64,000 nucleotides of DNA from Zooshikella ganghwensis DSM 15267 (GTDB lineage Bacteria; Pseudomonadota; Gammaproteobacteria; Pseudomonadales; Zooshikellaceae): NCBI RefSeq assembly GCF_000428585.1, contig NZ_AUAF01000013.1, positions 1 to 64,000 of the forward strand. Direction: 5' to 3'. The position numbers and the translations under genes are program-made. The notes beneath the pieces were generated by a model. It was not told the origin of the DNA. It worked only from the letters and a program-made list of their open reading frames with translations, and did not search any database. Below, in pieces: positions 1-64,000 of this stretch (the stretch's first letter is position 1; each line of letters opens with the position of its first letter).

Positions 1-1
1 G

Positions 2-175
2 GAGACAACGATTGGTCAGCTAGTAGAAAGGTTTAATATTCAGCGAACCAAAGGCAGAACACTATGGAGCTTGACTAATCGAATTACCCGCAAGCTATTA
101 TCACACAGTTTGTGTGTATTATTTAATAGGAACCAAGGCAATGCTCCTCTTCAGTTAGCTAAATTAATAGGCTAA
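2..175 (+). CDS. IS982-family transposase, C-terminal part (runs off window start)
   Basis: An open frame enters from the left edge and encodes 57 residues before TAA. The text contains the run ETTIGQLVERFNIQ, then RTLWSLTNRITRKLL and a final hydrophobic LAKLIG. This is the pattern of the C-terminus of IS982-type DDE transposases, which carry the last catalytic Glu near ET(T/V)xxxL and an R-x-LW...R-x-x-RK helix. The ORF is too short for automatic callers and most of the gene lies outside the window, so I cannot tell whether the element is intact. The expected terminal inverted repeat should lie within a few tens of bases after the stop, but I could not recognise it without the other end. Confidence 0.7.
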   Translation, partial: ETTIGQLVERFNIQRTKGRTLWSLTNRITRKLLSHSLCVLFNRNQGNAPLQLAKLIG

Positions 176-401
176 AAAGTCGAGCATCGCGTTAAAGTAC
201 AGATAGTGACTTAGGTAAGCATTTTAGTATGTATGCTGTGTAATGAGCTACGGGAAGATTATTAACATAGCATGTTATTACTATCTACTACTCTGTTACG
301 CTTAAAGACAGTATTTAGTGGTGATTGGCTGCTGTAAGATAAAAAGTCAGTATTATTTATAAAACACGAGTATTTTATGAAAGGAGAGAGTGTAAACTTA
401 T

Positions 402-779
402 TTATTCTTGCCAGCTTATAATGCCTTCACCTTGATGTGTTATTTGCCACCAGTCATTATCTGCAGCTTCCTCTTCCTGCCAGAATGTGCCATTACAACG
501 TATCTCAGTGTTAAAAAAATCAAAAGCGTCACGAGCACACTCAATATCTGTTTCCCAAGGTGTTTCAGCTGAGTTAAACCAAATACTCGTAAAGGCCCGG
601 CCAGCTGCTCGCTCAACTACCATAATGGGGATGCTCATACCTTCCCAATCAGCATTATATTGATGGGTGCGTCCTTCTTTATTGAGTAACTCAATGTTAT
701 CAAAACGATCATCCAGCCATTCTTCAATAAGCTCTGGCGTGGTGTTTTTTACATAGATTTCAATATCAGGTAATTGCAT
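402..779 (-). CDS. Small acidic conserved-looking hypothetical protein
   Basis: A 125-residue cytoplasmic-type protein with no signal peptide or membrane segment. It is strongly acidic and rich in Trp, with EEWLDD near residue 20, ADWEG near 45, TSIWFNS near 66, and a Trp-rich C-terminus (NDWWQI). A GAGAG sequence about nine bases upstream serves as ribosome binding site for the ATG. The composition (regular alternation, few low-complexity stretches, good start signal) looks like a real gene. I recall similar small proteins in Pseudomonas-like genomes but cannot name a family or function. It lies downstream of dapE on the same strand, separated by about 300 bases containing a long hairpin, so it is probably its own transcription unit. 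Confidence 0.6.
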   Translation of the reverse strand: MQLPDIEIYVKNTTPELIEEWLDDRFDNIELLNKEGRTHQYNADWEGMSIPIMVVERAAGRAFTSIWFNSAETPWETDIECARDAFDFFNTEIRCNGTFWQEEEAADNDWWQITHQGEGIISWQE

Positions 780-1084
780 GGTTGTTACTCTCTTGGGAAA
801 ACTCGTTATCCAACCCTGTCAAGAGCACCTAAGCTAACACGGGTAGTATAGACCTAGCAATGCTACTAACCAGTTAATCTTTATACCCAATGCTTTTAAT
901 CTGTCGAATTGTGATAATGAAAAGAGAGTTAATGCGTTATACACCAAACGCTGTTTGTATTATTGAGCTTATCGTTACAAATTGAGGTTATGTGTATACA
1001 AGTAATGAAATCATACGGCTAGCCTTATACTAGGCTAACCGTATGATTCACACTGAACTTAGATGTATTTACCTATCAGTGTGG
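780..1084. other. Intergenic region with one long hairpin
   Basis: About 300 bases between dapE and the small acidic protein gene, both on the minus strand. Apart from the hairpin at 1009-1048 and the presumed promoter of the downstream gene, I see no ORF or RNA gene here. A TATACCC heptamer occurs near 882, the same heptamer that ends the palindromic element at 2339-2464, but without a partner arm. Confidence 0.4.
1009..1048 (-). terminator. Long hairpin downstream of dapE
   Basis: Arms 1009-1025 and 1032-1048 pair over 17 positions with one mismatch around a six-base loop. It begins 37 bases after the dapE stop on the minus strand. The following T-run is only three bases on the minus strand, so it is either a weak intrinsic terminator or an mRNA 3'-end stabiliser. 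Confidence 0.45.
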
Positions 1085-2221
1085 TTAGCCCAATAGGTTA
1101 GTCATGATGCGTTCGTAAATTGAGGAAAGGGTTTCAAGCTCAGAAATACGTGTGCACTCATTGACTTTATGGATGGTGTCGTTACAAGGGCCTAACTCGA
1201 TAACCTCGGTACCATAGGGAGCTATAAAACGTCCATCTGATGTGCCACCTGAAGTGGATAGTGTAGAGTGAGTGCCAACCTCCGCGTGAATGGCTGCTTG
1301 GGCGGCATCAATTAAACGTCCTCGTTCTGTTAAAAAGGGACTGCCGAACAACGTCCAGTCAATGTGGTAGTCCAAGTGGTGTTGTTGCAGAATATGATGG
1401 GTTCTGGCTTGAAGCTCTTCTGCAGAAGACTCTGTGGAAAAGCGAAAATTAAACATCACTTGTAGTTCACCAGGCACAACATTACCTGCACCAGTGCCAG
1501 CATGAATGTTCGAAATTTGAAAACTGGTAGCTGGGAAAAAGTCATTGCCTTTATCCCAGTGGGTAGTGGATAAGGCTGCAAGTGCAGGTGCGGCAAGATG
1601 AATGGGATTCTTGACCAGGTGAGGGTAAGCCACGTGACCCTGAATACCTCGAATGGTCAGTTCGCCAGTCAATGAGCCTCGACGACCATTTTTAATGACA
1701 TCGCCGACATGTGCGGTACTTGATGGCTCACCAACAATACACCAATCGATGTAGTCATTGCGGTCACTCAGGTATTCCATTACTTTGCGTGTACCATTGA
1801 CGGCAGGGCCTTCTTCATCACTGGTAATTAACCATGCTAGCGATCCCTGGTGATTGGGGTAGGCGTTAAGAAAGCGCTCAGTAGCCGTCACCATGGCGGC
1901 TAAGCTACCTTTCATATCAGCCGCACCACGTCCATATAAGTAATCATCTTTAATTGTTGGAGTGAAAGGCGGTGTATGCCATTCTTCTTTAGGGCCTGTC
2001 GGTACAACATCGGTATGCCCAGCAAAGGCAAGGACAGGTCCACCGTTTCCTTTGCGTAACCAAATATTATCAACTTCGCCAAAGCGTAAACGCTCGACAT
2101 GAAAACCCAAAGGTTGCAGGCGACTAATGAGGAGGGTTTGACAGTCAGCATCTTCTGGAGTGATAGACGGTCGGGCAATTAGGTCACAGGCTAATGCTAA
2201 AGTGGGTGATGTGGTTGTCAT
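1085..2221 (-). CDS. dapE: Succinyl-diaminopimelate desuccinylase
   Basis: A zinc-dependent M20 amidohydrolase that hydrolyses N-succinyl-L,L-diaminopimelate to L,L-DAP and succinate in the lysine/peptidoglycan precursor pathway. The 378-residue form starting at the ATG at 2221 has the family length. The ORF can be extended 13 codons upstream, but that extension (MCSPHFNG...) is unlike the family. Visible residues are GHTD with His69/Asp71, RGAADMKG with Asp102 as bridging ligand, and SDEEGP with Glu136 (base) and Glu137. These match the E. coli positions with an offset of two to three. The dimerisation lid domain occupies roughly residues 180-290. It works in the same pathway as dapD at 19.0 kb. 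Confidence 0.96.
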
Positions 2222-2338
2222 AAAGCAGCTATTGCTCCCATTGAAATGGGGGGAACACACATAATATGCGCATCAGTTTTTGTTACCCCTCCATACATAC
2301 TGGTCAGATCAGAGAGTTTGTGAGTGTCGACTTTCTTT

Positions 2339-2464
2339 TATACCCTTCACGAATCATTTTTAGGGTTTGTTGTCAGCGCTCTTCACCCCAGTCACTTATT
2401 AATATAAGCTCCGGGGGGGGCATCGCTTGACGGCCGCCCCTAAAAAACCTTCGTTTTGGGTATA
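2339..2464. repeat. 126-bp imperfect palindromic element (MITE-like)
   Basis: The stretch starts TATACCC and ends GGGTATA. Read from either end it follows the same pattern: TATACCC, three variable bases, ACGAA, three variable bases, TTTTTAGGG, six variable bases, GTC then AGCG with one extra A on one side, then a C-rich block. The centre is CTTAT-TA-ATATAAG. The whole element can therefore fold as one long interrupted hairpin. It lies between nth and dapE, has no coding capacity, and includes a run of eight G (2413-2420). Terminal inverted repeats, small size and full-length palindromy are typical of miniature inverted-repeat elements. Copy number cannot be judged from this window. Confidence 0.6.
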
Positions 2465-2502
2465 TTATGGAATTGGATAAAAAAATAGTTGGGCAAGTCG
2501 TC

Positions 2503-3138
2503 CTAAGCTATCGTTTTTTCTTTGTATTCACATAAGTCTTCAATAATACAGGAGCCACATTGAGGTTTTCGGGCTTTGCATACATAGCGACCATGTAAAA
2601 TTAACCAGTGATGGGCTTCCATTAAAAACTCCTTGGGTACAAGGCGCAGTAAACGCTTTTCTACTTCATGTACATTCTTACCTGGTGCAATGCCTGTTCG
2701 GTTAGACAGGCGAAAGATATGGGTATCAACTGCCATAGTGGGCTGTTGAAATGCGGTATTTAACACAACATTAGCTGTTTTTCTCCCTACGCCTGGGAGC
2801 GACTCCAATGCTTCTCGGGTATCAGGTACTTCTGCGTTATATTTTTCTATAAGAATTTGACAGGTTTTGATGATATTTTCGGCTTTCGCATTGTATAAAC
2901 CAATGGTTTTAATATACGACTTAAGCTTGGTTAAACCGAGGGCAAGTATTTTTTCTGGTGTGTTGGCAACAGGAAACAGCTTAACGGTAGCCTTATTGAC
3001 ACCTACATCCGTTGCCTGTGCCGAAAGTATAACCGCAATCAGGAGCTCAAAAGGCGTAGTGTAGTTTAACTCGGTGGCTGGGTTGGGGTTTTGGGCCTTG
3101 AGTCGAGAAAATATTTGCTGTCGTTTTTCTTTATTCAT
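2503..3138 (-). CDS. nth: Endonuclease III, DNA glycosylase/AP lyase
   Basis: A base-excision repair enzyme that removes oxidised pyrimidines and nicks the AP site. The protein is 211 residues, the same as the E. coli enzyme. The helix-hairpin-helix LPGVGRKTA sits at about 114-122 with catalytic Lys120, and Asp138 lies in VDTH. The [4Fe-4S] cluster Cys187, Cys194, Cys197 and Cys203 follow the C-x6-C-x2-C-x5-C pattern exactly. It lies directly behind rnfE, 39 bases away on the same strand, an arrangement conserved with E. coli and Pseudomonas, so it is probably the last gene of the rnf transcript. Confidence 0.97.
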   Translation of the reverse strand: MNKEKRQQIFSRLKAQNPNPATELNYTTPFELLIAVILSAQATDVGVNKATVKLFPVANTPEKILALGLTKLKSYIKTIGLYNAKAENIIKTCQILIEKYNAEVPDTREALESLPGVGRKTANVVLNTAFQQPTMAVDTHIFRLSNRTGIAPGKNVHEVEKRLLRLVPKEFLMEAHHWLILHGRYVCKARKPQCGSCIIEDLCEYKEKTIA

Positions 3139-3177
3139 TTTACTTTCATAGGTAATGAAACTGCGCTATGACAGGAG

Positions 3178-3894
3178 TTAATTTATCTGGCCCGTTACCC
3201 TAACACGTTTGCTACCTTTTTCAACGGGCGCCGACTTTTGTTTAGCCCGCTCAGCCAGGTTTTGGTCAATGATATTTTTGAGTGCGATCAAAAAGCCCAT
3301 AAAAACAAAGGCGCCAGGCGGCAGGATAGCAAACAGAAACTTTTTATAGTCAGTAATTAAGGTTATCTCCCAGTTGCGAGCAACATCACCCAGCAGAAGA
3401 TGCATATTACTGAATAAGGTACCTTGACCAATTAGCTCTCTCATGGCACCCAGTAAAAGCAGGATTGATGCGAAACCAAGCCCCATTGTAAAGCCATCGA
3501 CTACAGATGGTACTAACGCACTTTTAGCGGCAAAACTGTCAGCTCGGCCCAGAATAATACAGTTGGTAACTATGAGCGGGATAAAAATACCCAGGATTTG
3601 GTATAGCTCATAAGTGAAGGCTTGCATTAGCAGCTCAACACAGGTGGTAAATGAAGCAATGATCATGACGAACGCAGGTAAACGGATGGCATCGGTTACC
3701 TGTTTGCGGATGAGGGATACTACCAGGTTTGAGCAGGTTAATACTACGGTTGTTGCTAACCCTAATCCTAAAGCGTTAACAACACTATTTGATACACCAA
3801 GTAGGGGGCAAAGCCCTAATAGTTGAACAATGGCTGGGTTATTTTTCCAAAAGCCATCAGCCGCGACAGTGGACAGTGGTTTACTCGCCATCAT
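3178..3894 (-). CDS. rnfE: Rnf complex subunit E, integral membrane
   Basis: One of two homologous membrane subunits (with RnfA) of the Rnf/Rsx complex, which couples ferredoxin-NAD electron transfer to ion movement or, in E. coli, reduces SoxR. It has 238 residues with about six transmembrane helices and the signature [20 protein letters not shown] near residue 26, plus the second-half motif TNCIILGRA. The C-terminus ends in a basic soluble tail (residues 205-238). The start overlaps the end of rnfG by 14 bases, which implies translational coupling. Confidence 0.96.
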
Positions 3895-4534
3895 GAGTCC
3901 TCAGTTGTTGCAGACCTTGTTGAAATAGGGTGTCTTGATGCTTGTTAAAGTAACTTAAGGTGCGCTTAATCGAGCCAACTACTGCTCTAGGGGTAATCGT
4001 AGCGCCTGTGAATTGATCAAAATCACCACCATCTTTTTTGACTGCCCATCGATCTTGGTCGGGATTAGTTAATGACTTTCCAGAAAAGCCAAGAATCCAG
4101 TCTGATACTTTGGTGTCAATGGCATCGCCTAGACCAGGTGTTTCTTTATGAGATATGACGCGTACACCACTCAGTGAGCCATCAGCGTAGATGCCGACAA
4201 GCAATAAAATTCGGCCATTATAACCATCAGGTGCTGTTGCAGGCAGGATGATGGCTGTGGGTTGCTGCTTTTGAAAGGCTACGTAGCCATGAGTAGCCTT
4301 TTCATTGCCCAGGTCTTCATTGGGGGCAATAGTGACTGTGGTTTTAAGTAAGTCATTGTCATGACTTTCTTCAGGCAGAATTTCATATAATGCTTTGGCT
4401 TCTGCCTGACGAATTTGGTCTGCAATTCGGTCTTTGGTTAATGCATAAGTAACAGCAATAACACCAACCGTCAGTGTCGCAAAAACACCTAGTAGCAAGC
4501 TGTTACGGGTAATGGCAATCCCTATTACATTCAT
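3881..4534 (-). CDS. rnfG: Rnf complex subunit G, flavoprotein
   Basis: The periplasmic subunit with a covalently bound FMN. The protein is 217 residues with one N-terminal membrane anchor (about 10-32) followed by an FMN-binding domain. The flavinylation motif TGATIT lies at 176-181, with Thr179 as the expected phosphothreonyl-FMN attachment site; the family motif is S/T-G-A-T-x-S/T. The upstream HKETPGLGD (about 130-137) is the usual family signature. It is six bases after rnfD in the operon and overlaps rnfE. Confidence 0.96.
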
Positions 4535-4540
4535 GGGTCG

Positions 4541-5599
4541 TTAATCCGGTTTGGCTAAGCCACGATTAGGCTTTTTATGGCCATAGGTTCTAGGTTGGGT
4601 GTAGTAGTCAATGGTGGGGGCTGCCATGTTCATCAGAAGGACCGCAAAGGCAACGCCGTCAGGGTACCCCCCCCAAGTGCGGATGATATAGGTCAGTGCA
4701 CCAATGCCTGCACCAAAAATGAAGCGCCCTTTATTACTGGTTGCAGAAGTCACGGGATCAGTAATAATAAAAAATGCACCTAGCATCGTGGCGCCGCTTA
4801 ACCAGTGAAAAAGTGGAGAGCCGTGACTGTCTGAGCCTTCACCACCATAAAATAAGGTAGCCATTACACCCAGCATAAGCAGCATGCCTGCAGGTGCATG
4901 CCAGGTGAAAACACGCTTATATAGAAGCCAGCATCCACCCAACATGTAAGCTAAACTGACCCATTGCCAGCCTTTGCCTGCCCAGTCAGAAAAAACGGGG
5001 TTGGTTGCCCACAACTCTTCGATGGTCAGGCTAGTATTTTCACGAAAGATATCTAAAGGTGTGGCCATGGTCATTGCATCCAGCGAGCTAACAGGCATGT
5101 TACCAGCAAACAGCTGGATTGAGGCTATAAGGTCGAGAACACCTTGACCTTCGCGCACGCCTAATGCTGGAAGCCAGGCGCTCATTTCCAAGGGAAATGA
5201 TACGAGCAATAACACATAACCCAACATGGCAGGATTAAAGAGGTTTTGCCCCATGCCCCCATAAAGGTGCTTGCCAATAATAATGGCAAAGCTGGTGCCG
5301 ATAAGTGTCAGCCACCAGGGAGCCGATGGAGGAATCGCCAGTGCAAGAAGAGCAGCAGTGACAACAGCCGTATAGTCTTGCAGGAAAAAGCGAATAGGTC
5401 GCTTACGCAGTTTTATAATCAATGCTTCACAGCCAACAGCCACTAGTGAAGCCCATACCAGGTTGATAAGAACTCCCCAGCCAAAAAAGTAAACACTCAC
5501 TAATAACCCAGGAATCAAGGCTATTAAGACATTAAGCATGATTGCCTGTGTTGAGCTGGCCTTGCGAGTATGCGGTGAGGTTTGTCGAATGAGTGTCAT
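4541..5599 (-). CDS. rnfD: Rnf complex subunit D, membrane flavoprotein
   Basis: A multi-pass membrane subunit of 352 residues related to NqrB. The N-terminus is soluble, then about nine to ten helices follow. The motif DAMTMATPLD puts Thr180 at the position of the covalent FMN threonine of this family; the usual SGAT is here TMAT. NPAMLGY (about 122-128) and ITDPVTS (about 279-285) are further family signatures. It sits between rnfC (12 bases) and rnfG (6 bases). Confidence 0.95.
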   Translation of the reverse strand: MTLIRQTSPHTRKASSTQAIMLNVLIALIPGLLVSVYFFGWGVLINLVWASLVAVGCEALIIKLRKRPIRFFLQDYTAVVTAALLALAIPPSAPWWLTLIGTSFAIIIGKHLYGGMGQNLFNPAMLGYVLLLVSFPLEMSAWLPALGVREGQGVLDLIASIQLFAGNMPVSSLDAMTMATPLDIFRENTSLTIEELWATNPVFSDWAGKGWQWVSLAYMLGGCWLLYKRVFTWHAPAGMLLMLGVMATLFYGGEGSDSHGSPLFHWLSGATMLGAFFIITDPVTSATSNKGRFIFGAGIGALTYIIRTWGGYPDGVAFAVLLMNMAAPTIDYYTQPRTYGHKKPNRGLAKPD

Positions 5600-5611
5600 A
5601 GCATAACCTCT

Positions 5612-7864
5612 TTAGGCATCAGCAAGGGAAGATGATGGTTGTTGCTGGTGTTCAGCAAGTGCTGACTCGGCTTCAGATAAAGCTTTTTCTGAAGCCTCAA
5701 TTTCCTCTTTTGGGGGCGCTGTATCAGCATGCTCAGCCAGTTTATTAAGCTTCCGGAGCTGAGCTTTGGCCATTGCCACTTGGATTTTAAGGGTTTTGGT
5801 TTTTTCATCTAATGGGGGTTTTTTAGGCTTTTTACTTGCAGCCTCTTTTGAGGGGGAAGGAGCTTCAGTAGAAGTTTTCGCCTTGGCAAGAGCTTGTTCT
5901 GCTTCAGCAAGTGCAACTTGTTTTCCGGCAATAGTGGCTTGGAGAGCATCTTGGTCGGCTGCATTGTTTTCAGCCGCTGCAGCATAAGCACGTTCCGCTT
6001 TCTTGAGTGCTGCTTTCGCTTGTGCCAATTTTATTTGCAGCACTTTTAGGTCAGGACCTGAGCTTGCGTTTTCCTTTGAGTTGCTTGTAGTCGCTTTTTC
6101 TACAGGGGGGGCAGCCTGATTCGAGTCGTTCGGGGTGGCAGCAGCCAGGGCTGTTTCAAGTGATTGCTGCTGCTGTTGCAACCGATCTAAATCTTCTTGT
6201 TGTTTAACATCGGGCGTTGACTCACTTTGTTCAATATTGCGTTGTAACTTTTTCAATTGTGCACTGACCATGGCCAGTTGGATTTTTAACTCTTTCTGCT
6301 CTGCAGTCAGCTGAGGTTTGGACTTGTTGGGCGCTTTTTTAGCTTTGGCTCTTTCCAGCGCTGCTTGAATTTCCTGTTTTGGTTGCTGATCAGAGGCCGC
6401 TTTTTCAGCTGCCGCTGCTTTTAGGCGTGCTGCTTTTTCGGCATTGGCTTTGCGCTTAGCTTCTTTAGCTGCCGTCTCTTTTGCTAGACGATCCTGTCTG
6501 GCTTCAAAGCGCTGTTTAGATTGTGCAGCTTTTTGTTGCATCAGCTCCTGCTGGCGAATGATACCTTTAGCCCCCCGGTAATATTGCACCAGAGGAATAT
6601 GGCTTGGGCAAACATAAGCACAAGCACCACACTCAATGCAGTCAAACAAGTTATGGTGTTGCAGTTGAGCATACTCTTTACCCTGAGCAAACCAAAACAG
6701 CTGTTGTGGGAGTAGTGAAACAGGGCATGCCTCCGCGCAGTGACCACAACGAATACAAGATTGAGCAGGAGACGCGGGGGGTAGTTCAGTCTGGGTAGCT
6801 GCAATTAAGCAATTCGTGGTTTTGATAATAGGTACGGCGAGTGATTGCAGGGTGAAGCCCATCATGGGGCCACCCATCACTAAACGTCCCAGGTGTTCTG
6901 AGTGTAAGCTTGCCTGCTCTAATAGAAAGTCAACAGGAGTGCCTAGCCTGACTTCAAAGTTGCCTGGTTGCTGAAGAGCTTCTCCTGTAACAGTTGTTAT
7001 TCGAGAGATAAGTGGTTTTCCAAGAATAACTGCATCGTGAATTGCCGCTGCAGTACCCACATTTTGACAAAGGATGCCGATATCTGCAGGCAAGCTACCG
7101 CTGGGTACTTCTTTGCCCGTGAGAATTTGAATAAGTTGTTTTTCGCCACCAGAGGGGTATTTGGTTGGAAATACCACTATTTCTATAGTGGTATTCTTGG
7201 CCGCTTTTTTTAAGGCCACAATGGCTTCAGGCTTGTTATCTTCAACGCCTAACAAGCACTCTGTAGGTTTAACCAAATGTTGAAGAATCTGAATACCACT
7301 AATAATTTGGTCTGCTCGCTCCCTCATCAGCATGTCATCTGCTGTTATATAAGGTTCGCACTCCGTACCGTTGATAATGAGCGTCTTAATCGCAGACTCT
7401 GCGCGAGCTGCTAACTTCACAGCAGTAGGAAAACCTGCACCACCTAAGCCTGTAATACCTGCTTGCTGAATAGTTTCAAGTAAGGCTTCTGTAGATAACG
7501 ATGCGTAGTCTTCATTGGTTTTTAATGCAACCCATTGGTCCAGTCCATCACTTTGGATTTCAATACAAGGCTCAAACATGCCCGATGCATGAGGGACAGC
7601 CATAGGGCCTATATTGGTTACCGTACCTGATACGGAAGCATGAACGGGTGCACTGACAAAACCATTAGCGCGGGCAATACATTGTCCTGTTAGTACATAG
7701 TCTCCAACAGCAACAATAGGTTCGGCGGGTGCGCCTATGTGCTGGCTTAAAGGCAGTACAACCTTATCAGGTAGTGCGGCAATTTTGATGGGCAGCTGTG
7801 TTGACTGATGCTTGTTTTCGGGGGGATGAATTCCGCCGGTTAAAGGCCAAGTTTTACGAGTCAT
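5612..7864 (-). CDS. rnfC: Rnf complex subunit C with long Ala/Lys/Glu-rich tail
   Basis: The peripheral subunit that contacts NADH and ferredoxin. The core is about 435 residues: N-terminal domain, Rossmann-like FMN/NADH region with [12 protein letters not shown] near 140, SLBB domain, then two [4Fe-4S] motifs, [11 protein letters not shown] near 369-379 and [11 protein letters not shown] near 408-418. Beyond residue 435 a roughly 315-residue hydrophilic coiled-coil-like tail follows. It is rich in Ala, Lys, Gln and Glu and contains at least three related segments of the type LKIQ-AM--AQL-KL (the last near 692-706). Such tails of varying length are known in E. coli and Pseudomonas RnfC. The ATG overlaps the rnfB stop by four bases. 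Confidence 0.96.
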
Positions 7865-8445
7865 GCAGCATGCCCCCGTCCAGCATCAGTAGCTATTAAT
7901 TTCACCGGGGCGGGTGGTAGCTCCCATGACCAGGTTTTGGTTGTTACTTCAATGGGTCTCATTTCAATACAGTCAACAGGGCAGGGCTCAACACAAAGGT
8001 CACAGCCAGTACATTCATTAGCAATCACAGTGTGCATTTGCTTGGCTGCACCAAGAATGGCATCAACAGGACAGGCCTGAATGCACTTTGTGCAGCCAAT
8101 ACACTCATCTTCTCTGATATAGGCAACGGTTCGAGGTTTTTCCTCACCATGAGCTTCATCCAGCGGCATAGGCTCGACATCAAGCAAGTCCGCAAGTGAG
8201 GCAATGGTGCTTTCACCACCTGGTGGACACTTGTTGATAACATCACCATCGGCAATTGCCTCGGCGTAGGGCCTGCATCCAGGATAGCCACATTGGCCAC
8301 ACTGGGTTTGAGGCAACAATGCATTGATTTGATCAACGAGTGGATCGCCTTCTACTTTGAACCGCACTGAAGCAAAGCCAAGTATGGCACCAAAAATTAA
8401 TGCCAATGTCAGCAGAGCAAGTATGGCGTAGACAATTATCTCCAT
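7861..8445 (-). CDS. rnfB: Rnf complex subunit B, iron-sulfur protein
   Basis: A membrane-anchored ferredoxin-like subunit that passes electrons from ferredoxin into the complex. It has 194 residues: an N-terminal transmembrane helix (about 5-27), a 4Fe-4S domain with CGQCGYPGC and a later Cys in NKCPPGG, and a C-terminal double-cluster ferredoxin domain with [12 protein letters not shown] and [12 protein letters not shown]. All cluster cysteines are present. It lies 27 bases behind rnfA and is coupled to rnfC by a four-base overlap. Confidence 0.96.
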
Positions 8446-8472
8446 GAGTGACTGCCTGTGATTAACTACAAA

Positions 8473-9069
8473 TTAAAGCTTGATAAGTCCAGTAAAGCCC
8501 ATAAAGGCCAGTGACATTAAACCTGCGGTGATCATGCCTATAGCTGCACCACGAAAAGGCTGGGGCACATCAGCTAAGGCTAGTCGTTCACGCATTGCCG
8601 AAAACATAACTAACACCAGTGAAAAGCCAACGGCAGCACCAAAGCCATAAGCTGCAGACTCCAGTAGTGAGCTGTGTAGCCGGTTACTATTAAGTAGGGC
8701 AACACCAAGCACAGCACAGTTAGAAGTGATCAGTGGTAGAAACACACCGAGTACACGATAAAGCAGGGGGCTGGTTTTGCGGACAACCATTTCAGTAAAT
8801 TGCACAACAACAGCTATGACAAGGATAAAGGCAATGGTTTTTAAAAAAGTTAAGTCCAGAGGCTTTAAAATGTACTCATAAGTGATATAGCTAGTGATTG
8901 ATGCCAGGGTGAGGACAAATGTGGTTGCCAGTGACATGCCCATGGCTGTTTCCAATTTATTGGAAACCCCCATAAATGGGCAGAGTCCCAGGAACTGCAC
9001 AAGTACAAAGTTGTTCACCAAAATTGCACTGGTCAAAATAAGTGCAATTTCACTGGCTGAATCAAGCAT
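8473..9069 (-). CDS. rnfA: Rnf complex subunit A, integral membrane
   Basis: The first gene of the rnf operon. It encodes a 198-residue protein with about six hydrophobic helices, homologous to RnfE but of opposite membrane topology. Family signatures are [15 protein letters not shown] (about 24-38) and [13 protein letters not shown] (about 113-125). The operon promoter should lie in the 266 bases between it and metG; I found a small inverted repeat (TTATGCC/GGCATAA near 9169-9198) there but no convincing -35/-10 pair. Confidence 0.96.
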
Positions 9070-9335
9070 GCTTAAAATACCATCTACTGGAAAAGTGCGA
9101 TAAAACGCAGTGATTTAACGGGAGTTGTCACTAAATGGCTGAATGACTATTATCAGCCAGCTTTTTATGCCATACAAGATGATAAGGCATAAGTTTTAAG
9201 TCAAATATGTTATAAGCTTAATTGGCATTGCTATAGGGAGTGGCTACTTCCATTACTAAAGTTCATGATATGGACATACTGAGTTTGTTAAAAACAGCAG
9301 CCAATATCATAACCATCCGCTATCTTGGCTAGCGA

Positions 9336-11372
9336 CTAGAGTACTCTCATGCCTGGCTTAGCGCCGCCGTCAGGGTGAATAACCCATAGGTCTTTGCCTC
9401 CAGGACCAGCACAAAGCACCATTCCTTCCGATAAACCAAACCGCATTTTTCTTGGTTTAAGGTTAGCGACAACCACAGTGTGCTTGCCAACTAACTGTTC
9501 AGGGCTATAAGCACTCTTTATCCCAGAAAAGACTGTACGAGTTTGTCCACCTAAATCCAATGTCAGCTTTAACAGCTTTTCTGCCCCCTCAACATGCTCT
9601 GCGTTCGCGATCAGGGCTACGCGTAAGTCAATCTTGGCAAAATCTTCGAAGTTGATTTCGTCCAGAATGGGCTCTTTACTAAGTGGGCTATCGGCTGGTA
9701 TGGCCTGTTGCTTGGGGGCTAGACTTTCTTTGGACGCTTCAACCATTGCACTGACTTTTTTCGGGTCAACCCGGGTTAGCATGGCACTGAATGGTTGAAT
9801 CGCGTGGTTGAGTAAAACCGTATTCACGTCATGCCACTGAAGGGGATCTATACTGAGGAACGCTTCCGTATCTTCAGCTAAAGCCGGAATAATAGGTTTT
9901 AAATACAGCATAATCAGGCGGAATAGGTTAATACCTACGGTACAAACATTAAGGACTTGTTGTTCCTGTCCAGGTTGTTTCGCCAACACCCAAGGTGCTT
10001 GATCATTAATATAGGTGTTTGCTTTATCCGCCAGTGCCATGATCTCGCGAACCGCTTTGGCAAACTCACGCTGTTCATACAAAGAAGCGATTGTTGAGGC
10101 CTGATCTGCAAATGAGGCAATTAAATCTGGCTCACTGTTTTCACTAGAAAGTACACCACCCTGTTTCTTGATGAAGTTGGCACAGCGGCTAGCAATGTTA
10201 ATTACTTTACCCACGAGGTCAGCATTAACACGTTGACAAAAATCTTCTAGGTTAAGGTCAATATCATCAATACGACTGTTGAGCTTTGCGGCATAGTAGT
10301 AGCGCAGATAAGAAGGGTTTAAGTGATCAAGGTAGGTGCGGGCAGTAATGAACGTCCCTCTGGACTTGGACATTTTTTCATTGTTGACGGTGAGATAGCC
10401 ATGTACGCACACTTGAGTAGGGGTGCGATAGCCTGCACCAGATAGCATAGCAGGCCAAAACAGGCAGTGGAAGTTGACAATGTCCTTACCGATAAAATGG
10501 TAAACTTCGGCCCGACTTTCTGGATTCCAGAATGTATCAAAATCGAGGTCATCACGCTTGTCACAGAGGTTTTTAAAGCTAGCCATGTAGCCTATAGGTG
10601 CATCCAGCCAAACGTAAAAGTATTTGCCAGGTGCTTCTGGTATCTCAAAGCCAAAGTAGGGGGCATCACGAGAGATATCCCAGTCTTGTAAACCACTATC
10701 CAGCCATTCGGCAAGCTTATTAGCGATTTCTGGTTGGACGTGCCCAGTTGTTGTCCATTTCTGTAAAAAGTCAGTGAACTCGCTGAGTTTGAAAAAGTAA
10801 TGCTCAGACTGCTTCGTTATTGGTTTTGCGCCAGACAACGTGGATGCTGCATTTTTGAGCTCCGCTGGTGAGTAAGTAGCACTGCATACTTCACAGTTAT
10901 CGCCATACTGGTCTGCCGCGCCACACCGAGGACATTCCCCTTTTATATAACGATCAGCTAAGAACATATGCTTTTCAGGGTCATAAGCCTGGCTGATGGT
11001 TTTTTTGGAAATATGTCCTGCAGAGCGAAGGGCTAAATAGATGGTTTCTGCAAGCTCACGGTTTTCTTCTGAGTGTGTGGAGTAATAGTTATCGAACTCA
11101 ACAGAGAACTCACTAAAGTCTTTGATACGCTCAGCGTTAATATTTTTAACCAGCTCATCTGGCGTGATGCCGAGTTTTTCAGCGTGAAGGCTAATGGCTG
11201 TGCCATGAGCATCATCTGCACAGACATAAATACACTGGTGGCCACGCATTTTTTGAAAACGGACCCAAATATCAGTTTGAATGTATTCCACTAAATGCCC
11301 CATATGCAAAGGACCATTTGCATAGGGTAGGGCGCTTGTTACCAGAATGTTTCGTTTAGCTTCTTGGGTCAT
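9336..11372 (-). CDS. metG: Methionyl-tRNA synthetase
   Basis: A class I aminoacyl-tRNA synthetase charging initiator and elongator tRNA-Met. I choose the ATG that gives [10 protein letters not shown] (678 residues); six extra upstream codons are possible but not family-like. The HIGH motif appears as HMGH (residues 23-26) and the KMSKS loop near 332-336. The zinc knuckle has CPRC and CEVC pairs around 145-162. A C-terminal tRNA-binding (Arc1p/EMAP-like) domain begins near FAKIDLRV and mediates dimerisation. It is transcribed away from the DnaT-like/apbC side, as in Pseudomonas where metG and apbC are divergent. Confidence 0.97.
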
Positions 11373-12293
11373 GGTCAGCCAGTATCTCAATTCTAAAGTT
11401 CAATAAGGGGGCCAATTATAATGCCAAAGATGCTGGGTTTCACCCAGCAATAGTTCAGGTTTTTGCCAATCCAGAATGTTAGCGAACACTTATGGGTTAT
11501 GGTCAAGTATTACTTCAACTAACAAATGTTGACAGAAAAAGGTTGGCATCATTCAAGCCTTCTCTTTTACAATTAAAGGTATACATATTGATACACTACG
11601 TTTGAGGCATTGATTGGCGAGTGAGTCACTGACTCGTTTCCTTGTGTAGGCTACTAGTGGTTTTAGCGTAGTTTCTCTATTTGATTAGAGACTGTCCCTT
11701 AAGTATGAGTGTCGCTAGTGTAAGTCCATAATTAGGTAATATCCCTTACACAGAAGTGTTAGGTAAATAGCAACACTAAAGTAATAAGCTGCCATGCTGG
11801 GTAATTAGGTGAAATGAAATCATGCTACATGTGATGGCTACAGCTTCATACTTTAGGTGTCGTTTAAGAGAACAGTTTTGCCTTAAGTATGGTAGATTAC
11901 CTTAATTACACTGAACTCAACTGAAGTATGTTGGAATAAAACAGCCTTAATCACACCTAATGAGTGGATAGGTTGTGAATAAAGTGAAACGTACTAATTC
12001 TTCTTGCTCGATTTTCAGATATGTCTATAATCGTCGCCCCTTTCTCTTCATTGATTGAAGGAAGGAATTGTAAGGTTAGCCCGTTAAGGCTGAACGCTGG
12101 GCGAAAGGAATTCACCCATTGCTCTTAAAGTAAGATATGTTGGCCTTTGTTGGCGGGTATGTCTTCCTTGGTTAGTGGTCGTGCGAAGCAAAGACATTAG
12201 TCAGTAGGTACGCACAAGATGTATATAGTACGTTGAAGTAGCTGGAGCGACCTTTGCATTAGTAACAGCGGGTAGATAGCAAGCAGGTATGTT
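11373..12293. other. Long non-coding gap between divergent metG and DnaT-like gene
   Basis: About 920 bases without an ORF worth keeping. It holds the metG upstream region, with a perfect 7-bp hairpin at 11431-11449 (loop TTTCA) that would lie in the metG leader. A promoter-like site is at 12004-12031, and a roughly 255-base leader before the DnaT-like gene has several possible short hairpins. I compared it by eye with tRNA, 4.5S, 6S, tmRNA and RNase P RNA patterns and found no match. The middle part (11500-11990) is AT-rich and shows nothing I can name. Confidence 0.4.
12004..12031 (+). promoter_or_regulatory. Sigma70-type promoter with GC-rich discriminator
   Basis: TTGCTC, 16 bases, then a perfect TATAAT, immediately followed by CGTCGCCCC. 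The consensus -10 with a GC-rich start region is typical of strong, stringently controlled promoters of stable RNA or growth-linked genes. Transcription would start near 12038 and give a leader of about 255 bases before the DnaT-like gene. Confidence 0.55.
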
Positions 12294-12767
12294 ATGAGCA
12301 ATGATCGAAAACGATACAATCGTTTACTCAACCAGGGTGTTCCACCTTGGGAAATAGTTACTGCAGAAACTGCTTCAGACTCACCTCAGCACCCGGTTTT
12401 TGGTCGAGGTAGGGAGGCTGATCAGCAGCGCTCAGATAACCAGGAAGGTACATCTGGAGCAAGAGTACAACCTTTGCCTGAGGATTTTGAGCCAGATCCT
12501 CGATATGTTGAGTGGCTTGCTATTCACCATGGAATTCCGGCAGAATTTATTTGGAAGCAACTACCTGATTTCAAGTTATACTGGCTGGAAACAGGTGAAG
12601 CACGTAAAGCTTGGCAAAATCGATTTAAAAACCATGTGATCTATCAGTGGAAGCGCCAGCAAAGTGAAAGACGGCAAAACACTTATCAATCAACGGCTGA
12701 AGAACTTACAGACTACAGCTGGGCCAACAAATTCCGCTTCGAAAGCGGCGTCGAGCGATCCGACTAA
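12294..12767 (+). CDS. DnaT-like single-strand DNA-binding domain protein
   Basis: 157 residues. The N-terminal 60 are polar and probably disordered. The C-terminal half (about 62-121) reads like the DnaT DNA-binding domain: DFEPDPRYVEWLA, GIPAEFIWKQLPDFKLYWLE, then a basic W-x-x-RFK-x-HV-x-x-QW helix. In E. coli, DnaT bridges PriB and DnaC during replication restart. Similar domains also occur in phage and plasmid primosomal proteins. The next gene overlaps it and resembles the lambda P helicase loader, so the two together look like a helicase-loading module. The family is inferred from motif memory, not from a search. Confidence 0.72.
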   Translation: MSNDRKRYNRLLNQGVPPWEIVTAETASDSPQHPVFGRGREADQQRSDNQEGTSGARVQPLPEDFEPDPRYVEWLAIHHGIPAEFIWKQLPDFKLYWLETGEARKAWQNRFKNHVIYQWKRQQSERRQNTYQSTAEELTDYSWANKFRFESGVERSD

Positions 12768-13392
12768 GTATTATCAGGCCATTAATGCTGTTTTTCGGAA
12801 GTTAAGAGCAGCGTCACCGATTAAGTTCCGGTCTGCCTTTCCTACGCAGGATGACCTAGAAGTAGCAAAGTCTTTATGGCTTGATATGCTCAAGGAGTAT
12901 TCGCCTGAGCGAATAGTCAACGCTGCTGACCTTGCTATTCGACACACTGAGTTTTTTCCTGACCTAAAAGAAATTCTTTACTATTGCCGGTTACGCTACG
13001 AAGAGCTTGGCTTAAAAAAGCCCCTGGCGGCCTACTATGAAGCTTGCAATGCTGCTGAGTTTTCGCCTGACTACAGCTGGTCTCATCCTGCCGTGTATTT
13101 AGCGGCAAAAGCCACGGGTTGGATGGTGCTCCGTAGTGAAGAGCAGCGCGTAGCTTTCCCTCTATTTAAAAACAACTATGAGCAATTATGTCAGCGATTA
13201 TTGGATGGTGAGTCGCTTGATGAACCCGTTGCTCTTGCGTTAGAGCACAAAAGATCATCTATTCAAGATGTCGCCGAGCAACAGTCAAATAAACAGCTTC
13301 AAGCAGCCATGCAGGCTCAAGGCATCAATCCTAAAGGCGGGCGAGCTGCATTTCTCGCGCTGCGATCAAAGCTCAAAAAATCTTCTGATTAA
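12664..13392 (+). CDS. Lambda-P-like replication protein (putative helicase loader)
   Basis: 242 residues from a GTG preceded by GGAAG ten bases upstream. The conserved part begins near residue 35: INAVFRKLRAASP, then W-x-x-x-L-KEYSPERI-NAA-x-x-A, F-PDLKEILYYCR, and a C-terminal AAFLALRSKL. Phage lambda P shows the same order: INGVFSQL, a Trp-containing helix, V-AGM-x-x-AR, F-PSPGQFV-WCR and a short C-terminal helix. Lambda P recruits DnaB helicase to an origin. The first 104 bases overlap the DnaT-like gene in another frame; a later start is possible but I see no good ATG. A transferred phage gene turned resident, or a bacterial loader family, are both possible. Confidence 0.65.
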   Translation: MKDGKTLINQRLKNLQTTAGPTNSASKAASSDPTKYYQAINAVFRKLRAASPIKFRSAFPTQDDLEVAKSLWLDMLKEYSPERIVNAADLAIRHTEFFPDLKEILYYCRLRYEELGLKKPLAAYYEACNAAEFSPDYSWSHPAVYLAAKATGWMVLRSEEQRVAFPLFKNNYEQLCQRLLDGESLDEPVALALEHKRSSIQDVAEQQSNKQLQAAMQAQGINPKGGRAAFLALRSKLKKSSD

Positions 13393-13423
13393 TCCTTTTA
13401 GTGCCCTTTTGGTGGGAGTGAGT

Positions 13424-14518
13424 ATGACCCAACGCATACGCCAGTGTGTTGAATCGTTGATACAACAATCATTAAAGCCATATCTGGATATTCCATTAGT
13501 CACAAGCGATGTCATCAAGCATTTTCAATTGATTGATGATCATCTTGATATTGCAATTGAATTCAACTTTCCTGCAAACGACATCAAACAGCCTTTAGAA
13601 GAAACCCTTAAGCAAGGGCTTGCTGAACTCTCTGATATAACAACTTTGAATATAGTTGTGAATTGGACAGTGCCGACCTTTCCTCGTTTAACGCAAATAC
13701 CAGCGCTGCAGCAGGTCAAAAATATTGTTGCCGTCGCATCAGGTAAGGGAGGGGTCGGCAAATCGACAACTGCTGCTAACTTAGCGCTAGCTTTAGCGCA
13801 AGAAGGTGCCCAAGTGGGTGTTCTTGATGCGGACATTTATGGACCCAGCCAAGGTATGATGTTGGGTGTGGCTGAGGATGCACGTCCAGAAACCATTGAT
13901 GATAAATATTTTAAGCCACTCATAGCTCATAACATTCAAGTCATGTCTATGGCATTTTTGGTGACGGACAAAACGCCTATGGTATGGCGTGGTCCTATGG
14001 TCAGCGGCGCGTTACAGCAGTTGTTACAACAAACACTGTGGCAGTCATTAGATTACCTTATTATTGATATGCCACCAGGCACGGGTGATATTCAATTGAC
14101 TTTGGCCCAGAAAGTGCCAGTAACAGCGGCCGTGATGGTCACCACACCCCAAGATATTGCCTTGCTTGATGTGTGCAAAGGCATTGAAATGTTCCATAAG
14201 GTGAAAGTTCCTGTTGCAGGTGTTGTAGAAAATATGGCCATGCATGTTTGTAGTCAGTGTGGGCATGAGGAGGCAATCTTCGGTGAGGGTGGTGGTGCGC
14301 AGTTAGCTGATGAATATCATGTGCCCTTGCTAGGTTCATTACCACTGGATTTAAAAATACGTCAACAAACAGATAGTGGTAAGCCAACAGTATTAGCCGA
14401 GCCTGATGGTCAGATTGCTGAGCGTTATCGAGTAATTGCAAGAAACATGGCTGTACAGCTGGATAAAATTACCGAGTCGATGTCTTCTGGGCCTACGATT
14501 TCTATTGCGGATGACTAA
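13424..14518 (+). CDS. apbC: Iron-sulfur cluster carrier protein ApbC/Mrp
   Basis: A P-loop ATPase that binds and delivers [4Fe-4S] clusters to apo-proteins. The ATG at 13424 (after GTGGGAGTGAGT, a fair ribosome site) gives 364 residues; the open frame continues upstream into the lambda-P-like gene but is unlike the family there. Domains: a short MIP18/DUF59-like N-terminus (about 5-85), then the Mrp ATPase with deviant Walker A SGKGGVGKST near 108-117, and the cluster-binding C-x-x-C in CSQCGHE near 275-278. The pair apbC-dcd is as in Pseudomonas. Confidence 0.94.
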   Translation: MTQRIRQCVESLIQQSLKPYLDIPLVTSDVIKHFQLIDDHLDIAIEFNFPANDIKQPLEETLKQGLAELSDITTLNIVVNWTVPTFPRLTQIPALQQVKNIVAVASGKGGVGKSTTAANLALALAQEGAQVGVLDADIYGPSQGMMLGVAEDARPETIDDKYFKPLIAHNIQVMSMAFLVTDKTPMVWRGPMVSGALQQLLQQTLWQSLDYLIIDMPPGTGDIQLTLAQKVPVTAAVMVTTPQDIALLDVCKGIEMFHKVKVPVAGVVENMAMHVCSQCGHEEAIFGEGGGAQLADEYHVPLLGSLPLDLKIRQQTDSGKPTVLAEPDGQIAERYRVIARNMAVQLDKITESMSSGPTISIADD

Positions 14519-14570
14519 ACTGATTAGCATACGTTATTGATGATTTGCGATTTTTTCTGGAGTAGACAAC

Positions 14571-15155
14571 ATGAGACTGTGTGATCGTGATATTGAAGCG
14601 TTGATGGAGCAAGGAGAGATTGTAATCGATCCACAGCCACCATTATCTCGAATTAATGGTGTCAGTGTTGACTTAACACTGGGTAATAGCTTTCGGGTGT
14701 TTAATGATCATGCAGCCCCCTATGTTGACCTGAGTGGTCCTAGGGAAGAAATGGATCGTGTACTTGACTCGATTATGAGCAAGGAAATTATCCTGGAAGA
14801 TGAAGAGTCCTTCTTCTTACACCCTGGCGAATTGGCATTGGCTGTTACTAAAGAATCCGTGACGTTACCAGATAACATTGTTGGTTGGCTTGATGGTCGT
14901 TCTTCCCTGGCACGCCTTGGGTTGATGGTGCATGTAACTGCGCACCGAATTGATCCTGGTTGGAGTGGACAGATTGTATTGGAGTTTTTTAATGGCGGAA
15001 AGCTACCTCTTGGTTTAAAGCCTAATATGACCATTGGTGCCATTAATTTTGAAACGATGACTGGTCCAGCGATGCGCCCTTATAATAAGCGACAAGATGC
15101 TAAGTACCGCAATCAATCCAGTGCGATTGCCAGTCGAATTAGTCGTGATAGTTAA
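14571..15155 (+). CDS. dcd: dCTP deaminase
   Basis: Converts dCTP to dUTP for thymidylate synthesis; a trimeric enzyme of the dUTPase fold. It is 194 residues, close to the 193 of E. coli. The family signature [13 protein letters not shown] carries Ser111 and Arg115, HRIDPGW is present, and the catalytic Glu138 lies in VLEFF. It is preceded by GGAG about eight bases before the ATG and follows apbC by 52 bases. Confidence 0.97.
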
Positions 15156-15307
15156 AGATAGATGTTGAGTGTTGCTTCTAATTTCAGCGCCATTAACTTT
15201 TAAATCATTGTGGACTATTGATCGGCATTTTTCAGCAGGGCGGGGAATTTGTGCTTTAGTTAAAGTATAGAATTTTAGAATTTACTATAAAGGCTGGAGT
15301 TTTACCC

Positions 15308-16180
15308 TTGAGCTCTCGAACCATTAATGTATTTTTTGGGTTGTTTATAGCCTTTCACCGTATATTGACGTTACAGCTTGGCCGTAAGCCGCGCTTTTTT
15401 CTATATGTTTTTTATGGAACCTTTATTTTAATTAGCGTGCTTTTTTCGGCATTACTTTCCCCTCAGGCTGTGGCGGCAGAAAAAAAAGAAATGCCCCGAG
15501 TGCTTTATGTCAGCGATCCCTGGCCACCTTATATTCTTGGTGAGATAGGAAGGCCAGCCACGGGCGGAGTAGCAGTAAATTTTGCTCGCGAACTGTTAAA
15601 ACGTCTTGGCTTTCAAATGGATACCATGTTGTATCCGTGGGAGGAGTGCTTAAGGATGATCCATGAGCACACGGCTGACATAGTCTTTCCTCTTATTCAA
15701 ACCACAGAGCGATCTGGTTATATGACATTTAGCCAGACTGTCTTTATATCTCATGACCGTGTGTGGTATTTGCGGCGGCGTGGTGAGCCTGTTCAGTGGC
15801 AATTAATGAGTGACTTGTATCCTTATCGTGTGGCAACCATTCGAGGTTATAGCCATGGCGTGGATATGGATAAAGCGATCGAAGAAAATAAGTTTAAAGA
15901 AGTTTTTTATGGTGCAGATCATCTGGAAAATATTGATAAACTTATGAATAATGAAGTTGACTTAATGATTGCAGATGAGCAAGTGATGCAGGATATTATT
16001 CGCCGACATCCAAAATGGCGTGACAAATTTAGTTTTGCCAGAAAAGCCATCAGTAAAAGTCAATATAAAATAGCTTTTTCTAAAGGTTCAAAGTTAAGTT
16101 CGCGTATAGATGATATTAACCTAGAAATAAAGCGTATGCGTTCAGATGGTAGTTTACGTAAAATTTTTTCAAATTATTAG
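15308..16180 (+). CDS. Periplasmic solute-binding protein, family 3 (amino-acid type)
   Basis: 290 residues from a TTG codon with a good GGAG eight bases upstream; no other start precedes the signal region. A hydrophobic stretch at about 31-51 ends in PQAVAA, a likely signal peptidase I site before Glu58. The mature part follows the SBP_bac_3 plan: VLYVSDPWPPY, GGVAVNFARELLKRLGF, W-EECLRMI, ADIVFPLIQTTERSGYMTFSQ, R-ATIRGYSHG, NNEVDLMIAD and a C-terminal IKRMRSDGSLRKI. No ABC permease or ATPase gene is nearby. It may be a stand-alone sensor or scavenging protein, or work with a transporter elsewhere. Confidence 0.78.
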   Translation: MSSRTINVFFGLFIAFHRILTLQLGRKPRFFLYVFYGTFILISVLFSALLSPQAVAAEKKEMPRVLYVSDPWPPYILGEIGRPATGGVAVNFARELLKRLGFQMDTMLYPWEECLRMIHEHTADIVFPLIQTTERSGYMTFSQTVFISHDRVWYLRRRGEPVQWQLMSDLYPYRVATIRGYSHGVDMDKAIEENKFKEVFYGADHLENIDKLMNNEVDLMIADEQVMQDIIRRHPKWRDKFSFARKAISKSQYKIAFSKGSKLSSRIDDINLEIKRMRSDGSLRKIFSNY

Positions 16181-16356
16181 GTTCTCTGCTGATCGCAATC
16201 AATATCATACTATGTTTGCTCGGTCATACTCGCCTGTAAAGATAAATTAAAGGACAAAGCCAAGGCTGAGCAGGTATAGTTTTAAGCAGATATAGTTTTA
16301 AAAAAAGCTTGGTCATAAAGTTTATAATAAATCGCCATCAGGAATAGGGCACTGTT

Positions 16357-16872
16357 ATGTTGGAACAGTCAACGATTGAAAATAATGTGCGAGATGTATT
16401 TCAGGGACAAAAAGCTTCAGACTTAATGACAACGCAGGTTTGTACTGCACACTATGATTGGTCAGTTAATCAGCTGGCTGATTTTTTAGTTGATCATCAA
16501 ATATCTGGGGCGCCAGTCATTGACGAGTCAGGTAAGTTGTTAGGTGTTGTTACATTAACGGACTTGGTTCGTTATGCAAGTTTACAGTCAGATGAACCCC
16601 CTGTCCGTGATTCAGGCTTTTATCAGGCATTAGATAATTATAGGTTGTCTAGTGAAGAGCGTAATGCTTTTCGTGTAACAGTTGATAATTCAACGCTTGT
16701 TGCTGATATTATGACACCTTTGGTGTATGAGGTAGAGCCTGCTACTCCACTGGTGCAAGTTGCTGAAGCTATGGTGAGAGGGAAAATTCATCGTGTTTTG
16801 GTGACCAAAAATAAAGAAGTTGTAGGTATTATTTCTGTTCTCGATTTATTAAAAGCGGCCATTTCATTATAG
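16357..16872 (+). CDS. Tandem CBS-domain protein
   Basis: 171 residues made almost entirely of two CBS motifs. The first, at about 17-75, contains DLMTTQV, AD-FLVDHQISGAPVID and GVVTLTDLVRY. The second, at about 108-170, contains ADIMTPLVYEV, VAEAMVRGKIHRVLV and VGIISVLDLLKA. Such free-standing pairs bind adenosine nucleotides and act as energy-state sensors, but the partner is not evident from the context. It is preceded by AGGAATAGGGC some ten bases before the ATG. It stands alone, with an inverted repeat about 150 bases downstream. Confidence 0.85.
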   Translation: MLEQSTIENNVRDVFQGQKASDLMTTQVCTAHYDWSVNQLADFLVDHQISGAPVIDESGKLLGVVTLTDLVRYASLQSDEPPVRDSGFYQALDNYRLSSEERNAFRVTVDNSTLVADIMTPLVYEVEPATPLVQVAEAMVRGKIHRVLVTKNKEVVGIISVLDLLKAAISL

Positions 16873-17223
16873 TTAAATTATAGGTCTGGCTATATTCTAC
16901 AATTTTCCGTGTCAGAACTACTTCGCTATTGCAGTTTATTTTTTTACCTTAAACTCGGCTTTGGCCATTATTGAATACACATGACGGCTAAAAATAAGCT
17001 ATTAGAAACAACGGGTTAGAATTAATTCATATCATGGTTTTCATTAGACATGAGTTAATTCAGGTTATAACCACTAACAGTATTGCTTTACCTGCAATGC
17101 CTTAGCTTCTAAATGGCCAAAGTCGAGTTAAATGGACTTTTGCTTGTAATTAAATGTTTACTTTTTAAAAAATAGCACGCTAATACAGCGTGCTAGTAAT
17201 ATTGATAGTTAGCATGTTGATAG
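16873..17223. other. Convergent intergenic region with two hairpins
   Basis: About 350 AT-rich bases between the CBS gene and the oppositely oriented triple-repeat gene. A 12-bp stem (17019-17030 with 17050-17061, one mismatch, 19-base loop) may end the CBS transcript, though it has no T-run. The terminator of the minus-strand gene is at 17163-17195. A direct repeat of TTGATAGTTAG occurs at 17202-17212 and 17217-17227, overlapping the stop codon of the minus-strand gene. Nothing else was recognised. Confidence 0.5.
17163..17195 (-). terminator. Rho-independent terminator of the triple-repeat gene
   Basis: A perfect 9-bp stem TAGCACGCT/AGCGTGCTA (17173-17195) with a five-base loop, followed on the minus strand by TTTTTT. 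It sits 28 bases after the stop codon. Confidence 0.85.
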
Positions 17224-18441
17224 TTAGTAAGTTCCGTAGTATGTACTGAAAAAGTCAGTAAGATAGCCCTGTCCGGATATCATATTTATTTGTGCCCGAT
17301 ACTGTAAGCCTCTTCTAAGACTAACAAAAACACGAGCGTCTTGCTGGCTAACTTTAATGACCAGGTAACCATTTCGGGTATTATCAATGGCTGCTCTAAA
17401 TAGCTTTAGATATCGATTTGGCTGATTGAACGAGTCAATCGTTGCTGTGAGTGTTTGTTGTAACTGAGGTATAAATAGAGAAATATGTTGTCCTACCATA
17501 AGTTGCTGAATAGCGCTGGTATTTACGTTGAGGTAAGCGACAGGATTACTTTGAGAGTAGTTTACTAGATCGGCTTGCCACAAAGAGACGACAGGTTGAG
17601 TGGGTTGGTTAATGCTATCATCATTGACCAGACTGATAACACCTTGGTTAGTCACATGGCTGAGTCTTGCTTCGTAGGTGCCCTCACTGCATTTTATTGT
17701 TATGTAAGACTCAATCTCATTCGTTACGATGGTTATAAATTCTTCGTCGTTTGCTTCGGAAAACTTACCTTGCCAAATCGTCATGTTGCCTGGTTGCGAT
17801 TCACGATGAGTTAATGTAGCAATAAGCGTTTTATGGTTTTGGGGAAGTGTTATCTGCAAACGCCAGCCAAGTTGTAGCCTATTAAATACACTGGTATTAG
17901 CTATAACAGCGTAATCACCTTTTGCATTTTGCTCAGAGCTTAGCGTCCAAATTTTAAGGGTGGGGTGTTCGGCTTCTTGGACATTTTTTATTAAATCATC
18001 TTCGCTAACAATTAATCCTTTACCTGTAGTATTATTTATTTGAACCTCATAACTTCCTTCATTGGTAAAAAGGTTAATACGAGTGCTTTTGGGTGTGACA
18101 ATTAGACTGGCTGACCCGCTACAGGACTGACCAATTATATTGGCTTGCCAGATAGTAATATTTCCGCTGTTTTGCTCACTCTCTGTTAGTTGTAATACGA
18201 TTTTTTGGTTAGGGAAAGGTAATGTAAGCTGTGTACCAATAACCATCTTGTTGAGCTTATCAGCATGAGCTGTGATAAAAATGGCTGGGGAGCCATTAGG
18301 CGCTGTTCCATAGGGTGAGCCTTGCTGTAACTCCCATAAGCTTATTGCATTATTGTTAGCACTTATGGTTGGTATATAAAAGAAAATAAGAAGGCTGATA
18401 AATAACGCAGCAATTGGTGAAGTGAATGCAGGTGTTTTCAC
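17224..18441 (-). CDS. Exported protein of three tandem ~115-residue repeats, function unknown
   Basis: I start it at a GTG at 18441 because GGAG stands six bases before it and the product then begins with a classic signal peptide (hydrophobic AALFISLLIFFYI, then PTISA). A longer reading from an ATG at 18522 puts 27 polar residues in front and has no ribosome site. The mature protein is three diverged repeats at about 33-148, 162-274 and 284-395. Each starts with a hydrophobic-LW motif. Each continues with a strand containing V-ANTS or a similar run, L--G--L-L-LP, and (repeats 1 and 2) GN-TIWQ, and closes with Y--- -N---G-G-(I/L). The pattern faintly recalls the prodomain of secreted reprolysin-type metalloproteases, but no protease domain is attached. 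A lone gene with its own terminator. Confidence 0.7.
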   Translation of the reverse strand: MKTPAFTSPIAALFISLLIFFYIPTISANNNAISLWELQQGSPYGTAPNGSPAIFITAHADKLNKMVIGTQLTLPFPNQKIVLQLTESEQNSGNITIWQANIIGQSCSGSASLIVTPKSTRINLFTNEGSYEVQINNTTGKGLIVSEDDLIKNVQEAEHPTLKIWTLSSEQNAKGDYAVIANTSVFNRLQLGWRLQITLPQNHKTLIATLTHRESQPGNMTIWQGKFSEANDEEFITIVTNEIESYITIKCSEGTYEARLSHVTNQGVISLVNDDSINQPTQPVVSLWQADLVNYSQSNPVAYLNVNTSAIQQLMVGQHISLFIPQLQQTLTATIDSFNQPNRYLKLFRAAIDNTRNGYLVIKVSQQDARVFVSLRRGLQYRAQINMISGQGYLTDFFSTYYGTY

Positions 18442-19008
18442 CTGGAGCTCCCTAATGTATGGACTGTCAAAACAAGAGAGCAGTTTTGCTGGCGGAATTT
18501 TTCTGATAACTGCCCTGAACATTAAATGTAGTACATTTAGTAACAGGCTGAATATAAGTCTACATCAAAGACATAAACTGAGTCTCTGCTATAGGTGATA
18601 TTTCATTACTCGATAGAGCCATCCAGAAAAACTACTTCCATGATGCAATAGAATAGGTCTAACAATAGCATGGACAAAGAGAGTACCGCAACTTTATTGC
18701 CTCATGTGTCATAAATTATACTTTTCATTAAGATGTCGTGAATATACGTTGAATGTTGTGTTTCCTTAAATCACATCAATAGTTGTATATTATCGAGACT
18801 AAAGATCTAGAAAGCATGGAAAGTGCAGCAAGATAAAAAGTTATAAAAGTGAATAATTTGGATGCTATACCTAAACGAAGGCTATACGAGGATGATGAGG
18901 AGGGGGGATTAAAAAAATGGTTGCTGTGATTAAGCAACTAATACCCAATTTATTGGGGTGTACCAATGACAGGTAATAAACCTAAACCATGTCATTGGTG
19001 TATGTATA
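18442..19008. other. Intergenic region upstream of triple-repeat gene and behind dapD
   Basis: About 570 bases. The right end contains the 3' structures of dapD: hairpins at 18962-18999 and near 18943-18961, then the terminator at 18911-18938. The left part must hold the promoter of the exported repeat protein, but I could not single one out. No convincing ORF; a 26-codon GTG frame at 18849-18929 on the plus strand is not supported. Confidence 0.4.
18911..18938 (-). terminator. Intrinsic terminator behind dapD
   Basis: On the minus strand GTTGCT / AGCAAC with a seven-base loop is followed by CA and seven T. It lies about 70 bases past the dapD stop. Two further hairpins come between, one with a perfect 10-bp stem ACCAATGACA/TGTCATTGGT at 18962-18999. 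Confidence 0.75.
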
Positions 19009-20046
19009 TTAATTGTGTGCGTGTAGCTCTTCATTAAGTGCTATAGCACTGCGGTTAGTTTTGCACTCAAGGGCACCTGTTAAGGAATTGCGGCGGAATA
19101 ATAGGTCTGATTGCCCAGCAAGTTCCCTTGCTTTAACAACTTTCACGGGTTGATTATTTTCATCGAGTACTTGGACTTTAGCTCCAGCCGTAATATAGAG
19201 TCCAGCTTCGATGGTACAGCGATCTCCAAGAGGAATACCTACTCCAGCATTAGCGCCAATAAGGCACTGCTCACCAATGGCAATAACAATGTTATTACCA
19301 CCTGAAAGAGTACCCATTGTGCTGCAGCCACCACCAAGGTCACTTGCTTCACCAACGATCACACCGGCTGAAATACGTCCCTCAACCATACTTTTACCGA
19401 CAGTTCCTGCATTAAAGTTAACAAAGCCTTCATGCATTATCGTGGTACCTTCTCCCAGGTAAGCACCCAGACGGACTCTTGCTGTATCGGCAATTCTTAT
19501 ACCTTTAGGCACAACATAATCGGTCATTTTGGGGAATTTATCCACCGAGAAGACTTGTAGCTGTTGACCTGATAGTCTTGCTTTTAGTTGGTGTTGAGGT
19601 AGTTCAGCAAGGTCTATAGCCCCTTGATTGGTCCAGGCTACATTTGGCAGAAGTGAAAAAATGCCACTTAAATTGGTACCATGGGGTTTCACAAGACGAT
19701 GGGAAAGCAAGTGAAGTTTTAAATAGGCTTCAGGCGTTGAAGTCGGAGCAGCATCACTTTCTAATAGCGTTAGTACAATAGGTTGCTCAGACTCCATAAG
19801 CTGCTCAATGAACGCTACGGGTAATTCTGTTGCATCATCTGTTAATGACTGTGCAAGTTGCTGAAGTTGGTCTTTTGTCAGCTCAATGGATGTATTGCCT
19901 TGTTCATAGTGAACAATAGCACTGATATGATCAATAAGTCGTGAAGAAGGGGATAAAATAGGGTTTGGGTAATATACTTCTAGCCACTCTCCGCGGCTAT
20001 TTTTTGAACCAATGCCAATGGCTAAACTAAAAAACTTTTTACTCAT
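19009..20046 (-). CDS. dapD: Tetrahydrodipicolinate N-succinyltransferase
   Basis: Transfers succinyl from succinyl-CoA to tetrahydrodipicolinate in DAP/lysine synthesis. The 345-residue form is the long type known from Pseudomonas and actinobacteria, not the 274-residue E. coli type. An N-terminal domain of about 170 residues is followed by a left-handed beta-helix of hexapeptide repeats (GIRIADTARVRLGAYLGEGT, then VNFNAGTVGKSMVEGRIS and SDLGGGCSTMGTLSGG). It is the second DAP-pathway gene of the window and the last gene of the map-glnD-yffB-dapD row. Confidence 0.95.
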   Translation of the reverse strand: MSKKFFSLAIGIGSKNSRGEWLEVYYPNPILSPSSRLIDHISAIVHYEQGNTSIELTKDQLQQLAQSLTDDATELPVAFIEQLMESEQPIVLTLLESDAAPTSTPEAYLKLHLLSHRLVKPHGTNLSGIFSLLPNVAWTNQGAIDLAELPQHQLKARLSGQQLQVFSVDKFPKMTDYVVPKGIRIADTARVRLGAYLGEGTTIMHEGFVNFNAGTVGKSMVEGRISAGVIVGEASDLGGGCSTMGTLSGGNNIVIAIGEQCLIGANAGVGIPLGDRCTIEAGLYITAGAKVQVLDENNQPVKVVKARELAGQSDLLFRRNSLTGALECKTNRSAIALNEELHAHN

Positions 20047-20067
20047 GAGTACTTCTCGTCATTAATT

Positions 20068-20412
20068 TTAAAGTAAAATCTGTTGGTAGTTTGTTTCACT
20101 GAAACCAACCAAGCGTTGACTTCCCGTGTCAATAATCGGGCGTTTAATCAATGTTGGATGAGCAACAAGTAACGGTACGACGGAGGTTTCATTGACAGTA
20201 TGTTTTGTGTCTTCAGGTAATTGGCGCCAAGTCGTACCCCGTTTATTAAGTACTTTTTCCCATCCAAGTTCGGTACACCAGGCACTAACCTGTTCTAGAG
20301 TGAGTCCTTGGCGTCGGAAGTCGTGGAAAGTATAGTTTATGTTATTAGCATCAAGCCATTTACGTGCTTTTCGTACGGTATCACACTGGCTTATACCGAA
20401 TAGAGTAATCAT
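20068..20412 (-). CDS. yffB: ArsC/Spx-fold protein YffB
   Basis: A small thioredoxin-fold protein of the ArsC/Spx/YffB family; 114 residues from the ATG giving MITLFGIS. The N-terminal GISQCDTVRKARKWLD contains the single Cys10 at the arsenate-reductase active-site place, followed by DFRRQGL, LNKRGTTWR, and RPIIDTG with GF-E near the end. E. coli YffB binds glutathione, but the physiological role is unsettled. It sits next to dapD as in Pseudomonas. Confidence 0.9.
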   Translation of the reverse strand: MITLFGISQCDTVRKARKWLDANNINYTFHDFRRQGLTLEQVSAWCTELGWEKVLNKRGTTWRQLPEDTKHTVNETSVVPLLVAHPTLIKRPIIDTGSQRLVGFSETNYQQILL

Positions 20413-20453
20413 TAGACTTTTTGTTCTCCGCTCATATTTTTGCAATAAATAAA

Positions 20454-23192
20454 TTACTGAATCGTAAGGCTTTTGCGGCGACTGGTTCTTCGGCCGGCAT
20501 CTTGTAATGCTCTATCATCCAGCTGTTTGCATATAGTTTGTCTGATATGCTCGCATTTATCTGCATCAGTAATAGGACAACCATGAGCGTCTGTTATAAA
20601 AAAGACATCCTCTACACGCTCACCAAGTGTTGCTATTTTTGCATTATGAATAAATAAACCTAGCTCCATAAATATGCGCCCAAGCAGGGCTAATAAACCA
20701 GGACGATCTGGTGCGATTATTTCTAAAATAGTCGTACCATTGTTTGGATTATTGCTAATGGTTACTTCTGCTGGATAGGTAAAATGCTTTAATTGTCGTG
20801 GTGTGCGACGCTGAATGATACTGGGGTAACGTGCAGGATTATTTAACTTGTGAGTAAGCGTTCGCTTAATTCGTTTTATTCTTTGAGGATTATCACCTAT
20901 AGGTGTGCTATCGGCCTCTAAAACAGTAAAGGTATCTAGGCTGTAATTATTATGAGAGGTGATGATTCTTGCATCCTGAATGTTTAAATTAAGTTGGTCA
21001 ATAGCAGCAGTCGCGGCAGCAAATAAATTATCACTGTCTTTTGTATAAATAAAGAGCTGTGTTGCACCTTCAAAGCCTGGGTGTGTTGTTTCTCGCACAA
21101 GAACAAGTGGGCCATTTGTTGTATTTTCAGTAAGAATTCCCTGAGTATGCCACACGATTTCTTCAACCGAATGTCTTAGGAAATAGTTATCGTCTAGAGA
21201 GTGCCAGATATTAAAAATTTGTGTGGTTGGAATATTCTCCGTGTTAAGAAGTGTGAGCGCTTCTTCCTGTCGTGATGCTATACGTTCGTTTTTATCCGCA
21301 GGTTTTTCAAGTCCACGACGTAAGACTCGTTTCGTTTCTTGATACAGTTGTCTTAATAAGGCTGCTCGCCAACTATTCCATAGTTTGGGATTGGTTGCAT
21401 TAATGTCAGCAACAGTCAGCACATATAGATAATCTAAGTGGGTTTGATCAATAACCTGTCGGGCGAAAGCGTGAATAACTTCAGGGTCAGATAAGTCTTT
21501 TCGTTGTGCTGTAGTAGACATCAGTAAATGATTACGTACCAGCCATATAATCAAGTTGCTGTCTTCTTTGGCAATGCTGTGACGTATACAAAAGGCGCGT
21601 GCATCTTCTGCACCTAACTCAGAGTGATTTCCTCCCCGACCTTTAGCAATGTCATGATAGAGTCCAGCAATATGGAGTAAAGCAAGATCTGGTAAGCGTT
21701 GAACGATTTCGGAGGCAACGGGAAATTGTTCTGCATTTTCGGAGTAATGAAAGCGACGCAAAAATTTTATTAATAATAATGTGTGAGCATCAACTGAATA
21801 AATATGGAATAAGTCATGCTGCATTTGTCCAATTATTCGTCCAAACTCGGGTAAATAACGCCCCATTAAACCATAACGAACCATTCGTCTTAAATTTACA
21901 GTTAAGCCGTAAGGTGCAGCCATCAATTGGAGAAAAAGTGCTGCATTATGTGGATCATTTCTAAACTCATTATTGATGAGGTAGCGATGCTCTCTTATAA
22001 GTCGAATAGTTGTTGCTTTTACACCGAGAATACTAGGATTTTGCGTCATGATTACAAATATTTCGAGTAGTGCTGACGGCGTTTTTCGAAAAACATCAGG
22101 TGTAACGACTTCGATATAATTATTTCTTGTTTGAAAACGCTCATTTATCGATACGACAGTTTGAGCTTGTCCTGCAGATAAGATTAAATCGTCAAAGTGC
22201 TGCAAAAGTAAGTCATTTAATTCGCCAAGGGACATAACAACACGAAAATACTTTTGCATAAACTGCTCAACAGCCAAGCTGCCGGGCCGATCTTTATAGC
22301 CAAATAATGTAGCCAGCTGCTGTTGATAATCGAACAATAAGCGGTTTTCATCACGACGGGCCAGCATATGCAACCCATATCGGACCTGCCAGAGAAAGTC
22401 TTGGCCAGAGATTAAAATACTGTATTCGTTCTCGGTTAAAAGCTGACAATTAACCAGGTCATGCAGTTTGGTAGTACCAAAGTGACGGCGAGTTACCCAG
22501 GAAATCATTTGAATATCACGTAAACCACCTGGTGAGCTTTTTAAATTAGGCTCTAAGTTATATTCAGTTTCATTATATTTTTTATGCCGAGTACGTTGCT
22601 CTTCGTATTTAGCTTGCAAAAAAAGGCGGCTGGGCCAGATGCCTAAATAACCGATTCGCTGCCAAAGCTTGTTTAATAAAGGTGCGAAACCAGTGATCAC
22701 TCTAGCCTCGAGAATGTTTGTCATGACCGTTATTTCATCAGCCGCAGCACTCACACATTCATCCAGTGAGCGTACACTGTGACCAACGGCCAGATTTAAG
22801 TCCCACAATAAGGTGAGGAATGACTGAATGGCAGACAGGTAGTGATTATGCTGATTTCCGGAAAGCAAAATGAGCAGGTCAATGTCAGAATGGGGGTGAA
22901 GCTGGCCTCGACCATAGCCGCCCACCGCAAGCAGGACAATATCCTCTTGCTGTTGTCCCACATAAAATTCCCACGCTAACATGAGCAGTTGGTCCATTAC
23001 CCAGGCTCGGCCGTGGACCAGGTGCTCTATATTAATACCTGCTTGATACAGCTCATCCATTTTCTGTTGAGCGCGCTGTAATGATTTTTTATAAGCAGGT
23101 AAAGGATTACTGGAAAGTATTAAGTCGGCGCGAAACTGACCTTTGTCAAATAGTTCTGTACATAATTGATCAAAGGATGGTGGTATAAACAT
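20454..23192 (-). CDS. glnD: Bifunctional [PII] uridylyltransferase / uridylyl-removing enzyme
   Basis: The nitrogen sensor that uridylylates and deuridylylates PII proteins according to glutamine. 912 residues, close to the usual 890. Nucleotidyltransferase motif GGYGRGQLHPHSDIDLLI has Gly91-Gly92 and Asp103/Asp105. The HD domain has the HD pair in GLYHDIAKG near 512. Two C-terminal ACT domains lie near 704-780 and 817-895 for glutamine sensing. It is next to map, and the dapC gene that usually follows in Pseudomonas is absent. Confidence 0.96.
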   Translation of the reverse strand: MFIPPSFDQLCTELFDKGQFRADLILSSNPLPAYKKSLQRAQQKMDELYQAGINIEHLVHGRAWVMDQLLMLAWEFYVGQQQEDIVLLAVGGYGRGQLHPHSDIDLLILLSGNQHNHYLSAIQSFLTLLWDLNLAVGHSVRSLDECVSAAADEITVMTNILEARVITGFAPLLNKLWQRIGYLGIWPSRLFLQAKYEEQRTRHKKYNETEYNLEPNLKSSPGGLRDIQMISWVTRRHFGTTKLHDLVNCQLLTENEYSILISGQDFLWQVRYGLHMLARRDENRLLFDYQQQLATLFGYKDRPGSLAVEQFMQKYFRVVMSLGELNDLLLQHFDDLILSAGQAQTVVSINERFQTRNNYIEVVTPDVFRKTPSALLEIFVIMTQNPSILGVKATTIRLIREHRYLINNEFRNDPHNAALFLQLMAAPYGLTVNLRRMVRYGLMGRYLPEFGRIIGQMQHDLFHIYSVDAHTLLLIKFLRRFHYSENAEQFPVASEIVQRLPDLALLHIAGLYHDIAKGRGGNHSELGAEDARAFCIRHSIAKEDSNLIIWLVRNHLLMSTTAQRKDLSDPEVIHAFARQVIDQTHLDYLYVLTVADINATNPKLWNSWRAALLRQLYQETKRVLRRGLEKPADKNERIASRQEEALTLLNTENIPTTQIFNIWHSLDDNYFLRHSVEEIVWHTQGILTENTTNGPLVLVRETTHPGFEGATQLFIYTKDSDNLFAAATAAIDQLNLNIQDARIITSHNNYSLDTFTVLEADSTPIGDNPQRIKRIKRTLTHKLNNPARYPSIIQRRTPRQLKHFTYPAEVTISNNPNNGTTILEIIAPDRPGLLALLGRIFMELGLFIHNAKIATLGERVEDVFFITDAHGCPITDADKCEHIRQTICKQLDDRALQDAGRRTSRRKSLTIQ

Positions 23193-23247
23193 GTTAACCA
23201 GCCTCTTAGTGAAATACTTCAGTAATCAGAAATGAGAACAGGTACTT

Positions 23248-24024
23248 TTACAAAATATTTTCTTCTTTGCGCTGGGTAAAAATTTCTGCACCTGTCGCAG
23301 TCACCAAAATAGTATGCTCCCATTGGGCTGATAGACGGCCATCTTTAGTTGTTACGGTCCAATGGTCGTTTTTATTAAGTTTGGTAAATTTTTTACCGGC
23401 ATTGATCATCGGTTCTATGGTAAAGGTCATGCCTTCTTGTAATTTAAGCCCTGTGCCGGCTTTACCATAGTGGAGAACTTGTGGGTCTTCATGAAACTCT
23501 TTGCCTATGCCATGACCACAATATTCTTCCACCACGCTGTAATGGTTAGCATGTGCGTGTTGGGCAATGACAAAGCCAATATCACCTAAAAAAGCACCAG
23601 GCCTCACTGCAGCAATACCTTTATATAAGCACTCTTGAGTAACTTGGCAAAGTCTTCTCGCATGTTCTGGTGGGTTGCCAATGAAGAACATTTTACTGGT
23701 GTCACCGTGATAACCCTCTTTAATGACGGTAACATCAATGTTGATAATGTCACCGTTCTTGAGTGTTTTCTTATCACTTGGAATGCCATGGCAGACAACA
23801 TGGTTGACGGATGTACAGATAGATTTTGGAAAACCTCTATAATTAAGGGGGGCAGGGATGGCATCCAGCGTGTTAACAATATAGTCATGGCAGATGCGAT
23901 CCAGCTCACCTGTGGTAACACCTGCTACAACATAAGGCTCGATCATTTCTAATACTTCAGCTGCCATTCGACCAGCAATGCGCATTTTTTCAATTTCTTC
24001 AGGTGTCTTAATTGTAACATTCAT
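23248..24024 (-). CDS. map: Methionine aminopeptidase, type I
   Basis: Removes N-terminal methionine from nascent proteins. 258 residues, with every metal ligand at the E. coli position: Asp97, Asp108, His171, Glu204, Glu235, plus His79. It is transcribed divergently from rpsB, the arrangement of E. coli and Pseudomonas, with 333 bases between them. Confidence 0.97.
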   Translation of the reverse strand: MNVTIKTPEEIEKMRIAGRMAAEVLEMIEPYVVAGVTTGELDRICHDYIVNTLDAIPAPLNYRGFPKSICTSVNHVVCHGIPSDKKTLKNGDIINIDVTVIKEGYHGDTSKMFFIGNPPEHARRLCQVTQECLYKGIAAVRPGAFLGDIGFVIAQHAHANHYSVVEEYCGHGIGKEFHEDPQVLHYGKAGTGLKLQEGMTFTIEPMINAGKKFTKLNKNDHWTVTTKDGRLSAQWEHTILVTATGAEIFTQRKEENIL

Positions 24025-24209
24025 TCTAAGAGGTAAATCCTGACAGTAGTATTTAACGGCAAACGATTCTAGTTCTCGATAGTGTATCAGAACTGGCAGC
24101 CGTTATTTAAGAGGGCTTGGCTAAATCTCTATGGAAGCAAACTCTAAGTAAGTGATAGTTGTCGCTTTAAGATAACCTAAAATTGAAAGATAAATTGTAG
24201 TGTTAAGGT

Positions 24210-24237
24210 TTTAACTAAGGTGCTTTTATGGTATAAA
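24210..24237 (+). promoter_or_regulatory. Promoter of rpsB-tsf
   Basis: TTTAAC (24210-24215), 16 bases, TATAAA (24232-24237), then GCGCCGC. The GC-rich discriminator fits a growth-rate controlled ribosomal-protein promoter. Transcription would start near 24244, giving a leader of about 115 bases. Confidence 0.6.
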
Positions 24238-24243
24238 GCGCCG

Positions 24244-24357
24244 CTTGATTAATAGGTAAGTAATTTTAACCCCACACATGTGCCGTCACATAGACTTGGG
24301 TGCCGAAAGGTTGGTCTATGGGGTACATGGAGGCTTAACCCATTTATAGGAGTTAGT
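24244..24357 (+). promoter_or_regulatory. rpsB mRNA leader, probable S2 autoregulatory element
   Basis: The untranslated leader contains CACATGTGCCGTCACAT, GGGTGCCGAAAGGTTGG, and GGGGTACATGGAGGCTTAACCC before the ribosome site. In E. coli, S2 represses rpsB-tsf through a conserved leader, and gammaproteobacterial leaders carry comparable paired GTGCCG/GGTGCCG blocks. That this one works the same way is inference from position and pattern. An in-frame ATG-like extension of rpsB upstream (ORF start 24280) would be inside this leader and is unlikely to be used. Confidence 0.5.
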
Positions 24358-25116
24358 ATGCCAAAAGTAACAATGCGTGAAATGCTGAAAGCCGGCGTTC
24401 ACTTTGGTCACCAAACCCGTTACTGGAACCCAAAAATGGGCAAATACATTTTTGGTTCTCGCAACAAAATTCATATCATTAACCTGGAGCATACCCTTCC
24501 AGCATTCAATAGCGCTTTAGCTTCAGTTCAAAAAATGGCAGAAGCGAAGAAGAAAGTGTTGTTTGTTGGGACAAAGCGTGCCGCCGGGAAGATTATTCGT
24601 GAAGAAGCGCAGCGTGCAGGAATGCCTTATGTTGACCACCGTTGGTTGGGTGGCATGCTGACAAACTACAAGACAATTCGTCAGTCTATTCGCCGCTTAC
24701 GTGAGCTTGAAAGCCAAAGTCAAGATGGTACCTTTGAAAAGCTAACGAAAAAAGAAGCTTTGATGCGTAGTCGTGACATGGAAAAGCTAGAGCGTAGTCT
24801 TGGCGGAATCAAAGACATGGGCGGTTTGCCTGACGCTTTGTTCGTAATTGATGTTGATCATGAGCGTATTGCCATCAGCGAAGCAAATAAGCTTGGTATC
24901 CCCGTAATCGGCGTTGTTGATACCAACAGCAGCCCAGAGGGTGTTGATGTGGTTATTCCTGGTAATGATGATGCTATCCGCGCCATTCAACTGTATGTAC
25001 AGTCTGTAGCAAATGCTATTGTTGAAGGCCGTTCTGCTTCAGATGTTGGTGCTAAAGATGAGTTCGTAGAAGAAGTTGACGAGCAAGGTGAAGCACAAGC
25101 GGCTGCTGAAGGCTAA
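24358..25116 (+). CDS. rpsB: 30S ribosomal protein S2
   Basis: 252 residues starting [20 protein letters not shown], with AGGAG seven bases upstream of the ATG. Signature stretches [41 protein letters not shown] and [20 protein letters not shown] are all present. The acidic C-terminal tail ([12 protein letters not shown]) extends slightly beyond the core. Followed by a hairpin and tsf. Confidence 0.98.
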
Positions 25117-25157
25117 GCTAAACCTCAAGTAGCACATTGCATTGGCTGAATGACAAT

Positions 25158-25179
25158 AAGGGGGCAAGGCCCCCTTTTT
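25158..25179 (+). terminator. Hairpin terminator/attenuator between rpsB and tsf
   Basis: AAGGGGGC / GCCCCCTT with a three-base loop followed by TTT. It is a strong GC stem 42 bases after the rpsB stop. Partial termination here, as in other rpsB-tsf operons, would adjust the S2 to EF-Ts ratio. Confidence 0.8.
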
Positions 25180-25252
25180 GCGGATAATGTGTTAGTACGC
25201 TTATTCAGTCAGCATGTTTTAGTCTAATCAACCTAATTCAGAGGAAAATGTA

Positions 25253-26119
25253 ATGGCAGCAATTTCTGCAGCATTGGTAAAAGAGTTACGTGAGCGCACT
25301 GGCCTGGGCATGATGGAGTGCAAAAAAGCACTTGTTGAGTCAGAGGGCGATATTGAAAAAGCCATTGAAGAGCTACGTAAATCAGGCCAGGCTAAAGCTG
25401 CAAAGAAAGCTGGACGGATTGCCGCTGAAGGCGTAATTGCCGTTAAGCTGGCTGATGATAACCGCTATGGCGTCATGATCGAAGTTAACAGTGAAACTGA
25501 CTTTGTGGCTCGTGATGATAACTTCTTGGCATTTGTACAAGAAATAGCTACTAAGGCATTTGAAACGAAAGCTTCTTCTGTTGAACAGCTGATGGCTGAT
25601 GGTATGGAAGAAAGACGTCAGGCGTTAGTACAAAAGATTGGTGAAAATATTTCTGTACGTCGTGTCATTGCAGCTGAAGGCGAAGTAGTTGGCAGTTATG
25701 TACACGCCAATAACCGGATTGGTGTACTCGTTGCCTTGACCGGTGGAAATGCAGAAGTTGCTAAAGATGTTGCAATGCATATTGCTGCGGTTAACCCAAC
25801 TGTTGTCAGCAAAGAAGATATGCCTGCTGAGCTTATCGAAAAAGAGCGTGAAATTTATACTGCTCAAGCTCAGGATAGTGGCAAGCCAGCTGACATCATT
25901 GAAAAAATGGTTGTGGGCCGAGTCAATAAGTTCTTGGCTGAAAACAGTTTGGTCGAGCAACCTTTTGTGAAAAACCCTGACATCAAAGTAGGGCAGCTGG
26001 TTAAAGAGGCTGGTGCAACTGTAACTGGTTTTACCCGTTACGAAGTTGGGGAAGGTATTGAGAAAGAAGAAGTGGATTTTGCTGCTGAGGTTGCGGCCCA
26101 AGCAGGCCTCAACAAGTAA
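25253..26119 (+). CDS. tsf: Elongation factor Ts
   Basis: Guanine-nucleotide exchange factor for EF-Tu. 288 residues; N-terminal UBA-like module with [16 protein letters not shown], the signature [13 protein letters not shown] near 80-92, and two dimerisation-type subdomains. AGAGGAAAATGTA precedes the ATG. Ends in a typical EVAAQAGL tail. Confidence 0.97.
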
Positions 26120-26125
26120 CACCAT

Positions 26126-26156
26126 ATTGGCCTGCAACTGCAGGCCAATTGCTTTT
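26126..26156 (+). terminator. Terminator behind tsf
   Basis: A perfect 10-bp stem ATTGGCCTGC/GCAGGCCAAT with a four-base loop, followed by TGCTTTT, directly after the tsf stop and before pyrH. Confidence 0.75.
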
Positions 26157-26194
26157 GGGCGTTTAAAAAGATGCGCTGATAGAAGGAATGCTCT

Positions 26195-26935
26195 ATGCCG
26201 ATAAGTGATCGTCAACCCAAGTATAAACGTATTCTCCTCAAGTTAAGCGGTGAAGCATTAGTGGGTACCGAGGAGTTTGGTATTGACCCTAAAGTGCTGG
26301 ATCGTATGGCTCTAGAAATAGGGCAGTTGGTGGGTATTGGCGTTCAAGTCGGCATTGTCATTGGTGGCGGCAATCTGTTTCGTGGGGCCTCACTGCATGA
26401 GGCGGGTATGGACAGAGTCACGGGTGATCACATGGGGATGCTGGCCACAGTGATGAATGCGCTTGCTATGCGTGATGCCCTGGAGCGCTCAAATATTAAA
26501 AGTAGTGTCATGTCAGCGATACCTATGAGTGGTATTGTTGAACACTATGACCGGCGTTTGGCGCAACGCTACTTGACGAATGGTGATGTGGTTATTTTTT
26601 CTGCAGGAACGGGAAATCCATTTTTCACAACTGACTCGGCAGCCTGTTTGCGAGGTATTGAGATTGAAGCAGACTTAGTGCTGAAAGCGACGAAAGTTGA
26701 TGGTGTTTATACTGCAGATCCAGTGCAAAATCCTGATGCGATCAAGTATGATACGCTGACCTATGACGAGATACTGACACGTAAGCTGGGTGTTATGGAT
26801 CTTACCGCCATTTGCTTGGTAAGGGATCACCTGATGCCTGTTCGCGTTTTTGATATGAATAAGTCAGGTGCGCTCCTAAATATTGTTGTGGGTGGTAATG
26901 AAGGCACGCTGATTTGTGGGGTGAATAATGATTAA
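26195..26935 (+). CDS. pyrH: UMP kinase
   Basis: A bacterial-type uridylate kinase of the amino-acid kinase fold; hexameric, phosphorylates UMP to UDP. 246 residues. [11 protein letters not shown] near 13-23, [12 protein letters not shown] near 51-62, [15 protein letters not shown] and [16 protein letters not shown] are the family signatures. GAAGG precedes the ATG. The stop overlaps the frr start by eight bases. Confidence 0.97.
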
Positions 26936-27485
26936 TGAGATTAAGGCTGAAGCGTCAGCCCGTATGAAGAAAAGCTTAGAGGCACTATCTGTTGCTTTTG
27001 CAAAGATTCGAACTGGCCGTGCTCATCCTAGCTTGCTTGACGATGTGAAAGTGAATTACTACGGCTCTGAAGTACAGTTGTCGCAAGCAGCTAATATTTC
27101 TACTGAAGATGGACGGACATTGGCGGTTATACCTTGGGAAAAGCACTTGGTTCCTGAGATTGAAAAAGCCATTTTGAAGTCAGATTTAGGTTTGAACCCA
27201 GCAACATCTGGAGATGTGGTTCGTATTCCTCTGCCTCCATTAACAGAAGAAACGCGTAAAGGTTTTATTAAACAGGCACGTCAGGAAGCAGAGTCTGCGA
27301 GAGTGGCTGTACGAAATATTCGTCGTGACGCAAATAATGATCTCAAAGGCTTGCTGAAAGACAAAGAAATCAGTGAGGATGAGGAGCGTAAGGCACAAGA
27401 TGATATCCAAAAGCTTACGGATAAATTTATTGGTGAAATAGATAAAGTGCTTCAGGGTAAAGAAAAAGATCTTATGGAAATATAA
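26928..27485 (+). CDS. frr: Ribosome recycling factor
   Basis: Splits post-termination ribosomes with EF-G. 185 residues, exactly the usual length; [20 protein letters not shown] motif near 26-39, and [15 protein letters not shown] near 106-120. Translationally coupled to pyrH by overlap and followed by a strong terminator. Confidence 0.97.
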
Positions 27486-27527
27486 GTGCGAACTGAGAAA
27501 TTGGTTGGCAGTTGTAGTACAGATGTC

Positions 27528-27569
27528 GCAGCAGTGTGAAAAAACGCTTCATACTGCTGCTGTTTTTTT
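27528..27569 (+). terminator. Strong terminator behind frr
   Basis: A 13-bp stem (GCAGCAGTGTGAA with TTCATACTGCTGC, one G-T pair) with loop AAAACGC, followed by TG and seven T. It closes the pyrH-frr unit. Confidence 0.88.
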
Positions 27570-27679
27570 GGTGACGTTACACTACTTTTGTGAATTATAT
27601 TTGCATCTCTCTGTTTGCATAAAGCAAATAAATGTTTATTGTTTCGACCTCAATTCAATAGCCGATTATTTCCAGATTT

Positions 27680-28456
27680 ATGTCTAATCATCTCAAACCA
27701 GAGATTTCTGATTCCCTGGGAGAACTAAAAAATCGCCCTAAACATATTGCCGTCATTATGGATGGTAATAATCGTTGGGCCAAACGCAAACGACTACCTG
27801 GTATAGCAGGCCATCGTGCGGGCTTGAGCGCAGCACGAAGTATTGTTGAGGCTTGTGGTCGTTATGGTATTGAAGTCTTAACTTTATTTGCATTTAGTAG
27901 TGAAAACTGGCGTCGGCCGGAAGAAGAAGTTTCAGCGCTGATGGAGTTGTTTTTAAGAGCGCTGAAAAGAGAAACTAAACGCTTACATAAAAACCATATT
28001 CGCTTAAAAGTTATTGGTGATCGTTCAGCTTTCAGTCCCTCATTGCAAAAACATATTGCTGATGCTGAAGCGTTAACGGCAGAAAATGCCAAAGTTACTT
28101 TAGTGATTGCTGCAAATTATGGTGGCCAGTGGGATATGCTGAATGCATGCCAACAGCTTGCCGAAAAAGTTAAGGCCGGTACATTGCAAGCAAGCGAGAT
28201 TTCAACAGAGCTTGTTGAGCAGCACTTGCAAACAGAAGGCCTACCATTACCTGATCTTTGTATTCGAACAGGTGGTGTGCACAGAATAAGTAACTTTATG
28301 CTATGGCAATTTGCTTATACAGAGTTTTACTACACAAAGACACTTTGGCCTGACTTTGGTCCCGAAGAGTTTGAGCAAGCACTGATAGATTTTGCAGGCC
28401 GAGAGCGACGTTTTGGACGTACAAGCGAACAAGTTGAGGCTCAGGATCAGTGCTAA
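27680..28456 (+). CDS. uppS: Undecaprenyl diphosphate synthase (with an unusual Val200)
   Basis: Cis-prenyltransferase that adds eight isopentenyl units to farnesyl diphosphate, making the lipid carrier for peptidoglycan and O-antigen. 258 residues. MDGNNRWAK has the Mg-binding Asp28, with Arg32; His45 follows, FSSENW near 72-77, and RTGG-x-HRISNF at 196-206 with Arg196, Arg202 and Ser204, then Glu215. Odd point: the residue after RTGG is Val200 where the family nearly always has Glu (E. coli Glu198). The codon is GTG, one base from GAG. All other active-site residues are present. Confidence 0.95.
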   Translation: MSNHLKPEISDSLGELKNRPKHIAVIMDGNNRWAKRKRLPGIAGHRAGLSAARSIVEACGRYGIEVLTLFAFSSENWRRPEEEVSALMELFLRALKRETKRLHKNHIRLKVIGDRSAFSPSLQKHIADAEALTAENAKVTLVIAANYGGQWDMLNACQQLAEKVKAGTLQASEISTELVEQHLQTEGLPLPDLCIRTGGVHRISNFMLWQFAYTEFYYTKTLWPDFGPEEFEQALIDFAGRERRFGRTSEQVEAQDQC

Positions 28457-29253
28457 AACAACGTATCTTAACCGCTGCTATTTTGGCTCCTATTGTATTG
28501 GTAGGAGTGCTATTTCTTGATCTTCCCTACTTTAGCTGGTTTATTGGTGCGATTACCACACTAGGTGCTTGGGAGTGGGCTAATCTGTCGGGCTGGCAGC
28601 AATTACCACAGCGAGTTGGTTATACACTTACCTATGTGCTGATTATGATTATCAGTGCGATGTGGATTCCTTTCACTTGGGGCGTCATAGTAAGTGCGCT
28701 ATGGTGGTGTGGCGCAGTGTTTTTGGTAGTTCAATACCCTAAAATAAGATGGTTTTGGGAGGCTACCACTATTAAGCTAGCAGTAGGCTTTCTGGTGCTT
28801 CTTGCTGCATGGCAGGCATTTGTTCTTATTAAAATGCAAGCTAACAGTAGCTCCCTTATTGTGTTTCTTCTGTTGTTAATCTGGGGCGCAGATAGTGGTG
28901 CTTACTTTGCGGGTAAGCGTTTTGGCAAACATAAGCTAGCACCAAGAGTGAGTCCTGGCAAAAGTTGGGAAGGTGTTGCTGGAGGGCTGGCTGTTATCAC
29001 GCTGCTTACGTTTATTTTTGCTTGGTACTGGCAGTTAAACTGGATTGATAGTCTATTGCTAACTGCTATAGCTTGGTTAGTTGTTGCCAGCTCAGTTTTG
29101 GGCGACCTTGTGGAAAGTATGTTTAAGCGAGAGCAAGGTTTAAAAGATAGCAGCCAGTTATTACCTGGACATGGTGGTGTTCTTGACCGAATTGATTCGT
29201 TAACAGCAGCAGCACCAGTACTTGCCTTACTTTTAGTAGTTATTGGTTTATAA
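28450..29253 (+). CDS. cdsA: Phosphatidate cytidylyltransferase
   Basis: Makes CDP-diacylglycerol from phosphatidate and CTP, the branch point to all phospholipids. 267 residues with about seven or eight membrane helices. DSGAYFAGKRFGKHKLAPRV, SPGKSWEGV and the C-terminal GDLVESMFKREQGLKDSSQ with HGGVLDRIDSL form the family signature. It starts at GTG inside the end of uppS (seven-base overlap). Confidence 0.96.
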   Translation: MLKQRILTAAILAPIVLVGVLFLDLPYFSWFIGAITTLGAWEWANLSGWQQLPQRVGYTLTYVLIMIISAMWIPFTWGVIVSALWWCGAVFLVVQYPKIRWFWEATTIKLAVGFLVLLAAWQAFVLIKMQANSSSLIVFLLLLIWGADSGAYFAGKRFGKHKLAPRVSPGKSWEGVAGGLAVITLLTFIFAWYWQLNWIDSLLLTAIAWLVVASSVLGDLVESMFKREQGLKDSSQLLPGHGGVLDRIDSLTAAAPVLALLLVVIGL

Positions 29254-29271
29254 GATGCGGGCTGATTAATA

Positions 29272-30450
29272 GTGCAAAACATTACTATTCTGGGATCCAC
29301 AGGTTCCATTGGTTGTAGTACTTTAGATGTTATTGCCCAACATCCAAGTCGTTATCAAGTGTTTGCTCTAGCAGCCCAAAAAGACGTCACTGGGATGTTA
29401 ATGCAGTGTCAGCAGTTTCAACCTAAATATGCGGTTCTGGCTGACAGCGTTGCAGCAAGTAAACTTCGTGAGTCGCTCAATGAGACAGTCTGTAAAACAG
29501 AGGTTTTAACAGGAGAGCAGGCACTTGCTCAGGTGGCTGCTGCTGCAGAGGTAGATACTGTTATGGCGGCTATTGTGGGAGCCGCAGGGTTATTACCAAC
29601 TTTAGCTGCAGTAAAGGCTGGGAAAAAAGTGTTGCTTGCCAATAAAGAGGCACTGGTTATGTCTGGTGCCTTGTTTATGCAGGAAGTAACTCAGGCTGGT
29701 TCGACATTGTTGCCTATTGATAGTGAGCATAATGCCATCTTTCAATGTCTGCCTCCAACGGCTTCTGATTCGCTCTCAGTGGCAGGTATTCGAAAAATAT
29801 TATTAACGGCATCTGGTGGTCCTTTTCGCAACTTTACTTTCGAAGAGTTACAACATGTGACACCAGAGCAGGCCTGTAATCATCCAAACTGGTCAATGGG
29901 GCGAAAAATTTCAGTAGACTCTGCCACGCTTATGAATAAGGGGTTGGAGTTTATAGAAGCTTGCTGGCTCTTTTCTGCGTCACCAGATCAAGTTGAGGTT
30001 GTGATTCATCCTCAAAGTATTATTCATTCTATGGTTGACTACATTGATGGTTCTGTCCTTGCACAGCTTGGTAACCCAGATATGCGTACGCCCATTGCGC
30101 ATGCGCTTGCTTGGCCGCAGCGGATGGCTTCAGGTGTTTCCCCTCTCGACTTAGCTAAAATAGGCCAGCTTGACTTTGAAGCGCCTAATGAAGAACGTTT
30201 CCCATGTTTGAAGTTAGCTAAGCAAGCTGTCCAAGCAGGAGGGACTGCAATGGCTATTCTCAATGCTGCTAATGAGGTTGCAGTAGACGCCTTTTTAGCA
30301 GATAAGTTGACATTTATGGGCATTGCACAAGTTAATGAAGTCGTGCTCAATAAAACCTCTTGCAGTGCTGCAGATAGTTTGGAGCATGTGTTAGAGGCGG
30401 ACAGGATTGCTCGTGAGTGTGCTCAACAAATAGTGTACGCTAGCAACTGA
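29272..30450 (+). CDS. dxr: 1-deoxy-D-xylulose 5-phosphate reductoisomerase
   Basis: The committed step of the MEP isoprenoid pathway, giving MEP from DXP with NADPH. 392 residues from a GTG start ([19 protein letters not shown] follows, the NADPH-binding loop). [12 protein letters not shown] near 121-132 and [13 protein letters not shown] near 147-159 carry the metal-binding Asp/Glu. [17 protein letters not shown] near 221-237 completes the site. It lies next to uppS, which uses the pathway's product. Confidence 0.97.
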
Positions 30451-30480
30451 TAACTTAATAAGGATGCTTGGGCTACAAAC

Positions 30481-31857
30481 ATGATTGAGTTGTTGCAAAC
30501 AATATTAGCAATGATCGTTGCCTTAGGGTTGCTGGTGACATTTCATGAGTACGGACACTTTTGGGTGGCTAGGCGTTGTGGCGTTAAAGTGTTGCGTTTC
30601 TCAGTAGGGTTTGGCAAACCATTACTTTCGTGGTACGACCGGCATGGCACTGAGTTTGTGATTGCAGCCTTTCCTTTAGGTGGGTATGTCAAGATGCTCG
30701 ATGCCCGGGAAGGGCCTGTTGCTGAGTCTGATCAATCTTTTGAGTTTACGCGAAAGCCTGTATCACAACGTATTGCAATTGTGGTTGCTGGCCCAGTGGC
30801 AAACTTTATCCTCGCGATTATTGCTTTTTGGCTTATGTTAATGATTGGGATTAAAGCCCTTATTCCCGTTATTGGCGAGGTTAAACCTGAAAGTCCTGCT
30901 GCAAACGCAAATATTCGTTCAGGTTATGAAATTGTTGCTGTCGGTGATGAGCAAACAGCTTCCTGGTATGACATCAACATTGCTCTGCTTAGTTACATTG
31001 GTGATACTGGTAAAATTCCACTAACGCTTCGTCCATTCTCTGAGGGTAATAGTTCTTCGAGTAAAGGGGCTTTAGTCCAGCATGAGCTTGCTGTTGATAA
31101 CTGGTTGGCAGGTGTCGAGCAGCCAAAGCCATTAGCTGCTTTAGGTATTTCTGAGTTTTACCCTAAGATTCCAGCTGTGGTGGGTGAGTTAATGGAAGGT
31201 TATCCGGCAGTTAAAGCTGGAATGAAACCAGGTGATGAAATTCTGTCAGTAAATGATAAACCTGTCGTAGATTGGGGTGACTGGGTTCAAAAAGTTAAAA
31301 AACATCCAAATCAATCATTACAGGTTGAAATACGACGTAATGGTATAAGACAAGTGTTGACTGTTACTCCTGGGGTAAAACAAAGTGAAGCTGGAGGTAT
31401 AGGATTTATAGGGGCTTCGCCACAGGCAGTTTCATTTCCAGATAATGTATTTCGCGACATAAGTTATGCGCCACATGATGCATTTATTGTTGCATTGTCT
31501 AAAACATGGTCAATGACAGCATTGACTTTAAGCTCAATAAAGAAAATGATAGAGGGGGTTGTCTCAGTTAAAAATTTGAGTGGCCCGATTACTATTGCAA
31601 AAGTTGCTGGCGATACAGCACGTTCAGGTATTGAGAGCTTTCTCAATTTTCTGGCGATATTAAGCATCAGTTTAGGTGTTTTAAATCTGCTACCAATACC
31701 AATACTTGATGGTGGACACCTTGTTTATTATCTCATTGAGTGGGTTAAAGGTAGTCCTGTATCACAAAAGGCTCAAGAATTTGGTAGTCGAATAGGCATC
31801 GCGTTGATAATTACGATGATGTTTGTTGCTTTTTATAACGACTTGAGCCGTCTGTAG
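30481..31857 (+). CDS. rseP: Site-2 protease RseP
   Basis: An intramembrane zinc protease that cleaves anti-sigma factor RseA and remnant signal peptides. 458 residues. HEYGH at 22-26 gives the zinc ligands His22/His26 and base Glu23, matching E. coli. Two periplasmic PDZ domains lie at about 120-200 and 210-300. The second catalytic motif is NLLPIPILDGGH near residue 402. It is upstream of bamA, as in most gammaproteobacteria. Confidence 0.97.
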   Translation: MIELLQTILAMIVALGLLVTFHEYGHFWVARRCGVKVLRFSVGFGKPLLSWYDRHGTEFVIAAFPLGGYVKMLDAREGPVAESDQSFEFTRKPVSQRIAIVVAGPVANFILAIIAFWLMLMIGIKALIPVIGEVKPESPAANANIRSGYEIVAVGDEQTASWYDINIALLSYIGDTGKIPLTLRPFSEGNSSSSKGALVQHELAVDNWLAGVEQPKPLAALGISEFYPKIPAVVGELMEGYPAVKAGMKPGDEILSVNDKPVVDWGDWVQKVKKHPNQSLQVEIRRNGIRQVLTVTPGVKQSEAGGIGFIGASPQAVSFPDNVFRDISYAPHDAFIVALSKTWSMTALTLSSIKKMIEGVVSVKNLSGPITIAKVAGDTARSGIESFLNFLAILSISLGVLNLLPIPILDGGHLVYYLIEWVKGSPVSQKAQEFGSRIGIALIITMMFVAFYNDLSRL

Positions 31858-31926
31858 TTTATTTTTGGGGGAACCTGCCTTCGGGTTCGTGATGTTTCAT
31901 CTTACAGCTCTGGAAGAACGGATTCC

Positions 31927-34245
31927 ATGAAGCGATATCTGTTGTCTCTACTTTTCGGCTGTACGGCTTTACCGTACGTATGTTTGGCGGATTCATTTAT
32001 CGTCTCAGATATTCGCGTTGATGGTTTGCAACGTGTATCTGAAGGTACGGTTTTTAATGCACTGCCTTTAACCATTGGTGATGAAGTCAATGCTCAAGCA
32101 ATTACTGAAGCAACACGTGGCCTATTTAAGACAGGTTACTTTCAGGATATACGGCTTGCTCGAGATGGGAATGTTCTGGTCATAACTGTAGTTGAGCGTC
32201 CCTCTATCAGTAGTATCGATATTGAAGGTAATAAGGCAATTGATACTGAAAAGCTACTTGATGGATTAAAGCAAGAAGGGCTAGCTCCAGGTGAGATTTA
32301 TGAGCAGGCGACCCTTGAAGCCATTCGTTTACAACTAGAACGTCAATATGTTGCACAAGGTCGCTATGGTGCAAAAATTGAGTCTGAAATTACTCCACTT
32401 CCTCGTAACCGTGTAGGCATTAAAATTAATATCAAAGAGGGTAAAGTAGCGACAATTGAGCATATCAATATTGTTGGTAACAACATTTACCCTAATGATG
32501 ACCTGCTTGAACTTTTTCAGCTACAGCCTTCAGGCTTATTTTCTTTTTACACGGATGACAATAAATATTCGCGTGAAAAATTATCTGGCGATTTAGAGCG
32601 TTTACGCTCCTATTATTTGGATCGTGGTTATATCAATTTCAATATTACTTCTACACAGGTTTCTATCTCACCGGATAAAGAAGAAGTTTATATCACAGTT
32701 AATATCCATGAAGGCGAGAAGTATACCATCAGAGACGTTAAGCTGGCGGGTGATATTAAAGTACCTGAGCCAGAGATGCGTAAGCTGATTGTGGTAAAAC
32801 AAGGTGATACTTTTTCGCGTAAAGCTATTACTAAAACAGAAGAGTTTTTAGCTAGGCGCTTGGGTAATGATGGGTATACATTTGCTAACGTCAATACAGT
32901 CCCGCAGCCCCACGAAGAAGATAACAGTGTAAGTGTTACGTTTTTCGTTGATCCTGGTAAGCGTGTTTATGTACGACGGGTGAATTTTATAGGTAATACT
33001 AAAACTGAAGATGAAGTATTACGTCGTGAAATGCGCCAAATGGAAGGTTCTTGGGCATCAACTCATAAAATTGAGCAGTCAAAAACCCGATTAGACCGGC
33101 TGGGTTATTTTAAAGAGGTTAATGTTGAAACAACACCTGTAGCTGGAACAACAGATCAGATTGATGTGAATTATGCTGTAGAAGAGCAAGCTTCAGGCAG
33201 TGTATCTGCAAGTGTTGGGTTTTCTCAAGGCAGTGGTCTGATCTTGGGTGGAAACATTAGCCAGCGTAACTTTTTAGGTACAGGTAACAGAGTTAACCTG
33301 GGTCTTAATACCAGTAAATCCAGAACCTTATATCGCTTTGGCTTTTATGATCCCTATTACACAGTTGATGGTGTGAGTCGTGGTTTTGATGTGTTCTATC
33401 GCACCACAGACTACGAGGAGAAAGATATTTCGAACTATTCAACGGATGTATGGGGCGGTAGTGTGACATTTGGCTATCCGTTGTCAGAGACCTCAAATTT
33501 AAGTTTTGGTTTTGGTCTTGACCAGACGGAAGTTAAAACCGGTACTAATACTGCAAAACAAATTCAAGAATTTATTGATGAAGAAGGCGATAAATACCTC
33601 AACTACAAATTTAATATTGGCTGGAACCAATCAACACTAAACCGAGGTGTATTAGCAACACGAGGGTATTCTCAAAGCTTAGGATTGGAGTTGGCGCTTC
33701 CTGGGAGTGATCTGCAATTTTATAAAGTGAATTATCGTGGGCAACTATTTAAGCCTTTAACGGATAGCCTGACATTACATCTGAAAACCAACTTAGGCTA
33801 CGGTGACAGTATTGGAAGTACCTCTGAAATGCCCTTTATAGAACACTATTATGCGGGCGGTTTCGGTTCTGTGCGCGGCTTCAAAGATAATACCCTTGGC
33901 CCACGTGCAATACGCAAGGATAATACAGACGACGACCCCATAGGGGGAAATGTTTTAGTGGAAGGTACTGCAGAAGTTATTTTCCCACTACCGTTTATTC
34001 GTGACCAGCGCTCTATACGCAGTGCCGTATTTCTAGATGCAGGTAACGTATTTGACACCAGCTGTAGTAGTGATGAAAACAACTGTAGTAATGTAGACCT
34101 TGGAGAATTACGTTACTCTGCAGGGTTTGGAGTAACCTGGATTACAGGTCTTGGACCACTGACTTTCAGCTTGGCTAAAGCCTTAAATGCTGACTCAGAT
34201 GATGAGACTGAAGTATTCCAATTTGCTCTTGGGCAAACCTTCTAA
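31927..34245 (+). CDS. bamA: Outer-membrane protein assembly factor BamA
   Basis: The essential Omp85 core of the BAM complex. 772 residues: signal peptide to about 21 (CLADSF), five POTRA domains to about 420, then a 16-strand barrel. The lid-lock motif VRGF is at about 648-651, and the last residues FALGQTF end in the aromatic residue expected of an outer-membrane barrel. A Cys-rich loop (SCSSDENNCS) near 705-715 lies at the position of an extracellular loop. Followed at once by skp, its periplasmic chaperone partner. Confidence 0.97.
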   Translation: MKRYLLSLLFGCTALPYVCLADSFIVSDIRVDGLQRVSEGTVFNALPLTIGDEVNAQAITEATRGLFKTGYFQDIRLARDGNVLVITVVERPSISSIDIEGNKAIDTEKLLDGLKQEGLAPGEIYEQATLEAIRLQLERQYVAQGRYGAKIESEITPLPRNRVGIKINIKEGKVATIEHINIVGNNIYPNDDLLELFQLQPSGLFSFYTDDNKYSREKLSGDLERLRSYYLDRGYINFNITSTQVSISPDKEEVYITVNIHEGEKYTIRDVKLAGDIKVPEPEMRKLIVVKQGDTFSRKAITKTEEFLARRLGNDGYTFANVNTVPQPHEEDNSVSVTFFVDPGKRVYVRRVNFIGNTKTEDEVLRREMRQMEGSWASTHKIEQSKTRLDRLGYFKEVNVETTPVAGTTDQIDVNYAVEEQASGSVSASVGFSQGSGLILGGNISQRNFLGTGNRVNLGLNTSKSRTLYRFGFYDPYYTVDGVSRGFDVFYRTTDYEEKDISNYSTDVWGGSVTFGYPLSETSNLSFGFGLDQTEVKTGTNTAKQIQEFIDEEGDKYLNYKFNIGWNQSTLNRGVLATRGYSQSLGLELALPGSDLQFYKVNYRGQLFKPLTDSLTLHLKTNLGYGDSIGSTSEMPFIEHYYAGGFGSVRGFKDNTLGPRAIRKDNTDDDPIGGNVLVEGTAEVIFPLPFIRDQRSIRSAVFLDAGNVFDTSCSSDENNCSNVDLGELRYSAGFGVTWITGLGPLTFSLAKALNADSDDETEVFQFALGQTF

Positions 34246-34273
34246 AAGCGTTTGAAGCGAATTTATAGGAGAT

Positions 34274-34789
34274 ATGATGTTGTCTAGTAAGCTGGGTAAA
34301 ATTATAGGTATTAGCCTTGCGCTGTTGGTTGCTCCTTTGGCTTCTGCTGAAATGAAAATTGCCGTTATTAATTACCAAAAGGCAATGTTGGAGTCTGATC
34401 AAGCAAAGCGTTATGCAAAACAGGCTGAAGCAAAATTCGGTGGTAAAGTGAAAACACTGCGTGCGCTTGAGGCTGAAGCTAAGTCTTTGAACCAAAAGCT
34501 GCAAAAAGATGGTTCTGCAATGAGTGATTCTGAGCGCACTAAACTTCAGCTTCAATTAAAGCGTAAAGCTGAAGACTTTCAAGTGCAGTCTAAAGAGTTG
34601 CAAATTGAAAAGAACAAAGCTGATCGTGACCAAATCAAAAGTTTAAAACCAAAACTCGACTCTGCGATTGCTCAAGTGGCTAAAGCAGGTGGATACGAAA
34701 TTGTATTAGAGAAATCCGCAGCTTACTATGTTGACGCAAAACATGATATAACCAACAAAGTTATACTCAAGTTAAATCAAATGCGTTAA
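34274..34789 (+). CDS. skp: Periplasmic chaperone Skp/OmpH
   Basis: Holds unfolded outer-membrane proteins in transit to BAM. 171 residues with a signal peptide (IIGISLALLVAPLASA, cleaved near 26) and a long, Lys/Glu/Gln-rich helical region (about 50-125) that forms the tentacles of the trimer. AGGAG precedes two tandem ATG codons; either could be the start. Confidence 0.94.
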   Translation: MMLSSKLGKIIGISLALLVAPLASAEMKIAVINYQKAMLESDQAKRYAKQAEAKFGGKVKTLRALEAEAKSLNQKLQKDGSAMSDSERTKLQLQLKRKAEDFQVQSKELQIEKNKADRDQIKSLKPKLDSAIAQVAKAGGYEIVLEKSAAYYVDAKHDITNKVILKLNQMR

Positions 34790-34806
34790 TTCTATAGTAG
34801 GGTTTC

Positions 34807-35838
34807 ATGAAAGTTGCTTCAGCTTATACACTTAAGCAGGTGGCTGAGTATCTTCAAGCAGACTTAATTGGAGATGCTCAGTTAAGGTTATCAGGGTTAG
34901 CTACACTGCAGGATGCTACGCCAAATGATCTTTCATTTTTGGCTAATCCAGCCTACCGAAAATACCTCGATATAACACAAGCTGGAGCAGTTATTTTGAA
35001 GCCTGATATGGCGACACAATTTTCAGGTAGTGTCATTGTTGTCGCCAATCCCTACCTTGCCTATGCTAAGATTTCCCACCTTTTTGATTCAAGTCGACAG
35101 TTTGATGCGGGTATTCACCCATCAGCAGTAGTACATCCTACCGCAAAACTATCTGACTCTGTGTATGTAGGTCCTAACGTTGTTATAGAGTCAGGCGTTA
35201 CCATTGGTGAGCACGCTGTTATTGAGTCTGGCACTGTGGTGGGGCGTGATAGTTTAATTGGAGCTTATACACATTTATCGCGTAATGTCACTATTTGTTA
35301 CGGAGTAACTATTGGTGAACGCGTTATAATTCATAGCGGCGCTGTGATTGGGGCTGATGGGTTTGGTTTTGCACCAGAGCAACACCAATGGCACAAAATT
35401 GCACAGTTAGGTAGCGTCATCATTGGGGATGATGTTGAAATTGGTGCAAATACAGCCATTGATCGTGGGGCTTTAAGTGATACGATTATTGGTAATGGTG
35501 TGAAGCTGGATAACCTTATTCAGATTGCTCACAATGTGGTTATCGGTGAAAATACTGCAATTGCTGGCTGTGTGGGTATTTCTGGAAGTACAACAGTAGG
35601 AAAAAACTGTACGATAGCTGGAGGTTCTGGCTTGGCAGGGCACCTATCAATTACCGATAATGTGCACATTACAGCAATGACTCTGGTTACGAAATCAATT
35701 GATCAGCCAGGGACGTATTCTTCTGGTGCAGGTACAAGTATGCCTGCAGCGCAGTGGAAAAAGCAGGTTGTACGTATTCGCCAGCTGGATGAGCTGGCTA
35801 AGCGTATTCACCAGCTTGAGAAGCGTAATGAGCGCTAA
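34807..35838 (+). CDS. lpxD: UDP-3-O-(3-hydroxyacyl)glucosamine N-acyltransferase
   Basis: Third step of lipid A synthesis. 343 residues: an N-terminal uridine-binding domain (to about 100), a left-handed beta-helix of hexapeptides (about 105-305) and a C-terminal helix with a coiled-coil look. GADGFGFAP and the catalytic His in QIAHNV near 241 are visible. The ATG is 17 bases after skp. Confidence 0.97.
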
Positions 35839-35925
35839 AGGTTAGTGGTGTAATCCTCCTTTTTAAGGTTTTGCCCCAGTCGTCACTAGCATTACCTCGA
35901 TATTAGAAACAGGCGAAATCAAAGC

Positions 35926-36372
35926 ATGATGAATATTCAAGAGATTAAAGCGTATCTCCCGCAACGTTATCCTTTTTTGTTGGTTGATCGAGTTGTAGAG
36001 CTTGATTTGGAAGCCAACACAATCTCTTGTTACAAAAATGTTAGCGTTAATGAAGAGTTTTTCAATGGGCATTTTCCTGAGCATCCTATTATGCCAGGTG
36101 TGCTGATCATTGAGGCAATGGCACAAGCTGCAGGAATTCTAGGCTTTAAAATGAGTGGCAAGCAGCCTGAAGATAATCATGTGTATTATTTTGCAGGTGC
36201 TGACAAGGTACGTTTTAAACAGCCTGTTGTGCCAGGTGACAGGCTCCAGCTTAATGCTTCTTTTGTAATGGAAAAACGTGGAATCTGGAAGTTTTCTTGT
36301 CAGGCATTGGTTGATGGTAAATTAGCCAGCTCAGCAGAAATTCTATGTGCAAAGAAGGAATTACTACCTTGA
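35926..36372 (+). CDS. fabZ: 3-hydroxyacyl-ACP dehydratase
   Basis: Dehydrates beta-hydroxyacyl-ACP in fatty-acid elongation and competes with LpxA for the same substrate. 148 residues; hot-dog fold with catalytic His49 (NGHFPEHP) and Glu63 (LIIEAMAQ), the exact family positions. Overlaps the lpxA start by four bases. Confidence 0.97.
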
Positions 36373-37139
36373 TTGATCCACGCGCTATCATAGATCCAGG
36401 TGCAAAGCTGGCTGCGGATGTTGAAATTGGACCATGGACCTATGTGGGTCCAAATGTCGAAATCGATAGCGGTACAGTTGTTCACTCTCATGTGGTGCTC
36501 AAAGGCCCAACGAAAATTGGAAAAAATAATAGAATTTTTCAGTTTTCATCTGTGGGTGAAGATTGTCAGGATAAAAAATATAAAGGTGAGCCTACTAGGT
36601 TAGAGATTGGTGATAATAATATCATTCGTGAAGGCTGCACTATCCATCGTGGAACCATACAGGATAATAGCGTTACTAAAATAGGTAATAATAACTTGCT
36701 TATGGCCTATGTCCACATAGGGCATGATTGCGTATTAAGTAACGATATTATTATGGCAAATAATGCAGCTATTGCTGGGCATGTTCATATTAGTGACGGT
36801 GTTATTCTTGGTGGTTATTCTACAGTCCACCAATTTTGCCAGGTTGGACCCTTTAGTATGACGGCAGCTCATACGGCTGTTTTTAAAGATATTCCTGCGT
36901 TTGTCACGGTGAGTGGTAACCCTGCAGCTGCACATGGTATGAACTATGAAGGTATGCGGAGGCGAGGGTACTCAGCGGAGCTAATCGGTGTACTAAGGCG
37001 TTGCTATCGCATCATTTATCGTCAGGGTTTGACGTTAAAAGATGCGATTACTGAGCTTGAGCAATGGTCAAGTGAACATGAAGAAGTGCAATGCTTAATC
37101 AATTCTCTACAGTCTTCTAATCGGGGTATAACCCGCTAG
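36369..37139 (+). CDS. lpxA: UDP-N-acetylglucosamine acyltransferase
   Basis: First step of lipid A synthesis. I place the start at TTG 36369, giving 256 residues beginning (M)[13 protein letters not shown]. This aligns with other LpxA proteins (MIDKSA...), whereas the upstream ATG at 36345 adds eight residues inside the fabZ end. The TTG shares bases with the fabZ stop (TTGA), so the genes are coupled. A beta-helix of hexapeptides with [14 protein letters not shown] and the catalytic His in YVHIGHDC (about 122) is followed by a C-terminal helical domain. Confidence 0.95.
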
Positions 37140-37148
37140 TTAGTATTC

Positions 37149-38291
37149 ATGACTTCAACTAAAAAGATAAGAATAGCCATCGTTGCAGGCGAGGCATCAG
37201 GTGACTTGCTGGGTGCAGGTTTAATTAAAGCATTGCAGCAACGCTTTCCTCAGGCCACATTTGAAGGTATTGGTGGGCCTCGCATGTTAGCGCTTGGTTT
37301 TGAATCCTTTGAGTCAATGGAGCGCTTGGCGGTGATGGGCCTGACCGAAGTGTTGGGACGTGTCCCTGAGCTTTTACGCTTAAGACGTCGCTTAGTTGAA
37401 TATTGGCAGCAGCAACCACCAACAGTGTTTATTGGAATAGATGCGCCTGACTTTAATTTAGGGTTAGAAAAAAAATTAAAGCGCTCTGGTATCACAACAA
37501 TACACTACGTGAGTCCTACTATTTGGGCATGGCGTCAAAAAAGAGTGTTTAATGTAGCTGAAAGTACTCACTATGTACTCACGCTATTTCCTTTTGAGGC
37601 TGCATTTTACGAGAAACATAATATTCCGGTCACATTTGTGGGGCATCCACTTGCGGATGATATTCCAATGGATATGGACCAGAAGACTGCGCAAGAAAAG
37701 TTAAGCATTAATACAAATCGCCCTACTTTAGCCGTTTTGCCTGGTAGCCGGAGAAGTGAGGTTCAGCGGTTAGCGCAGTTGTTTATGCAAGCGGCAAAGC
37801 TTTGTCAGCGGCAACTGCCTGATTTGCAAGTATTAATCCCTGCAGCGAATAAGCACCGTTTTCAGCAAATACAAGAAATAGCTCAGGCTTTTCCTGATTT
37901 ATCAACCAAAGTGGTGTTGGGCCAGGCTCAAGATGTAATGGCAGCCAGTGATGCTATTTTACTTGCATCAGGTACTGCAACATTGGAAGCCATGTTGGTA
38001 AAAAGGCCAATGGTTGTTGCATATCGAGTATCAAGGATAACGCATATGTTGGTGTCTGGTATGCTTAAAACACCTTATGTTGCGTTGCCCAATCTATTAG
38101 CAAATCAATTATTGGTTCCTGAGTTGTTGCAGCAGCAAGCAACGCCTGAGCATTTAGCTGTTGCAATTTTGAAGGCTCTCCACCCTCAAACAGTCTCTAA
38201 ATTACACGACACTTTTCGACAAATCCACCAACAGCTTCGTTGTAATGCCAGTGAACGAGCTGCTGATGCCGTCGCAAAGCTTATTTCATAG
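37149..38291 (+). CDS. lpxB: Lipid-A-disaccharide synthase
   Basis: Joins UDP-2,3-diacylglucosamine with lipid X. GT19 family, 380 residues. [14 protein letters not shown] near 15-28, [16 protein letters not shown] and [11 protein letters not shown] are family signatures, as is [13 protein letters not shown] near 274-286. The ATG follows lpxA by nine bases. Confidence 0.96.
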
Positions 38292-38317
38292 CATTTTTCA
38301 AATCGGCTTTTCAACGT

Positions 38318-38929
38318 ATGATAATAGAGTTTGGTTATGATTACCTTGCTAAGCAAGGTGCAGTTGAGTGCAGGGTTGCAGGTGTCGATGAGGTGGGCCG
38401 AGGTCCACTATGTGGTGCTGTGGTGGCTGCGGCAGTAATATTAAATCCTAAAAAACCAATTTTAGGTTTGAATGATTCGAAAAAACTGAGCGAGCAAAAA
38501 CGAGAGCTTCTTGCAGAGCAAATAAAAGCTGAAGCGGTTAGCTGGTGTTTAGGTAGAGCTGAAGTTGAAGAAATAGACGCTATAAATATTTTACAGGCTT
38601 CAATGCTGGCTATGCAGCGTGCTGTTAATGGTTTGACTATTGCACCTGAATACGTTTTGGTCGATGGTAATCGCTGTCCACAACTGTCGTACCCAAGTCA
38701 GGCTGTAGTAAAAGGCGATAGCCGTATAATAGAAATTGCCGCAGCCTCAGTACTGGCAAAAGTTGCAAGAGATCAGGAAATGCTCATATTGGATGAACAG
38801 TATCCAGGTTATGGCCTTGCTCAACACAAAGGCTATCCCACGAAACTCCATTTAGAAGCATTGCAATCACTTGGTCCGTCAGCAATTCATAGGCGTTCTT
38901 TTGGACCTGTTAAACGCTTATTAAGTTAA
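38318..38929 (+). CDS. rnhB: Ribonuclease HII
   Basis: Removes RNA and single ribonucleotides from RNA-DNA hybrids. 203 residues. [12 protein letters not shown] gives Asp24-Glu25; a third acidic ligand lies in LVDGNRCP near 115. It is the last gene of the lpx block; a small hairpin follows at 38970-38985. Confidence 0.95.
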
Positions 38930-38969
38930 GATTTCGCTTTTAGTTTGCTTCCGCTGTCAAAATAACAGG

Positions 38970-38985
38970 CTGTTAGTGATAACAG
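38970..38985. terminator. Small hairpin between convergent rnhB and solute-binding gene
   Basis: CTGTTA/TAACAG with loop GTGA, followed on the plus strand by TAAATTTTTA. The stem is short, so termination would be weak. Confidence 0.35.
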
Positions 38986-38992
38986 TAAATTT

Positions 38993-39871
38993 TTATGGTG
39001 GAGGCGCTTTCAGTGTAGCTTGTCGTTGCCAGAGGCCCAGGTATTTATTAAGAAGGTTTTCTTGGGCCCCGGATTGATGGAATTGGATAATTGTTTTTCT
39101 GATAAAGGATTTAAGTTCTGGAGTGTTACAAGGAGAGCGTTTGGCAATGGTAAAATAGAGACCTTCTGCGTTAACCGGTTTTTGTAGGTACTCAATTTTA
39201 TGCTCAATTGCCATCTCTCTTGCATACGCTAAGCCTGGATACAACTCATAAAGCACATAGTCGGTTCGCTCCGCTAGCAACAAATTAAATGCCAGCTTTA
39301 CAGAGCGAACACCATAAATTTGTAAATGCTCTGCAGCAAAACGATCAAACTTTTCACCAAAGCTGTTATTGATAAGAGTAGCGCCATGTTTGCTTTTGAG
39401 ATGCTCCCATGTTGTAAAAGGAAAACGTTTGCCGTGTAGTACAAAAAGCACGCTGGGTACTTCAAGTATGGGCGGTTCAACATAATCCATATACTGAAGT
39501 CTTTCTGCGGTTTTAAATGCACCTGCCAGTAAATCGATATCACCACTTTTGGCGAGTGCCTGGGCGCGTGACCAAGGACCTACATAGCGAGCTTTTAAAT
39601 TAATTTGTTTGCTTTTGAGAGCCTCAGATAACACTTCAACCGAAAGGCCAAGAAGTGCTTTGGGATTTTCTCGATCTCGCCATAGCAGGGGGGGATACTC
39701 CGAGTTGCCACTTGCCGTAAGCGTTTTACATTCTGCCGCAGAAGCCGTCGATGACAAATCTAAGGCGACGAAAAACAGAAGAAAAAGCGCTAGCAGCGAT
39801 TTCTGGCTTCTCTTGATAGGATGAGCTGGCATGCCAATGACAAGCGCATCTTTCATGAAAGCGGGATCCAT
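38993..39871 (-). CDS. Periplasmic solute-binding protein, family 3
   Basis: 292 residues if started at the ATG at 39871. Starts at residues 6 or 14 are equally possible because no ribosome site stands out. A signal peptide (LLALFLLFFVAL then STASAAE) is followed by an SBP_bac_3 fold: LTASGNSEYPPLLW, LGLSVEVLSEAL, G-WSRAQALAKSGDIDLLAGAFKTAER, a KHGATLINNSFGE stretch and ERTDYVLYELYPG. It lies alone on the minus strand between rnhB and dnaE, which are neighbours in Pseudomonas, so it looks like an insertion. It is only distantly similar to the other solute-binding protein at 15.3 kb. Ligand and partner unknown. Confidence 0.75.
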   Translation of the reverse strand: MDPAFMKDALVIGMPAHPIKRSQKSLLALFLLFFVALDLSSTASAAECKTLTASGNSEYPPLLWRDRENPKALLGLSVEVLSEALKSKQINLKARYVGPWSRAQALAKSGDIDLLAGAFKTAERLQYMDYVEPPILEVPSVLFVLHGKRFPFTTWEHLKSKHGATLINNSFGEKFDRFAAEHLQIYGVRSVKLAFNLLLAERTDYVLYELYPGLAYAREMAIEHKIEYLQKPVNAEGLYFTIAKRSPCNTPELKSFIRKTIIQFHQSGAQENLLNKYLGLWQRQATLKAPPP

Positions 39872-40094
39872 TATGTGAATTATTTTATAAGTTATAAGTA
39901 TTAATCATTCACAGAAGTGATAATCTAAACACACTTCGTAAAAAGATTCGAGGTTTGATTTTCTTTACTCTGAGGAAACAGTTTAGGCCATGACAACTGA
40001 CCGGGTAGGCTTTACAATGCTATCCCCTGAAACCGCGGTCATATCTAATAATATTTCCCCAATTGAATCAACAGTTTAACAGCTTGAATCGCTC

Positions 40095-43000
40095 ATGTCT
40101 CATCAGTCGCCACGATTTATACATTTACATGTTCATACAGAGTACTCTTTGGTTGATGGCCTTATAAGAGTTAAAGAGCTGGTAAAGGCCGCTCAGCAGA
40201 ACCAAATGCCAGCGGTCGCAATGACTGACCAGCTTAATTTATATGCGCTGGTCAAGTTTTACAAAGCCGCTATGGCTGCAGGTATTAAACCCATATGTGG
40301 TGCTGATATTTGTCTTACACCTTTGGACGGCAGTTCAACCCCTTCACGTGTTGTGTTGTTAATTATAAATGACATAGGTTATCGAAATCTGACGGAACTC
40401 ATTTCGATGGGTTATCAACAGGGGCAAACGCATGGAAAACCTGTTGTACAACGTGAGTGGCTTGAGCAAAAGGCTGAAGGTTTAATTGCTCTGTTTAGTA
40501 AGAATAGTGATGTTGGTCAGCAGTGGCTAGCAGGACATGAACAGGAAGCTTTCGACACACTTCATTACTGGAAGCAGTACTTCCCCAGTCGTCTATATTT
40601 AGCTATTCAACGAACAGGCTTACCCAATGATGAAGATTATGTTCATGCAGCAGTAGCCCTAGCAGAGAGAACGGGATGTCCTTTGGTTGCGACAAATGAT
40701 GTGCGTTTTTTAGCCAAAGATGACTTTGAAGCCCATGAAACCCGTGTTTGTATCGGTGAAGGGCGTATTCTTGATGACCCTCGTCGGCCAAGAATTTACA
40801 GTGATCAGCAGAATTTCCGTACGCAAGAAGAGATGGTTGAGCTGTTTGCTGACTTACCCGAAGCCTTGGCGAACTCTGTCGAGATTGCCAAGCGCTGTAC
40901 ACTGAATGTTCGACTGGGTAAATATTTTTTGCCTGAATATCCCATCCCTCATGGGATGACAATGGATGACTTTTTTCGCAAGCAAAGCCTCGAAGGACTT
41001 GAACAGCGCCTTGAACTAATACTTGATCCAGAGTCTGAAGACTATCAAGCAAAGCGTAAGGCATATTTGGACCGCTTGGAGTTTGAGCTAGATATTATTA
41101 TCTCAATGGGGTTTCCAGGTTATTTTCTTATAGTGATGGACTTCATCCAGTGGGCGAAGAATAACGGCATACCTGTTGGGCCTGGACGGGGATCAGGGGC
41201 TGGCTCGTTAGTTGCCTATGCCTTGAAAATTACCGATCTTGATCCCTTGGCCTATGACTTACTCTTTGAGCGGTTTCTTAATCCCGAGCGGGTGTCAATG
41301 CCTGACTTTGATGTTGACTTTTGCATGGATGGTCGGGATCAGGTGATTGACTATGTTGCTGATCAGTATGGGCGTGATGCGGTATCACAAATCATCACCT
41401 TTGGTACGATGGCTGCTAAGGCGGTAGTCCGTGATGTGGCTCGGGTTCAGGGCAAGTCTTATAGCCTTGCCGATAAGCTCTCTAAAATGATTCCCTTTGA
41501 AGTAGGCATGACTCTCCAAAAGGCATTTGATCAGGAAGAGCCACTGAGGGAGTTTTTAGAGAATGATGAACAAGCCCAAGAAATTTGGGAAATGGCGCTA
41601 AAACTAGAAGGTATTACCCGTAATGTCGGTAAACATGCGGGGGGGGTTGTTATCGCACCCACCAAGTTGACTGACTTTGCGCCACTCTATTGTGATGAAC
41701 AAGGCCATGGCTTAGTTACCCAGTTTGATAAAGATGATGTTGAGCAGGCCGGGCTTGTTAAGTTCGACTTTTTGGGGTTAAGAACCCTGACTATTATTAA
41801 CTGGGCAGTAAATGCTATTAATGCTGAACGGGCTAAACAGGGAGAGCCTGTATTAGACATCATGCACATTGACTTAGCGGATAAGGATTCGTTCCAACTG
41901 TTACAACGAGCAGAAACAACAGCCGTGTTCCAGCTCGAGTCCAGGGGGATGAAAGAGTTAATCAAGCGTCTGCTACCAAGTTGTTTTGAAGATATTATCG
42001 CGTTAGTTGCCTTGTTCCGGCCTGGTCCTCTTCAGTCAGGAATGGTAGATGACTTCATTAACCGGAAACATGGGCGTGCAGTTGTGGAATATCCACATCA
42101 AGATTTAGAGCCTGTTTTATCAAATACCTATGGTGTTATTTTGTACCAAGAGCAGGTTATGCAAATTGCTCAGGTATTGGCGAACTACACTTTGGGGCAA
42201 GCGGATATGCTCCGGCGGGCGATGGGTAAGAAAAAGCCTGAAGAAATGGCTAAGCAGCGGGAGATATTTAGTCAGGGGGCAGCCGAAAATAAAATTCCAG
42301 AAGAGCAAGCAACCCATATTTTTGACTTGATGGAAAAGTTTGCTGGATATGGATTTAACAAGTCTCACTCGGCAGCTTATGCGCTTGTGTCATTTCAGAC
42401 AGCCTGGTTAAAAACTCATTATCCTGCACAATTTATGGCTGCAGTATTATCGGCGGATATGCACAATACGGATAAGATTGTAACCCTGATAGAAGAGTGC
42501 CGTACCATGAAGCTGGCTATTGTGCCGCCAGATGTCAATGTTAGTAGCTATCAATTTGCAGTCAATAAACACGGCGAGATTGTTTATGGCTTAGGTGCAA
42601 TCAAAGGGGTAGGGGAAGGTCCTATTGAAGCTATTGTCAGTGCGCGAGGCCAGACTGGTTTTAAAGACCTATTTGATTTTTGCCAGCAGGTTGATGGAAA
42701 GAAAATTAATAAGCGAGTGCTTGAGGCGCTGATTCGTTCTGGTGCGCTTGATAAGCTGGGTCATGACCCAGCGGCTAAAGGGCCTGGGCTTGGTAAGGTT
42801 CGAGCGGTCTTAGCGGCTAGTACTGAAGAGGCGGTTAAAACGGCAGAGCAGCTGGTTAAAGGTGCTGATAGTGGGTTAGGTGATCTATTTGAAGACCTTT
42901 TAGTCGATGAAACCGCTAATGTTTATGAAAAGTATCTATCAGTTGCAGAGTGGTCTGATCATGAGCGTCTAAAAGGTGAGAAGGACACGCTGGGTTTATA

Positions 43001-43589
43001 TCTAACGGGGCATCCGATTGATAGTTATGAGTCTGAATTACAACACTTTATTCGTCAGCGTATTACTGAGTTGAAGCCTGGCAGGGAAACCCAAACGCTT
43101 GCCGGGCTGATTGTTGCGTTACGGGTGATGAAAAATAAACGGGGTGACCGTATGGCATTTATCACCTTGGATGATCGTACTGCACGTATAGAGGTTTCAA
43201 TATTTGCTGATCAGTTTCAGCAGTTTCAACATTTAATCAATAAAGACACCTTAGTGGTCGTTGAGGGGGAAGTGAGTCACGATGACTTTTCCAATAGCCT
43301 TAAAGTAAGGGCAAAGCGTTTAGTAAGCTTACTCGAGGCTAGACAACACTATGCAAGACAGTTAGTGCTTAGGCTTTATGCTCAACGCATTAACACTGAG
43401 CAAATTACCCAGTTAGCGCATCTTCTCACGCACCATCAAGGGCCTGTTCCTGTTGCTGTGGAATACTATCGGCCTGATGCCAAGGCGCAATTGCTTTTAG
43501 CCGAAGAGTGGCAAATAACGCCAAGTGATGAGCTTATGCAGCTGCTAAAAAATACATTTGGTAAAGAAAATGTGGCCATAGCCTACTAG
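40095..43589 (+). CDS. dnaE: DNA polymerase III alpha subunit
   Basis: The replicative polymerase catalytic subunit. 1164 residues, as in other gammaproteobacteria. PHP domain at the N-terminus (HVHTEYSLVDGL), GPGRGSGAGSLVAYAL near 360-375, and the catalytic aspartates Asp404 and Asp406 in PDFDVDF. GYGFNKSHSAAYA precedes the beta-clamp and OB-fold part. The OB-fold (GLIVALRVMKNKRGDRMAF) is near 1000-1020. Starts 223 bases from the divergent solute-binding gene. Confidence 0.98.
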   Translation: MSHQSPRFIHLHVHTEYSLVDGLIRVKELVKAAQQNQMPAVAMTDQLNLYALVKFYKAAMAAGIKPICGADICLTPLDGSSTPSRVVLLIINDIGYRNLTELISMGYQQGQTHGKPVVQREWLEQKAEGLIALFSKNSDVGQQWLAGHEQEAFDTLHYWKQYFPSRLYLAIQRTGLPNDEDYVHAAVALAERTGCPLVATNDVRFLAKDDFEAHETRVCIGEGRILDDPRRPRIYSDQQNFRTQEEMVELFADLPEALANSVEIAKRCTLNVRLGKYFLPEYPIPHGMTMDDFFRKQSLEGLEQRLELILDPESEDYQAKRKAYLDRLEFELDIIISMGFPGYFLIVMDFIQWAKNNGIPVGPGRGSGAGSLVAYALKITDLDPLAYDLLFERFLNPERVSMPDFDVDFCMDGRDQVIDYVADQYGRDAVSQIITFGTMAAKAVVRDVARVQGKSYSLADKLSKMIPFEVGMTLQKAFDQEEPLREFLENDEQAQEIWEMALKLEGITRNVGKHAGGVVIAPTKLTDFAPLYCDEQGHGLVTQFDKDDVEQAGLVKFDFLGLRTLTIINWAVNAINAERAKQGEPVLDIMHIDLADKDSFQLLQRAETTAVFQLESRGMKELIKRLLPSCFEDIIALVALFRPGPLQSGMVDDFINRKHGRAVVEYPHQDLEPVLSNTYGVILYQEQVMQIAQVLANYTLGQADMLRRAMGKKKPEEMAKQREIFSQGAAENKIPEEQATHIFDLMEKFAGYGFNKSHSAAYALVSFQTAWLKTHYPAQFMAAVLSADMHNTDKIVTLIEECRTMKLAIVPPDVNVSSYQFAVNKHGEIVYGLGAIKGVGEGPIEAIVSARGQTGFKDLFDFCQQVDGKKINKRVLEALIRSGALDKLGHDPAAKGPGLGKVRAVLAASTEEAVKTAEQLVKGADSGLGDLFEDLLVDETANVYEKYLSVAEWSDHERLKGEKDTLGLYLTGHPIDSYESELQHFIRQRITELKPGRETQTLAGLIVALRVMKNKRGDRMAFITLDDRTARIEVSIFADQFQQFQHLINKDTLVVVEGEVSHDDFSNSLKVRAKRLVSLLEARQHYARQLVLRLYAQRINTEQITQLAHLLTHHQGPVPVAVEYYRPDAKAQLLLAEEWQITPSDELMQLLKNTFGKENVAIAY

Positions 43590-43751
43590 CTGTTTGTTAT
43601 ACAAGACGGTAATATTGGCGGCTTTATTTTTTATTTTTCTCATGACGAATTTTTACAAGTGAGCAGTAGTCTTTAACAATACTCAACGAGCGTTGGATTA
43701 CTGCTGGCTATAGTCACCACGTAGGCCAGACGTTGGGGTACGACATTTGAT

Positions 43752-44735
43752 ATGAATCCAAATTACTTAGATTTCGAGCAGAAAATTGCTGAGTTTGAAG
43801 AAAAAATTGAAGAGCTGCGCCAGATTCGACTGGGACCAGATGAAGGCACGGATAATGACTTTAATGTAAGTGTTCAAATTGAGCAGATGCTTCAAAAAAG
43901 TAAGGAAGAAACGAAAAAAATCTTTAATAACCTGTCGTCTTGGCAAGTTGCTCAACTAGCAAGACACCCATTGCGCCCTTATACCCTAGATTATGTTCAG
44001 CATATTTTTTCTGATTTTGACGAGTTACATGGTGACCGTAAATATGCGGATGATGCGGCTATTGTGGGGGGGATTGCTCGCCTGGATGACAAACCGGTAA
44101 TGGTGATTGGTCACCAAAAAGGCCGGGATGTTAAAGAGAAAGTCAGGCGTAATTTTGGTATGCCCAAGCCAGAGGGCTATCGAAAAGCATGCCGACTAAT
44201 GGAATTGGCTGAGCGCTTTAAAATGCCAATTGTGACGTTTATTGATACTCCTGGTGCATACCCAGGAATTGGTGCAGAAGAGCGTGGACAAAGCGAAGCA
44301 ATTGCCTATAACTTAGCTGTTATGTCTCGCTTAAAAACACCAATCATTTCAACCGTTATTGGTGAGGGTGGTTCAGGTGGTGCGCTGGCAATCGGTGTTT
44401 GTGATCATTTGATGATGCTGCAGTACTCTACTTATTCAGTTATTTCTCCAGAGGGGTGCGCATCCATTCTGTGGAAGAAAGCTGAGCGTGCAGAAGACGC
44501 AGCAGAAGCTATGGGTATTACTGCTGATCGGCTATTAGATTTAGGACTTGTCGATCGTCTTATTCCTGAGCCTTTGGGTGGTGCTCACCGTAATGTCACT
44601 CAAATGACATCTAGTATCAAAGAGGTCCTGCTTAAAGAGTTAGATGTCCTGCAAAGAATGGATACCGATACTTTACTGGAGCATCGTTATAAAAGATTAA
44701 TGAGCTATGGTAACGTGTCTGACCAAAGCCACTAG
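43752..44735 (+). CDS. accA: Acetyl-CoA carboxylase carboxyltransferase alpha subunit
   Basis: With AccD transfers the carboxyl group from biotin to acetyl-CoA. 327 residues. [19 protein letters not shown]-like start, [19 protein letters not shown], and the oxyanion-type glycine stretch [14 protein letters not shown] near 210-223. The order dnaE-accA-tilS is conserved. Confidence 0.97.
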
Positions 44736-44777
44736 GCTAGCTTCTTAGCTAACAGACTCGCCACCACTCGATTGCTC

Positions 44778-44809
44778 AAGCCATCTCTATCAGTAAACGG
44801 AGATGGCTT
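44778..44809 (+). terminator. Hairpin behind accA
   Basis: AAGCCATCTC/GAGATGGCTT, a perfect 10-bp stem with a 12-base loop, 42 bases after the accA stop. No T-run follows, so it may be an mRNA 3'-end or a weak terminator. Confidence 0.45.
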
Positions 44810-44849
44810 CCTACCCATTTCCCCCACTGTTAGACCTAATGAATAAACA

Positions 44850-46229
44850 ATGGCTAAAGCGTTTACTCTCACAGCAGACTGGCTTCTTTCTCAACTAGAC
44901 AAAATAGGTGCATCTTCTTTTTGTGTGGGTTTAAGTGGTGGCCTTGATTCTGTGGTGCTACTGCATATGTGTAAATGTCTCTTTTTAAGGGGGCAGTTAA
45001 AAAGCTTGCGAGCTGTTCATATTAATCATGGGCTTAGTGAGAATGCAGAGCAGTGGGCTGCTCACTGTCAATCACTGGGGGAACAATGGAATATACCGGT
45101 TTCAGTATTTAGCCTTCAGGTGAAAAGTAGTGGACAAGGGCTAGAAGATGCTGCAAGAGCAGCACGTTATGAGATTTTTGGGAATGAGTTACAAGATAAT
45201 GAATGTTTACTCTTAGCACATCATGCGCAAGATCAAGCAGAGACATTGCTATATCGGCTGTTTCGTGGAGCGGGGGTTGAAGGACTTGCGGCTATGCCTG
45301 TCTCACGGAGTGTGGGTTTAGGGACATTATTTCGTCCACTGCTACAGGTTAGTCGTCAGGCCATTGAGCAATATGCCGTTCAGCATGAGCTGGTTTGGGT
45401 AGATGATGAGTCCAATGATTTAGTGGATTTTGACCGGAATTACTTGCGTCATAACGTTTTGCCAGTGGTATTACAGCGTTGGCCTAAGGCTATTTCATCT
45501 TTAACAAAGACAGTTAAACACTGTACCGCTGCCGCAGAAATTTTACATGATGTGGCTATACAAGATATGCAGCAGATTGTACAAGAGCCGCCCTTTCTAA
45601 CTGGGATGAATGGGTTTCCCATTTTTATACCCGATTTTCTCCAGCTCTCTGAGGCTCGCCAGCGTAATGTTCTTCGCCACTGGTTACAAGAGCTAAACTG
45701 GCCAAAGCCCTCAACCGAGCATTTAGCACAAATCACTCAACAACTCAGTGCTCGATCGGATGCTTCACCACAAGTTTGCTGGGCTAATGTTAAGGTCAGG
45801 CGATACAAACAGTGGCTCTTTGCGCTGCCATCACAGCTAAGTCATATTCCAGTTGTTGCGCAAGTATTAAATATTACTACAAGTGATCAGTACAACTTAT
45901 CAGGCAATGGCTTATTAATGTTGTCATCGATCAATAACAATGAGCCTAGAATTCAGGTAGGCTCTGCTTCTCAGTCGTTGCATATTATTTACCGTGAGCA
46001 ATGGTCAGCAGAAAAAAAGTTTGCAGTTGCCAATAGAAGTGGTAAAAAAACATTAAAAAGATGGTTGCAAGAATTTAATGTTGTGCCATGGTTACGAGAT
46101 CGAGTGCCTCTTATTGTAAATGAAGATGGCCACTTGGTCGCTGCTGCGGGGCTTTGGGTGGTGGCTGAGTTTGCGGCTCAGAAAGATGAGCAGGGTTGGA
46201 AGATTGAGTGGCAGCCGTGTCTAAGATGA
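44850..46229 (+). CDS. tilS: tRNA(Ile)-lysidine synthase
   Basis: Modifies the CAU anticodon of a minor tRNA-Ile to lysidine. 459 residues. PP-loop SGGLDS at 29-34; HINHGLSENAEQWA, LLAHHAQDQAETLLYRLFRGAG and a C-terminal tRNA-binding domain ending near LVAAAGLWV are present. Confidence 0.95.
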   Translation: MAKAFTLTADWLLSQLDKIGASSFCVGLSGGLDSVVLLHMCKCLFLRGQLKSLRAVHINHGLSENAEQWAAHCQSLGEQWNIPVSVFSLQVKSSGQGLEDAARAARYEIFGNELQDNECLLLAHHAQDQAETLLYRLFRGAGVEGLAAMPVSRSVGLGTLFRPLLQVSRQAIEQYAVQHELVWVDDESNDLVDFDRNYLRHNVLPVVLQRWPKAISSLTKTVKHCTAAAEILHDVAIQDMQQIVQEPPFLTGMNGFPIFIPDFLQLSEARQRNVLRHWLQELNWPKPSTEHLAQITQQLSARSDASPQVCWANVKVRRYKQWLFALPSQLSHIPVVAQVLNITTSDQYNLSGNGLLMLSSINNNEPRIQVGSASQSLHIIYREQWSAEKKFAVANRSGKKTLKRWLQEFNVVPWLRDRVPLIVNEDGHLVAAAGLWVVAEFAAQKDEQGWKIEWQPCLR

Positions 46230-46338
46230 TCGGTTTGTACGTAAGTTAAGTGAGAGTAGATTGAGCTTATCAGTAGTTTCTGGTAGCCTGTAATCCCATC
46301 TTGACGTGACCAGTCTCCCTTCCACTCCTTGGTCATAA

Positions 46339-48867
<2,529 letters not shown>

Positions 48868-48903
48868 GTTTTTTCACCTGTAAATTTAATCGTTGGAGTT
48901 TAA

Positions 48904-50199
<1,296 letters not shown>

Positions 50200-50221
50200 G
50201 CAATTGACTCAACATGCGTTA

Positions 50222-50259
50222 TATAAAAAAAGGGAAACAACTGTTTCCCTTTTTTTATA
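50222..50259. terminator. Strong terminator behind eno
   Basis: A perfect 17-bp stem (TATAAAAAAAGGGAAAC and its complement) with loop AACT. The right arm carries seven T, and the left arm gives a T-run on the other strand as well. Confidence 0.88.
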
Positions 50260-50386
50260 AAGTGGATATTTTGACCTTTCTCTGATTATTGGATTTATTG
50301 TAAAAATCTGCGTCTGCGATAACCTTATCAGGAAAAAATCAGGTAAACTGTCTTGCTTCGTTGAGCAAAAGATCAACTAATGAAAC

Positions 50387-50659
50387 ATGAAGCGGCTTAA
50401 CTATGTTTTAATTGTGTTGTTTGTAATACTGCAATACCAGCTATGGTTGGGTGATAGCAGTGTTAGCCGATGGTGGCAAACTAAACAGCACATTAGTCAA
50501 CAGCGTCTAGAAAACCAGCGCCTTAAACACCGTAACCGCATTTTGGAAGCGGAAGTGGTTGAGCTGCAAAATGGCTTGGAGACCATTGAAGAGCATGCCC
50601 GCTTTGAGCTGGGTATGATTAAACGCGGCGAAGTTTTTTACCAAATTCCCAGCCCATAA
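50387..50659 (+). CDS. ftsB: Cell division protein FtsB
   Basis: A small bitopic divisome protein that forms the FtsQLB complex. 90 residues. One membrane helix at about 4-21, then a coiled coil (ISQQRLENQRLKHRNRILEAE, heptad pattern, about 35-62) and a C-terminal periplasmic part. Next to ispD as in E. coli and Pseudomonas. Confidence 0.94.
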   Translation: MKRLNYVLIVLFVILQYQLWLGDSSVSRWWQTKQHISQQRLENQRLKHRNRILEAEVVELQNGLETIEEHARFELGMIKRGEVFYQIPSP

Positions 50660-50682
50660 ACTCCTTTCACGTTTTAAAATCT

Positions 50683-51399
50683 ATGCAAAACAGCATTCAA
50701 TATTGGGTTATTGTGCCAGCTGCAGGGGTTGGTAAGCGAATGGGGCAGCAATGTCCAAAGCAATATCTGCAGCTTGGACAATACACCATTCTGGAACATA
50801 CATTACGTCGACTACTGAAATTTCCGCTGTTTACCAAGATTATTGTTGCTTTGGCAGACGATGATCCCTATGCAGAACAGCTTTCTATTTTTGATGAGCC
50901 AAACATTATCAAAGTTGTTGGTGGAAAAGAGCGGGCAGACTCAGTCTTAGCAGGCTTAAACAAGCTGCAGACGCAGGCTAGTGAAAATGACTGGGTATTG
51001 GTACATGATGTGGTTCGGCCTTGCATTCGTCATAGCGACTTACAACAACTTATTACAACGCTAAGTGATCACCCTGTAGGTGGTATATTGGGTGTACCTG
51101 TGGTTGATACCATCAAACGTACCAGTGAACAGGGTGTTATTAAGCAAACGGTAGATCGCCATTTGTTATGGCGAGCATTTACACCACAAATGTTTCGTTT
51201 TCAGTTACTGTTCGATAGTTTGCAACAGGCATTAGCAAGTGACGCAAAAGACATAACGGATGAGGCTTCTGCCATTGAACATGCAGGCTTTCAACTGTTA
51301 ATGGTGGAAGGTGCTGAAGATAATATTAAGATTACACGGCCTGCTGATTTGGCACTAGCCGCATTTTACTTACAGCAACAGGGGATACCATGCGAATAG
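50683..51399 (+). CDS. ispD: 2-C-methyl-D-erythritol 4-phosphate cytidylyltransferase
   Basis: Third step of the MEP pathway. 238 residues. [19 protein letters not shown] near 10-28, VHDVVRPC near 107-114 and [11 protein letters not shown] near 197-207. Overlaps ispF by ten bases. Confidence 0.96.
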
Positions 51400-51863
51400 G
51401 TCATGGCTATGATGTGCACCGATTTGGCGATGGTGATGCTATTGTATTGGGGGGAGTAACGATTCCTTACCACCAGGGATTAATGGCTCATTCGGATGGT
51501 GATGTGCTTCTCCATGCGCTATGCGATGCCTTATTAGGTGCTGCAGGATTAGGCGATATTGGTCGTCACTTTCCGGATACTGACCCGGCATTTGCTAATG
51601 CAAATAGTCGCCATTTGTTGGCTAATGTGATGTCACAGTTAAAGGCAAAGGGTTGGGAAGTGGGTAACGCAGACCTGACAATTATTGCACAAGCTCCAAA
51701 AATGGCGGCTTATATTTCTCAAATGCAAAACAATATTGCTGCTGATGTAGGAGTATTGCCTGGGTGCATCAATGTCAAGGCTACAACAACAGAAAAATTG
51801 GGCTTTACTGGGCGTAAAGAAGGTATTGCGGCACATGCCGTTGTATTGTTGAAATCGATATGA
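51390..51863 (+). CDS. ispF: 2-C-methyl-D-erythritol 2,4-cyclodiphosphate synthase
   Basis: Cyclises CDP-ME2P in the MEP pathway. 157 residues. [12 protein letters not shown] gives zinc ligands Asp8 and His10; His42 lies in [20 protein letters not shown]. Coupled by overlap to ispD upstream and truD downstream (ATGA). Confidence 0.97.
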
Positions 51864-52915
51864 CAGATAAACAAATAACCCTTGAGTCTTTACCATTTGC
51901 CTATGGTGGACCTTTTTGTACAGTTCGTTTTAAAGCCTCTCCTGAAGACTTTATTGTTAATGAAGTGCTAGGGTTTGAACCCTCAGGTCAAGGAGAACAC
52001 TTTTGTTTGCTCGTGAAAAAGACGGGACAAAACACAGTATGGGTTGCAGACCAGCTCGCTCGATTTTTAGGTATTAATAAACGACAGGTCAGCTATTGTG
52101 GCCTTAAAGATCGACATGCGGTTACCCGTCAGTGGTTTTCTTTACCTTTTCCAATCAAAAAAGAGGTGGACTGGGGTTTATTTAAGGTGCCTGGCGTTGA
52201 GATTGAAAGGGCTGTACGGCATCACCGTAAGCTGAAGCGAGGGACTCATGAGGGTAATGAATTTCATATTCGCTTATATGGTGAATTTCCTGAAAAGCAA
52301 AGTCTTGAGCAAAGGCTAGATATAATCAAGAAGCAAGGCGTCCCCAATTATTTTGGTGAGCAACGTTTTGGTATTGCTGGTGATAATATTCGAGCAGCTG
52401 AAGAAAGCTTTATCAAACAAACGTTATCACGTATGTCACCTAACAAGCGGAGCATATTGCTTTCAACTGCAAGATCAGTACTGTTTAATAAGGTATTGGC
52501 TAGTCGAGTTGCAGACCATAGCTGGAATCAATACTTATCAGGTGATGTACTACAGTTTAATGACGGTAACACCATAATTAAAGCGGATGCAATTGATGAT
52601 GCTATTCTTAAGTGCTTTGCAGCAGGTGAGCTATTTGCTACAGGTCCACTGTGGGGAGAGGGGGAGCTACTAACAGCCCATGAAGTAGCCACAATGGAAA
52701 AGACTATAGCACAGTCAGTATCTTTGTTTGCGGATGGCTTGGTTCATGCTGGATTGAAGCAACAACGTCGGAGTCTTGTTCTGCTGCCTAAGCAGTTGAG
52801 CTGGTCATGGCCTAGTGAAGACTGTTTAGAACTGAACTTTTTCTTGGCCAAAGGGTTGTTTGCAACCACAGTCATTCGTGAGTTAGTGGAGTGGGGGGAT
52901 TATCAGATAACATGA
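51860..52915 (+). CDS. truD: tRNA pseudouridine(13) synthase
   Basis: Makes pseudouridine 13 in tRNA-Glu. 351 residues. Catalytic Asp84 in [31 protein letters not shown] and [12 protein letters not shown] are family signatures. Four-base overlaps with ispF and surE. Confidence 0.96.
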
Positions 52916-53661
52916 AGTTTTTATTAGCTAATGATGATGGGGTTTTTGCACCTGGTTTATTGGCACTTTATGAGACTATATCGCAGTTTGGGCAGTGTGA
53001 TGTGGTGGCACCTGATCAGGATCGTAGTGGAGCCAGTAGTGCCTTAACACTCGATAAACCTTTGCGTCCCACCCGCTTAACCAACGGTTTTATCAGCTTA
53101 AATGGTACACCTACTGACTGTGTTCATTTGGGGATAAATGGCCTGTTACCTCAAGAGCCTGATATGGTCATTAGTGGTATAAATCTGGGTGCCAATCTTG
53201 GCGATGATGTACTGTATTCAGGTACTGTCGCAGCTGCTTTAGAAGGGCGTTTTTTAGCTACACCTGCTATTGCCGTTTCTCTCTGTAGCCGTTCTGCCGC
53301 TAATTTAGAATCAGCAGCATATGTTGTACATCAGTTAGTGGCTAATATTGATGCTTTAGTTTTACCCCCTCGCAGTATTCTTAATGTCAATGTACCTGAC
53401 TGCCCTCGTACAGAAATAAAGGGTATTCAACTCACCAGGCTGGGTCATAGGGCAAGAGCCGCAAAACCTGTTAAGCAAACTGATCCCAGAGGCAAAGAGG
53501 GATACTGGATTTCTGTGGTGGGTAAAGGTGAAGATGCTGGAGAAGGGACGGATTTCCATGCCGTAAAGGATGGCTACGTCTCAGTAACCCCATTACAAAT
53601 TGATAAAACACATTACCAGGTGTTTTCACATGTAGGGAGCTGGTTGGAGGAGATTTTGTGA
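52912..53661 (+). CDS. surE: 5'/3'-nucleotidase SurE
   Basis: A metal-dependent survival nucleotidase. 249 residues from the ATG that overlaps the truD stop; seven more upstream codons are open but not family-like. [12 protein letters not shown] carries Asp8-Asp9, [22 protein letters not shown] the remaining ligands. The surE-pcm-nlpD-rpoS row is conserved. Confidence 0.96.
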
Positions 53662-54320
53662 AAAAGTTGGATGTTGCCGGGATTGGCATGACTTCCCAAC
53701 GTACTCGAGAACGTCTTATTCGGCGTTTGCAACAAGAGGGAATTCGAGATGAACGCGTGTTAGAGGTTATGCGTGAGGTTCCTCGACACTTGTTTGTTGA
53801 TGAAGCCCTTTCCCATCGCGCTTATGAAGACACGGCATTACCTATTGGTTATAGCCAAACCCTTTCGCAGCCCTATATTGTGGCCAAAATGACTGAGGCA
53901 TTGCGGCAGTCTGGGCCATTAGAAAAGGTCTTGGAAATTGGTACAGGGTCTGGTTATCAGACCATTATTTTATCTCAGCTTTGCTCTCAGGTGTTTTCTG
54001 TTGAAAGGATAAAATCATTGCAAAGAAAAGCAGAGCAGAAACTTCGACAGTTAAGCGTCAGGAACGTACGTTTTCGCTATGGGGATGGATTTGAAGGCTG
54101 GCCAGGGTATGCGCCTTATGACGGCATTATCGTGACAGCGGCTCCTGAAGATGTACCAGAAAAGCTAATAGATCAGCTTGCTGATGGGGGGCGCATGGTC
54201 ATACCCATTGGTCAGAGTTATGAGCAACAGTTAGTTCTGTTAACGAAGACGTCTACTGGAATAACCCAACGTATGCTGGCACCTGTTAGGTTTGTGCCAT
54301 TATTGCCAGGTGCGGTGTAA
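53658..54320 (+). CDS. pcm: Protein-L-isoaspartate O-methyltransferase
   Basis: Repairs isoaspartyl damage using SAM. 220 residues, starting at GTG overlapping the surE stop (GTGA). [20 protein letters not shown] near 73-92, SAM motif [12 protein letters not shown] near 95-106 and [11 protein letters not shown] near 157-167 are present. Confidence 0.95.
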
Positions 54321-54394
54321 TGGATATCTAAGCAATTAGGGCTAGCCTTTTTTTAATCAGAGAGAAACAGTTATTTTATTAAAGGTTCTTTATT

Positions 54395-55309
54395 ATGCTG
54401 TTGTTATTTTTAAAAGGCATGGCCATGGGGGCAGCCGACATTGTGCCAGGCGTTTCCGGAGGAACCATAGCATTTATTACCGGCATTTATGATCAGCTTA
54501 TCGAATCTGTTCGCCGGGTAAATCACCAAGCACTTCGTCATTTATTTAATGATGGGTGGAAAGCCGCTTGGGAATATATTAATGGCTCATTTATTTTTAC
54601 GCTTTTGTTAGGTATTTTGGTTAGTATTTTCTCGTTTTCCCAAGTAATTGGTTATTTTTTACTAAATTACCCTGTACAACTTTGGTCGTTTTTTTTCGGA
54701 CTTATTATAGTATCTGCTTTTTTTATTATTCGGCAAATTGAGCGTTGGCGGCTCTCTAGTTTAGTGAGTGCTATTTCTGGAACAGTGTTTGCGTTTTGGA
54801 TCACTGTTGCCACGCCCATTACCTTATCTGCAGATTATTTGCATTTCTTTATCGGTGGCGCAATTGCCGTATGTGCCATGATTTTACCTGGGGTATCAGG
54901 TAGTTTTATTTTACTTTTGCTGGGTTTGTATGCCCCTGTAATTGATGCCATAAAGTCATTAAACATACTTACCATAGCGACGATTGGTTTAGGTTGTGTG
55001 ACAGGGTTATTATTATTTTCTAATGTTTTGGCATGGTTATTAAAAAATGTAAGAGATATAACATTTGCCTTTTTAACTGGGTTAATGATGGGCTCACTCA
55101 ATAAAGTTTGGCCCTGGAAAGTCACCGAAAGTATGCGCTTAAATAGTGAAGGGCATGAAGTTCCTTTTTTACAAAAAAATGTTTCCCCTTTCGCCTATGA
55201 GACAATAACTGGTCAGTCAGGCTCACTAGTGCTAGCCATCATTCTCATGGTTACAGCCATCATTTTGGTCATAAGTTTAGATCGTCTAAGAAGCCCGACC
55301 CATGGCTAG
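54395..55309 (+). CDS. DUF368 membrane protein, probable undecaprenyl phosphate translocase (PopT type)
   Basis: 304 residues, about eight to nine hydrophobic helices. Two related motifs mark the two halves: GAADIVPGVSGGTIAFITGIYD at the N-terminus and AMILPGVSGSFILLLLGLY in the middle. DUF368 proteins such as PopT were shown to return undecaprenyl phosphate across the inner membrane. The role here is by family only. Its place between pcm and nlpD breaks the pcm-nlpD-rpoS neighbourhood. A preceding AAGG is six to ten bases before the ATG. Confidence 0.82.
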   Translation: MLLLFLKGMAMGAADIVPGVSGGTIAFITGIYDQLIESVRRVNHQALRHLFNDGWKAAWEYINGSFIFTLLLGILVSIFSFSQVIGYFLLNYPVQLWSFFFGLIIVSAFFIIRQIERWRLSSLVSAISGTVFAFWITVATPITLSADYLHFFIGGAIAVCAMILPGVSGSFILLLLGLYAPVIDAIKSLNILTIATIGLGCVTGLLLFSNVLAWLLKNVRDITFAFLTGLMMGSLNKVWPWKVTESMRLNSEGHEVPFLQKNVSPFAYETITGQSGSLVLAIILMVTAIILVISLDRLRSPTHG

Positions 55310-55496
55310 CTTGGGGTGACCAGTGGTTGGTTTTAATAATACAAAGAATGGAATATTTGTTCTATTTTTTGTTGATGAAGTTCAAAAAAATGAGTTTTTT
55401 AGACTTTTTTATCGTAGGGCTAATTTTGTTTATTTTGTTATGGAATAATAATTACTGTAACATTTTCGTTTTACCGAGCCATCTCAGGTGAAAATT

Positions 55497-56288
55497 GTGA
55501 CGTTGACCAGTCAAAAAATTGCCGTTTTTTGTTATCGCATTTTTATTGTGATGTGCTTCATTTTATTGCAAGGGTGTATTTCGGGTGGACCCTATGCGCC
55601 AGTAGCAGATCGTAATCAAAGACCAAAAGTAACATCTGGGTTTCATATCGTGAAACCAGGCGAAACCCTCTACTCAATTGCAGCTCATTATGGGTGGGAC
55701 TATAGAGCGTTAGCAAACGCCAACAATATTCTGCCTCCTTATACTATTTATCCTCGACAGCGAATTTTATTTGAACAGTCAAAAATAAAGTCAGTGGTTA
55801 AGAAAAAGGAGCCAAAAGTAATAAAACAAACGACTGTTGTAAACAAAACAAAGAGTGAACCTGTCAAAAAAACAACTGGAAAACTAAATACTAAAAAAGT
55901 GTCATCCGTAGCTAACCTTAGGTGGCAGTGGCCTGTGAGTGGAAAAGTTGTTTCACAATTTACTACAAAAGGTAAGGTTAACAAGGGTATTGATATTGAG
56001 GCAAAATTAGGTCAGCCTGTAAGTTCAGCGGCCGAAGGAAAAGTAATTTATGCGGGAAGTAGTCCGCTGGGGTATGGAAAATTAATAATAATTGAACATA
56101 ACAGTAAATATTTAAGCACCTACGGACATATAAAATCATTAGCAGTCAAGGAAGGCGACCGGGTAAAAATGGGACAAAAAATCGCAGAATTGGGTAGTAA
56201 TGGTAGTGCTAAAGCGATACTACATTTTGAGATTCGCCATAAAAATAAAGGCAAACCTGTAAACCCGCTGAAGTATTTGCCGAAATAA
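55497..56288 (+). CDS. nlpD: Murein hydrolase activator NlpD (lipoprotein, LysM plus degenerate LytM)
   Basis: Activates an AmiC-type amidase during cell separation. I choose the GTG at 55497, five bases after AGGTGA (263 residues); a GTG at 55488 adds three residues. Lipobox LQGC places the lipid Cys at 27, LysM at about 48-93, a Lys/Thr-rich linker, then LytM from about 145. The LytM active site is broken: NKGID instead of H-x-G-x-D, and ILHFEIR instead of HLHFEIR. This is the known state of NlpD/EnvC activators. Confidence 0.92.
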   Translation: MTLTSQKIAVFCYRIFIVMCFILLQGCISGGPYAPVADRNQRPKVTSGFHIVKPGETLYSIAAHYGWDYRALANANNILPPYTIYPRQRILFEQSKIKSVVKKKEPKVIKQTTVVNKTKSEPVKKTTGKLNTKKVSSVANLRWQWPVSGKVVSQFTTKGKVNKGIDIEAKLGQPVSSAAEGKVIYAGSSPLGYGKLIIIEHNSKYLSTYGHIKSLAVKEGDRVKMGQKIAELGSNGSAKAILHFEIRHKNKGKPVNPLKYLPK

Positions 56289-56382
56289 TAACTATCTTAA
56301 CCCATGTACTGCGAGTTAATCAGTGTGTCATGGATAGACAACAATAATTATATCAACCTAACCAGACGCAGGATTTATGACT

Positions 56383-57399
56383 ATGGCGCTAAAAAGGGAA
56401 AACACTGAATTTTCCGAATACGAGCATGAATTGATTCAAGTTCCTGATGAATTTGATGAAGCTGATGATAATGAGTCATTTGAGGCAGAAGAGAGTAAAT
56501 CCAGTTCCAGTCAAAACCGGTCAGCTACGGCGGCTAAAAAGAATGAGGATGAGGAGGGATTTTATAAAAGTCTGGATGCGACCCAACTTTATTTAAATGA
56601 AATAGGATATTCTCCATTATTAACCCCTGAAGAAGAAGTTCATTATGCCCGATTAGCACTCAAAGGTGATGAGGCGGGTCGACGGCGCATGATTGAAAGT
56701 AATTTGCGTTTAGTTGTAAAAATCTCACGACGCTATGTTAATCGTGGGTTAACGCTCCTGGATCTTATTGAAGAAGGTAATTTAGGACTTATACGTGCTG
56801 TAGAAAAATTTGATCCTGAACGAGGCTTTCGTTTTTCGACTTATGCTACATGGTGGATTCGTCAAACGATCGAGCGGGCGATAATGAATCAAACCCGAAC
56901 AATTCGCTTACCCATTCATGTGGTTAAAGAGTTGAATGTTTATTTACGTGCTGCACGTGAATTAACACAAAAATTGGATCATGAGCCATCACCAGAAGAA
57001 ATTGCTGATTTATTGGATAAGCCGGTTGATGATGTAAAACGAATGTTAGGTTTAAATGAACGTGTGTCTTCGGTGGATACACCATTAGGACCTGATTCTG
57101 ATAAATCAATACTAGACACTATTTCCGATGAAAATGATGCGGACCCGGCTCAAGTCTTACAAGAAACAGACTTAAACAGTAGTATTGATAAATGGCTAGG
57201 TGAGCTTTCGGAAAAACAAAGAGAAGTCATTGCGCGTCGTTTTGGTCTTAGAGGCTATGAAACAAGTACCTTGGAGGAAGTAGGGCGGGAAATTGGTTTG
57301 ACGCGAGAACGTGTGCGTCAAATACAAGTTGAAGCGCTTAAGCGTTTAAGAGTCATTTTGGAAAAGCAGGGTTTATCAAGTGACGCATTATTTAGTTAG
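56383..57399 (+). CDS. rpoS: Stationary-phase sigma factor RpoS (sigma38)
   Basis: 338 residues from the ATG giving MALKREN, which agrees with Pseudomonas RpoS (MALKKE) and has GGA nine bases upstream; an ATG two codons earlier is also possible. Region 1.2 ([21 protein letters not shown]), region 2 with [22 protein letters not shown] and [17 protein letters not shown], region 3, and region 4 HTH ([19 protein letters not shown]) are complete. A main promoter probably lies inside nlpD, as in E. coli; I cannot show it here. Confidence 0.97.
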
Positions 57400-57417
57400 T
57401 GATTGACAGCTGTGTTT

Positions 57418-57457
57418 CCAATAAAAAACCGGGTAATACTACCCGGTTTTTTATTGG
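57418..57457. terminator. Bidirectional terminator between rpoS and fdxA
   Basis: A perfect 18-bp stem (CCAATAAAAAACCGGGTA and complement) with loop ATAC. Six T follow the GC core on either strand, so it serves both convergent genes. Confidence 0.92.
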
Positions 57458-57567
57458 GGCGTAAAAATATTAAAAAATAAGTGCGCATATTTTTTAATAA
57501 ATATACATATAAAAATAATTAAAAATGTAGTGCCGATAATATGTCTAGAGTGTAGGGCAAAATAACT

Positions 57568-57891
57568 TTAACGCTCTAAGTATGAAAGTTTTCCTTCAAC
57601 CCCATTCCAGTCATCAGCATCTGAAAGCGCATCTTTTTTTTCTGTAATGTTATCCCACACTTCCGCTAATTCTGCGTTGAGTTCTTTAAAGTGCTCCTGA
57701 TCTTCAGGTATTTCATCCTCTGCAAAGATGGCATTTGCAGGACATTCGGGTTCACATAATGCACAATCTATGCATTCATCGGGATGAATGACTAAAAAGT
57801 TAGGTCCTTCATAGAAACAGTCAACGGGGCAGACTTCAACGCAATCCGTGTATTTGCACTTGATGCAGTTTTCGCCAACTACAAATGCCAT
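57568..57891 (-). CDS. fdxA: Seven-iron ferredoxin FdxA
   Basis: A 107-residue [3Fe-4S][4Fe-4S] ferredoxin. [14 protein letters not shown] and [12 protein letters not shown] supply the cluster cysteines, and a long acidic C-terminal tail follows, typical of Azotobacter FdI-like proteins. Located between rpoS and mutS as in Pseudomonas. Confidence 0.95.
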
Positions 57892-58072
57892 GGGTGTTTT
57901 ACTCCATCAATAATCAGGCTAACCGACAGAAAGTTAGTTTATCAGTTATTAAAAAGACAATATAGATAATCGTTGCTTATAAGCAGTTTTTTCTAGATGA
58001 ATTTACACTAAATTTATAGCTAAATGAATTAAATGTGCTTAAAAGCTTATAAAACAATACGTTTAATGCTGT

Positions 58073-58111
58073 ACCCTTCGTGTAGTATGCTAAGAAAACT
58101 CTACGAAGGGT
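58073..58111. repeat. Hairpin downstream of mutS, ACCCTTCGT arms
   Basis: Arms ACCCTTCGTGTAGT and AACTCTACGAAGGGT pair over about 13 positions with one mismatch and an 11-base loop. No T-run follows on the minus strand. The arm sequence resembles the ends of the palindromic element at 2339-2464 (ACCCTTCACGAA), and a TATACCC heptamer is nearby at about 58132. It may be a degenerate relative or an mRNA 3' structure. Confidence 0.4.
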
Positions 58112-58173
58112 TATAAACGTGATGACGTACTATACCCAGAATGAAAGGGGATAATACGGACTATTTGCAGTAA

Positions 58174-60813
58174 CTATAGCTGCTCCTTTATTTGATACAA
58201 CATATCCAGTGCTTGGCGTGGCGTCATATCATCGATATTCAGCTTTTCCAATTTAGCAATGACTGGGTGAGGCTCAGTTGCAAATAAGTCAGACTGAATA
58301 GGCTCAACTTTTTTGCGCTTAGCTATGGGCTTAGATGCTTCTTCATGCGTTGTTACAGTTGGTGTGGCGGGTTGTGGTATAGCTGCTGCCTGTTGGTGGG
58401 GGTGCGACTCTGCTTCCAGCTGATGCAGCTTCTCTTTGGCTAAACCTATAACCGTATGAGGTACGCCTGCAAGTTGCGCGACTTGTAAGCCATAGCTTTG
58501 GTTGGCAGGACCATCATGAACCGTATGCAGAAACACAATACGTTCATTGTGCTCAGTTGCATTGAGGTGAACATTTGCGACATTGTGATGCGCCTCTGGG
58601 AGAGCTGTCAGCTCAAAGTAGTGAGTTGCAAACAGTGTAAATGCTTGTACCTGCTCTGCTAAATGTGATGCGCAGGCCCAGGCTAAGGACAAACCATCAA
58701 AGGTACTGGTGCCCCGGCCAATTTCATCCATTAGCACTAAACTATTAGGTGTCGCATTGTTTAGAATATTGGCTGTTTCAGTCATCTCCACCATAAAGGT
58801 TGATCTACCACCAGCCAGGTCATCAGATGAGCCAATTCGGGTGAAAATGCGGTCAACAATACTGAGTTCTGTTTTGGTGGCTGGTACAAAGCTTCCAATA
58901 TGTGCCAACAGGGTAATAAGCGCAGTTTGTCGCATATAAGTCGATTTACCGCCCATGTTGGGACCAGTAATAATCAACATACGACGATCGTTTGATAGTG
59001 CAGTACTGTTAGCGACAAAAGGCTCATCTAATACCTGCTCAACCACAGGGTGACGGCCTTCTTCGATGCTAAGCCCTGGAATATCAGTAAATGTTGGCTT
59101 ACAGAAGTTTAAGGTTTCTGCTCGTTCAGCCAGGTTATTGATTACATCAAGGGTTGCCAGGGTAGCTGCAGTTTCTTGCAGTGGCGCTAACTCTGAGGCT
59201 AAAGTTTCTATCAGCTGTTCATATAACTGCTTTTCCCTCGCTAATGCACGACTCTTACTGCTTAATGCTTTATCTTCAAAAGTCTTTAGCTCTGGGGTAA
59301 TAAAACGCTCAGCATTTTTTAAGGTTTGTCGGCGTATATAGTGAGTTGGTGCTTGCTCTGCCTGTTGACGGCTGATTTCAATAAAATAGCCGTGTACCCT
59401 GTTATACCCTACTTTAAGTGTACTAATGCCGGTTTTTTGCCGTTCCTCTGTTTCAAGCTTAATGAGGTAATCCCCAGCATTTTCACTGATAGCTCGTAGC
59501 TCATCCAGCTCACTGTCATAGCCTTCGGCAATCACACCACCGTCACGAATGACCACTGGTGGGTTAGGAATGATGGCTCGTTGCAGCAAATCGACCAGTT
59601 CAGGATAAGTACTGATTTGAGCAGCAAGCTGGTCGATTTGGCCACCATTAATAGCTTGCAGCAGGTGTTGTAAATCGGGTAATACGGCAAGTGCATCCCG
59701 TAACCGCGCCAGGTCTCGAGGGCGTGAAGAACGAAGGGCTATTCGCGCTAATATACGCTCTATGTCACCAATTTGCTTTAGTGTTTGGTGAATTCCTTCG
59801 TAGTGATAGTTTTCTAGCAGTGCAGTTATGGTTTGCTGCCTAAGCGTGAGCGTGTTGTGGTCACGCAGCGGCCGATTAAGCCAGCGGTTAAGCAGTCGGC
59901 TGCCCATGGCGGTAGCCGTACGATCCATGACTGAAAGTAGAGTATTGTCCTGGCTACCTGCCAGGTTGGTAGTAATTTCTAAATTGCGGCGTGTGGCTGC
60001 ATCAAGAATAACACTGTCTTCATGACGGTCGACATGGAGCGCACGCAAGTGAGGCAGTGCTGTACGCTGAGTTTCTTTTGCATATTGTAACAGGCAGCCG
60101 GCCGCTTCAATGGCTATTGATAGGTGCTCACAACCAAAGCCAGCCAGGTCTTGTGTACCGAACTGGTGAGTGAGCTGTTGATAGGCTGATTCATAGTCAA
60201 AATCCCAAGGAGCACGTTTTCTTAACCCTTTATAGGGTTGTAAAAGGGACTCATAGTCTTTGTCTTCACTGACCAAAATCTCAGCAGGAGACAGGCGTTG
60301 CAGTTCTGCCTGAGCTGCCTCAAACCCTGTTAACTCGGTAACATGAAAACGGCCACTACTGATGTCTAATGTTGCCACTCCATAGGTTGATTCGTGACAG
60401 TGAAGAGCTGCCAGTAAATTATCTTGTCGCTCTTCAAGTAGAGCTTCGTCACTGATGGTACCAGGGGTTAAAATACGGACGACTTTACGTTCTACGGGTC
60501 CTTTACTGGTTGCAGGGTCGCCCACTTGCTCACAGATGGCGACAGATTCACCTAATTTGACGAGTTTTGCCAAATAACCATCGACCGAATGGAAGGGTAT
60601 ACCTGCCATTGGGATAGGTTCTCCAGCAGATTGGCCTCGTGCAGTTAATGTGATATCCAACAAGTGTGCGGCTTTTTTAGCATCATCGTAGAATAATTCA
60701 TAAAAATCCCCCATTCGATAAAACACCAGCTCTTCGCGGTGCTGCTGTTTTATCTTCAGGTATTGTTGCATCATGGGGGTGTGTTGAGCCTGTTGTTGCT
60801 TTACTTTAGTCAT
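58174..60813 (-). CDS. mutS: DNA mismatch repair protein MutS
   Basis: Recognises mismatches and recruits MutL. 879 residues from the ATG at 60813 (MTKVKQQQ); a TTG three codons upstream is also open. Mismatch-reading motif GDFYELF with Phe37 and Glu39; Walker [10 protein letters not shown] near 617-625; [20 protein letters not shown] and the C-terminal tetramerisation region ([16 protein letters not shown]). Divergent from pncC. Confidence 0.97.
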
Positions 60814-61013
60814 TGATAACAAATGGTCTTTTTGCTCACATGGGAAAACAGATAATAGAAATGGATTTTAAGGGTTTATCAGTCACTGACAACCGACTTT
60901 TGTTAATAATGACAAAAGTCTTTGTTTTGAATAGAGGTTGCACCAATAAAATTCTCAACGGTATACCATTTAGTGTGGGTAAAGAGTAGCTGTCGTATTT
61001 TGGTGGTGGATAT

Positions 61014-61511
61014 ATGGAAACATTTGAAGATCAAGCATTTGTACTTGCTGAAACAGTCGGGCAAGCGCTTAAACAAAGTGAGTTGATGCTGGCCACGGCC
61101 GAGTCTTGTACAGGTGGATGGGTGGCTCAAGCAGTCACTGCAGTACCAGGAAGTTCTGCGTGGTTTGAGGGAGGCTTTGTGACTTACTCAAATGAGGCGA
61201 AACAGCAAATGTTAGGGGTTTCGCTGACAACATTAGAGGAGTTTGGCGCTGTCAGTGAGCCTGTTGTGGTACAAATGGCGGAAGGTGTTTTGCAGCGCAC
61301 TCGGGCAGACCTCGCGATTGCGATCAGTGGCATTGCTGGACCCGCTGGTGGCAGTCAAGACAAGCCGGTTGGTACGGTTTGGGTTGCCTGGTCAGCTGCT
61401 GGTCGTCAGACATTAACAAAATGCTTTGAGTTTAGCGGCGATCGTCGACAAATACGTCAACGTGCGGTGCTGGCAGCACTTATGGGCATCATGGATCGGT
61501 TAAGGAATTGA
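61014..61511 (+). CDS. pncC: Nicotinamide-nucleotide amidohydrolase PncC (CinA C-terminal domain)
   Basis: Deamidates NMN to nicotinate mononucleotide in pyridine-nucleotide recycling. 165 residues, the stand-alone CinA C-terminal domain. LATAESCTGGWVA near 26-38, PGSSAWFEGGFVTYSN and AISGIAGPAGG are the signatures. Upstream of recA as in Pseudomonas and E. coli. Confidence 0.94.
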   Translation: METFEDQAFVLAETVGQALKQSELMLATAESCTGGWVAQAVTAVPGSSAWFEGGFVTYSNEAKQQMLGVSLTTLEEFGAVSEPVVVQMAEGVLQRTRADLAIAISGIAGPAGGSQDKPVGTVWVAWSAAGRQTLTKCFEFSGDRRQIRQRAVLAALMGIMDRLRN

Positions 61512-61747
61512 GGTCACTGTTGTCACTCTTGGGTTGTCGCAATTTACCAAGGCTAGCTGGATTTCGCTTTTGTTGAATGCATAGAGTTATATAATGAACA
61601 ACCTGACTTCTTTCATACTGTAATTGTCTCATTAAAAACTTTCTCTAACTTATAAGCTATGAGCGTTATGCTTGCGGGTAGGTAGTCAATAGAGAAATGG
61701 GCCAGTTAAAAAAAATACTGTTTTATACTAGGCGGAATGGGAAATCT

Positions 61748-61776
61748 ATGACATAATACTGAATATATATACAGTA
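61748..61776 (+). promoter_or_regulatory. recA promoter with LexA box
   Basis: TACTG-AATATATATA-CAGTA at 61757-61776 matches the LexA box (CTGT-N8-ACAG) with one departure (CTGA instead of CTGT). A -35 like ATGACA (61748-61753) and a weak -10 TACAGT (61770-61775), 16 bases apart, would place the box over the promoter, as in E. coli recA. Confidence 0.75.
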
Positions 61777-61825
61777 TTGGTGTTTCTCGCCTGTTTCGTC
61801 CTTTTGCTTCACGAGGTGTGATTTG

Positions 61826-62893
61826 ATGGATGACAACAAGAAAAAAGCCTTAGCCGCTGCAGTTTCTCAAATTGAACGACAGTTTGGGAAAGGTGCCATC
61901 ATGCGGATGGGTGATCATGAACAAGAAGCTATCCCTGCCATTTCAACAGGCTCATTGGGTTTAGATATTGCTCTGGGTATTGGTGGCTTACCAAAAGGAC
62001 GTATCGTTGAAATCTATGGACCTGAGTCTTCAGGTAAAACAACATTAACACTACAAGTGATTGCCGAGGCGCAAAAACAAGGGGCGACCTGTGCCTTTGT
62101 TGATGCTGAGCATGCTCTTGACCCTGAATATGCCCGCAAGCTAGGTGTGAGTGTTGATAACCTTTATGTGTCTCAGCCTGACACGGGTGAGCAAGCACTT
62201 GAAATTACCGACATGTTGGTTCGTTCAGGTGCAGTTGATGTCATTATTGTTGACTCGGTCGCTGCATTAACGCCTAAAGCTGAAATTGAAGGCGAGATGG
62301 GTGATGCGCATGTGGGTCTGCAAGCTCGCCTTATGTCGCAAGCCCTAAGGAAAATTACTGGCAATATTAAGCAGGCAAACTGTCTTGTAATTTTCATCAA
62401 CCAGATCCGGATGAAAATTGGTGTCATGTTTGGTAACCCTGAAACTACAACGGGGGGTAATGCACTTAAATTTTATGCTTCTGTGCGTTTAGATATCCGC
62501 CGTACGGGTTCAGTCAAGCAGGGCGAAGAAGTGATCGGTAATGAAACCCGAGTAAAAGTCGTTAAAAATAAGGTTTCTCCTCCTTTCCGTCAGGCTGAAT
62601 TCCAAATTCTCTATGGCAAAGGCATTTATCATATGGGTGAAGTAATTGACCTGGGTGTTAAAGATGGCCTTGTTGATAAAGCGGGTGCTTGGTACTCCTA
62701 CAATGGCAGCAAGATTGGCCAAGGAAAAGCGAATGCAGCGCAGTTCTTAGAAGATAATCCTGAAATTGCTTGGGAAATCGAGAAAAAAATACGTCAGAAG
62801 CATGACACACTCGCCAGCGAGGATTCACCTCAAGAAGCCATTGAACCCGCGAGCAAAGATAAGAAAGGAAAATCAAAGGCAACCACGGATTAA
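61826..62893 (+). CDS. recA: Recombinase RecA
   Basis: Strand exchange and LexA/CI coprotease. 355 residues from the ATG (GAGGTG seven bases upstream; a TTG one codon earlier is open). Walker [10 protein letters not shown] near 65-73, [19 protein letters not shown], loop L2 [17 protein letters not shown]. The C-terminal tail is Lys/Glu rich. Controlled by LexA (box upstream). Confidence 0.98.
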
Positions 62894-62921
62894 TTTTATT
62901 ATCAGCTAACTATGTATAGAA

Positions 62922-62948
62922 GGTATACCCGTACACAAAGGGTATACC
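62922..62948. repeat. GGTATACCC hairpin between recA and recX
   Basis: GGTATACCC and GGGTATACC pair perfectly over nine bases with loop GTACACAAA. In E. coli a terminator between recA and recX lets only a fraction of transcripts through; here no T-run follows, so it is at best a partial terminator. The arms contain the TATACCC heptamer that ends the palindromic element near nth. Confidence 0.5.
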
Positions 62949-62982
62949 CAGCGTTTCAACAAACAGTTTACACCCGTATTGT

Positions 62983-63426
62983 ATGACCATTTCTCTCGCC
63001 GTTCTGCGACAGTCAGCACTAACCCTGTTGGCTTGTCGCGATTTTTCTGTAGCTGAACTAGCTTCCCGACTTCGAAAAAAAACAACAGATGAAAACCTTA
63101 TCCAGCAAGTGATTGAACAATTACTTGAGAAAGGCTGGCTGGATGACCATCGTGCTGCAGCATCGTTTGTTAGACAGCGTATAGATAGAGGCCATGGACC
63201 TCTGCGTATCCGTCAGGACATGCGTGCCCGTGGATTTACTGTCGAAATGATAGAGCAAACACTGGAAGAGCAAGAGCCAGACTGGGAAGAGGTTGCGTTT
63301 CTTGCCTGGCAAAGAAAGTTTTCATCTATTCCTAAAAATGATAATGAAAAAACCAAGCAAATACGTTTCTTACAGTATAGAGGCTTTTCATACGATATTA
63401 TTCGATGTGTGTTGAACAGAGAATAA
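62983..63426 (+). CDS. recX: Regulatory protein RecX
   Basis: Inhibits RecA filament extension. 147 residues, with the three-helix repeats of the family: ALTLLACRDFSVAELASRLRKK, LEKGWLDDHRAAASFVRQRIDRGHGPLRIRQDMRARG (positions about 47-83), and RFLQYRGFSYDIIRCVL near the end. It follows recA by 89 bases and is presumably co-transcribed in part. Confidence 0.92.
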   Translation: MTISLAVLRQSALTLLACRDFSVAELASRLRKKTTDENLIQQVIEQLLEKGWLDDHRAAASFVRQRIDRGHGPLRIRQDMRARGFTVEMIEQTLEEQEPDWEEVAFLAWQRKFSSIPKNDNEKTKQIRFLQYRGFSYDIIRCVLNRE

Positions 63427-63900
63427 CAAATTACACCTCTATTCCCTGACTCTTTAAAAACAGACTTACCCAGCTTTTGGTTCATTATTAGTACCTGCCG
63501 GAATACAAGAGCGGATTTCTTTATAATGATTAGTAAATAGCCAAAATAGCTTAGGGAAGGCTATATTTCGCCATAAATTTAAAAATGACTAGTTGTATAT
63601 TGGTACATATTATTACATTTTACGTGGGTTAATTAGTCTATTCTAAGAACAGTAACGTCTGATTGTCTATTTTAATAAGTAGTAAAATTGGATGTTTGAC
63701 TGCTATAAAGTAGTGGCTTTTTTATAGAAAAGATAAAGAGTTGCGACAAAATAAGACAAAAAAAGAGTTGTCATAATTGATGTCTTCAGTATTGTTATTC
63801 TGCTAACAATATAAATAAAAATAAGAAAATAGAACAGATGGTATAAGGTGTCTTATAGTCTGCTCTCGACTGGTGGGGTGTAAAATAAAAGGATTTAAAA
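63427..63900. other. AT-rich intergenic region upstream of an exported protein
   Basis: About 470 bases between recX and the next gene. No ORF, tRNA or clear terminator; a weak inverted repeat CTATAAA/TTTATAG (63703-63727, 11-base loop) and A-rich tracts (63740-63830) are present. The promoter of the downstream gene probably lies here, but I could not pick one. Confidence 0.35.
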
Positions 63901-64000
63901 ATGCTCTATAATGCAATATATAAAGCAATTGCTTTATTAGTTTTCTCTTTTTTAAGTCAAACGGCTTACCCTCACACAAGTTTTATTTCATTCTACAAAA
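63901..64000 (+). CDS. Exported protein, N-terminal fragment (runs off window end)
   Basis: An ATG at 63901 preceded by AAAGGA (seven bases spacing) opens a frame of 33 codons to the window edge. The product begins with a Lys-containing stretch, then IALLVFSFLSQTAYPH, which looks like a signal peptide. Too short to classify. Confidence 0.6.
   Translation, partial: MLYNAIYKAIALLVFSFLSQTAYPHTSFISFYK

Follow-up and report, generated by a model that had tools for sequence, protein, structure and literature searches.

A resident phage-derived gene pair as the probable replicative helicase loader of Zooshikella ganghwensis

A resident pair of helicase-loader genes derived from phage lambda, dopC and dopE, was reportedly described by Brezellec et al. 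in 2017 in Gammaproteobacteria that lack both dciA and dnaC/I, and their paper is said to answer the question of an acquired loader that the 2016 DciA paper had raised. The article (Brezellec et al. 2017, Genome Biol Evol 9:1561) is cited in excerpts of PMC13326638, PMC6784150, and PMC10201434, and the name DopE is used in this citing literature, as excerpted. Excerpts of the 2016 paper itself report Cellvibrionales and three Oceanospirillales species that lack both known loaders, and ask whether Cellvibrionales acquired another one (PMC5109545). Loader replacement is thus already in print and the system itself is not new; the locus reported here is a further, compact, and rather reduced example of a known swap.

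The components of the pair have relatives in well-studied systems. Lambda P is described as a ring-breaking loader of DnaB (PMC6391071; PMC9912922, both in excerpt), and its partner O is held to bind DNA by its N-terminal part (PMC6022878, in excerpt). For E. coli DnaT, a filament of the C-terminal domain on single-stranded DNA (ssDNA) marks where loading takes place in the preprimosome (PMC13377028, in excerpt).

We analysed a window of 64,000 nucleotides (positions 1 to 64,000 of contig NZ_AUAF01000013.1, assembly GCF_000428585.1) from Z. ganghwensis DSM 15267, a draft genome of 5.80 Mb in 414 contigs that is 99.1% complete. An initial annotation, made by eye, had named a DnaT-type and a lambda-P-like gene in overlapping frames, located between metG and apbC-dcd with no phage genes around them, and had suggested that they are a fixed phage module domesticated in place of the host's own loader. 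Both open reading frames (ORFs) were recovered at the positions given in Table 1, both family calls were borne out by profiles scoring above their cut-offs, and the neighbours, again read by eye, agree with the described setting. Together with the absence of dciA and dnaC and the conserved gene order, these profiles support the suggestion of domestication. The pair is very probably a chromosomal replicative-helicase loader, a domesticated lambda O-P module (DopC-DopE) that replaces DciA.

Table 1. Positions of the gene pair, its parts, and its neighbours in the window
Feature	Coordinates	Strand	Description
metG	9336..11390	-	divergent neighbour; named by eye; listed start codon may be too far upstream
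dopC-like gene	12294..12767	+	start ATG; 157 aa; one DnaT DNA-binding domain; PF17948, 7.7e-20
DnaT domain	12468..12668	+	DopC residues 59-125; PF17948
dopE-like gene	12664..13392	+	start GTG; 242 aa; PF06992, 7.1e-12; phrog_109, 4.5e-24
Two-frame gene overlap	12664..12767	+	104 nt
D-Y-S-W tail	12711..12722	+	DopC residues 140-143; proposed docking peptide for DopE
Phage_lambda_P domain	12778..13227	+	DopE residues 39-188; Pfam
apbC/mrp	13424..14518	+	downstream neighbour; named by eye; start taken as the in-frame ATG at 13424
dcd	14571..15155	+	downstream neighbour; named by eye

DopE matches the Pfam family Phage_lambda_P (PF06992) with 45.8 bits against a cut-off of 26, and the PHROG family phrog_109, "P-like helicase loader," with 86.6 bits. 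The Pfam search returned no AAA+ family for this protein, the only other match being a sub-threshold one to G39P (0.012), and an NCBIfam search gave nothing for DopC or DopE. By sequence profile, the best PDB match is the helicase loader 8v9t_V (1.2e-9). The structural model of DopE is all-helical (pLDDT 84.6), and its best fold match is lambda P on E. coli DnaB (9oa1; Foldseek E 2.5e-4, probability 1.00). Compared with 9oa1 over the whole chain, it gives a Z of 9.2 and an rmsd of 11.7 over 193 residues; therefore, DopE and lambda P agree domain by domain only. The N-terminal domain of DopE resembles SPP1 G39P (Z 8.7, rmsd 1.8, 67 residues), whereas the G39P chain, of 126 residues, lacks the P-like C-terminal half. 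Middling Z values of this kind are usual for helical models, and the next unrelated rows for DopE lie at 4.6 and below.

DopC matches the DnaT family (PF17948) with 70.8 bits against a cut-off of 25, and no helix-turn-helix or Phage_rep_O domain was matched in it by Pfam. Its structural model (pLDDT 69.9) is confident only in about residues 61-125, with a low-confidence N-terminus, and a fold search with this weak model reached DnaT only at E 2.2, which is uninformative. A link to E. coli DnaT comes instead from sequence profile A3, built without that protein, which matches chains of the DnaT C-terminal domain (6.7e-5) and covers DnaT residues 90-146 only, within the C-terminal domain and outside the N-terminal oligomerisation domain; A3 is preferred to profile A2, which contains E. 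coli DnaT and matches DnaT chains by construction.

A DnaT ORF is present in 76 of the 80 named loci with a dopE gene. Counted with a local DnaT profile made from eight domains, the window's among them, such ORFs carry three domains at 55 loci, four at 13, two at three, and one at five, and none was found at the remaining four. The window's single domain is closest to the third of the three domains in the XeTr1 protein (50%, versus 34% and 35% for the others), and its DopC looks like a shortened form, as judged from these similarities; expansion of the domain in XeTr1, where the pair occupies the same genomic place, is a possible alternative. All 17 resident-type DopC ORFs scanned, the window's and 16 others, contain DnaT and nothing else (Pfam, E 0.001).

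Set against the described systems, the locus agrees with dopC-dopE in having a P-like gene with a DnaT-domain gene directly upstream, in being resident, and in belonging to a genome without dciA and dnaC. It differs in its DopC, a protein of 157 aa with one DnaT domain as opposed to two to four in 71 of the 80 named loci, and in its place between metG and apbC-dcd. With lambda it shares the gene order, O then P, the P family, and the motif [DN]-x(1,2)-W near the end of O, but no domain like the DNA-binding part of O was found in DopC, and the lambda O and P genes overlap by 4 nt rather than 104. As in E. coli, a helicase loader gene comes after a DnaT-domain gene, DnaB is the target of either type of loader, and the DNA-binding domain of DopC is that of the DnaT C-terminus. 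DnaC, however, is an AAA+ protein according to excerpted literature, whereas DopE is P-like, with neither an AAA+ nor a DnaC match. DciA, for which we propose the same role, belongs to an unrelated family (PF05258).

No PF05258 match was found in the Z. ganghwensis genome, nor in the four other sampled genomes of its family. In six relatives, one from each of six families, dciA lies before secA in every case, adjoins lpxC in five and ftsZ in the sixth (L208, which has no LpxC hit), and is separated from secA by an M23-like gene in four. Z. ganghwensis retains the order ftsZ-lpxC-gap-M23-secA (LpxC identified by profile; FtsZ, SecA, and the M23-like gene by eye), and the gap, of 524 bp without dciA, holds no ORF of at least 60 aa and no DciA remnant. 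A hidden DciA was considered and rejected, since there was no profile match and the DciA sequences of the six relatives, searched against the lpxC-secA gap, gave at best an 11-residue hit (E 1.0).

A search of the same genome with E. coli DnaC gave no match, an empty answer that calls for a positive control. The PF01695 profile, which does detect its target in E. coli, found only five C-terminal fragments of one IS21-type gene, each cut off by a contig end, and, marginally, a 576-aa ORF that reads as DnaA; a hidden DnaC was rejected on these grounds. Neither gene was thus found elsewhere in the genome, a check that the initial annotation had proposed. The IS21-type fragments are the same istB C-terminal fragment on the ends of contigs C246, C49, C153, C122, and C227, and a repeated insertion sequence therefore breaks this assembly.

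Beyond this genome, the pair and DciA are distributed in a nearly exclusive manner. We searched 390 genomes of the order with the Pfam profiles and with a DopE profile (A1) built from 36 sequences. DciA was matched in 122 genomes, DnaT in 232, and DopE in 237, while the Pfam lambda P profile matched only 64. DopE occurs with DnaT in 230 genomes and with DciA in seven (E-values 2e-35 to 8e-8); one genome (G230) has all three, and 38 have none. Tabulated for DnaT and DciA, three genomes have both, 229 only DnaT, 119 only DciA, and 39 neither (Fisher p 4e-61, a value that is overstated since the genomes are kin). The split follows families, and the three double occurrences are in two families (f21 and f29) where DciA is the rule.

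The 38 genomes without DciA, DnaT, or DopE matches at these cut-offs (e.g., G022, G035, G043, and G045) either have loaders that the profiles missed or have found a further solution. A divergent DciA is likely for some of them, other genomes of f35 and f43 matching DciA mostly near the cut-off, and a further loader is possible for others.

In a class-wide sample of 369 genomes, A1 matched 19, and 10 of the 18 besides Z. ganghwensis also have DciA. Four genomes (G392, G434, G563, and G669) have no DciA match, and in each the P-like gene is directly preceded by an ORF that carries two or three DnaT domains; the resident pair therefore appears to extend outside the order. The P-like gene of G434, which lies next to a three-domain ORF, nevertheless fell outside resident DopE in the tree described below. 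Three genomes of f149 (G491, G607, and G706) and G549 also have no DciA match and have one or more P-like genes, which fall outside resident DopE in the tree or are weak matches. One record titled "MAG: Klebsiella pneumoniae" (CAMDML010000031.1) contains a dopE gene whose matched segment shares 40% identity with the window's, at a locus where no DnaT ORF was found; its title looks wrong or its bin mixed.

The genes around the pair in the window, read by eye, are rnf genes, metG, apbC, and dcd, and no phage genes were recognised among them. The complete order metG-pair-apbC-dcd is found in Zooshikella harenae, in XeTr1, and in two genomes of the window's family (G071 and G100), and in Parendozoicomonas and Kistimonas apbC and dcd lie beside the pair and metG was not found. 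By locus, metG is syntenic in L071, L073, L159, and L160, and apbC/mrp with dcd in these and in L072 and L077. The synteny that the initial annotation proposed to look for in related genera thus exists, with other places elsewhere in the order: the window's place is shown by four of the 80 named loci (those of Z. harenae, XeTr1, Parendozoicomonas, and Kistimonas), and in the other 76 no metG, apbC, or dcd was found within the up to 6 kb searched on each side. The Cellvibrio pair adjoins a glucosaminidase gene and a gene that matches the TonB plug below threshold, and that of Motiliproteus a DUF3549 gene. The pair is thus resident but variable in place between lineages.

Both genes are under purifying selection and behave as real genes. 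In a comparison with Z. harenae (L071), whose DopE is 91% identical, the parts outside the overlap have a dN of 0.032 and a dS of 0.37 for dopC, and a dN of 0.041 and a dS of 2.17, near saturation, for dopE. Inside the overlap dS is 0.10 and 0.04, values that derive from very few changes; silent change is low there because two coding frames are read. When start codons are chosen by rule, 40 of the 43 other loci measured have an overlap of 68-107 nt.

The roughly 900 bases between metG and dopC (11391-12293) contain no ORF of 60 aa and no Rfam match. A promoter and terminator scan gave signals no more than in shuffled sequence, and in this interval no promoter stood above the shuffles. A t44 RNA (RF00127, 72 bits) lies at 24255-24339, 12 kb from the pair, and overlaps the listed start of a 278-aa ORF on the same strand (24280-25116).

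The Z. ganghwensis genome also carries two further lambda-P genes amid phage genes. On contig C99, Phage_rep_O and P genes are accompanied by genes for a repressor, RecT, and a tape measure protein, and C178 has an O-like gene followed by a P gene. The O-like protein of C178 consists of a helix-turn-helix (HTH_36) and then a DnaT domain, and the C99 protein has Phage_rep_O with no DnaT match; the C178 type, with its P gene next to it, is likely the ancestral form of the resident pair. The P gene of C99 and that of viral contig IMGVR_UViG_2524614643_000009 each match the window's DopE at 37%. Genomes of the window's family have three to nine lambda-P matches each; the one with nine (G128) perhaps carries several related prophages. 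Of 73 viral contigs that contain a relative of P, 64 have no same-strand DnaT domain and nine have one; none has more. A tblastn search of phage records found 16 with DopE relatives, at 26-30% identity among the 15 matches listed, and none with a DopC relative.

In a first phylogenetic tree, the window's DopE lies within a group of 35 resident rows (99/95), apart from both prophage copies in the Z. ganghwensis genome. The other rows labelled resident, 48 in all, comprise a second group of 10 (100/99), with Motiliproteus, Marinobacterium, and further kin, and three (L036, L158, and L178) that fall among phage rows. For a second tree, L036 and L158 were relabelled as phage because they have no adjoining DnaT ORF, and L178, nine other resident rows, and eight phage rows were left out. 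A single clade of all resident DopE, a group named after the first tree was seen, had a p-AU of 0.485 in this second tree and was neither shown nor rejected; the two resident groups may stem from one capture or from more. The "phage" label mostly means that no DnaT partner of the resident type was found or that the lambda-P score was strong, surrounding phage genes having been confirmed for L151 and L152 besides the named phage records. On the combined basis of synteny, tree, and selection, the window pair is resident and vertically kept, and is not a prophage.

DopC ends in a short motif that offers a candidate contact between the two proteins. The pattern [DN]-x(1,2)-W occurs within the last 35 residues of 75 of the 76 DnaT ORFs at the named loci versus 24 of 595 control ORFs, the controls being other stop-to-stop frames of at least 250 aa at these loci rather than all genes. 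The narrower D-x(1,2)-W is found in 74 of the 76, N having been admitted after lambda O was seen. In the window the motif falls inside the overlap with dopE, and two loci without an overlap (L052 and L053) still have the tail. It is also present in six phage or prophage ORFs upstream of P, which we assume to be O-like (those of lambda, PAJU2, VW-6S, AUS531phi, C99, and C178), and is absent from four prophage ORFs of the window's family (L013-L015 and L168). Among viral contigs, it was seen in two of nine DnaT-bearing ORFs and, with a crude rule for picking the ORF that precedes P, in 10 of 64 such ORFs. The tail is thus nearly fixed in resident DopC, patchy in phages, and rare in viral contigs. 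Literature searches, one of them narrow and with most subscription papers outside their scope, found neither the tail motif nor DopC domain counts.

Published work suggests that P is bound by the C-terminal region of lambda O; the amber mutant Oam205, whose O product is 294 residues long, shows a defect and only weak complementation (PMC6022878, in excerpt). For these reasons we propose the tail of DopC as a peptide that may dock DopE. Lambda O has 299 residues by its record and ends in N-T-D-W plus six residues; Oam205 therefore stops one residue after the tryptophan. Since it keeps N-T-D-W and loses only what follows, the mutant speaks for the tail end and not for the motif.

Other functions have to be weighed against helicase loading at the origin. 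The DnaT domain of DopC is that of an E. coli restart protein, whose C-terminal domain marks the loading site in restart (PMC13377028, in excerpt), and the pair could accordingly be a PriA-type primosome adapter for replication restart, as E. coli DnaT is, with another factor loading at oriC; DopE may act only at restart. We consider this unlikely, because DciA is described as essential for initiation (PMC5109545, in excerpt) and the exclusion between it and the pair ties the pair to the main loader, and because P-like loaders act directly on DnaB; restart and oriC loading are roles compatible with each other. Far less probable is that the resident P-like protein is kept as a defence against incoming lambdoid phages, capturing DnaB or phage O, and does not load the host helicase. 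Lambda P is toxic to E. coli, probably because it sequesters DnaB (PMC4926192, in excerpt), and extra P-like genes are frequent in the window's family, with the three to nine matches per genome noted above, but a defence gene would explain neither the near-constant presence of the pair in its families nor the absence of dciA.

We give almost no credence to the pair being a functionless prophage leftover. Its families are phage families, and prophage contigs of the same genome carry O-P pairs, yet no phage genes were recognised near the pair, dN is far below dS in both genes, and other family members and three named lineages outside the genus have the pair at the same site, in two of those lineages as seen from the apbC-dcd side alone. 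Both genes are present in most genomes of the order sample, and the window's DopE groups with resident DopE. A prophage remnant was accordingly rejected on synteny, selection, and spread.

Returning to DopC-DopE as the main loader, we infer the function of the pair in the cell, its site of action, and each binding step as follows. DnaA would open oriC, and the DnaT domain of DopC would bind the exposed single strand, in the manner of the C-terminal domain of E. coli DnaT; without the helix-turn-helix of phage O-like proteins, DopC would not itself choose the origin. The D-Y-S-W tail would then grip DopE at its N-terminal domain, a contact like the one that may join the C-terminal part of lambda O to the N-terminal part of P. 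With its C-terminal half, DopE would keep DnaB open, as lambda P does, and lay it on the strand marked by DopC, after which DopE would depart and DnaB run.

A more specific version of this scheme, which we put forward tentatively as a possibility that may well prove wrong, is that DopC is a minimal helicase-placement adapter, made up of DnaT domains that coat ssDNA and a tail that recruits DopE-DnaB, and that loss of the origin-binding domain of O made a phage initiator follow DnaA. If so, four fused DnaT domains would amount to a ready-made filament, and the tail would be the same as the O-P contact of lambda.

Helicase loading is essential, and yet the loader has been replaced by phage genes several times. 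Z. ganghwensis offers a compact case of this little-studied swap, with the empty place of dciA and prophage kin of both genes in a single genome, and the tail motif makes the contact proposed for DopC-DopE and for lambda O-P directly testable.
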